A stretch of DNA of 32,534 nt from Myxococcales bacterium. Its GTDB lineage: Bacteria > Myxococcota_A > Polyangia > Nannocystales > Nannocystaceae. The stretch covers positions 1 to 32,534 of the forward strand of contig JAAZXR010000048.1 in the NCBI GenBank assembly GCA_014240065.1, given 5' to 3'. Shown here piece after piece: positions 1 through 32,534 of this stretch. Below the pieces are notes generated by a model that had not been told where the DNA came from, did no database searches, and was given only the letters and a program-made list of their open reading frames with translations. Each line of letters opens with the position of its first letter. The stretch's first letter is position 1. The translations under genes and the position numbers were made by a program.

Positions 1-188
1 GCGCCACGCTCCGCGCCTTGGCCGAGGCGTCCCTCCGCGCGGGTGATCTGATCGCCTGCGCGCGCTTCCTCGACCGGTGGAGCGAGGTCGCGACCACCCG
101 CGGGGATGACGTGGAGATCGACAAGTGGCGGCGGCGGCTCCGATTCCATCGCGAGTACGCGGGGTCGACGACCCCACCGCTCCCTTGA
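1..188 (+). CDS. C-terminal end of an unidentified protein (partial)
   Basis: The window opens inside a reading frame whose first whole codon is at base 3 and which ends at TGA 186-188. The visible 61 residues read as ordinary GC-rich coding sequence, rich in Ala, Leu and Arg, with an amphipathic helical look at the start (ATLRALAEASLRAGD) and a Pro-rich end. This could be the end of a TPR-like or other helical-repeat protein, but no motif identifies it. Its stop lies 1 base from the stop of the convergent lipoprotein gene. Confidence 0.6.
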   Translation, partial: ATLRALAEASLRAGDLIACARFLDRWSEVATTRGDDVEIDKWRRRLRFHREYAGSTTPPLP

Positions 189-189
189 C

Positions 190-711
190 CTAAATGCCGG
201 AGGTCATGCGCCAGGTCTCTTCGTCGCGCAGCAGCGTAAACTCGGAGTGGTCTTGCTTGCGTTGGTACGGCGCCTGCGGCCTCGTCGATCCGTCGGGGGC
301 GAGGATCGGCTTGAAACGAAAGCTGGCGTCGAGCCACACCTTCACGGTGGCACGATCCCCGTGTACATGAAGCTCGAGGTAGTCGATGGTGAACCGAATC
401 GAATCGAGCTGAGAAAAGCGCCCGCGGAGCAGCTCGCCGAGATCTTCGTAGGTGACGTCGTCTCCCGGATCGTCGGTGCCGGACCGGTCGAGGTAGGTCG
501 GATGCGTCACCGACAGCACCGTCGCCGTGTCGCGCGACAAGAACGCCACGCGGTAGCGCTCGAGCACCTGCAAGATGGCGCGCGCCTCCGGTGTGTCGGC
601 GATCTCCGTCCCTGGAATGGTCGGGCCCGTGGAGCACGCCCCGAGCACAACTGGCGAAGCGACGAAGAACAAAGAGAGGCAGCAAGCGGCGAATGAACGA
701 ATTGGAGACAT
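190..711 (-). CDS. Predicted lipoprotein, possible NTF2-like fold
   Basis: This encodes a 173-residue exported lipoprotein. The start at 711 is preferred over an in-frame ATG at 798 because it puts a standard signal peptide first: positively charged MSPIR, a hydrophobic core, then lipobox LGAC with the acylated Cys at residue 26. A promoter-like TTGCCC-N17-TACATC lies just upstream of 711. The mature part (EARAILQVLERYRVAFLSRD, later a Thr/His/Asp-rich stretch and alternating strands) resembles SnoaL/NTF2-like small alpha+beta proteins, in which an early helix is followed by a curved sheet. That resemblance is by eye only. The function is unknown and the protein is probably anchored in a membrane facing the periplasm. 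Confidence 0.75.
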   Translation of the reverse strand: MSPIRSFAACCLSLFFVASPVVLGACSTGPTIPGTEIADTPEARAILQVLERYRVAFLSRDTATVLSVTHPTYLDRSGTDDPGDDVTYEDLGELLRGRFSQLDSIRFTIDYLELHVHGDRATVKVWLDASFRFKPILAPDGSTRPQAPYQRKQDHSEFTLLRDEETWRMTSGI

Positions 712-742
712 GGAAGTTCGCCGCTCTCGGGACGGCGCCACG

Positions 743-771
743 GATGTATCGCAAGCGGTGTTCCAGGGCAA
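743..771 (-). promoter_or_regulatory. Candidate promoter for the lipoprotein gene
   Basis: On the minus strand, TTGCCC (766-771) and TACATC (743-748) are separated by exactly 17 bases. A start about 7 bases downstream would give a leader of roughly 25 nt before the ATG at 711. Confidence 0.35.
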
Positions 772-905
772 GGACCCTGCAAAATTGGGTGATATCAACT
801 AGATAGATGAAAGGAGTGAGCCCCGTGATTGCCATTTTGGCAACGCCCACCGAGCGCAGCGACACCTCGTCGGGCCTGTCGGCCGCCTCGCGAGGGCGAT
901 CTTGC

Positions 906-911
906 TATAGT
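906..911 (+). promoter_or_regulatory. Extended -10 element, leaderless start of PilZ gene
   Basis: TGCTATAGT (TG-N-TATAGT) ends 7 bases before the ATG at 919. Transcription would begin at or next to the start codon. A GGGAGG directly abuts the ATG, too close to act as a normal Shine-Dalgarno sequence. Confidence 0.55.
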
Positions 912-918
912 TGGGAGG

Positions 919-1245
919 ATGGCAAAGGACTCCCGCTCCCACGAACGGCATCCAATCCCCGCCCGAGTCGACGTATTCGGCGCCCACGTCGCGCTGAACC
1001 AACCAGTGGCTGATTTGAGCCTCGGCGGATGCTGTGTCCATGGCCCCAGCATCGAAAGCTGCGGGGCGGAGGTCGACCTCACCTTGGTCTTTCAAGGCGA
1101 CACCAACGCGATCTCCGTGCGAGGATCTATCGTGCGCGTCGATCAAGACGAGACCGGGATTCAGTTCATCAAGGTGGAAGACGAGCAGAAATGGGCGATA
1201 CGAAAGCAGATCCGGGCCATGGCGCAAGCCCTCCGGCGGACCTGA
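919..1245 (+). CDS. PilZ-domain protein
   Basis: This is a 108-residue single-domain PilZ protein, a family that often binds cyclic di-GMP. Its N-terminal Arg/His segment (HERHPIPARV) and the DLSLGG motif (D-x-S-x-x-G) near residue 32 are the two parts of the usual ligand site. They are followed by beta strands ending in GIQFIKVED and a C-terminal helix. The Arg motif is not a clean RxxxR: an Ile (residue 13) sits where the second Arg would be expected, so ligand binding is uncertain. The start at 919 is chosen over 829 because the domain begins here and a -10 element lies just upstream. The 3' end overlaps the following sigma-factor gene by about 55 bases, suggesting co-expression. Confidence 0.85.
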   Translation: MAKDSRSHERHPIPARVDVFGAHVALNQPVADLSLGGCCVHGPSIESCGAEVDLTLVFQGDTNAISVRGSIVRVDQDETGIQFIKVEDEQKWAIRKQIRAMAQALRRT

Positions 1246-1967
1246 TCGAGGCGGGGGCGGCGGGCCGGTCGTTTCCTCCCGCCACGGAGTCCCTCACCGA
1301 GACGCAGCGCGCCCTCGTAGAGCGCAACCTCGCCCTGGTCCAAGAGATCGCGACGAGCCAGCACTGGCGCTTGTTCCGCTTGGACCACGATGACTTGATC
1401 GGGGCGGGCCAGCTCGGGTTGATTCAAGCGGCCCAGCGCTATCAACCCGACCACGGAATTCCCTTCCGGGGCTTCGCCTACTACCGGATTCGCGGGGCCA
1501 TGCTCGACCTCGCACGCAAGACCGATCGGCCAGGCAGGCGCAGCTCCATCGCGCTCAAGTCGCTGGAGGCGGCCCATGATCTGCTGCAGCGCGCGTACGC
1601 CAACCACCAGCGCGGCGAGGTCTTGACGATGAAGGCGCGCGTGGCGAAGGCCAACGAGGTGGTAGGACGGGCCACCGCCGCGCTCGCCATGGCGCACTAT
1701 GCCACCGACGAGGTCCACCTCGCGGCCGGCAAGGAGGCCGAGATCCCGGACAACGCCGTGATCCGTCAGCAGCTTGGGGACAAGGTAAAGCTCGCGCTGA
1801 GAGGGATGGATCCCAGCGACCGCGCGCTCATTCAGGCCATCTACTTCGACAACCTCTCCATGACTCAATACGCGGCGAGCCTCGGGGTCAACGCCAGCAC
1901 CGTCTCGCGCCGTCACGCGAAGATCGTGCGCTCGCTCGCCTCCGCCATCGCGAAACCCACGAACTGA
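1191..1967 (+). CDS. FliA/WhiG-like sigma-70 family factor
   Basis: This encodes about 258 residues. Region 2 is clear: RNLALVQEIA, then DDLIGAGQLGLIQAAQRY, and FRGFAYYRIRGAMLDLAR, which matches the core-binding and -10-recognition helices of sigma-28-type factors. The middle third is an unusually long Ala-rich helical stretch without a canonical region 3. Region 4 is at the C-terminus, with a helix-turn-helix (MTQYAASLGVNASTVSRRHAKI) that would read a -35 element. The start is uncertain. ATG 1191, inside the PilZ gene, is the last in-frame ATG before the conserved region. Such factors usually serve flagellar or secretion genes in motile bacteria. The next gene encodes a YscJ/FliF-like protein, which fits that theme, but the target regulon cannot be inferred here. 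Confidence 0.8.
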   Translation: MGDTKADPGHGASPPADLIEAGAAGRSFPPATESLTETQRALVERNLALVQEIATSQHWRLFRLDHDDLIGAGQLGLIQAAQRYQPDHGIPFRGFAYYRIRGAMLDLARKTDRPGRRSSIALKSLEAAHDLLQRAYANHQRGEVLTMKARVAKANEVVGRATAALAMAHYATDEVHLAAGKEAEIPDNAVIRQQLGDKVKLALRGMDPSDRALIQAIYFDNLSMTQYAASLGVNASTVSRRHAKIVRSLASAIAKPTN

Positions 1968-2015
1968 CCACGTCGAAAACTTGGGCCGCCGCCCGCGATG
2001 TAGCAAGCTGGGCCT

Positions 2016-2507
2016 ATGGTGATGTCTCTCGGCGCGGCCATGCTCTCCCTCGCGATGCAAGGACCCGCGCGCGCGCCCGCCTCCCCCGACAAGGCGAGCC
2101 TGTTTGGCAGCGCGCTCCTCGTCCCGACCCCCGAGGGTGAGCGCGCCCGGTCCGAGCTCGCCATCGCCGGCGAAGTTGAACGGGTCCTGGCGGCGATGCC
2201 CTCTGTGCGTGATGTCCGAGCGTCGATCAATCTCACGGCGCCGTGTCGCGCCGTCATCTCGCTGAGCGCGCCCGCCGCTGTCGCACCAAAGATTGAGGCC
2301 GCCGCCAGCGCGACGGTGCCCGCGCTGTCGGGTTGCGACACCCCCCCGCTGCTGCTCGTCTCCTCTCCGGCGCCGCTCGAAGACGAGAGGCCCGGCGCGC
2401 TGCCCTGGCCGCTCGCCCTCTCCTTGCTGAGCCTCGGCGTGTGCCTCGGAATCATCGCCGAACGCCTCCGGCTCCGCGCTCACCGCGATCCAGATGACAT
2501 GCGATGA
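2016..2507 (+). CDS. Truncated YscJ/FliF-like ring protein (inferred)
   Basis: This 163-residue protein has an N-terminal hydrophobic export-like stretch (residues 1-18) and one C-terminal membrane helix (about residues 131-151, PLALSLLSLGVCLGIIAE). Between them, the segment LVPTPEGERARSELAIAGEV, followed by VERVLAAMPSVRDVRASINL, follows the pattern of the second ring-building domain of the SctJ/YscJ and FliF families. Those read roughly LISSPxEERARxxYALSQEL, then a helix ending SIDGVxSARVHL. The later AVISLSA strand and the LLLVSSPAP strand also match in order. It is much shorter than SctJ (about 240 residues) and has no lipoprotein first domain. The assignment rests on motif recall and needs a profile search. 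It follows a FliA-like sigma gene. Confidence 0.5.
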   Translation: MVMSLGAAMLSLAMQGPARAPASPDKASLFGSALLVPTPEGERARSELAIAGEVERVLAAMPSVRDVRASINLTAPCRAVISLSAPAAVAPKIEAAASATVPALSGCDTPPLLLVSSPAPLEDERPGALPWPLALSLLSLGVCLGIIAERLRLRAHRDPDDMR

Positions 2508-2516
2508 CGGCCGCGC

Positions 2517-2522
2517 TACGTT
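2517..2522 (+). promoter_or_regulatory. -10 element, leaderless start of aldehyde dehydrogenase
   Basis: GCTACGTT (TACGTT hexamer) lies 7 bases before the ATG at 2530. No Shine-Dalgarno sequence is present between them. It lies just past the stop of the upstream gene. Confidence 0.5.
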
Positions 2523-2529
2523 GGGTTCA

Positions 2530-3981
2530 ATGCCGTTGCACCCCATCGATGACTCCGTGCGTCCCTCCCACGTCGAAGAGTTGGCTCGCGCGCTTGAGCG
2601 GCATCGAGAGTCCTTCCTCGCGGATCCATACCCTCCCGCCGCCGCGCGACGCGACAACCTGCGCCGCTTCGAACAAGCCCTCAAGGCGCGGCGCGAAGAG
2701 CTCGTGGCGGCCATCTCCTCCGACTTCGGCTACCGCGCGCACTACGAGACCGACATCCTTGAGATTTTGACGAGCGTTCGCTCCCTCAGCCACGCGCGGA
2801 GGCGGACCCGCGCGTGGATGCGGCCACGCCGCCACGCCGTGTTCTGGCCGCTCGAACCAGCGGCGGCCCACACCCACTATCAGCCCCTCGGCGTCGTCGG
2901 AATCATCGCCCCGTGGAACTACCCGCTCTACCTCGCGGTCGCGCCGATCTCAGCGGCGCTCGCCGCCGGCAACCGGGTGATGATCAAGCCCTCTGAATTG
3001 ACGCCCGCGTTCTCCGATCTCTTGTCGAAGATCGTGGAGGAGGCCTTCCCCGACGGCCTCGTCACCGTCCACGTCGGCGGCCCCGACGTGGCGCAAGCCT
3101 TCAGCGGGCTCCCGTTCGACCACCTGTTCTTCACGGGATCCACCAGCGTGGGACGCCTCGTCCACCAGGCGGCCGCTCGTCACCTCGTGCCTGTCACCTT
3201 AGAGCTCGGCGGGAAATCGCCGACCGTCGTGGACCGCGGTCACGATCTCCGCGCCGCGGCGCTCTCGGTGGTCACCGGGAAGATGACGAACGCCGGCCAA
3301 ACCTGCGTCGCGCCTGATCACGTCTTCGTCCATGAAGACGACGAGGAGCGCTTCGTCTCCGCGCTGCAAGCCGTGGCGACCGAGCTGTATCCTTCGCTCG
3401 ACACGAACCCTGACCTCGCGTCCATCATCAGCCCGCGACACCACGCGCGGCTGGTGGAGATGCGCGCCGAGGTCGAGCGCGAGGGCGGTCGCGCCCTGCC
3501 TATCAACGAGCCGCCGGAGTTCTCACAGGCCCATGGCCGCAGGATGCCCCTGACCCTGCTGCTCGACGCCCCAGAGCGCTGCGCCGCGCTCCGCGAGGAG
3601 ATCTTCGGTCCCTTGCTCCCGATCTTGACCTACCGTGACCACGACGAGGTGATCGCGAGGATCAACGCGACCGACCGACCGCTGACCTTGTACGTCTTCA
3701 CCGACGACGGCCGGGTGCGAGATCAATACAAGGCCCGGACCTGCTCGGGCTCCCTCGTCTTCAACACCACGCTGGTCCAGCTCGGCGTTGAAGAGCTCCC
3801 CTTCGGTGGTGTCGGCGCCAGCGGCATGGGCGCCTACCACGGAGAGACCGGATTTCGCACGTTCAGCCACGCCCGCGCGATCTACAAGCAGTACCACCCC
3901 AACGCGGTACACCTCGTCCAACGCCCGCCCTTTGGCAAGCTCGGCCGCTGGATCCTCGACAATATTCTCATCGGTCGCTAG
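2530..3981 (+). CDS. Aldehyde dehydrogenase, coniferyl-aldehyde-dehydrogenase-like
   Basis: This 483-residue NAD(P)-dependent aldehyde dehydrogenase oxidises an aldehyde to the acid in the cytoplasm. Seen in order are the cofactor-binding APWNYPLYL and KPSELTP, the FFTGSTSVG turn, the general base Glu225 in LELGGKSP, and the catalytic Cys259 in NAGQTCVAPD. The C-terminal GVGASGMGAYHGETGFRTFSH, followed by a hydrophobic tail, is typical of class-3 and coniferyl-type enzymes (CalB, fatty aldehyde dehydrogenase) rather than of betaine- or succinate-semialdehyde enzymes. The true substrate is unknown. The start at 2530 is set by the -10 element 7 bases upstream. An in-frame ATG at 2494 would overlap the previous gene. 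The TAG stop shares bases with the convergent gene's stop. Confidence 0.9.
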   Translation: MPLHPIDDSVRPSHVEELARALERHRESFLADPYPPAAARRDNLRRFEQALKARREELVAAISSDFGYRAHYETDILEILTSVRSLSHARRRTRAWMRPRRHAVFWPLEPAAAHTHYQPLGVVGIIAPWNYPLYLAVAPISAALAAGNRVMIKPSELTPAFSDLLSKIVEEAFPDGLVTVHVGGPDVAQAFSGLPFDHLFFTGSTSVGRLVHQAAARHLVPVTLELGGKSPTVVDRGHDLRAAALSVVTGKMTNAGQTCVAPDHVFVHEDDEERFVSALQAVATELYPSLDTNPDLASIISPRHHARLVEMRAEVEREGGRALPINEPPEFSQAHGRRMPLTLLLDAPERCAALREEIFGPLLPILTYRDHDEVIARINATDRPLTLYVFTDDGRVRDQYKARTCSGSLVFNTTLVQLGVEELPFGGVGASGMGAYHGETGFRTFSHARAIYKQYHPNAVHLVQRPPFGKLGRWILDNILIGR

Positions 3982-5648
3982 CGGTGTTTGGTCCGGCTCC
4001 GGCTGCCATCCTTGGTGTCGAACGCGCGCGAGGCCGCTCGCGTAGGTCGCGGCAGCGCGCGGCTGTCTGGGCCGCCCTCCCGCGGTTCGTAGTGCGCGCG
4101 GATGTAGTTCATATTCGCCGCGGGCGCGTCACCTGGGGCGGGGGTCGTCCAGATCCACACGGAGACGCCAAACCCCGCGAGGAGTGACAGCACGCCCACG
4201 ACCCCGCGGTCGGTTGTGCGACTCCCGCCGAGGCTGCCGGCGACCATGAACAACATCGCCGCCGCCCCCAACAACGCCAACCACGTGGTCCCACGGGCGA
4301 CGCCTGCGAAACTCAGGGGACCGTAAGGCTCCGCGCCCTCTCGCAGCAGCGGGAACAGGACCTCGCCGACCGGGTTCCCCACGTGGGTGAGGTCGAAGTG
4401 TGGCCACAGCGTCGCAGCCAGCACGTTCGGCAGCGCCCCCACGCCCAGCGCGATCCCCCACGCCGCTAGAAAAATACCCCGCCGGTCGTGCTCGAGCCCG
4501 TAACACAGCCCCGGGAGCGCGAACGGGAGCGCGAACACGAGGTAACGCGGACCGACGCGCCACCCCCCCTCGAAGTTTAGGCTCACCACCACGAGGATGG
4601 CCACGACGATGATCGACAGCGACACAGTCCCGCGGCGACGGCTGAGCTCATCGACCCCGCGAAGCCCCATCCACGCGAGCCCAACCATCCCCAGCAACAC
4701 GCCGGGCGCCCACCAAATTAACCCCGCGCCAGGGTCGAGGAGCTGCGTGGAAAATCCGCGCCAGTTCGGCCCTACCAACCCGAGCATCCCTTCCTGGTGC
4801 TTGGCCGAGAACGCCGCATTCGCGGCGTTGTGGTAGCCGGTGCTCCAGGCGGAGCCAAAGGCGTGGTCGTGATAGGCCATCAACAACCCCGCCGGGATCA
4901 AGGCGCCCGCGACCCCCCACACCAGCTCTCGAACGCCGCCGTCCCTGCCCATCCGCGCGAACAGCATCACGGCGATCGGAATCGCCGCGAACGCGGCCAC
5001 ATACTCGAACAACACCGCGCTCCCCGCCAGCAACCCGCCCCACGCCGGCGCGCTGACGCGCCCGTTGTCACCCTGGCCGATGAGATTCGTGACGCCCGCG
5101 TACAGCAGCAGCGCGCTCCACATATTGCCGTACGACAGGCGGCCGTAGCTGAACACCGGCGTGGCGAAACACAGCAAGGTGAGCGCCGCCGCCGCCGACC
5201 AAAACCGCCGCGCGCCCCGGCCCTCATCGCGAATCACGGTGGCGGCCAAGATCAACAAGGGGACCACCCCTCCCAAGAGCCGCGTCCACCAGGTCGCTGT
5301 TCGCAGCGTCACCTCGAACCCCGCGGCCGCGTCCATCGCCCGCGCCGCGACAATTCCCACAACGGCCACCGCCGTGCCGCCGGGCGGTTTGTTCGGGAAC
5401 AGGTGGCCCCCGACCCCGCGCGAGACATCGGGTCCCGGCGAGAAGCCCCGCACCGCCGGCGTGTCCAGATGCAGCACCCCGTCGTTGAGCCATGCCAGCG
5501 CTTGGAGCAGGCGCGGCACCTCGTTGGCGTTCCGAAGATCTTCAAAATACGGGAAGCTCAAGAGCAAGCAGGCGGCGATCCCGAACAGCAGCACGCCCCT
5601 GCGCTCGACGTTCCGGCTGTCCCAACGCGCGTTCCTCGGCTTCATCAT
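3978..5648 (-). CDS. Polytopic membrane protein, GT-C glycosyltransferase-like
   Basis: This 556-residue integral membrane protein has about ten or more hydrophobic helices. After the first helix comes a loop with DLRNANEVPRLLQALAWLND and then FPNKPPGGTAV. An acidic/Asn loop after helix 1 followed by a PNKPPG segment is characteristic of GT-C lipid-linked-sugar transferases (PMT/ArnT-like), which move a sugar from a polyprenyl phosphate to an acceptor outside the membrane. The C-terminus is a Pro/Arg-rich soluble tail. The gene starts 9 bases after the pspA stop on the same strand, so the two form an operon. Substrate and acceptor are unknown. The start could be either of two adjacent ATGs (5648 or 5645). 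Confidence 0.7.
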   Translation of the reverse strand: MMKPRNARWDSRNVERRGVLLFGIAACLLLSFPYFEDLRNANEVPRLLQALAWLNDGVLHLDTPAVRGFSPGPDVSRGVGGHLFPNKPPGGTAVAVVGIVAARAMDAAAGFEVTLRTATWWTRLLGGVVPLLILAATVIRDEGRGARRFWSAAAALTLLCFATPVFSYGRLSYGNMWSALLLYAGVTNLIGQGDNGRVSAPAWGGLLAGSAVLFEYVAAFAAIPIAVMLFARMGRDGGVRELVWGVAGALIPAGLLMAYHDHAFGSAWSTGYHNAANAAFSAKHQEGMLGLVGPNWRGFSTQLLDPGAGLIWWAPGVLLGMVGLAWMGLRGVDELSRRRGTVSLSIIVVAILVVVSLNFEGGWRVGPRYLVFALPFALPGLCYGLEHDRRGIFLAAWGIALGVGALPNVLAATLWPHFDLTHVGNPVGEVLFPLLREGAEPYGPLSFAGVARGTTWLALLGAAAMLFMVAGSLGGSRTTDRGVVGVLSLLAGFGVSVWIWTTPAPGDAPAANMNYIRAHYEPREGGPDSRALPRPTRAASRAFDTKDGSRSRTKHR

Positions 5649-5657
5649 GGCGCCCGC

Positions 5658-6368
5658 TTATGCGTCGTCCCCGTCGCCCGCCGTCAGCGCTCGCTTGCCG
5701 CCGACCTTCGCCTTGAGCGCCTCCAGCTCCGCGTCGACCTCGGAGCCAGCGTCCAGCGCCCGAAACCGGGCCTCCAGCGCCGCGTTCTCCTTGGCGTCGG
5801 TGGTGAGCTCTCGGCTCACCTCGTTCATGGCCTCGATCTCGGCCACCTTGTCTTCGATCGCCTCGATCTGCGCGGAGGTGCCCGTCCCCGCCGACGCCGC
5901 CACCCCGCGCTCGGACTCCTTGGCCGCCCGCGCCTGCGCCATTAAGGTGCCGCGCTTCATGTTGAGGTTTTTGTACTTACTCTTCGCGGCCTCAAGCTCA
6001 AGCTTCATCTCCACCACGACCTGCTTTTGATCCTGAAGGCTCAAGGTCGCGGCTTCCCGCTGGCCGCCGATCTCCGTCTTGCGCTCCAGCGCGGCCCTCG
6101 CGAGCCCTTCATCGTCGAGCCGCAGCGCCGCCTCCGCTTTTTCTTGCCAGTTAACCTCGTCTTGCTCGAGGCTCCCGACCTTCCGCTCCAGCACCTTTTG
6201 GTCCACGACGGCCTGCTTGAGATTGGCCTCGCCCTTTTTGATCTGCGCGCCGAGGTCATCGATCATGAGCGCGATCTCTTGCCCTGGATCGGAAACGGAG
6301 TCCACCGCGCTGTTGAGCGTCGCGCCGATGGCATTTTTTAAGCGTCCAAAGAGTCCTGGTTTTGTCAT
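5658..6368 (-). CDS. pspA: PspA/IM30 family membrane-stress protein
   Basis: This 236-residue, nearly all-helical protein has the family N-terminus (GLFGRLKNAIGATLNSAVDSVSDP, then EIALMIDDL), an amphipathic helix that binds stressed membrane. Long charged coiled coils follow, covering residues 30-150 and 165-225, which build ESCRT-III-like rods. The family protects the inner membrane and proton gradient. The Gly/Ala/Ser/Thr-rich link near residue 155 separates two helical hairpins. No PspF gene or sigma-54 -24/-12 site is visible. A TAGACT hexamer at 6387-6392, 18 bases upstream of the ATG, could be an ordinary -10. It is the first gene of a unit with the downstream membrane glycosyltransferase, suggesting a cell-envelope role. 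Confidence 0.9.
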   Translation of the reverse strand: MTKPGLFGRLKNAIGATLNSAVDSVSDPGQEIALMIDDLGAQIKKGEANLKQAVVDQKVLERKVGSLEQDEVNWQEKAEAALRLDDEGLARAALERKTEIGGQREAATLSLQDQKQVVVEMKLELEAAKSKYKNLNMKRGTLMAQARAAKESERGVAASAGTGTSAQIEAIEDKVAEIEAMNEVSRELTTDAKENAALEARFRALDAGSEVDAELEALKAKVGGKRALTAGDGDDA

Positions 6369-6386
6369 GACGATGCCGGTCCACGG

Positions 6387-6392
6387 AGTCTA
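6387..6392 (-). promoter_or_regulatory. Possible -10 element for pspA
   Basis: TGCTAGACT on the minus strand (TG-N-TAGACT, an extended -10) ends 18 bases before the pspA ATG, predicting a leader of about 11 nt. No convincing -35 is present 17 bases upstream. Confidence 0.35.
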
Positions 6393-6523
6393 GCAGCCCA
6401 CGGCCTCACGCGCTGCCTCGCGTCATGTCAGCGCGGATCACTGGACATCAGCGCCTCGCGCCTGAGCGTGGGGCCAACGGGGCGGCGCCGGTCATCGGTG
6501 TCGTCACGGCGCTCCAACACTGA

Positions 6524-6529
6524 TACGCT
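6524..6529 (+). promoter_or_regulatory. Extended -10 element, leaderless start of holB
   Basis: TGATACGCT (TG-N-TACGCT) lies 6 bases before the GTG at 6536 with no Shine-Dalgarno sequence between. This supports GTG as the real start codon. Confidence 0.55.
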
Positions 6530-6535
6530 CCGCGG

Positions 6536-7702
6536 GTGCACGCCCCCGCGCACTTTCCTGGGGTCCTCGGCCACGAGGAGATCCAGGGCCTGCTTCGCGA
6601 CGCGCTGTCTCGGGGCCGACTTCACCACGCCCTCATCCTGGCGGGACCCCGCGGCGTCGGCAAGGCCACCCTCGCGCGGGGCTTGGCGTGCGCGCTCACC
6701 TGTGAGGTGTCACCCGCCGTTGGCTGCGGCGCGTGCACCTCATGTCGCCGGATCCTGCGGGGGCAGCACCCTGACCACGCCTCCTTAGCGCCAGAGAGCC
6801 CCGGCGCCCCGATCAAGGCCGACAGCGCCCGCCTGTTCGGCCTCGATCGCGCCCATGCCCCGTTCGAGGCCCGCAGCCACCTCGCGGTGATCGATCCGGC
6901 GGACGCCCTGAATCACGCCTCCGCGAACGCGCTCCTCAAGGCGATCGAGGAGCCTCGCGCCGGCGTACATTTCGTCTTGGTGGTGCACTCGCTGGCCCGA
7001 CTGCTCGACACCCTCAAGAGCCGCTGCCTCGTGGTCAACCCGGGCGTCCTCTCCGCCGACCACACCCGCCGCGTGGTCACGCAGGCCCTCGCAGATCAGC
7101 CCCCAAATCCCCCACCCGACGCGAACGAGATCGACCTGGCGATTCAGCTCTCAGGGGGGGCGCCGGGCGTCGCGCTCGAGTTCCTTCGCGATGGGAACTT
7201 GAGCCTCTGGCTCGGCCTCTTGTCCGCGTGCGTCGAGGCCAGCGACGCGGGGCCGCGCGGCATCTTCGCCGGAGAGCGCGCCCCCCTTTGGCAACACTGG
7301 CAGCGCGCGGCCCTGTCCATGGAGATCGTCGACCCCGTCGGGGCGCCCAAGGCTGGAGCCACGGTCACGAAGATACCCGCGAGGGCCCGCTCCACAAAAA
7401 AAACGAAGGCGTCCGCCAAAAAGACAACGAGCTCATCGAGCAGCAAAAAAGCGAGCAGCAAAAAGGCGAGCGCCAAGCAGCAGCGCATGGCCGCGCGGAG
7501 ACTCGCGGACGTCTGGCTCATCCATCTTCGATCCCAGCTCGCGGGGGGACGAGGTCTCTTCGATCCTCCCGGCGGCCACCCCAACGCGGCGCCGCGGCTC
7601 GCCCGACAGGTGCAGACGCTCCTCCGGTTCCGCGACCGAATCAGCGCCAACCTCAACGTGCGCATGAGCGTGGAGCAGACCCTGCTCGATCTTGGGAGGT
7701 GA
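6536..7702 (+). CDS. holB: DNA polymerase III delta' subunit
   Basis: This 388-residue clamp-loader subunit (AAA+ fold) helps load the sliding clamp onto primed DNA. Walker A GPRGVGKA is at residues 37-44. The zinc module has Cys56, Cys64, Cys67 and Cys70. Walker B is degenerate (HLAVIDPADAL), followed by NALLKAIEEP and an SRC motif near residue 163, where the arginine finger of this family sits. Unusually, between the AAA+ core and the C-terminal helical domain there is a Lys/Ser/Ala tract of about 40 residues (about 278-318, DNA 7369-7488, repeated SKKAS-type units) that looks disordered and strongly basic. The start is GTG, set by the -10 element just upstream. The HEAT-repeat gene begins 3 bases after the stop. 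Confidence 0.93.
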   Translation: MHAPAHFPGVLGHEEIQGLLRDALSRGRLHHALILAGPRGVGKATLARGLACALTCEVSPAVGCGACTSCRRILRGQHPDHASLAPESPGAPIKADSARLFGLDRAHAPFEARSHLAVIDPADALNHASANALLKAIEEPRAGVHFVLVVHSLARLLDTLKSRCLVVNPGVLSADHTRRVVTQALADQPPNPPPDANEIDLAIQLSGGAPGVALEFLRDGNLSLWLGLLSACVEASDAGPRGIFAGERAPLWQHWQRAALSMEIVDPVGAPKAGATVTKIPARARSTKKTKASAKKTTSSSSSKKASSKKASAKQQRMAARRLADVWLIHLRSQLAGGRGLFDPPGGHPNAAPRLARQVQTLLRFRDRISANLNVRMSVEQTLLDLGR

Positions 7703-7705
7703 CGC

Positions 7706-8779
7706 ATGTTTGGTCCTGAACCCTTATTCCCGCGCTTGTCGTTGGCCGCCGCCATCCGCGACCTCAAGGCCCGGTCCGGCCGCGCCCGTGCCAACGCCGC
7801 GCGGGCGCTTCCCGACGCGCTCGCCGCCGATTGCGTAGGGCCCGACGCGGTGGCCGACGACGCCCCGAGCCCCGCCGCCGCGGAGCTCGGTTTCTCGCGG
7901 CTTGAGACCCACGCCGATCACCGCGCCGCCTTGGAGGGCCTGCGTGATCTCGCGGGCGACGCCGATGGATTCGTGAGGGGCTTGGCCCTGATCGGGAGGG
8001 GCAGGCTCGGAGACGCCTCTTTGCTCCGCGAGTATCGGGCCGGGGCCTTCGCGCCGTCCCAACGAGAGCCCGCCCGGCAGTGGATCCGCGAGAGCGCGAT
8101 GCTCGGGCTCGGGGAGCTCGCGAAATTCACCCCCCCTCCCCCAGGCGTGGAGCACGACGACCTGCTGCGGTGCATCCTCGAGGGGCTTGATGATCCGGCC
8201 CCGGAGATCCGCTTCCAGGCGGTGGCGGTGGTGGCCGACGCCGCCCCGTCCATGGTGCCAGCGCTGCTGCCGGCGCGCCTCGAGTCGGAGGATGAACCAG
8301 AGGTCCGCGCCCAGATCTACGACATCTTCCTCGATCGCGGGGACGCCCCCGAGACGGTCCTCAACGCCGCGCGCGCGGCCGCCGGCGACGACGACACCCC
8401 GCGCCACCAGCCGGCGGCGCCCTCCGTCCGCGAATCGTTCACCGCGGCGCGGCTGCTCGCGAGCCTCCGACTCAAAGACGCTGCGCCTCGGCTGCTGCGA
8501 GGGATGACGGATTCGGAGGAGCGCGACGACGCCATCGAGGCCATGGCAGCGCTCGACGCCGGCGACATCCCCGAGGCGGCCACCGACCTCGCCCGGCGGC
8601 TCACGCGGCGGTGGCTCGTGCCACCGATCACGCGCGTGCGCGCAGCCTACCTCCTGGCGCGGGTGCACCCCACCGACGGTGGCGCCCTCCTCGACCAGAT
8701 GGCTCGCAGCGCTCGGGCGAGCGTGCGCGAGGCGGTCGTCGATGCGCGCGCCGCCCTGACCACCTTGGCCCGACGGTGA
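7706..8779 (+). CDS. HEAT-repeat protein of unknown function
   Basis: This 357-residue protein is built of paired helices with repeated Ala/Leu/Asp patterns. Examples are DLAGDADGFVRGLALIGRGRLGD, DPAPEIRFQAVAVVADAAP and a final ARASVREAVVDARAAL, typical HEAT/PBS-lyase-type repeats that form a solenoid for protein contacts. No catalytic motif, signal peptide or membrane segment is seen. The ATG is 3 bases after the holB stop, and a GGGAGGTGA just upstream (inside the end of holB) supplies a Shine-Dalgarno sequence, so it is translated from the holB message. A partner role near the replisome is possible from context only. Confidence 0.8.
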   Translation: MFGPEPLFPRLSLAAAIRDLKARSGRARANAARALPDALAADCVGPDAVADDAPSPAAAELGFSRLETHADHRAALEGLRDLAGDADGFVRGLALIGRGRLGDASLLREYRAGAFAPSQREPARQWIRESAMLGLGELAKFTPPPPGVEHDDLLRCILEGLDDPAPEIRFQAVAVVADAAPSMVPALLPARLESEDEPEVRAQIYDIFLDRGDAPETVLNAARAAAGDDDTPRHQPAAPSVRESFTAARLLASLRLKDAAPRLLRGMTDSEERDDAIEAMAALDAGDIPEAATDLARRLTRRWLVPPITRVRAAYLLARVHPTDGGALLDQMARSARASVREAVVDARAALTTLARR

Positions 8780-8900
8780 ACCGCTCCCCACCGGTGAACG
8801 GGGCGCTCGCGCCGGCGCGCGCCGCACCGCCTCCGTCGGACACCGCGCCCCCTGTTGTGCTCCGTGCCAGCTTTGCCAGCGCGCCCGCCGGGGATTCTGC

Positions 8901-8906
8901 TACGGT
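8901..8906 (+). promoter_or_regulatory. Extended -10 element, leaderless start of tatD
   Basis: TGCTACGGT (TG-N-TACGGT) ends 6 bases before the GTG at 8913. No Shine-Dalgarno sequence is visible. Confidence 0.55.
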
Positions 8907-8912
8907 TCCCTC

Positions 8913-9740
8913 GTGGGCAAGGCCGAACGCACACCGAAGGTCACTCCCCGAATCGCCGGGTTGATCGACACGCATTGCCATCTCGACTATCCGCCCATGG
9001 CGGACGACGTCGAGGCCGCGCTCCAACGGGCGCGTGACGTGGGTGTCGATCAGGTGATGCACATCGGCTGCAGCGTAGACCGGCTCGATCCTGCGGTCGC
9101 CCTCGCGAACGCCTTTGAGCCGGTGTTCGCGAGCGTCGGAATTCACCCCCACGACGCGCGCCACTACGACGACGCGGTCGAGGCGCGCCTCGGACGACTC
9201 CTCGATGAACCCAAGGTGCTCGCGCTCGGCGAGACCGGCCTCGACTATCACTACGACCGCTCACCTCGCGAAGCCCAGCGAGACGCCTTCGCTCGGCAGC
9301 TCGAGCTCGCGCGCGCGCGCGACGTGCCCATCGTGCTGCATATTCGTGACGCCCACGCCGACGCGTGGGAGATCCTCGACGCCCACCCTCCCGCCTCCAG
9401 CCAGCCGGGCATCGTGCACTGCTTCACCGGTGGACCCGACGAAGCGCGCGCCTGGATCGACCGCGGGTTCATGCTTGGGTTCTCTGGGATCGTCACCTTC
9501 CGATCTGCCCCAGAGATTCAAGAAGCGGCCCGAATCACCCCCGTCGATCGCCTCCTCATGGAGACCGACGCGCCCTTCCTCGCGCCGGTGCCCATGCGCG
9601 GCCGGAAGAACGAGCCGTCCTACGTGCCCTTTACCTGCGCATTCGTGGCCGGCCTGCGCTCCATGGCGCCAGAGGAGCTCGCTGCGCGGACCACGCAGAA
9701 CGCGAGGGCGCTGCTCTCGATGCCCGCGCCGCCCGCTTGA
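8913..9740 (+). CDS. tatD: TatD-family metal-dependent hydrolase/DNase
   Basis: This 275-residue TIM-barrel hydrolase of the amidohydrolase superfamily matches the usual family length. Metal-binding motifs are all present: DTHCHLDYP (HxH, residues 21 and 23), GETGLDYHYD (Glu), HIRDA (His), HCFTGG (His) and METDAPFLAP (Asp). Family members are 3'-5' DNA exonucleases linked to DNA repair and turnover. The start is GTG. The first ten residues are a weakly conserved extension, but the -10 element only 6 bases before the GTG supports it. The stop codon overlaps the -35 element of the rplC promoter. Confidence 0.93.
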   Translation: MGKAERTPKVTPRIAGLIDTHCHLDYPPMADDVEAALQRARDVGVDQVMHIGCSVDRLDPAVALANAFEPVFASVGIHPHDARHYDDAVEARLGRLLDEPKVLALGETGLDYHYDRSPREAQRDAFARQLELARARDVPIVLHIRDAHADAWEILDAHPPASSQPGIVHCFTGGPDEARAWIDRGFMLGFSGIVTFRSAPEIQEAARITPVDRLLMETDAPFLAPVPMRGRKNEPSYVPFTCAFVAGLRSMAPEELAARTTQNARALLSMPAPPA

Positions 9741-9765
9741 CTGCATCGCCCGCCTGCCCCATAGT
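9737..9765 (+). promoter_or_regulatory. Sigma-70-type promoter of rplC
   Basis: TTGACT (9737-9742) and CATAGT (9760-9765) are separated by exactly 17 bases, the best -35/-10 pair seen in the window. Initiation near 9772 gives a leader of about 40 nt holding the AGGAG at 9798-9802. The -35 overlaps the tatD stop codon. Confidence 0.7.
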
Positions 9766-9812
9766 CCGGTCCCCGCGCCCCCAGAGGCGCCGCGCACAGG
9801 AGTATCGCAGCC

Positions 9813-10487
9813 ATGCAAACGGAAATGGGCCTTATCGCCAAGAAGATCGGAATGACGCAGCTGTTTCAAGACGACGGAACCCGCGTTCCAGTGACCGTCC
9901 TTGAGGCGAAAGGGAACGTCATCACCGCGCACCGCACACAAGCCCGCGACGGCTACACCGCGCTGCAGGTTGGTTTCGACGACCAAAAAGCCAGCCGCCT
10001 GACCAAGGCGCAGCTCGGTCACTTCGCCAAGTCTGAGGTCGCTCCCAAGCGGAGCGTGCGCGAGCTTCGCGTCCCCGCCGACACCCTCGAGACCCACCCC
10101 GTGGGGAGTGAGGTCGAGCTCGACGCAGTGTTCGAGGAGGGCGCCGTGGTCGATGTCACCGGCACCAGCAAGGGGAAAGGCTTCCAAGGCGTGATCAAGC
10201 GCCACAACATGCGCGGCGAGAAGCAGACCCACGGTCAGCACGAGGTCTACCGTCACGGTGGATCCATCGGTTGTCGCCTCACCCCGGGCCGCGTCCTCAA
10301 GGGCAAGCGCATGGCCGGGCAAATGGGTAACGAGCGCGTCACCGTGCAGAACCTCAAGATCGTCAAGGTCATGAAGGACGAGGGCCTCATCCTCGTCTCG
10401 GGCCCCATCCCCGGCGGCAAGAATGGCCTCGTGACTGTGCGCCACTCGGTCAAGGCGGCCGCGCGCGCCCGCGGCAACAAGAAGTAG
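9813..10487 (+). CDS. rplC: 50S ribosomal protein L3
   Basis: This 224-residue L3 starts the assembly of the large ribosomal subunit and reaches toward the peptidyl-transferase centre. Seen are the N-terminal GLIAKKIGMTQLF, the TGTSKGKGFQGVIKRHNMRG loop segment, and GGSIGCRLTPGRVLKGKRMAGQMG. The loop near the catalytic centre is GCRL rather than the GQNQ of Escherichia coli, so the glutamine methylated by PrmB there is absent, as in many other bacteria. An AGGAG 10 bases upstream and a good sigma-70 promoter precede it. It is not beside rpsJ or rplD, its usual S10-operon partners. Its neighbours are tatD and rlmE. Confidence 0.95.
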   Translation: MQTEMGLIAKKIGMTQLFQDDGTRVPVTVLEAKGNVITAHRTQARDGYTALQVGFDDQKASRLTKAQLGHFAKSEVAPKRSVRELRVPADTLETHPVGSEVELDAVFEEGAVVDVTGTSKGKGFQGVIKRHNMRGEKQTHGQHEVYRHGGSIGCRLTPGRVLKGKRMAGQMGNERVTVQNLKIVKVMKDEGLILVSGPIPGGKNGLVTVRHSVKAAARARGNKK

Positions 10488-10533
10488 TAGCTCCCTTCGG
10501 GGACACTCCGCCACCGCGGGGTTGGAGAGCACC

Positions 10534-11178
10534 GTGGCGAAGCATCGACTCAGAGATCGAAAGTTTCGCCACGACGCGGCGTACCGCCGCGCGAAGAAAG
10601 AGCAGTACGCGGGGCGGGCCGTGTACAAGCTCGAGGAGATCGACGCGAAGTTTCACCTGTTCAAGCCGGGGGGTCGAGTGCTGGACCTCGGCTGTTGGCC
10701 CGGATCCTGGCTGCAGTTCGTCGCCCCGAAGATCGGCCCGGAGGGGCTCGGGATCGGGGTCGACTTGAAGGCTGTGTCCATCGACCTTCCAGACCACATC
10801 CAGACGCTCGAGGGCGACGTGTTCAAGCTGAAGCCCGGGGCCTTTCGAAAGAAGTTCGGGGCCTTCACCACAGTCATCAGTGACATGGCGCCCCAGACCT
10901 CCGGTGACCGACCCGGAGACCAGCATGGGAGTGAAGAGCTGTTCTTGCGTGCCCTCGAGATCGCGCGGGCCTGCCTGAAGCCCGGTGGGCACTTCACGGC
11001 GAAGATCTTTCAAGGACCCCGCTTCCCGGTGATCCTCAAATCCATGAGAGACACCTTCCAGGAGGCGAAGGCGTTCCGCCCCGCCTCCACGCGCGCCGGG
11101 AGCTTCGAACAGTACCTCGTCGGGCGCGGCCTGAGGGCCGGCGCTCACGTGGATCCGGGCGAGGATCCCAGCGCCTAG
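10534..11178 (+). CDS. rlmE: 23S rRNA 2'-O-methyltransferase RlmE (FtsJ/RrmJ)
   Basis: This 214-residue SAM-dependent enzyme methylates the ribose of the A-loop uridine (U2552 in Escherichia coli) late in 50S assembly. The SAM motif LDLGCWPGSWLQ is at residues 50-61. The K-D-K-E catalytic tetrad is intact: Lys32 (YKLEEID), Asp117 (SDMAP), Lys157 (TAKIF) and Glu192 (before QYLVG). The start is GTG 10534, preceded at 7 bases by GGAG. An in-frame TTG at 10522 has no such site. It is 46 bases downstream of rplC and probably co-transcribed, giving a small 50S-biogenesis unit. It converges on the RND gene with a 10-base gap. Confidence 0.93.
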   Translation: MAKHRLRDRKFRHDAAYRRAKKEQYAGRAVYKLEEIDAKFHLFKPGGRVLDLGCWPGSWLQFVAPKIGPEGLGIGVDLKAVSIDLPDHIQTLEGDVFKLKPGAFRKKFGAFTTVISDMAPQTSGDRPGDQHGSEELFLRALEIARACLKPGGHFTAKIFQGPRFPVILKSMRDTFQEAKAFRPASTRAGSFEQYLVGRGLRAGAHVDPGEDPSA

Positions 11179-11188
11179 CGCCTCGCGC

Positions 11189-14100
11189 CTAGCGTGACGA
11201 CCCGCGCCACCACGCGACGAGGTCATCGACCAAGCCGTACAAGACGGGCACGAGCAGCAACACCAGCCCCGTCGAGATGGCCAGACCGCCCGCGATGGAG
11301 ATGGCCATGGGCGCGAGGATCTCGTCCTTGCCACCCAGACCCAGCGCCAGCGGGGCCAGCCCAAACACCGTGGTCAACGTGGTCGACAAGATCGGCCGCA
11401 GGCGCGCGAGCGCCCCGTCCACAATCGCGACCGGGACCGCCGCCCCCTGGGCCACGCGCTTGTTGATGAAGTCCACCATCACCAAGGAGTCGTTCACCAC
11501 GATGCCCGCGAGCGCGACGATGCCGAAGAAAGCGAAGAGCGAGAGATCGTAGCCCATCAAAAACAGCCCCCACACGGCGCCGATGATCCCGAAGGGGATG
11601 GCGGACAGGATGATGAGCGGCTGCAGGTAGCTCCGAAACTGAAGCGCCAACACCACAAAGATGAGCCCGACGACCAGGCCGAAGGCTGGGATCAGATCGC
11701 GGAGGCTCTCGTTGAAGTCTTCGGTCTCTCCGCCAAAAGCGAGCTCCACCCCCTCGTAGCGCGGCGCCAATTGCTCACCCCAGTGCGTGAGAACGGCGGC
11801 GTTGATCTCGGAGACAGAGACCGTGTCTGTCTCAAGATCGGCCTGGACTTCGATTTGCCGCTGATTGTCTCGACGTCGCAACGATCCGGCCTCGCGGGTT
11901 CGGACGACCTCAGCGACCTCGTCGAGGCGGACGACAGATCCTGTCTGCGTGGTGATCGGAATGGAGCCGAGCCCCCCCCGATCCAAGCTCACCCCATCGC
12001 GATAGCGGATCACGATCTCGACCTGGGTCTCGTCGATGGACACTTCGTCCGCGAGCAACCCATCGATGGCGGTGCGTACCGCGAGCCCGACGTCGCGCTC
12101 GCTGAGCCCGTACAAAGACGCCAACTCCTGATCCACCACCACTTGAAACGTCTCCTTGCCGAGGCCGAGATCGTCGATGACCTCCGTCACACCGGCGAGG
12201 GTCCCCATAAAACTCTTGAGGGCTCCGCTCGCAGCGAGCACCTGTACCTCGTCCCGGCCCCGCAAGCGGGCAGAGAATTCGGCGCCTGCGGGGGGCCCCG
12301 CTTGAGGAACGGTCACACTGAACGAGCTGATCTCTGGATCCGCGGTGAGCAGGTCCTTGACAGCGTCGATGGTGCCACCATGCCGCGCCAACAGCTCCTC
12401 TCCCATCACGAACTCAAAGCGTATTTGCCCGACGTTGGAGCCCCTCTCCAACGAGCCCGTCCGCTGATCGAGGGAGCTGCCGATGCGCGCCTTGGCGGAG
12501 CGCACGTTGTCGCGCCCCACCCCTTGTACGATGGTCGCACGCACGGCCTCCGCCTTGCGGTGCGTAGAAGGACGGTCCGCGCCCGGCGAAAGTCGAAAAT
12601 TCACTGTTGTTTCATAGGGCTTCCCCGGAGCGTTCAACTGAAACGCCATGCCCTTCACAGCCAACACAAGGGTCGCCACAAACAACAACGCGCCGAGTCC
12701 CACGGAGCGCAGCCGGACCCCGAGCCCCGCGCGCGTCCCCCGGCGCCCCGGCGCCCCCCGGCCGTAGCCTAGACACGCGGTGAGGACGGGACGATAGACC
12801 GCTTGCATCCTCGCGAGCACCCGCGCGGTGCGGCCGTCGGCGCCGTCCGACTTCGCGTGCGCCGCCACGTGGCCCGGCAGGATGAAGATGGCCTCGACCA
12901 GCGATCCGAGCAGGCAGAAGATCACCACGAGCGGCAAGATCTTCATGACGCGCCCGATCGTCCCCCCCACCATCGTGAGCGGCAAGAAAGCCAAGCACGT
13001 CGTCGTGATGGCCGCCGTCACCGGCACGAGCACCTCACGGGTCCCGTCGATGGCCGCCCTCACCCGATCCTTGCCCATCTCAAGATGCCGCTGGGTGTTC
13101 TCGATAACCACGATGGCGTCGTCGACGATGATCCCCGTGGCGATCAACAGCGCGAAGGTCGAGATGACGTTAATCGTCACGCCGGTCTTCCACATGAACA
13201 AGGTCGCGAGCAGGTAGGACACGGGCATGCCCCACAACGCGAGCAGCGCCTGCCGAAAGCCAGCGACGAGGCTCAACACCACGATGACCAAGAGCGCGCC
13301 TGTCATCCCGTTCGACGCCACCACACCGAGCCGGTCACGGATCACCGGGGTGTAGTCTTCAGAGATTTCTACGGCGGTCCCAGGATCCACTCGGCCGCGG
13401 AGGTCATCGAGCAGCGCGATCACCCGTGTGCGCACCCGCAACGGATCTGCCCCCTCCTCCCGCGACACCACAATCTGCACAGCCGGCGCCCCGTCCACGT
13501 AGATCCGGGTGTCTGGAAGCTCCTCCACATCACGAACGCGGGCGACGTCGCCGAGGCGCAGCTGAGAGCCAAAGGACAGCGGAATATCGGCCACGTCTTT
13601 CGCGGACGTGATTCGCTGATCTGTCTTCACGAAGATCTCTCCGCCGGCGCCCTCGATGGTGCCGGCGGGGACGTTCGCACGGGAGGCGCGGATCGCCGCC
13701 GCCACCTGGGTGGCCTTCAGCCCGAGGGCCCGCACCCGATCCTCATCCAGCTCTACCACCAGGCGGCGCTCGGTCATCCCGCTGATCGTCGTGCTCGCCA
13801 CCCCAGAAATCTCCCCGAGCTCTTCGCGGATGCGCTCGATGGCGAGGCGCGCGGAGATATCGCCTCGCACCGCCACGGTGACCACCGGTAACTCCAGGGC
13901 CAGCTCACGGACGATGGGCGTCTCCGCGTCCTCCGGGAGGTCGTCGAGCGTCGCCACTGCTTTTTCGATCTCCGCGCGTCCGTCTTGGAGGTCTTTGCCC
14001 GATAAAAACGTGACCACCACATTGGACGCGCCCTCCGAAGACACGCTGATGACGCGGTCCACGTCGGCCACGTCCTCCAGCGCCTCCTCAATTTCCCGTG

Positions 14101-14389
14101 TGATCAACTCCTCGACATCTGTGGCCGTGGCGCCGGGGTATGCCGTCAAAATCGACACTCGGTCGAGACTCACCTCCGGAAATTGCTCCCGGGGTAACAA
14201 GAACGCCGCCGCCAATCCCGCGGCCACGATGATCCAGAACAGCAGATTGACGAAGACCGAGTTGAAGACAGCGAGGCGGACCACCTTCTCAAGCAGACCG
14301 TCGCGGGCCGGGGCCTCCTCCTCCGGCGTCGGCGGCTCGGCGCCCGGCGGAACAACGCCGGCCCCTCGCCCCGCCGTCCCCTCGCTCAC
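11189..14389 (-). CDS. RND-family efflux permease (AcrB/MdtB-like)
   Basis: This 1066-residue inner-membrane, proton-driven export pump is the full size for the family. Seen are the first helix after a Pro/Glu-rich cytoplasmic tail, the porter domain beginning PEVSLDRVSILTAYPGATATDVEELIT, the TM4 proton-relay pair Asp423-Asp424 in GIIVDDAIVVIEN, and a second large periplasmic domain. The TM10-12 region includes GIVVNDSLVMVDFINKR. It starts with a GTG that overlaps the adaptor gene's stop by 4 bases (GTGA), so the two are translationally coupled. The substrate cannot be read from sequence. No TolC-type outer-membrane gene is adjacent. Confidence 0.93.
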   Translation of the reverse strand: MSEGTAGRGAGVVPPGAEPPTPEEEAPARDGLLEKVVRLAVFNSVFVNLLFWIIVAAGLAAAFLLPREQFPEVSLDRVSILTAYPGATATDVEELITREIEEALEDVADVDRVISVSSEGASNVVVTFLSGKDLQDGRAEIEKAVATLDDLPEDAETPIVRELALELPVVTVAVRGDISARLAIERIREELGEISGVASTTISGMTERRLVVELDEDRVRALGLKATQVAAAIRASRANVPAGTIEGAGGEIFVKTDQRITSAKDVADIPLSFGSQLRLGDVARVRDVEELPDTRIYVDGAPAVQIVVSREEGADPLRVRTRVIALLDDLRGRVDPGTAVEISEDYTPVIRDRLGVVASNGMTGALLVIVVLSLVAGFRQALLALWGMPVSYLLATLFMWKTGVTINVISTFALLIATGIIVDDAIVVIENTQRHLEMGKDRVRAAIDGTREVLVPVTAAITTTCLAFLPLTMVGGTIGRVMKILPLVVIFCLLGSLVEAIFILPGHVAAHAKSDGADGRTARVLARMQAVYRPVLTACLGYGRGAPGRRGTRAGLGVRLRSVGLGALLFVATLVLAVKGMAFQLNAPGKPYETTVNFRLSPGADRPSTHRKAEAVRATIVQGVGRDNVRSAKARIGSSLDQRTGSLERGSNVGQIRFEFVMGEELLARHGGTIDAVKDLLTADPEISSFSVTVPQAGPPAGAEFSARLRGRDEVQVLAASGALKSFMGTLAGVTEVIDDLGLGKETFQVVVDQELASLYGLSERDVGLAVRTAIDGLLADEVSIDETQVEIVIRYRDGVSLDRGGLGSIPITTQTGSVVRLDEVAEVVRTREAGSLRRRDNQRQIEVQADLETDTVSVSEINAAVLTHWGEQLAPRYEGVELAFGGETEDFNESLRDLIPAFGLVVGLIFVVLALQFRSYLQPLIILSAIPFGIIGAVWGLFLMGYDLSLFAFFGIVALAGIVVNDSLVMVDFINKRVAQGAAVPVAIVDGALARLRPILSTTLTTVFGLAPLALGLGGKDEILAPMAISIAGGLAISTGLVLLLVPVLYGLVDDLVAWWRGSSR

Positions 14390-15591
14390 TGCGTCCCCTC
14401 AGTCGACGTGGGCTCCGCGGCCACAGCGACCTCGACCCCCTGCGCGACCACCACCACCTGATCGCCGGTGGAGAGGGTGTCGGGCCCCGCGGAGACCACC
14501 TCTTCGCCGAGCGCGAGCGGGTTGCTGTCACTCGCCGCTCGCACGGCCACCAACCGCCCAAGGTCCCCCATCACCTGCACCTCGACGCGGGTCACCGCCC
14601 GCTTCGATTCTCCCTCTCCGGCGCGCTCAAGACGAAGGACATAGGGCGTGGCGCCGTCCCACCGGAGCGCCTCTGGCGGCACCGCGGGCACCTCGGGCGC
14701 CGCCGGGCTCTTCACGCGAACCACCGCAGTCTCCCCTGCCCGCAGGCTCCGCGACGTGTTGTCCACGAGGATCCTCGCGGTGAAGGTCGCGGTCTGCGGC
14801 TCTGCACGCGACGACACCCACTCCACCTCGTGCGTGAAGCGATCGCCGCGCACCTCCACGCGAAACTCCAAGTCGCCGCGATTTTGCGCCACCGCCTCTC
14901 GCTCGCTGAGCGGGACCTCAAGCGCCAGCGTGGACAACTCGGCCACGACGGCGACAGGCCCTCCGACGGGCGCGTACTCCCCCACCTCTACCCGGAGATC
15001 CGTGACCGTGCCATCGAACGGCGCGCGGATCATGGAAGCTTCAAGCCGATCTCGCGCCTGGGTCAGCGAGCCACGGGCCTGCTCAAGCGCCGCCGCCAAC
15101 GCGACGGCGGAGGATCCGAGTCGCTCCACCTCCCGGGACGACTCCGCCCCAGAGGCCTCGAGCCGCTTGCTCCGCGCGAGGACACGGGCGTTGTCCGCGA
15201 GCTGCTCCTTGGCCGAAGACACCGCCCCCTTCGCGGTCCGCACCGCCCCCTTGGCGTCGGCCGCGGCCAATGTCACGAGGAGATCGCCCGCGGCGACCTC
15301 AGCCTGCTCCGGGACGTGCCGGGCCTCCACTGCGCCACCGAAGCGCGCCGCCACCGAAGCCTCTCGTTTCGGCTCGAGCAGCAGTCGATGACGCGATTCG
15401 GGGCGCTCCGACGCCCCGGAGACGACGGCGGCCCGCACGTGGGGGTCGAGGACACGGCGCCCACCGATGTTCGCGTCGGAGAGATCCGTGCAGGCCGCGG
15501 CGCTCACGGCCGCGCACATCGCCATGAACACCTGACGGCCCCACCGCGCGCGCGCGGATCGAGAGAAAATTCGTATCGCCAGCCTCCTCAT
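14386..15591 (-). CDS. RND efflux periplasmic adaptor (membrane fusion) lipoprotein
   Basis: This 401-residue HlyD/AcrA-family adaptor links the RND pump to an outer-membrane channel. The start at 15591 is preferred over an upstream in-frame ATG at 15759, because it opens a signal peptide with a Cys after AVSAAA, a plausible lipid anchor. A lipoyl-like half (ASVAARFGGAVEARHVPEQAEVAAGDLL) leads into an Ala/Glu-rich coiled-coil hairpin (about residues 100-190). The second lipoyl half (IRAPFDGTVTDLRVEVGEYAPVGGPV) and beta-barrel and membrane-proximal domains follow. GGGTGG just upstream of the ATG may serve as a Shine-Dalgarno sequence. The M14 peptidase gene lies 80 bases upstream on the same strand. 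Confidence 0.88.
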   Translation of the reverse strand: MRRLAIRIFSRSARARWGRQVFMAMCAAVSAAACTDLSDANIGGRRVLDPHVRAAVVSGASERPESRHRLLLEPKREASVAARFGGAVEARHVPEQAEVAAGDLLVTLAAADAKGAVRTAKGAVSSAKEQLADNARVLARSKRLEASGAESSREVERLGSSAVALAAALEQARGSLTQARDRLEASMIRAPFDGTVTDLRVEVGEYAPVGGPVAVVAELSTLALEVPLSEREAVAQNRGDLEFRVEVRGDRFTHEVEWVSSRAEPQTATFTARILVDNTSRSLRAGETAVVRVKSPAAPEVPAVPPEALRWDGATPYVLRLERAGEGESKRAVTRVEVQVMGDLGRLVAVRAASDSNPLALGEEVVSAGPDTLSTGDQVVVVAQGVEVAVAAEPTSTEGTQ

Positions 15592-15671
15592 GCCACCCGA
15601 AGTGTTCGTTCGCAGGGCGAAATTGGCAAGCGACGCCTCCTCATTTCCAGCGCATTTTTGCTCCGCTGAGG

Positions 15672-16811
15672 CTAGCTCCGCACCTTCAGGCGTCCGACGA
15701 CCGCGTGGAGGGCCTCCACGTTGGCGCGCCCCAAGTGCCTCGCCCGCGCGGGCGACCACCCGTACAGCTGTGAGGGGCTGTCCTTGGTGTCCTTGAAGGG
15801 CTGCTCCAAGGTCATGGAGATGGCGTTAAAGCGCTTGGCCACCCAATTGGTCGCCATGGACATGTCCGCCTCTCCCATGGGAGGGACCGGGTATCCGAAT
15901 TCAGTCTGAAAGTCGGGGCTGGCTTGCACGAGGGCGGCCTGGTACGCCTCGATGTCCTCTCGGACGTGGTCTCCAAGCCCCTCCACGCCGTCGGGACCGG
16001 CGATGAAGTTGTACGGGAGCGCCTCATCCCCGTGTACGTCGAGGAAGAAGGCCACGTTGGTGTCTTCCATCCGCTCGCGCACCACGGCCACCTCGGGGCA
16101 TGTCTGCATATTGGGGTCGTGCCAGACGCGGTTGAGGTTCACGCCGAGCGCGGTGGTGCGCAGGTGACCGCGGCGAGACCCGTCCGGGTTCATATTGGGC
16201 ACCACGTAGAACACCGCCCGCTCCAGAAGCACCCGAGACACCGGGTCGTCCGGGTCGAGGAGTCGCTCGAGGAGTCCCTCCATCAGCCACTCTGCCATGG
16301 TCTCTCCCGGGTGTTGGCGGGCGATAATCCAGCAGGGGAGCTTGTCGCCCCCGGGCGTGCCGATCGTCAGCAGGTCCATGTCTTGTCCATCGACGGTGCT
16401 GCCGAGGCGCTCGTAGGCCACCCGGGGATCGGTCATGCACGCAGCCACCAGGTCGAGGTGTCGCTCCATGGAGTACGGCGCGAAGTAAGCGTAGTAGACG
16501 GAATCGAACTCTGGCTGGTGCTCAATGGTCAACACGCCGTCTTTGAACGAGGTCTCGGTGCGAAACCATGTCTCACGATCGTAAGAATACGCGACGTCGT
16601 AGCCCTCCCAGCCTGGGGGATAGCTCGCCTCGCCGGCGTTCTCGATGGCCAGCGAGAGTGGCAGCCCGCCGCCGCCGGTGACGCGGAAATAAAACCACTG
16701 GAAGTGCTCGCTGTCTTTGTCTTGGCGGATGGCCAGGCGCGCGGCGCCATCCTCTCCGCAGCTCTTCACCTCGATGTTTCCACCGTCAAACTCGCAGCTA
16801 ATCGTGATCAT
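15672..16811 (-). CDS. M14 metallocarboxypeptidase, cytosolic carboxypeptidase-like
   Basis: This 379-residue protein has no signal peptide. Residues 1-120 form a beta-rich N-domain (FYFRVTG, then FAPYSMERH), the hallmark of the Nna1/CCP branch of M14. The peptidase domain has zinc ligands His167 and Glu170 (RQHPGET) and His260 (LDVHGDE), the NMNPDG turn at 206-211, the LGVNLNR substrate segment and catalytic Glu336 (MTLEQPF). Eukaryotic relatives trim glutamate side chains from tubulin. The natural substrate of bacterial members is not settled, so only a C-terminal exopeptidase role is inferred. The ATG is 7 bases after a TAGCGT -10 element, suggesting a leaderless transcript that may continue into the efflux genes. 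Confidence 0.9.
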   Translation of the reverse strand: MITISCEFDGGNIEVKSCGEDGAARLAIRQDKDSEHFQWFYFRVTGGGGLPLSLAIENAGEASYPPGWEGYDVAYSYDRETWFRTETSFKDGVLTIEHQPEFDSVYYAYFAPYSMERHLDLVAACMTDPRVAYERLGSTVDGQDMDLLTIGTPGGDKLPCWIIARQHPGETMAEWLMEGLLERLLDPDDPVSRVLLERAVFYVVPNMNPDGSRRGHLRTTALGVNLNRVWHDPNMQTCPEVAVVRERMEDTNVAFFLDVHGDEALPYNFIAGPDGVEGLGDHVREDIEAYQAALVQASPDFQTEFGYPVPPMGEADMSMATNWVAKRFNAISMTLEQPFKDTKDSPSQLYGWSPARARHLGRANVEALHAVVGRLKVRS

Positions 16812-16818
16812 CGAGGGG

Positions 16819-16824
16819 ACGCTA
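16819..16824 (-). promoter_or_regulatory. -10 element, leaderless start of M14 peptidase
   Basis: TAGCGT on the minus strand ends 7 bases before the ATG at 16811. A second identical hexamer lies 11 bases further upstream (16830-16835). No Shine-Dalgarno sequence is present. Confidence 0.45.
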
Positions 16825-16928
16825 ACACGACGCTAGCCCCGGTTGGTGGGGGTCTAGATCCCGATCTGGCGCATTTTCGACCGCCCTCCCCACGATTTTC
16901 TTCTCCCCCGTCACCTCGAACACCGGAC

Positions 16929-16946
16929 ACTGATATCATGTTCAGT
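16929..16946 (+). promoter_or_regulatory. LexA-like operator over the imuA promoter
   Basis: A perfect 5-bp inverted repeat, ACTGA-N8-TCAGT, has the same half-site spacing as bacterial SOS boxes (CTGT-N8-ACAG in Escherichia coli). Its GTTCAG half resembles the myxobacterial box as recalled. It covers an extended -10 (TGATATCAT, hexamer 16934-16939) and ends 2 bases before the imuA ATG at 16949, where bound repressor would block initiation. Confidence 0.65.
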
Positions 16947-16948
16947 AC

Positions 16949-17623
16949 ATGTCCCTCTCTCATCTCCCGCTGCTCCGAGGCCGCGACCTTGAGCGTGCCT
17001 CCCAGCCTCAAGGCTCCTCACCGACACAACTGCACCAGCTCGCCCCAGCGGGCCGAGTCGTTCAATTCTCGGGGGACCTCTCCGGCGCACAGACCTCCTG
17101 CGCCGCCGCGCTGCTCGCTCAATTGCAGCGGCGTGGCGAGACCTCCGCGTGGATCACCCCGACACACAGCGGCGTCTATGCCCCCGACCTCCATGCGCAT
17201 GGCGTCGATCTTGAGGCCCTGCTGTTTATTCGATTGCCGGACGTCTCGCTGCCCTATGGAGCGTGCCGCGCCGCCGAGCTGCTTTTGCACTCTGGGGCGT
17301 TTGGAATCTTGGTGCTCGATTTTAGCGCCGGCGCGCCACCTCCTCATGAGCGAGCTTGGCTGAGCCGCCTCGCGGGCGCCGCACGGCAGCACCAGACCCT
17401 CGTCCTCCTCTTGACAGCACGAGCGCCCACGCGGTCGATGGCCTCTACCCAGACACCCGCGCATTCCCTGGGACCCCTCGTGTTTTTGCACGCCACCCCC
17501 TCCCGCCAACGCACCGGTGATTCTGGAGGCTTCGAGGTCCACCACGAGATCCACAAATACAAGGCCGGTGGACACCCCTCGCTGCCTCCGACGAGGTGGC
17601 GCGGGCCGTGGGGCCTCCGTTGA
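16949..17623 (+). CDS. imuA: ImuA-like RecA-fold mutagenesis protein
   Basis: This 224-residue protein has a RecA-like core: VVQFSGDLSGAQTSCAAALLAQLQRRGETSAWI, then GVDLEALLFIRLPD and AFGILVLDF. The Walker A equivalent is GDLSGAQTS, with Gln in place of the lysine, so ATP binding is doubtful. Loss of that lysine is in keeping with ImuA being a structural partner in the mutasome rather than an ATPase. The C-terminus is Pro/Arg-rich, ending RWRGPWGLR. With ImuB it would support error-prone repair synthesis after DNA damage. A LexA-like operator overlaps the promoter, and the imuB ATG is 3 bases after the stop. Confidence 0.8.
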   Translation: MSLSHLPLLRGRDLERASQPQGSSPTQLHQLAPAGRVVQFSGDLSGAQTSCAAALLAQLQRRGETSAWITPTHSGVYAPDLHAHGVDLEALLFIRLPDVSLPYGACRAAELLLHSGAFGILVLDFSAGAPPPHERAWLSRLAGAARQHQTLVLLLTARAPTRSMASTQTPAHSLGPLVFLHATPSRQRTGDSGGFEVHHEIHKYKAGGHPSLPPTRWRGPWGLR

Positions 17624-17626
17624 CAC

Positions 17627-19159
17627 ATGTCGGGCACGCCACGCGATCACACGAGCTCTCGCGTCGAGCGCATCACCTGCGTTCATGTGCACTCTTTCTC
17701 GCTTCAGCTCCTGCTGCGGCTGCGCCCCTCGTGGCGTGAAGGGCCTGTCGCGGTCGTCGCAGAGGATCGACCCCACGCTCCAATACTCGCGCTCAATCGT
17801 CTCGCCGCTCAAGAGCATGTGACCGTCGGCATGCGCTACGCGGCGGCCCGGGGGCTCCTCCCCACCTTGAGGGCGGCGGCCATACTCCCAGAGCAACGCG
17901 CACATCTCCTCGGCGAACTTTTTCTCGCCCTCAATGACTTCTCCCCGCGCGTGGAGCCCGACCCCACCCACGAAGGAAGTTTTTTTCTCGATCCGAGCGG
18001 CCTCGCGTACCTCCATGGAGGGGTGGAGGCGTGGGGCCAGGCCATCGCGCAGCGACTGCGTGGCATGGACCTTCGCGCCTCCGTGATCACAGGCTTTGAG
18101 CGCGCGCGCGCCCTCGCCATCGCGCGTACCCATCGTGGCGTCTGGCTCGTGCCCTCTCCTGAGCGAGAGTTCCAGCTCATCGCCCCCCTCTCCTTGCGCT
18201 CCGTGGGTGTGCCCTCTCCGATCTGTGATTCTCTTGAGGAGCTCGAGTTGTCCACGGTCGTGGACCTCCTCTCCATGGACCGGGGCGCGCTCACAGACCG
18301 CTTTGGCCCGCAGGTCGGCGCCCTGCACCTCGCGTTGGGCGGAGGTCAAGCGCCGCTGCTCTCCCCGCATATCCCCCATGATCCCATTCAGGTCGAGCAT
18401 CACCTTGAACCTCCCGAGGTTGACAAGCACCGGCTCTTGTTTCGCATCAAGTCCATGCTGCCGGCGCTGCTGCGCGAGCTGTCTCAACGCGCGCTCGCCT
18501 TACAGACGCTTCACCTCGAGTATTCCCTTGAACGCGGCGGCACCTGCCATGATCCGATCCAGCCCGCCTCGCCGACCCTTGAGTTGATGCCGATCATGGA
18601 TCTGCTCCGCTTGAGGCTCGAGTCAAAACAGTTCCACGCTCCGGTGAGCCGCCTCTTGATCCGCCTTGAGGGCGTCCACGCGAGACGCACGCAGCTTGAA
18701 CTTTTTCGCGTACACGAGCGGCGTGACCTCGAGGCAGGCGCGCACGCCCTCGCCCGGGTGCGGGCCCTGTTTGGCGCCGACTCCATCACGCGGGCGTGCC
18801 TGCAGGCGGCCCACCTCCCCGAGGCTGGCGTTCAATATGAACGCGCAGAGTCGCTGTGCTTCCCAGACTCCTCACGAGCGCCTCCCCCCCCAGACCTCCC
18901 TCCGCTCGTGCGGCGCCTCCACGCGCGACCGATCCCGCTGCGAAGCCCAGACCCCTCCGATCCCCGGCGGTGGCCGGACCTCGTCGAACGTTACGGCTTG
19001 GTGCGGCGAAGACACGGCCCCTGGAAACTCAGCGGCGGCTGGTGGGCGCGCACCATTGAGCGGGATTACTACTACCTAGAGACCGTGCGAGGCGCGCTCC
19101 TCTGGGTGTTTCACGATCGACCACGCTCCCGGTGGTTTCTTCATGGCGCCATCAACTGA
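17627..19159 (+). CDS. imuB: ImuB, inactive Y-family polymerase homologue
   Basis: This 510-residue protein follows the ImuB layout: VERITCVHVHSFSLQLLLRL at the N-terminus, LALNDFSPRVEPD, then FFLDPSGLAYLHGG, and a little-finger-like region. The first catalytic Asp of true Y-family polymerases (C-V-D-V) is His here (CVHVH), consistent with ImuB being catalytically dead. QLELF at residues 356-360 (DNA 18692-18706) fits the sliding-clamp binding consensus. The C-terminal segment (YGLVRRRHGPWKLSGGWW, then YYYLETVRGALLWVFHD) is the conserved ImuB tail. It probably bridges the clamp, ImuA and the polymerase DnaE2 (ImuC). No dnaE2 lies next to it. Confidence 0.88.
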   Translation: MSGTPRDHTSSRVERITCVHVHSFSLQLLLRLRPSWREGPVAVVAEDRPHAPILALNRLAAQEHVTVGMRYAAARGLLPTLRAAAILPEQRAHLLGELFLALNDFSPRVEPDPTHEGSFFLDPSGLAYLHGGVEAWGQAIAQRLRGMDLRASVITGFERARALAIARTHRGVWLVPSPEREFQLIAPLSLRSVGVPSPICDSLEELELSTVVDLLSMDRGALTDRFGPQVGALHLALGGGQAPLLSPHIPHDPIQVEHHLEPPEVDKHRLLFRIKSMLPALLRELSQRALALQTLHLEYSLERGGTCHDPIQPASPTLELMPIMDLLRLRLESKQFHAPVSRLLIRLEGVHARRTQLELFRVHERRDLEAGAHALARVRALFGADSITRACLQAAHLPEAGVQYERAESLCFPDSSRAPPPPDLPPLVRRLHARPIPLRSPDPSDPRRWPDLVERYGLVRRRHGPWKLSGGWWARTIERDYYYLETVRGALLWVFHDRPRSRWFLHGAIN

Positions 19160-19180
19160 CCCGCGGTCGACGACACACGC

Positions 19181-20395
19181 TCAACGCTTGATCAGCGCCA
19201 CCAGATGTTCGCCCCGCATGGCACCGCCACGGACGTCTTCCCTCTGCTGCGCCGCCGCGCACAGGAACTCCAAGCCGGCCTTGTCTGCGAGCCGCTCCAG
19301 CTGCGCGTCCGCCGGCACCCGCACCCCGCCAACCTCCCCGTCTCCCATGAGCAGCACCGCGATGCCGTCACGACGCAGGCACCCCGCCATGCTCTCCAGC
19401 ATGCCTTGCACTTCTTGATCCCAGCGAGCCGAGGCCGCCGCGACGTCTTCGTCGGGCAGCCCGGAGAAACGTCGGCGGGCGCCCATCTCGCCGGCCTCCA
19501 TCCCCCCGAGCCCCACGCCCAACCACGCCGCGCGCAGCCGGTGGTGATCCACGTAGTCGTAGGTCCCACCGTAGGGCGGCGACGACAAGATCAGGTTGCA
19601 TTGATATTGGCCGCCGAGGGTCTTGCGGAGCTGCTGAATGTCCGCGCACACGAGCCGCGGCGCCTCGGCGCCTCTCGGAACAGCGCGGCCGAGCGCGGCC
19701 CATCGTGAGCCCAGCTCCCGCCCCTTCCGCACGAACATCTCGGTGACGAGCCCCTTCCTCAGCGTGCGGGTCACCTCGTCTTGGTTGGTGTCCGACCGCT
19801 GCTTGGAGCACTTGATCACGAGGGACGAGAACACCATCTCCATGGCGGCGCGATCGGCCTTGGACGCGGACCGACGGATCTCCGCCAGCAGCCCGGCGAG
19901 CTCTTTGAGCACGTGAATCTCGTACTTGGCGCGGTGCTCTGGCCCGATCTCGGCGCGGCTGTCCACCCGGGTCTGCACCCGCTGCGTCGAGGCGCGCCCG
20001 ACCCGCTCCACCGCCTCCACAAATCGATCGCGGGCGCTCTGCTTGCGGAGCTCGCTGCGCACGCGCGCCACCCGAATGGCGAGGGGGTTGAGGTCGGTGC
20101 CCAGCGCGCCCCAGCCCGCGCGCATCGCCTCCACCACCACCGTGCCGCCGCCGCAAAATGGGTCGAGCACGTCGGCCGCCCCGCCCTCGAACAGCTCCTC
20201 CAGCACCACGCGGGCGATGGCCGGATGCATGCGCGCCGGGTACACGTGAAATCCATGGGTCAACCGGTCATCCGGGGCGTCCACCGCGGACTCCAAGGCG
20301 CGCCGCAGCACAAACCCGTAGGCGGGGTCCCCACGAAGCGACACCTCGCCGTCCACGCTCGACAAGGAGCGCTTGTGCTTTCCTATGTTCGCCAA
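19181..20395 (-). CDS. Orphan DNA-methyltransferase-like protein (TRM11/N4-N6 type)
   Basis: This SAM-dependent methyltransferase has about 404 residues. It shows HGFHVYPARMHPAI, the SAM motif DPFCGGGTVVVEAMRAGWGA, TDLNPLA, and the catalytic SSPPYGGTYDYVDHH near residue 265. (N/D/S)PPY motifs act on exocyclic amino groups of adenine, cytosine or guanine in DNA or RNA. About 160 residues of charged helical sequence lie between the two motifs, where a target-recognition domain could sit. No restriction gene is nearby. The start is unclear. TTG 20395 lies just past the stop of the upstream lipoprotein gene. TTG 20446 would add an Arg-rich leader overlapping that gene, and GTG 20344 is also possible. 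It converges on imuB with a 21-base gap. Confidence 0.75.
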   Translation of the reverse strand: MANIGKHKRSLSSVDGEVSLRGDPAYGFVLRRALESAVDAPDDRLTHGFHVYPARMHPAIARVVLEELFEGGAADVLDPFCGGGTVVVEAMRAGWGALGTDLNPLAIRVARVRSELRKQSARDRFVEAVERVGRASTQRVQTRVDSRAEIGPEHRAKYEIHVLKELAGLLAEIRRSASKADRAAMEMVFSSLVIKCSKQRSDTNQDEVTRTLRKGLVTEMFVRKGRELGSRWAALGRAVPRGAEAPRLVCADIQQLRKTLGGQYQCNLILSSPPYGGTYDYVDHHRLRAAWLGVGLGGMEAGEMGARRRFSGLPDEDVAAASARWDQEVQGMLESMAGCLRRDGIAVLLMGDGEVGGVRVPADAQLERLADKAGLEFLCAAAQQREDVRGGAMRGEHLVALIKR

Positions 20396-20411
20396 CGACC
20401 CACCGAAGACA

Positions 20412-20993
20412 TCACGGCGTCGCCGCCGCTCCCTTCGCCGCGCCAAACTTCTCCACGCAGGCCTTCATCAGGTCGAGCTCCCGGGCGAGAAGTCCGCCGG
20501 GGCTGTTCGCGAGCAGGCTCCCTTGGCACGCGGCGACCTGCGCGCTCCCGAGCGCGTTGCACTTCACGCGCAGCTCGCCGAGGGCCTTGGGCTTGTCGGT
20601 GTACCAGCGGAGCAAGGCCCCGTCGTCCCCCTCGTGCTGCGTCAGCTTAAACTGGTGGTAGCCATCGAGCATGACGGTGCAGGCGTCATCCACCTTCGTC
20701 GGAGAGCCCTCCGGCACCACGCCGAACTCTTTGACCGCGCCGTCAAACTTCGCCTGGACCTCATTCTTCACCTTCTGCTGCGCTTCATACTCGGCCCGCC
20801 GCTTGGCCTCATCCGCTGCCCGGGCCGCCTTGGTGGCCTCGTCCACCCCAGCGCCAAGCATCGTGCTCGCGACGGTGTTTAGGTCCTTCTCCGTCTTGCT
20901 CGGAGTCTTGGCATCGGAACAACCAGCCATCGAGACCGCCAGCCCCACGGCTGCCACGCACAGGTTATTGGAGACGATCTTTGAGCAATTCAT
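20412..20993 (-). CDS. Predicted lipoprotein with a charged coiled coil
   Basis: This 193-residue lipoprotein has a signal peptide ending SMAGC, with the lipidated Cys at residue 25. The start at 20993 is supported by GAGGA 7 bases upstream. An ATG at 21068 is in frame but gives no signal peptide at the N-terminus. Residues 45-90 (VDEATKAARAADEAKRRAEYEAQQKVKNEV) form a helical, probably coiled-coil segment. The C-terminal part has spaced Cys residues (DDACTV, VKCNAL, AACQG, KACVEK) that may form disulfides in the periplasm. No family is recognised. A TATCCT hexamer about 30 bases upstream may be the -10. Confidence 0.8.
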   Translation of the reverse strand: MNCSKIVSNNLCVAAVGLAVSMAGCSDAKTPSKTEKDLNTVASTMLGAGVDEATKAARAADEAKRRAEYEAQQKVKNEVQAKFDGAVKEFGVVPEGSPTKVDDACTVMLDGYHQFKLTQHEGDDGALLRWYTDKPKALGELRVKCNALGSAQVAACQGSLLANSPGGLLARELDLMKACVEKFGAAKGAAATP

Positions 20994-21154
20994 GATTTCT
21001 TCCTCGACTCGGCGTGCAGGATACCCTCGAAGGGCGCGCGCGTCGAACCGCGCGCGCACCGTCCACACCGCCCCCCAAAGACCGGGTCCGTCACGCCTAG
21101 ACTGGAGATTTGTCCCGCTGCCTGTAGGGGGGTGCCCACGGGCTCGCCTCGCGC

Positions 21155-21160
21155 TATCTT
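21155..21160 (+). promoter_or_regulatory. -10 element, leaderless start of thyA
   Basis: CGCTATCTT (TATCTT hexamer) lies 6 bases before the ATG at 21167. No Shine-Dalgarno sequence is present. Confidence 0.5.
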
Positions 21161-21166
21161 CGCCGC

Positions 21167-21976
21167 ATGGCCCCCCATCCAGAGGCGCAGTACCTCACCT
21201 TGTTGCGGACGATCCTCGACCACGGGGCGGCCCGTGGAGATCGCACCGGCACCGGCACCAAGAGCGTGTTCGGCTACCAGATGCGGTTCCCGCTGCGCGA
21301 GGGCTTCCCCCTGCTCACCACGAAGAAGCTGCACCTGCGCTCGATCATCCACGAGCTGTTGTGGTTTCTGCGCGGGGACACCAACGTCGCCTACCTCAAG
21401 GAGCACAGCGTCAAGATCTGGGACGACTGGGCGGACGAGGACGGGGAGCTTGGCCCGGTCTACGGGCACCAATGGAGGTCATGGCCCGCCGGCGACGGGC
21501 AGACCATCGATCAAATCGCGCAGGTCGTAACGAGCCTCCGGGAGAACCCCGAGTCTCGCCGGCACCTCGTCACTGCTTGGAACCCCGCCGACGTCCCAAA
21601 GATGGCGCTGCCCCCGTGCCATTGCCTCTTCCAATTCTATGTCGCGGACGGCGCCCTCTCGTGCCAACTCTATCAGCGCAGCGCGGACGTGTTCTTGGGC
21701 GTGCCGTTCAACATCGCGAGCTACGCCCTCCTCACACATATGGTCGCGCGCGTGGTCGGCCTGCAGCCGGGCGACTTCGTCCACACCCTCGGCGACGCGC
21801 ACCTGTACGCGAATCACCTCGAGCAAGCCAAACTCCAGCTCACCCGGAGCCCGCGCCCCTTCCCCACGCTCCGCCTTGAGCGCGACGTGAGCGACATCTT
21901 TGACTTCAAGTTCGAGGACGTCGTCATCGACGGCTACGATCCACACCCTCACATCAAGGGGGCCATCGCCGTATGA
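21167..21976 (+). CDS. thyA: Thymidylate synthase
   Basis: This 269-residue enzyme makes dTMP from dUMP using methylene-tetrahydrofolate as carbon donor and reductant. Seen are [14 protein letters not shown] (phosphate-binding Arg), the WDDWAD and GPVYGHQWR segments, catalytic Cys151 in [24 protein letters not shown] with the Arg and Asn that bind dUMP, and HLYANH. The length agrees with the family (264 in Escherichia coli). It shares ATGA with folA, which recycles the dihydrofolate it produces, making a classic coupled operon. The -10 element 6 bases before the ATG suggests a leaderless message. Confidence 0.97.
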
Positions 21977-22485
21977 CCGCCGCGCCCTCCGTGGAGGTGT
22001 CGATCATCGTGGCGATGAGCAAAGAGCGCACCATCGGCCGCGACGGCGCGCTGCCGTGGCGTCTGTCTGACGATCTGCGGCGCTTCAAGGCGCTCACCAT
22101 GGGACACCCGATCCTCATGGGTCGCAAAACCCACGAGAGCATCGGCCGCCCCCTCCCCGGGCGTCCCAACGTCATATTGTCCCGCGCTGTCGGGGCCGAG
22201 TTCTCCGGGTGCGAGGCTGCGCGGAGCCTCGAGGCCGGCATCGAAGCTGGCGCCCACCACGGCACAGGCAAGGTCTTCATCATCGGCGGCGCGGAGATCT
22301 ATCGCCTCGCTCTCCCGCTCGCCCACTCCATTGAGTTGACCGAGGTGCACGCCAACGTGGCGGGCGACGCGGCCTTCCCAAATATTGGCGACGAGTGGCG
22401 TGAGGTGGAGCGGAGCGACGCCCCCGCAGACCAGCGAAACGAATTCGCGTACAGCTTCGTGCGGCTCGAGCGCGCGACCCCCTAG
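21973..22485 (+). CDS. folA: Dihydrofolate reductase
   Basis: This 170-residue NADPH-dependent enzyme reduces dihydrofolate to tetrahydrofolate. Motifs in order are [20 protein letters not shown], the active-site acid in [30 protein letters not shown] (cofactor binding) and [11 protein letters not shown] (the GG pair near the nicotinamide). The ATG overlaps the thyA TGA by 4 bases (ATGA), so translation is coupled and the two products work in the same cycle. A short linker after VILSRAV is slightly expanded compared with the Escherichia coli enzyme (159 residues). Confidence 0.96.
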
Positions 22486-22499
22486 ACCCACGCTTTCCC

Positions 22500-23084
22500 A
22501 TGCCCACGCTCCAACGAACTCTGGTCGGCGAATGCCATGCCCGTCGCGCCGCGCGCGGGGGGTGGCTGGCCGTCGCCGTGGTCGCGGGGGCCAGCACGGG
22601 CTGTCCGACCGACGCGGCGCAATCACCGGGCCCGGCGGCGCTCGTGGTCCTCGACGATCGCACCGCCTGGGTGGAGATCGCCGACGCCATCGACGATCCC
22701 TTCGCAGACCACCGCCCCGCGACCGTCGGCTGCATTGACGCCACGTGGATCGCGGAGGCTGGGAGCCTCGAGCTCTCCACCGACCTGTGCAGTTACATCG
22801 CGCTCGCGCAACCATCCCTGGCCCCCCTCGCGGCTGGCGACACAGTTCACCTCGAGGTCTTCCACTTCGACTTGACCGCGCCGGACCCCACGCAGGCGCA
22901 CTGGGCCGTCGCCATCGGCGAGGAGGTGGTGTGGTCCACGAGCCCCCCGATCCCGACCGCGGCCGGGTACTTCAGCGAAGACATCACGGTGGAGTCCGAC
23001 CACCCCCGAGGGACCCCGGTGGTGGTGCATCTGCACAACCACGGCCAAAACACCTACGGCGTCAAGGCCCTGCAGCGCCTCTGA
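22500..23084 (+). CDS. Predicted lipoprotein of unknown function
   Basis: This 194-residue protein has an Arg-rich N-terminus, a hydrophobic stretch (WLAVAVVAGA) and Cys35 after STG, a loose lipobox of the kind seen in myxobacterial lipoproteins. The mature part is rich in beta strands. It ends VVVHLHNHGQNTYGVKALQRL and contains TVHLEVFHFDLTAP, which suggests a beta-sandwich or carbohydrate-binding-like fold. No catalytic motif is evident. The ATG is 14 bases after the folA stop, so it may ride on the thyA-folA message. Its stop lies 6 bases from that of the convergent cysS. Confidence 0.75.
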   Translation: MPTLQRTLVGECHARRAARGGWLAVAVVAGASTGCPTDAAQSPGPAALVVLDDRTAWVEIADAIDDPFADHRPATVGCIDATWIAEAGSLELSTDLCSYIALAQPSLAPLAAGDTVHLEVFHFDLTAPDPTQAHWAVAIGEEVVWSTSPPIPTAAGYFSEDITVESDHPRGTPVVVHLHNHGQNTYGVKALQRL

Positions 23085-23090
23085 GCCCCG

Positions 23091-24689
23091 CTACAGGCTC
23101 CATTGGGCGCTGTCGCCCGTGTCACGGATCTTGACTTCGAGCGCGCTCAACTCCGCGCGCAGCTCGTCTGCGCGCGCGAAATCCTTGGCGACACGCGCGG
23201 CCACGCGCTGCGCCATGAGCTGTTCCACGCGGACCACGTCGAGCCCGACCCGCGCGGCTTTGAGATCCCGGCGCGCGAGCAACCACGCCTCGGGCTCATC
23301 GCCGAACATCCCCAGCATCGCGCTGACGTCGCCCATGGCGTCCACGAAGGCGTGAAGGGTCTTCCACCGCGCTGCCTTCGAGACCCCCTTGGCCGACGCG
23401 AGCAGCCGGTTGGCTGTGGCGAGCGGCTCGCTGATCTCGGCGAGCGCCGCGGCGCTGTTGAGGTCGTCGTGCATGGCCGCGCTCACCCGCGCCACCATGC
23501 CCGCCACCGCCGCGTCGACCTCCGAGTCGGGCGCCGATTCATGAGACTTGGCGCCCGCCAAGAACGCCCGGGCAGACAGCAGCGTCTCGTAGACGTAGGC
23601 GAGCCGTTCGTCGGCGTCTTCGAGCCCTGGGAACCGCACCTGCTGCCGCAGCTCCTCCGCCGTGGCCGTCGCTCCGCAGGCCTCGCATACGCCCCGCTCC
23701 TGGGCCGCCGTTGGCATGGAGGCGCGACACCCCGGGCACAGCACCTCCACGTCAAAGTTGATCGGGCTGCGATAGTGGACGCCGAGCAGGAAGCTGCGAA
23801 TCACCTCCGGCGCGTAGAGCCGCATCACGTCGCGAATCGTGAAGAAGTTGCCCAGGCTCTTGGACATCTTCTCTCCCTCGAAATTCACGAAGCCGTTGTG
23901 GGTCCAGTACCTCGCGAAGGATCCCTCACCGTGCACCCCTTGGGACTGGGCGATCTCGTTTTCGTGGTGCGGAAAGATGAGGTCGCGCCCCCCCGTGTGG
24001 ATGTCGAAGGTCTCGCCGAGGTGTTTGCACGACATGGCTGAGCACTCGATGTGCCACCCAGGCCGCCCGCGCCCCCAGGGGCTCTCCCACGACACCTCGC
24101 CCTCCTTCGCCGACTTCCACAGCGCGAAGTCCATGGGCGACTCCTTCCGCTCGTTGACCTCCACACGCGCCCCCGCCTTCATGTCCTCGAGACTTCGCTT
24201 GGAGAGCGCCCCGTACGGACCGAACCGCCCGACGCGATAGTACACGTCGCCATCGACCGCGTAGGCGTAGCCCGCAGACTCGAGGGCTACGACCATGTCA
24301 ACGATCTCCTGAATATGCTCGGTCACCTTGGGGGCCACGTCCGGCGCGACCACGTTCAAACGCGCCATGTCCTCGCAGTAGGCCTCCAAGTAGCGCTCCG
24401 AGATCTCGTCCGGCGACACCCCCTGTGCGCCAGCGCGGGCGATGATTTTGTCGTCGACGTCGGTGAAATTTTTAACGAAGCGAACCTCCACGCCCCGGTA
24501 CCGGAGGTAGCGAACGAGCAAGTCAGGCATCACCGCGGCGCGGGCGTGGCCGATGTGGCTCATGTCATACACCGTAGGCCCGCAGCAATACACACCCGCC
24601 CTCCCGGGCTCGAGCAGCTCGACCGGGCGCTTGGTCCCCGTCATCGTATCGTAGATGACGACCGGCGCTTGGGAGGTCTCCTTCACCAT
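23091..24689 (-). CDS. cysS: Cysteinyl-tRNA synthetase with a zinc-ribbon-like insertion
   Basis: This 532-residue class I synthetase charges tRNA-Cys. Signatures are YCCGPTVYDMSHIGHARA (first zinc Cys plus HIGH), GWHIECSAM (second zinc Cys), HTGGRDLIFPHHENEIAQ (His/Glu zinc ligands) and KMSKSLGNF (KMSKS). It is longer than the Escherichia coli enzyme (461 residues). Much of the excess is a block after HYRSPINFD with CPGC and CEAC spaced like a zinc ribbon (residues 318-338, DNA 23676-23738), placed between the catalytic domain and the helical bundle. A TAGCAC hexamer at 24700-24705, 10 bases before the ATG, may be a -10 giving a very short leader. No Shine-Dalgarno sequence is seen. Confidence 0.95.
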   Translation of the reverse strand: MVKETSQAPVVIYDTMTGTKRPVELLEPGRAGVYCCGPTVYDMSHIGHARAAVMPDLLVRYLRYRGVEVRFVKNFTDVDDKIIARAGAQGVSPDEISERYLEAYCEDMARLNVVAPDVAPKVTEHIQEIVDMVVALESAGYAYAVDGDVYYRVGRFGPYGALSKRSLEDMKAGARVEVNERKESPMDFALWKSAKEGEVSWESPWGRGRPGWHIECSAMSCKHLGETFDIHTGGRDLIFPHHENEIAQSQGVHGEGSFARYWTHNGFVNFEGEKMSKSLGNFFTIRDVMRLYAPEVIRSFLLGVHYRSPINFDVEVLCPGCRASMPTAAQERGVCEACGATATAEELRQQVRFPGLEDADERLAYVYETLLSARAFLAGAKSHESAPDSEVDAAVAGMVARVSAAMHDDLNSAAALAEISEPLATANRLLASAKGVSKAARWKTLHAFVDAMGDVSAMLGMFGDEPEAWLLARRDLKAARVGLDVVRVEQLMAQRVAARVAKDFARADELRAELSALEVKIRDTGDSAQWSL

Positions 24690-24763
24690 GGGAGGCAGTG
24701 TGCTACAGGTCGTCTGCGAACGCTACCAACTCTTTTTCGGCTTTTCGCGGATGTATTTTTTGT

Positions 24764-24769
24764 TACTCT
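24764..24769 (+). promoter_or_regulatory. -10 element, leaderless start of FNR-like gene
   Basis: GTTACTCT (TACTCT hexamer) lies 7 bases before the ATG at 24777 in a locally AT-rich stretch (24720-24770). No Shine-Dalgarno sequence is present. Confidence 0.55.
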
Positions 24770-24776
24770 GGCGCCG

Positions 24777-25709
24777 ATGGCTGGACCACTCGAATACAAC
24801 GCGACCTTGGAATCACGGGAAGACTTCTCGGATGTGCTCTCCACGTTCAGGGTCGTCCCCGACGAGCCTATCGCGCCAGATGAGGCCCGCGCCTTCGTCC
24901 CTGGCCAATACATGACGCTCGGGCTCAACAACGACGAGGCCCCTGACCTCGGGAGCGTGCGGCGGCCCATGTCCATCGCGTCCGCCCCCCACCAACGCGA
25001 GACCCTGGATTTTTATATCCGCTACGTCTCCAGCCCCGCCTCCAACAATCCGCTCACTCATCTCCTCTGGAAGCTCAAGTCCGGCGACCGCCTCTACATG
25101 AGAAACCGCCCCGCTGGGAAGTTCACCGTGGAAGACACCATCGGCACAAACGACGCGCGGACCTGGATCTACGTCGCCGCAGGCACGGGCCTCGCGCCAT
25201 TCACGAGCATCGTCTTCGACGACGCGCACACCAACCCCAGCGGCTCCCTGGCCCGACACGTCGTCATGCACGGATCGAGCTACGACCACGAGCTTGGGTA
25301 CCGAAAAGAGCTCGAGTCCCTCGCCCAAGAACGAGACCTGCGCTACCTCCCCTCCGTGAGTCGACCGCAGCATTGTCCCGACTGGTCCGGGGCCAGCGGC
25401 CGCGTCGAAGACTTCTTTAAGGCCGAGCGCCTCGCCGACACGGAGCAGCGCATGCAGATGGGCGAAGGCAGCCTGACCCCCGACAACACCGCCATCTTTA
25501 TCTGCGGACTCAACGGCACGATTCAGCAGACCATCGAGCGGCTCTTGCCACGCGGTTTCATCCCCGACAACCGACGCATCAAGCGCGCGCTCGGAGTGGA
25601 GGATCGGCCCTCGTCGATCTTCTTCGAGCAATACGACAACGAGCCGATCGTCGACATAAAAAATGAGGACGAGGTGGCGCGCCTCAAGGCGCTCCTCCCG
25701 TCCACTTAA
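24777..25709 (+). CDS. Ferredoxin-NADP(+) reductase-like flavoprotein
   Basis: This 310-residue flavoprotein moves electrons between NADP(H) and ferredoxin or flavodoxin. FAD binding is shown by RRPMSIAS (residues 62-69) after the GQYMTLGL strand. The NADP-binding half starts IYVAAGTGLAPFTS (about 131-144) and has FICGLNGTIQQTIE near the end. About 35 residues follow the usual terminus, including EDRPSSIFFEQYDNEPI. The open frame runs far upstream, antisense to cysS, but the real start is fixed at 24777 by the flavodomain beginning (PLEYNATLESREDFSD) and the -10 element 7 bases before it. Its redox partner is not encoded nearby. Confidence 0.9.
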   Translation: MAGPLEYNATLESREDFSDVLSTFRVVPDEPIAPDEARAFVPGQYMTLGLNNDEAPDLGSVRRPMSIASAPHQRETLDFYIRYVSSPASNNPLTHLLWKLKSGDRLYMRNRPAGKFTVEDTIGTNDARTWIYVAAGTGLAPFTSIVFDDAHTNPSGSLARHVVMHGSSYDHELGYRKELESLAQERDLRYLPSVSRPQHCPDWSGASGRVEDFFKAERLADTEQRMQMGEGSLTPDNTAIFICGLNGTIQQTIERLLPRGFIPDNRRIKRALGVEDRPSSIFFEQYDNEPIVDIKNEDEVARLKALLPST

Positions 25710-25734
25710 GCCATCGTGACTGTGGCGCTCGGCG

Positions 25735-25938
25735 CTACGACCGCGTCACGTTCAGGTGCGGGTGGCCATCGGCGTCTCGGCCGATGCTGATATCCCAGGC
25801 CCGGCAACACACCGCACAATCCTCCACGATCGTCCCACGACTCGTCGGGTCGATATACACCTCAACGCGTGTGAAACAATGCGGACATGTGACGTCAAAG
25901 ACGTCCTCGTACCCCTGCTCAACAACACTCTCTTCCAT
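25735..25938 (-). CDS. CPXCG-motif cysteine-rich small protein
   Basis: This 67-residue protein begins MEESVVEQGYEDVFDVTCPHCFTRVEVYIDP and has a second pair, CAVCC, near the end. The two CxxC knuckles form a likely zinc ribbon, as in the CPXCG-containing cysteine-rich family of small bacterial proteins of unknown role. The short start is certain: AGGAGGT at 25944-25950 lies 5 bases upstream of ATG 25938, the best Shine-Dalgarno sequence in the window. The longer open frame (to 26193) is not needed. It converges on the FNR-like gene with 25 bases between. Confidence 0.85.
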   Translation of the reverse strand: MEESVVEQGYEDVFDVTCPHCFTRVEVYIDPTSRGTIVEDCAVCCRAWDISIGRDADGHPHLNVTRS

Positions 25939-25943
25939 CGGTA

Positions 25944-25950
25944 ACCTCCT
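25944..25950 (-). promoter_or_regulatory. Strong Shine-Dalgarno sequence of the CPXCG gene
   Basis: AGGAGGT on the minus strand, 5 bases before the ATG, decides the start of the short protein. Upstream, TTGCGC and AACACT separated by 17 bases could be its promoter, though the -10 is poor. Confidence 0.7.
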
Positions 25951-26164
25951 ACCCACCAAGTGTTGCGCTGCGTCCAAAAAAGCGCAACTGGCCCCGCGCC
26001 GCGTCGCCGGCCGCCCTGAGGACTGGCGGCGAACCAATCGGAACCTGCGGTGAATTTTAGAAAAAACGACGGCGCCACCATCGCGAGCGCCGCTGGCACA
26101 GAAAATAATCGTCGCGTGGTCCGGGTTCCGGCCTCGCAGACTTACGTTTCGGGCGGCGATGACG

Positions 26165-26170
26165 TAGCGT
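26165..26170 (+). promoter_or_regulatory. -10 element deciding the protease start
   Basis: TAGCGT lies 5 bases before GTG 26176, with TTACGT (26142-26147) 17 bases upstream as a possible -35. This selects a start that places the signal peptide at the N-terminus. Confidence 0.5.
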
Positions 26171-26175
26171 GCGGC

Positions 26176-27624
26176 GTGCCCATCGCTCGCCATTGGATTC
26201 GAAGGACCCGCGACGCCTCCGCCCTCCGCCTGCGCGCATTCGCCACGCTCACCGGGTTCACCTTCGCGTCGATCCCCGCGCTCGCGGGGGCCTCCCCTGT
26301 CACGGTGGAATCACCGGCGGAGGTCGACGTGCCCGAGGTCTACAACGGTGTCCCCGTCGAAGAGTGCGCGTGGCCGACGGTGGTGGCCGTGACCGGCGGA
26401 GGCCTGTGTACCGGCACGCTCATCCACCCCGAGCTCGTCGTCTATGCGGCGCATTGCGGCGGCGGACAAAAGAGCCTCCGCTTCTCCACGACCTCCGGGG
26501 GCGACGGATTCTCTGTCCTCGGCACCTGCACCACCAACCCGGACTACGCCGGTGTCACCGACGTCGGACATGACTGGGCGTTTTGCCGGCTCAACCAAGC
26601 GGTGAATATCCCGATCACCCCGGCCATGCACGGCTGCGAGATGGACCTCCTCAAGCCCGGCGTCGAGATCGCCCTGGTCGGATTTGGCGGCTCGAATAAC
26701 GGAGGTGCCGGGACGAAGCGCTGGGCCCTGACCCCGCTGTCGGCGATCAGCATGGAGAATAACGCCTCGAGCGTAGGGGCCGGCGCTGGCGACGCCTCCA
26801 TCTGTCCGGGCGACTCCGGCGGACCCGCGATGTTGCAGTTCGAGGACGGGAGCTGGCACGCGTTCGGCATCGCCTCCACACTCAGCACGATCTGTGGCAG
26901 CAGGGGGGACCACAGCTTGATCGCCGGGGCCATCCCCTGGATCGAGGCGACCTCCGGCGTCGACGTGACCCCGTGTCACGACACAGAGGGGAACTGGGAT
27001 CCCGGGCCAGCCTGCGGCGATTTTCATATGGCGGGCGCCACCCCCTACGGCTCCTACAGCGACGGCTGCACCGGCGCCGCCCCGAGCTCCGGTGACTCAA
27101 GCAGCTGTGGCCCCACGCGCGGGAGCTCGGTCGAGACCGACCCGCCGACGGTGTCCATCGTCTCCCCCGAGTCTCCACTCGTCATCGACGCGGGCACCTT
27201 CGTCCCGTTCGAGTTGATCGCCGATGATGGCGACGGCTGGGGCGTCACCCGCGTGGCCCTCGAAATCGACGGCGAGGTGTTCGAGGAGTTTTGGGACACG
27301 GAGGCCCCTTGGAGCTTCGCCGGGGCGAAGTTCGCGGAAGGAGTCTACGAAATTCGAGGGGTCGCCGAGGACCCCTGGCAAAATCGAGGGTTCTCAGAGC
27401 CGGTGACGATCTACGCCGGGGTGACCCCGCCTGATGACGAGGGGGGCGACGACGGCACGGGGGGCGGTGACGGTGGAGGTGAAGCCGACGCCAACGACGG
27501 CGGGTGCGCGTGCGCTGCGGGCCGCCCCGCTGCGGACACCGCCGCCCCCTCGGCGCTGCTGCTCGCGTGTCTGCTCCCCGGAGTTTCGTGGCGGCGGCGG
27601 CGACGATTCCTTCACCGCGGTTGA
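26176..27624 (+). CDS. Secreted trypsin-like serine protease with MYXO-CTERM tail
   Basis: This protein has 482 residues if started at GTG 26176: MPIARHWIRRTRD, a hydrophobic core (LRAFATLTGFTFASI) and a likely cleavage after ALAGA. An ATG at 26050 would bury this signal behind 42 unlikely residues. The S1 catalytic triad is intact: His in YAAHCGGG, Asp in GHDWAFC and Ser in CPGDSGGPA. An Ig-like domain (about 330-430, PPTVSIVSPESP to EPVTIYAG) precedes an Asp/Gly linker and the tail GGCACAAGRPA, hydrophobic LLLACLLPG and RRRRR. This is the MYXO-CTERM sorting pattern of myxobacterial surface proteins. The protease probably acts outside the cell, attached to the surface until released. Confidence 0.9.
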   Translation: MPIARHWIRRTRDASALRLRAFATLTGFTFASIPALAGASPVTVESPAEVDVPEVYNGVPVEECAWPTVVAVTGGGLCTGTLIHPELVVYAAHCGGGQKSLRFSTTSGGDGFSVLGTCTTNPDYAGVTDVGHDWAFCRLNQAVNIPITPAMHGCEMDLLKPGVEIALVGFGGSNNGGAGTKRWALTPLSAISMENNASSVGAGAGDASICPGDSGGPAMLQFEDGSWHAFGIASTLSTICGSRGDHSLIAGAIPWIEATSGVDVTPCHDTEGNWDPGPACGDFHMAGATPYGSYSDGCTGAAPSSGDSSSCGPTRGSSVETDPPTVSIVSPESPLVIDAGTFVPFELIADDGDGWGVTRVALEIDGEVFEEFWDTEAPWSFAGAKFAEGVYEIRGVAEDPWQNRGFSEPVTIYAGVTPPDDEGGDDGTGGGDGGGEADANDGGCACAAGRPAADTAAPSALLLACLLPGVSWRRRRRFLHRG

Positions 27625-27633
27625 GCGGGCGCG

Positions 27634-29001
27634 TCATCGGGAGCTGACGCACACCGTCTTGTGATTCACGAATTCGAGAATCCCGGCCCGTCCAAGCTCT
27701 CGGCCGTACCCTGAGGCTTTGACGCCACCAAAGGGCAGCCGCGGATCCGAGCGCACGAAGTCGCCGACGAAGCACGCGCCCGCGTGGACGTGCTCCGCGA
27801 AATGCTGTCGCTCCTCTGCGCCGCCACCGAGCAGGCACGCCCCGAGCCCAAAGCTCGTCGCGTTGGCGAGCGTGAGGGCCTCCGCGTAGTTTGGGACGCT
27901 CGTGACGCTCACGACCGGGCCGAACACCTCCTCGTCAAACGCCGGCATCCCAGGCCTCACGTGGGTCAAGAGCGTCGGTGGATACCACGCGCCCGCTCGC
28001 TCCGGCACGCGACCTCCACGGACACACACCGCGCCTTGGGTGACCGAGGCCTCCACCTGTCGGGCCACTTCATCGCGCAGGTCGGTTCGAGCCATCGGCC
28101 CCATCGTGGATGCGCGGTCTTTGGGGTCTTGGGGCGTCCACGCCTCCATCTCAACCGCGAGCTTGTCCACCAAGTCGTCGTGCAGCGACGCCGCCGCGAG
28201 GACACGCTTGGCCGCGATGCATGACTGCCCCGCGTTCGCCAACCGACTCGCGACGATGGTCCGCGCCGCGTGCGACAAGTCCACGCCCGGCAGCACCACC
28301 GTCGGATCTGATCCCCCTAGCTCTAGCACGCACTTTTTCAGGTTGGCGCCGGCGGTGCCAGCCACCGCGCGACCCGCCCGGGTGCTCCCCGTCAAGGAGA
28401 CCGCGGCCACACGAGGATCTGCGATCAGCCCGTGAACCTTCGACACGGGGACGAAGAGGTTGGTGTACAGGCCGCGGGGCGCGCCCACCTCTTCGAACAA
28501 GGTCTCGATGGCGCGCGCGCACCCCGGCACGCCCGGCGCGTGCTTGACCATGACGACGTTCCCGGCCATCAGCGTCGGCGCCGCGAATCGAAACACCTGC
28601 CACAGCGGAAAATTCCAAGGCATCACCCCGAGCACGCAGCCGAGGGGATCGTAGCGGAGGCTCGCGCCGAACTCTGGGTGATCGAGCGCGGTCGGTTCGA
28701 GCATGGCGGCGCCCTCCTCGGCATAAAAGCGGCACACCCGGGCGCACTTGTCGACCTCGAGCGCGCCTTGGGCCACAGGTTTCCCCATCTCTCGCGCCAT
28801 GGTGTTCGCGAGCGCCTCGCGCCGCACCTCAAGCTCGGTGGCGATCCGCTCCAACAGGGCGCCCCTTGACGCCGGCGGCTCCATTCTCCACCGACCCCAC
28901 GCGCTGGTCGCCGCGGCGAGCCGCCGCTCGACCTCCGCGTCGTCGTGCGGCTGTTCTGGGGTGGTCGCGGCGCGCCCGGTGGATGGGTCGGTCCAGTCCA
29001 T
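27634..29001 (-). CDS. Succinate-semialdehyde dehydrogenase-type aldehyde dehydrogenase
   Basis: This 455-residue NAD(P)-dependent dehydrogenase oxidises a semialdehyde, probably succinate semialdehyde, to the acid. Length and motifs follow the Sad/YneI branch: MPWNFPLWQVFRFAAPTLMAGN, SLTGSTRAGRAV, the general base in VLELGGSDPTVVL, catalytic Cys261 in NAGQSCIAAKR and PFGGVKASGYGRELG at the C-terminus. ATG 29001 is used rather than 29076, because residues MDWTDPSTGRAATT align with a normal short N-terminus and a -10-like GATGCT lies 6 bases upstream. It is divergent from the hydrolase gene and converges with the protease, 9 bases apart. The pathway is not clear from the neighbours. Confidence 0.9.
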   Translation of the reverse strand: MDWTDPSTGRAATTPEQPHDDAEVERRLAAATSAWGRWRMEPPASRGALLERIATELEVRREALANTMAREMGKPVAQGALEVDKCARVCRFYAEEGAAMLEPTALDHPEFGASLRYDPLGCVLGVMPWNFPLWQVFRFAAPTLMAGNVVMVKHAPGVPGCARAIETLFEEVGAPRGLYTNLFVPVSKVHGLIADPRVAAVSLTGSTRAGRAVAGTAGANLKKCVLELGGSDPTVVLPGVDLSHAARTIVASRLANAGQSCIAAKRVLAAASLHDDLVDKLAVEMEAWTPQDPKDRASTMGPMARTDLRDEVARQVEASVTQGAVCVRGGRVPERAGAWYPPTLLTHVRPGMPAFDEEVFGPVVSVTSVPNYAEALTLANATSFGLGACLLGGGAEERQHFAEHVHAGACFVGDFVRSDPRLPFGGVKASGYGRELGRAGILEFVNHKTVCVSSR

Positions 29002-29007
29002 GACGGC

Positions 29008-29013
29008 AGCATC
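29008..29013 (-). promoter_or_regulatory. -10-like element, leaderless start of dehydrogenase
   Basis: GATGCT on the minus strand lies 6 bases before ATG 29001. It departs from TANNNT at the first base, so it is weaker than the others, but the spacing is the same. Confidence 0.3.
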
Positions 29014-29080
29014 GCACACGGGACGCGACTCCGGCGAGGTCCCGCCTCCCCGCGAACGCCCCGGGTCGGCGCGCACCTGC

Positions 29081-29086
29081 TATGCT
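29081..29086 (+). promoter_or_regulatory. Extended -10 element, leaderless start of hydrolase
   Basis: TGCTATGCT (TG-N-TATGCT) ends 6 bases before GTG 29093. No Shine-Dalgarno sequence is present. Confidence 0.55.
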
Positions 29087-29092
29087 CGGCCC

Positions 29093-29977
29093 GTGGACCA
29101 CCTGTCTCAGTTCCCCGCGGACACAGAGCGTCACGAGTCCTTCCTCCCGTCCGGGATCAAGCTGCGTTGGTACAGCCGCGGCGACGGCCCCACCGTCCTC
29201 TTCCTCCACGGATTCCCCGAGCTCGCGGTGAGTTGGAAGTTTCAATTCGAGGCGCTCTCCGACCGGTATCGAGTGATCGCGCCGGACCTCCGCGGCTACG
29301 GTGGCAGCGACCAGCCCACGAGCGTACGGGCGTACCGGCTGTCCACCCTCTGTGAGGACGTCACGCAGCTCATCACGGCGCTCGGAGACGGCCCTGTCCA
29401 CCTCGTGGGACATGACTGGGGAGGTGCGATCGCGTGGGAGGTCGCCGCCCGCTCCTCTCAAAAGCTGCGCAGCCTCGCCGTGTGCAACTGCCCCCCCATG
29501 CCGATCATGTTCCGGCAGATGACCTCGCTGCAGCAGCTGCGACGATCCTGGTACATGTTCTTGTTTCAGGTGCCGGCGCTCCCAGAGCGCCTCATGAGCC
29601 TCGACCCCCACGCGACGGCGGTGCGGTTGTTTCGTGACAGCGCGGTGCGTCCCGAGGTCTTCGACGACGAGCTCCTCGCACCGTATGTCGAACAGTTCGC
29701 GGCGGGGGGCCCCAGGGCGATCCGCGCCTATCGTGCGGCGCTGCGCTGGCCGACGCTCCGCCTCGCCCCCGTTCACGTCCCCACACGGTTGATCTGGGGC
29801 CTCGGCGACCCCATCCTCGGCCCTCACCTCGCCGACGCGCAGCTGTATCGTCCGTTCGTCCGGGACTTCGACGTGGTGCCGATCCCCGCCGACCAAGCTG
29901 GCCACTTCGTCCAACTCGAGGCCCCTGACGCCGTCAATCAAGCCCTCCGCACCCACTTTGAAGCCTCGGATCGCTGA
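29093..29977 (+). CDS. Alpha/beta hydrolase, epoxide-hydrolase-like
   Basis: This 294-residue cytoplasmic alpha/beta hydrolase carries the oxyanion motif [15 protein letters not shown], and the nucleophile Asp in VGHDWGG, rather than Ser or Cys. The Asp acid is in GLGDPILG and the His in AGHFVQLE. A nucleophilic Asp with HGxP and a cap domain (about residues 140-210, with Tyr residues in RSWYMF and LLAPYVEQF) points to epoxide hydrolase or haloalkane dehalogenase relatives. HDWGG plus HGFPE favours epoxide hydrolase. The true substrate is unknown. GTG 29093 is chosen from the -10 element 6 bases before it and the MDHLSQFP start. The open frame extends further upstream without supporting signals. 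Confidence 0.85.
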
Positions 29978-30021
29978 GCCCGGCGACCCCCGTAGAAGGT
30001 GTGCTACCACCCACCGCAGCC

Positions 30022-30756
30022 ATGGATTCCGCTCGAATCGAACGCCTCCAAGAATCGCTGCGCGACGCGGCGCCGCTCACAGTCGTGAAGACCGCGCTGT
30101 CTACCTTCGGCCACGACGTCGCGATCAGCTTCAGCGGCGCCGAGGATGTCCTCTTGATCGAGTACGCCTCTCAAACCGGGCTGCCGTTCCGGGTGTTCAG
30201 CCTCGACACCGGCCGCCTCCACCCCGAGACGCTCGAGTATATGGCCGCGGTGGAGCGGCGCTACGATCTGCGCATCGAATATTGCCTCCCCGATCACCGC
30301 GAGCTCGAACCGTTCGTCCGCGCCAAGGGCCTGTTCTCATTTTACGAGGACGGCCACGCGGAGTGCTGCGGCGTCCGCAAGGTCGCCCCGCTGCGTCGGC
30401 AGCTCGGCACCCTGCGCGCGTGGCTCACCGGGGTCCGCCGCGATCAAAACGAGGGCACCCGCGGCGCGCTGCCCACGGTGCAGCCCGATCCAGAGTTCAT
30501 CGGCAGCGACGGAAAGCCACTGCTCAAGTTCAACCCCCTCGCGCACACCACCCGCGCGGAGGTTTGGGCGGCGATCACCGCGCTTGAGGTGCCGCACAAC
30601 CCCTTGCACGACCGCGGAATGCTCAGCATCGGCTGCGCGCCGTGCACTCGATCGATTCATCCCGGCATGCACGAGCGCGATGGCAGGTGGTGGTGGGAGT
30701 CGCCCGAGAAAAAAGAATGCGGCCTCCACCCGCCCACGAAGGACGGGGCTCCATGA
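30022..30756 (+). CDS. cysH: Adenylylsulfate (APS/PAPS) reductase
   Basis: This 244-residue enzyme reduces activated sulfate to sulfite for cysteine synthesis. Seen are the [10 protein letters not shown] phosphate loop, [11 protein letters not shown], and Cys115-Cys116 (ECCGVRK) with Cys205-x-x-Cys208 (GCAPCT). That paired CC/CxxC set binds a 4Fe-4S cluster in APS-using enzymes and is absent from plain PAPS reductases. The C-terminal ECGLH at 232-236 is the catalytic cysteine. The start is ATG 30022. A GTG at 30001 is in frame, but TGCTACCAC (30003-30010-type -10) sits between them. No cysDN or sulfite reductase is adjacent. ATGA couples it to the next gene. Confidence 0.93.
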
Positions 30757-31388
30757 TCCCCCTGTCGTTCGGGATCATGCTGGCCGCGGTCGCCGCCCTC
30801 ATCGTGGCGGAGTTCAAAGGGCACGCCGGCGCGCGGGCGGTGTTCAAGCTCTCCGCGTCGTCAGTGTTCATGTGGGAAGGGGTCGAACGTGGGCTCCACA
30901 CCGCCGGAGATGGGGTGTGGATCTTCGCCGGGCTCGTCGGCTGCTTCGCGGGAGACGCCGCCCTCCTAGGTCGGGGACAGCGGGCCTTCCTCGCGGGGCT
31001 CGGGTCTTTTTTGTTGGGCCATCTTTTCTTCGCGGTGGGCTTCGCGGCACGCGAGCCCTCGTGGACCGCCTCGGCGGGATCCCTCGCGCTGCTCATCGCC
31101 CCGGCCATCATCGTCCACCGGTGGCTCATGCCCCACGTAGAGGCGGCGATGCGCGCGCCGGTGTTGGCCTACATGACCGTCATCACCGTCATGCTCGCCC
31201 TCGCCGTTGGACTCGCGACGGCGACCGGGGCCTGGATGTTGTTGGCGGGTGCCGCCTTATTTTATCTCAGTGACCTGGCGGTCGCGCGCGACCGCTTTAT
31301 CAAGGAGAGCCAGTTCAATCATCTCTGGGGAGCGCCGGCATATTTTGTCGGCGTCTGGCTCATGGCACACGCCTTTCCGCTCGCATAA
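30753..31388 (+). CDS. YhhN-family membrane protein, putative lysoplasmalogenase
   Basis: This 211-residue protein has seven to eight membrane helices. It shows the YhhN/TMEM86 pattern: a second-helix [31 protein letters not shown] (conserved Gly-Asp in a helix), [26 protein letters not shown] and a C-terminal [14 protein letters not shown]. Characterised relatives cleave the vinyl-ether bond of lysoplasmalogens. Myxobacteria are known to make ether lipids, so the substrate would be available. The ATG overlaps the cysH TGA (ATGA). The stop TAA lies at the A-run of the minus-strand terminator. The functional link with cysH is unknown. Confidence 0.85.
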
Positions 31389-31420
31389 AAAAAACCCCGA
31401 CACTAACAAAGTGCCGGGGT
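31386..31420 (-). terminator. Intrinsic terminator for the 31461-31910 gene
   Basis: An inverted repeat, ACCCCGACACT (31394-31404) with AGTGCCGGGGT (31410-31420), has one mismatch and a 5-base loop. Eight A residues at 31386-31393 read as a U-tract after the hairpin on the minus strand. The plus strand has no U-run after it, so it should act mainly leftward. It is the only clear intrinsic terminator in the window. Confidence 0.85.
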
Positions 31421-31460
31421 CGCGGGGGCAGCCACCACGCTACCCACCGCAAGGGAATTC

Positions 31461-31910
31461 TCAGTCTTCGTAGCCGGGGTCGATCTCGAACTCAAAGTTC
31501 ACGACGACCGGGGGGCCGTCGTAGCCGGGGAACTTCGCGGACGCGACCGCCTCACGGAGGCAGCCTTGAAGTTTGTTTCGCGACTTCTCCGAGTCGGTTT
31601 TGGCGTTCACGCCGAGTGGGCGGTTGCCCTTGGGGTTGAGCAGCACGTCCACGAAGGCGTTTCCGTCGACCTGCTCCACGTGCTCGCGCTTGCGCTCGGT
31701 CTCCACGCATCGGTCAATCGCCTCGAAGGTCCCATTAAAGCGCTCCATGACCACCTCTTCATCGGGTCGCTCCGATCCCTCGTAGCGGTCAAGGTCGAGC
31801 GGGGCCTCCGGGTTGAACTCCGGCACGGCCGCGAAGACCGGGGCAGCGAAGAGCATGGACGCGATGGCGGTGAGGATGGTGGTGGTGGTGGTGGTGTTTC
31901 GGCTGGTCAT
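31461..31910 (-). CDS. Secreted protein with TonB/AgmX-like C-terminal domain
   Basis: This 149-residue protein has a signal peptide (TAIASMLFAAPVFA, cleavage after AFA), then an acidic linker and a small alpha+beta domain. That domain runs FEAIDRCVETERK, AFVDVLLNPKGNRPLGV, KLQGCLREAVASAKFPGYDGPPVVVNFEFEI. Spaced Cys residues, a polar central strand and a final FEFEI strand resemble the TonB C-terminal/AgmX-PglI domain of myxobacterial proteins. Residues 6-11 are six Thr encoded by GGT repeats. AAGGGA lies upstream of the ATG with a leader, unlike the leaderless genes. It is the only gene here with its own intrinsic terminator. The role is unknown. Confidence 0.8.
   Translation of the reverse strand: MTSRNTTTTTTILTAIASMLFAAPVFAAVPEFNPEAPLDLDRYEGSERPDEEVVMERFNGTFEAIDRCVETERKREHVEQVDGNAFVDVLLNPKGNRPLGVNAKTDSEKSRNKLQGCLREAVASAKFPGYDGPPVVVNFEFEIDPGYED
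31878..31895. repeat. (GGT)6 trinucleotide repeat
   Basis: Six GGT units encode Thr6-Thr11 (ACC on the minus strand), next to the signal peptide of the TonB-like-domain protein. The repeat count could vary without a frameshift. Confidence 0.85.
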
Positions 31911-32124
31911 GGTTGTTTCCCTTGCGACACTTTGACCATCGCATTTTTTGTAATCTAACTGAAGTCTTTTATGATGTACGAAGGCGAAAAAGATGCACCA
32001 TTTGTTACTTTATGCGATAGAAACTGCTATTACTACTATCATGGGCAGGGTCCGACGATCACTGCCTCAATCTACGAAGATAAAATAACTAACAAAACGA
32101 ATTCCATTTCTCGAGACTCGCCAC
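31911..32124. other. AT-rich intergenic spacer between divergent genes
   Basis: Bases 31921-32100 have 69 G/C in 180 by hand count (38%), against clearly higher GC in the flanking genes. The spacer separates two divergent starts (31910 minus, 32137 plus) and contains long T and A runs. A short inverted repeat (GATAG 32016-32020, CTATC 32036-32040) is present. A 71-codon open frame at 31971 runs into the lipoprotein gene in another frame and has no conserved features, so it is not called. It probably holds promoters, and could hold a small RNA or an imported segment. Confidence 0.6.
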
Positions 32125-32130
32125 TATCCT
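32125..32130 (+). promoter_or_regulatory. -10 element, leaderless start of lipoprotein
   Basis: CACTATCCT (TATCCT hexamer) lies 6 bases before the ATG at 32137. No Shine-Dalgarno sequence is present. Confidence 0.5.
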
Positions 32131-32136
32131 CCGGCC

Positions 32137-32472
32137 ATGTCGCTCTCCACCCGCGCGTGCCTCCTCAGCTTGGCCCTCTCCGCTAGCAACGTGGTGGGCT
32201 GCGCCGCCAAGCCAACGAGCACCGAGTGTGAGGCCTTTGCCGACCACATCATCGACCTCGCCGCGCGCACCGCCAACGAGGTCGAGGTCGAAGTCGAAGT
32301 CGAAGTCGCCGCGAAACGAGCGCACACCGCCGGCATGGCCGACCCCGTCCGCGCACGTGGAGAGGCGCGCCGCGCCGAGCTCATCGACCGCTGCGTCGCC
32401 AGCCCCCGCCCCGCGTTCGAGTGCGCGATGGCGGCGGACTCGCTCTCCGCACTGCGAGCCTGCAAGCGTTAG
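32137..32472 (+). CDS. Small lipoprotein with EV-repeat
   Basis: This 111-residue protein has a signal peptide ending NVVGC with the lipidated Cys at residue 22, then KPTSTECEAFADHIIDLAAR. Residues 48-57 are five Glu-Val pairs made by a tandem hexanucleotide repeat. The C-terminal part has two more Cys (DRCVAS, AFECAM) and ends ALRACKR. The Cys pattern and helical content resemble other small myxobacterial lipoproteins of unknown role. The -10 element 6 bases before the ATG suggests leaderless transcription. Confidence 0.8.
   Translation: MSLSTRACLLSLALSASNVVGCAAKPTSTECEAFADHIIDLAARTANEVEVEVEVEVAAKRAHTAGMADPVRARGEARRAELIDRCVASPRPAFECAMAADSLSALRACKR
32278..32307. repeat. Tandem hexanucleotide repeat (GARGTC)5
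   Basis: Two GAGGTC and three GAAGTC units in a row encode (Glu-Val)5 in the lipoprotein. Changes in copy number would keep the frame. Confidence 0.85.
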
Positions 32473-32484
32473 AGTGTCCACGTC

Positions 32485-32534
32485 ATGGTCGATGCCCACG
32501 TTCGCCGTCTCCTGCGCCGTGGCCTGCGGGTCGG
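32485..32534 (+). CDS. Start of an unidentified gene (partial)
   Basis: An ATG at 32485 opens a frame to the window end reading MVDAHVRRLLRRGLRVG. It lies 12 bases after the lipoprotein stop, and TAGAGT at 32470-32475, 9 bases upstream, could be a -10. Too little is present to name it. Confidence 0.4.
   Translation, partial: MVDAHVRRLLRRGLRV

Follow-up and report, generated by a model that had tools for sequence, protein, structure and literature searches.

Openly accessible surveys place type III secretion systems (T3SS) of the Myxococcota only or mainly in the Myxococcales (PMC3459982, PMC10196010), and a prior report from elsewhere may exist. One of these surveys, with three Nannocystales among its 17 genomes, found T3SS mainly in the Myxococcales and no Tad/Kil pilus in the Nannocystales (PMC10196010). 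The needleless T3SS* of Myxococcus xanthus (MXAN_2434-2464) is encoded in one cluster that holds SctD, J, I, Q, RSTUV, N and L (PMC10433427), and Abby and Rocha (2012) reported the 'Myxo' non-flagellar (NF) T3SS only in the Cystobacterineae. In the Chlamydiales the core genes are dispersed over several loci and the systems are complete (PMC3459982). As to the ring formed by SctJ, it is known for its flagellar counterpart FliF that the second ring-building domain (RBM2) forms rings alone and that RBM1 inhibits this, while the RBM2 of SctJ needs its linker, with a conserved linker Phe, to assemble (PMC8786727). Type III secretion can proceed without the ATPase if the proton motive force or the substrate level is increased (PMC4230889), and in Salmonella the methionines of SctR form a gasket that seals the pore (PMC8239009). 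Here we compare with these systems a locus of the Nannocystaceae (class Polyangia), found in a 32,534-nucleotide contig of a Myxococcales bacterium (JAAZXR010000048.1, assembly GCA_014240065.1; the whole contig, C178 in our numbering, is called the window). It carries a short SctJ that probably belongs, as a subunit, to a reduced type III export gate of this family, non-flagellar and encoded at scattered loci.

The open reading frame at positions 2016-2507 of the forward strand was confirmed as a real gene for an SctJ-type (YscJ/FliF) protein. Its 163-aa product has an N-terminal hydrophobic segment (2016-2090), a linker, RBM2 and a C-terminal membrane helix, and RBM1 is absent. The linker motif LFGSALLVPT (2100-2129) is of the L1 type, its Phe and LV/P pattern aligning with EscJ and PrgK. 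RBM2 occupies residues 39-116 (2130-2363) with an alpha-beta-beta-alpha-beta order according to the AlphaFold model and Foldseek, and the membrane helix predicted by the initial annotation lies at residues 131-156 of the model (2406-2483), followed by a short tail. Sequence and alignment show that the lipobox Cys of the aligned Nannocystaceae relatives is missing in the window copy, which reads LAMQGPA in the hydrophobic segment. The spacing from this Cys to the linker is mostly 22-28 aa in the Nannocystaceae against 76-80 aa in full-length relatives, therefore about 54 aa, that is RBM1, are gone; this stretch is absent from all the aligned members of the family. The window protein is thus a truncated SctJ homologue and not a canonical SctJ, which agrees with the earlier proposal that the first domain was missing and the linker and second domain kept.

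The likeness to YscJ/FliF claimed at the outset is weak for the single sequence and firm for the family. Searched alone, the window protein matched Pfam PF01514 (YscJ/FliF) only at E 0.047, below the cut-off, the NCBIfam SctJ model TIGR02544 at E 0.001 across the linker and the start of RBM2, and EscJ in the PDB at E 0.3. A PHROGs search returned no match. Such weak matches to YscJ/FliF could also come from a small membrane-anchored lipoprotein that is unrelated to this family and resembles it by chance. A profile of 13 family members, on the other hand, ranked EscJ and two PrgK entries 1-3 in the PDB (E 0.0011-0.0036), and hhalign of the short family against full-length SctJ of sister families gave 97.9% probability (E 6e-13, 105 columns). 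The window protein and its Paraliomyxa orthologue were both modelled with AlphaFold from Nannocystaceae sequences only; the models, of moderate confidence (mean pLDDT 72 and 77), show the RBM order of the ring-building fold together with the membrane helix. In Foldseek the window protein came closest to EscJ and PrgK among PDB folds (E 1.6e-3, prob 1.00), the Paraliomyxa orthologue to PrgK and MxiJ (E 1e-5 to 4e-5). With profile, synteny and fold all agreeing on SctJ, a chance resemblance is rejected, and we give it hardly any weight.

Compared with SctJ/YscJ/PrgK/EscJ of non-flagellar T3SS, which give the best profile and fold matches, the Nannocystaceae protein shares the L1-type linker with its conserved Phe, RBM2, the C-terminal membrane helix and, in members other than the window's, the lipobox Cys. 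It differs in lacking RBM1 and in its length of about 160-190 aa as against about 245-310 aa, and the window copy differs further by the absent Cys. The linker and the glycine-rich membrane helix are conserved across the short SctJ proteins of the family.

Two genes directly upstream on the forward strand proved to be what had been suspected: a PilZ-domain protein of 108 aa (919-1245, Pfam E 4.5e-12), first in the module, and a FliA/WhiG-type sigma factor with regions 2 and 4 (1191-1967, E 2.7e-25). The sigma gene starts with an in-frame ATG at 1191, within the last part of the PilZ gene. FliA/WhiG is the best subfamily for the sigma factor, yet the score is 89 bits against a subfamily cut-off of 190. 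An aldehyde dehydrogenase gene follows the short SctJ gene downstream. On searching 116 related genomes, short SctJ matches were found in 24 of the 29 Nannocystaceae genomes (the window's own counted), one of which (G013; E 0.006, internal stops) is doubtful and was left out of further use; the named loci belong to Nannocystis, Enhygromyxa and Paraliomyxa. The order of the three genes is conserved, PilZ and sigma genes adjoining short SctJ in 19 of the 22 relatives fetched, with the SctJ gene inverted in one of these (L042) and one gene inserted in another (L041). Two of the remaining three end at a contig boundary (one still showing the sigma gene) and the third is an exception without these neighbours. 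We also observed that in nearly all relatives the PilZ gene is preceded by a divergent gene for a small SnoaL/lumazine-binding-like protein (window 190-798, reverse strand). Pairwise dN/dS among the Nannocystis copies ranged from 0.17 to 0.69 and was below 1 in every pair; the evolution of these copies is fast but purifying. The three-gene module inferred in the initial annotation therefore stands as a conserved order, but it is probably not the functional unit; most likely that unit comprises SctJ and the gate genes at other loci.

The short SctJ descends from a full-length SctJ, and RBM1 was lost by descent and not by chance, because the sister families of Polyangia carry full-length SctJ at the same locus. 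Their non-flagellar SctJ is of about 245-310 aa and scores up to 96 bits with PF01514, a model that detects no non-flagellar SctJ in the Nannocystaceae. In several other Polyangia families the full-length gene is often found in the same neighbourhood of sigma, PspA-like and HolB-like genes. We noticed that SctJ of family f8 (L116:1762-2340 on the reverse strand, also L115) seems to lack RBM1 too, with the N-terminal Cys kept, so RBM1 may have been lost more than once, perhaps twice; SctU of this family is likewise short (about 233 aa).

The absence of any export apparatus or ATPase gene alongside the short SctJ was borne out by genome-wide searches, in which the window's contig gave no FHIPEP, FliP, FlhB, FliR, FliI or FliM/N match. 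The same genome holds a full flagellar cluster on contig C110, with its own FliF, FliI, FlhA, FlhB, FliPQR and FliA. This flagellum, along with the FliA-like neighbouring sigma factor, might suggest that the short SctJ serves the flagellum or derives from FliF. But the flagellar cluster holds its own FliF and FliA, Nannocystaceae without any flagellar FliF still keep the short SctJ, and synteny ties it to the non-flagellar SctJ of sister families. A flagellar origin is thus ruled out by the flagella-free relatives, and we regard it as highly improbable. The RBM fold is shared with FliF, and the FliO-like gene before SctR recalls the order of fliOPQR, whereas the Nannocystaceae protein has neither RBM1 nor RBM3, has one C-terminal membrane helix and shows no tie to flagella.

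The description of the short SctJ as an orphan does not hold for the genome as a whole. A second FHIPEP protein, the non-flagellar SctV, stands alone on contig C11 (PF00771, E 1e-114), and contig C121 carries FliO-like, SctR, SctS and SctT genes in this order behind the ribosomal/rpoA/rplQ operon (SctR PF00813 E 4e-27; SctS PF01313 E 2e-4; FliO-like PF04347 E 9e-4). SctT had no family match in this genome and was named by position only; in the Nannocystaceae its identification depends mostly on position and on weak matches. The FliO-like-R-S-T order behind rpoA-rplQ is present also in Nannocystis and Enhygromyxa, in genomes where no flagellar FliF was found, and J, R, S, T and V are all retained in Nannocystaceae without flagella, among them a Nannocystis whose genome is closed. 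Thus across the family the short SctJ is retained together with SctV, SctR, SctS, SctT and a FliO-like protein, whose genes lie at two further loci. In a tree of FHIPEP proteins the flagellar FlhA formed a separate clade (SH-aLRT 100), and SctV of the Nannocystaceae fell on the non-flagellar side with the SctV of Desulfovibrio and Bradyrhizobium, where its branches are long and the finer placement is unsure; the longest of them is that of the window genome. The cytoplasmic domain of SctV is kept, with a weak match to FHIPEP positions 455-654. By eye, the Asp that matches FlhA D208 seems to be replaced by Arg in SctV of the window genome (L072:8214-10106, reverse strand) and is kept in the other Nannocystaceae SctV inspected. 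We further observed that SctR-S-T, often with U, lies between the rpoA/rplQ operon and priA/fmt across Polyangia (L083:9227-11179, L092, L094, L095, L099, L102). FliO is otherwise a flagellar feature, and a FliO-like gene precedes SctR at many of these loci. Just upstream of FliO-like/SctR in other families there is a PilZ-like gene, named by its sequence pattern (L094:7822, L095:12732, L093:11412), which places PilZ genes at both the SctJ and the SctRST loci.

Other parts of the machinery were not found. SctU, which is needed in known systems, was detected in flagella-free Nannocystaceae neither by Pfam nor by a profile of Polyangia SctU; the weak matches to this profile in the family (E 6e-5 to 0.7) were partial and scattered, some with stops, and were judged to be chance. 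In the same flagella-free genomes there was no SctN, only F-type ATPases being found, and no PF01052 match that would indicate SctQ. Flagellated members have at most one ATPase, of the FliI type, and both PF01052 matches of the window genome lie inside its flagellar cluster. These absences of SctU, SctN and SctQ rest on profile searches, which very divergent proteins could escape. Most other Polyangia families tested have all three; outside the Nannocystaceae, every family tested for SctN has a non-flagellar SctN in addition to whatever flagellar ATPase it may hold, and SctQ is present in each family in which it was looked for. Where SctU is present in Polyangia, its NPTH self-cleavage motif was kept in one copy and altered (NPDH, NPVR) or gone in others (L090, L092, L095, L098, L099), as if the decay of SctU in Polyangia had begun before the Nannocystaceae lost it. 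The methionine gasket of SctR is lost in all six Nannocystaceae aligned.

The losses listed above give some weight to the view that short SctJ and gate genes alike are slowly decaying relics that no longer have a function: RBM1, SctU, SctN and SctQ went stepwise, the loci are scattered and evolve fast, the window copy has lost its lipobox Cys, and some dN/dS values are as high as 0.69. Against this, in most genomes of this genus-rich family the frames are open and alike in length, gene order is the same, the linker and the glycine-rich helix are conserved, no dN/dS pair reaches 1, and J, R, S, T and V are retained together. Decay over so wide a range should have left pseudogenes, and we consider a relic rather unlikely. 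Decay in the window lineage alone is possible, because the window genome is the most divergent member of the Nannocystaceae sampled, with no lipobox Cys and the longest SctV branch. The initial annotation had offered a remnant or a minimal re-use of secretion-ring parts, and each is partly true: RBM1, SctU, SctN and SctQ are lost, but the remaining parts persist throughout the family, and this speaks for a function that is still retained.

In the export gate that we favour, RBM2 and its linker would assemble into an inner-membrane ring around the SctRST pore and SctV. Such an RBM2-only ring would follow from the Nannocystaceae keeping just the linker, RBM2 and the membrane anchor, and it would form free of the brake that RBM1 puts on oligomerisation. 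As the ATPase is absent, the energy for any transport would come from the proton motive force, by way of SctV. Regulation of the gate is suggested by the adjoining sigma and PilZ genes, which may link it, in its expression or its activity, to a regulon and to c-di-GMP. While the joint retention of these genes is observed, their assembly and function as one complex is what we infer from it. A working protein exporter is doubtful, because SctU is absent and SctR is without its methionine gasket, and the gate possibly no longer secretes protein. One may accordingly ask if the reduced set (the SctJ RBM2 ring, SctR/S/T, SctV and FliO-like) has been turned to a job other than secretion, for instance as a regulated channel or as a scaffold in the membrane under the control of c-di-GMP. 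Without an ATPase, substrate switch, sorting ring and methionine gasket, the set no longer has the usual functions of secretion, and PilZ genes adjoin SctJ and, outside the family, lie close to SctRST; but SctV keeps its cytoplasmic domain, with the weak match noted above, and gates can secrete without the ATPase (PMC4230889). We hold such a different membrane device, with usual protein secretion given up, to be a tentative alternative only.

Relative to the systems described before, the Nannocystaceae gate is best read as a reduced relative of the needleless T3SS* of Myxococcus. They share a non-flagellar export gate within the Myxococcota, and both are on the non-flagellar side of the SctV tree if, as we infer, family f30 represents the T3SS*/'Myxo' NF-T3SS group. 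The genes form a single cluster in Myxococcus but are scattered in the Nannocystaceae, where SctU, SctN and SctQ were not found. Core genes spread over several loci are a feature shared with the Chlamydiales, except that the systems there are complete while the Nannocystaceae have no ATPase, SctU or SctQ (PMC3459982). What remains poses the question of the smallest useful type III export gate: a predatory family does without the ATPase, the switch protein, the cytoplasmic ring and one half of the SctJ ring, yet keeps the pore, the gate and the base of the ring throughout. The Nannocystaceae thereby offer a natural test of whether a ring is built by RBM2 on its own and of whether SctRST and SctV work without SctU and the ATPase, which bears on how the non-flagellar system evolved. 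If instead the family keeps SctR, S, T, V, FliO-like and the RBM2-only ring as a different membrane device, this minimal pore-gate complex would be a third fate of the machinery, besides the flagellum and injectisome-type secretion.
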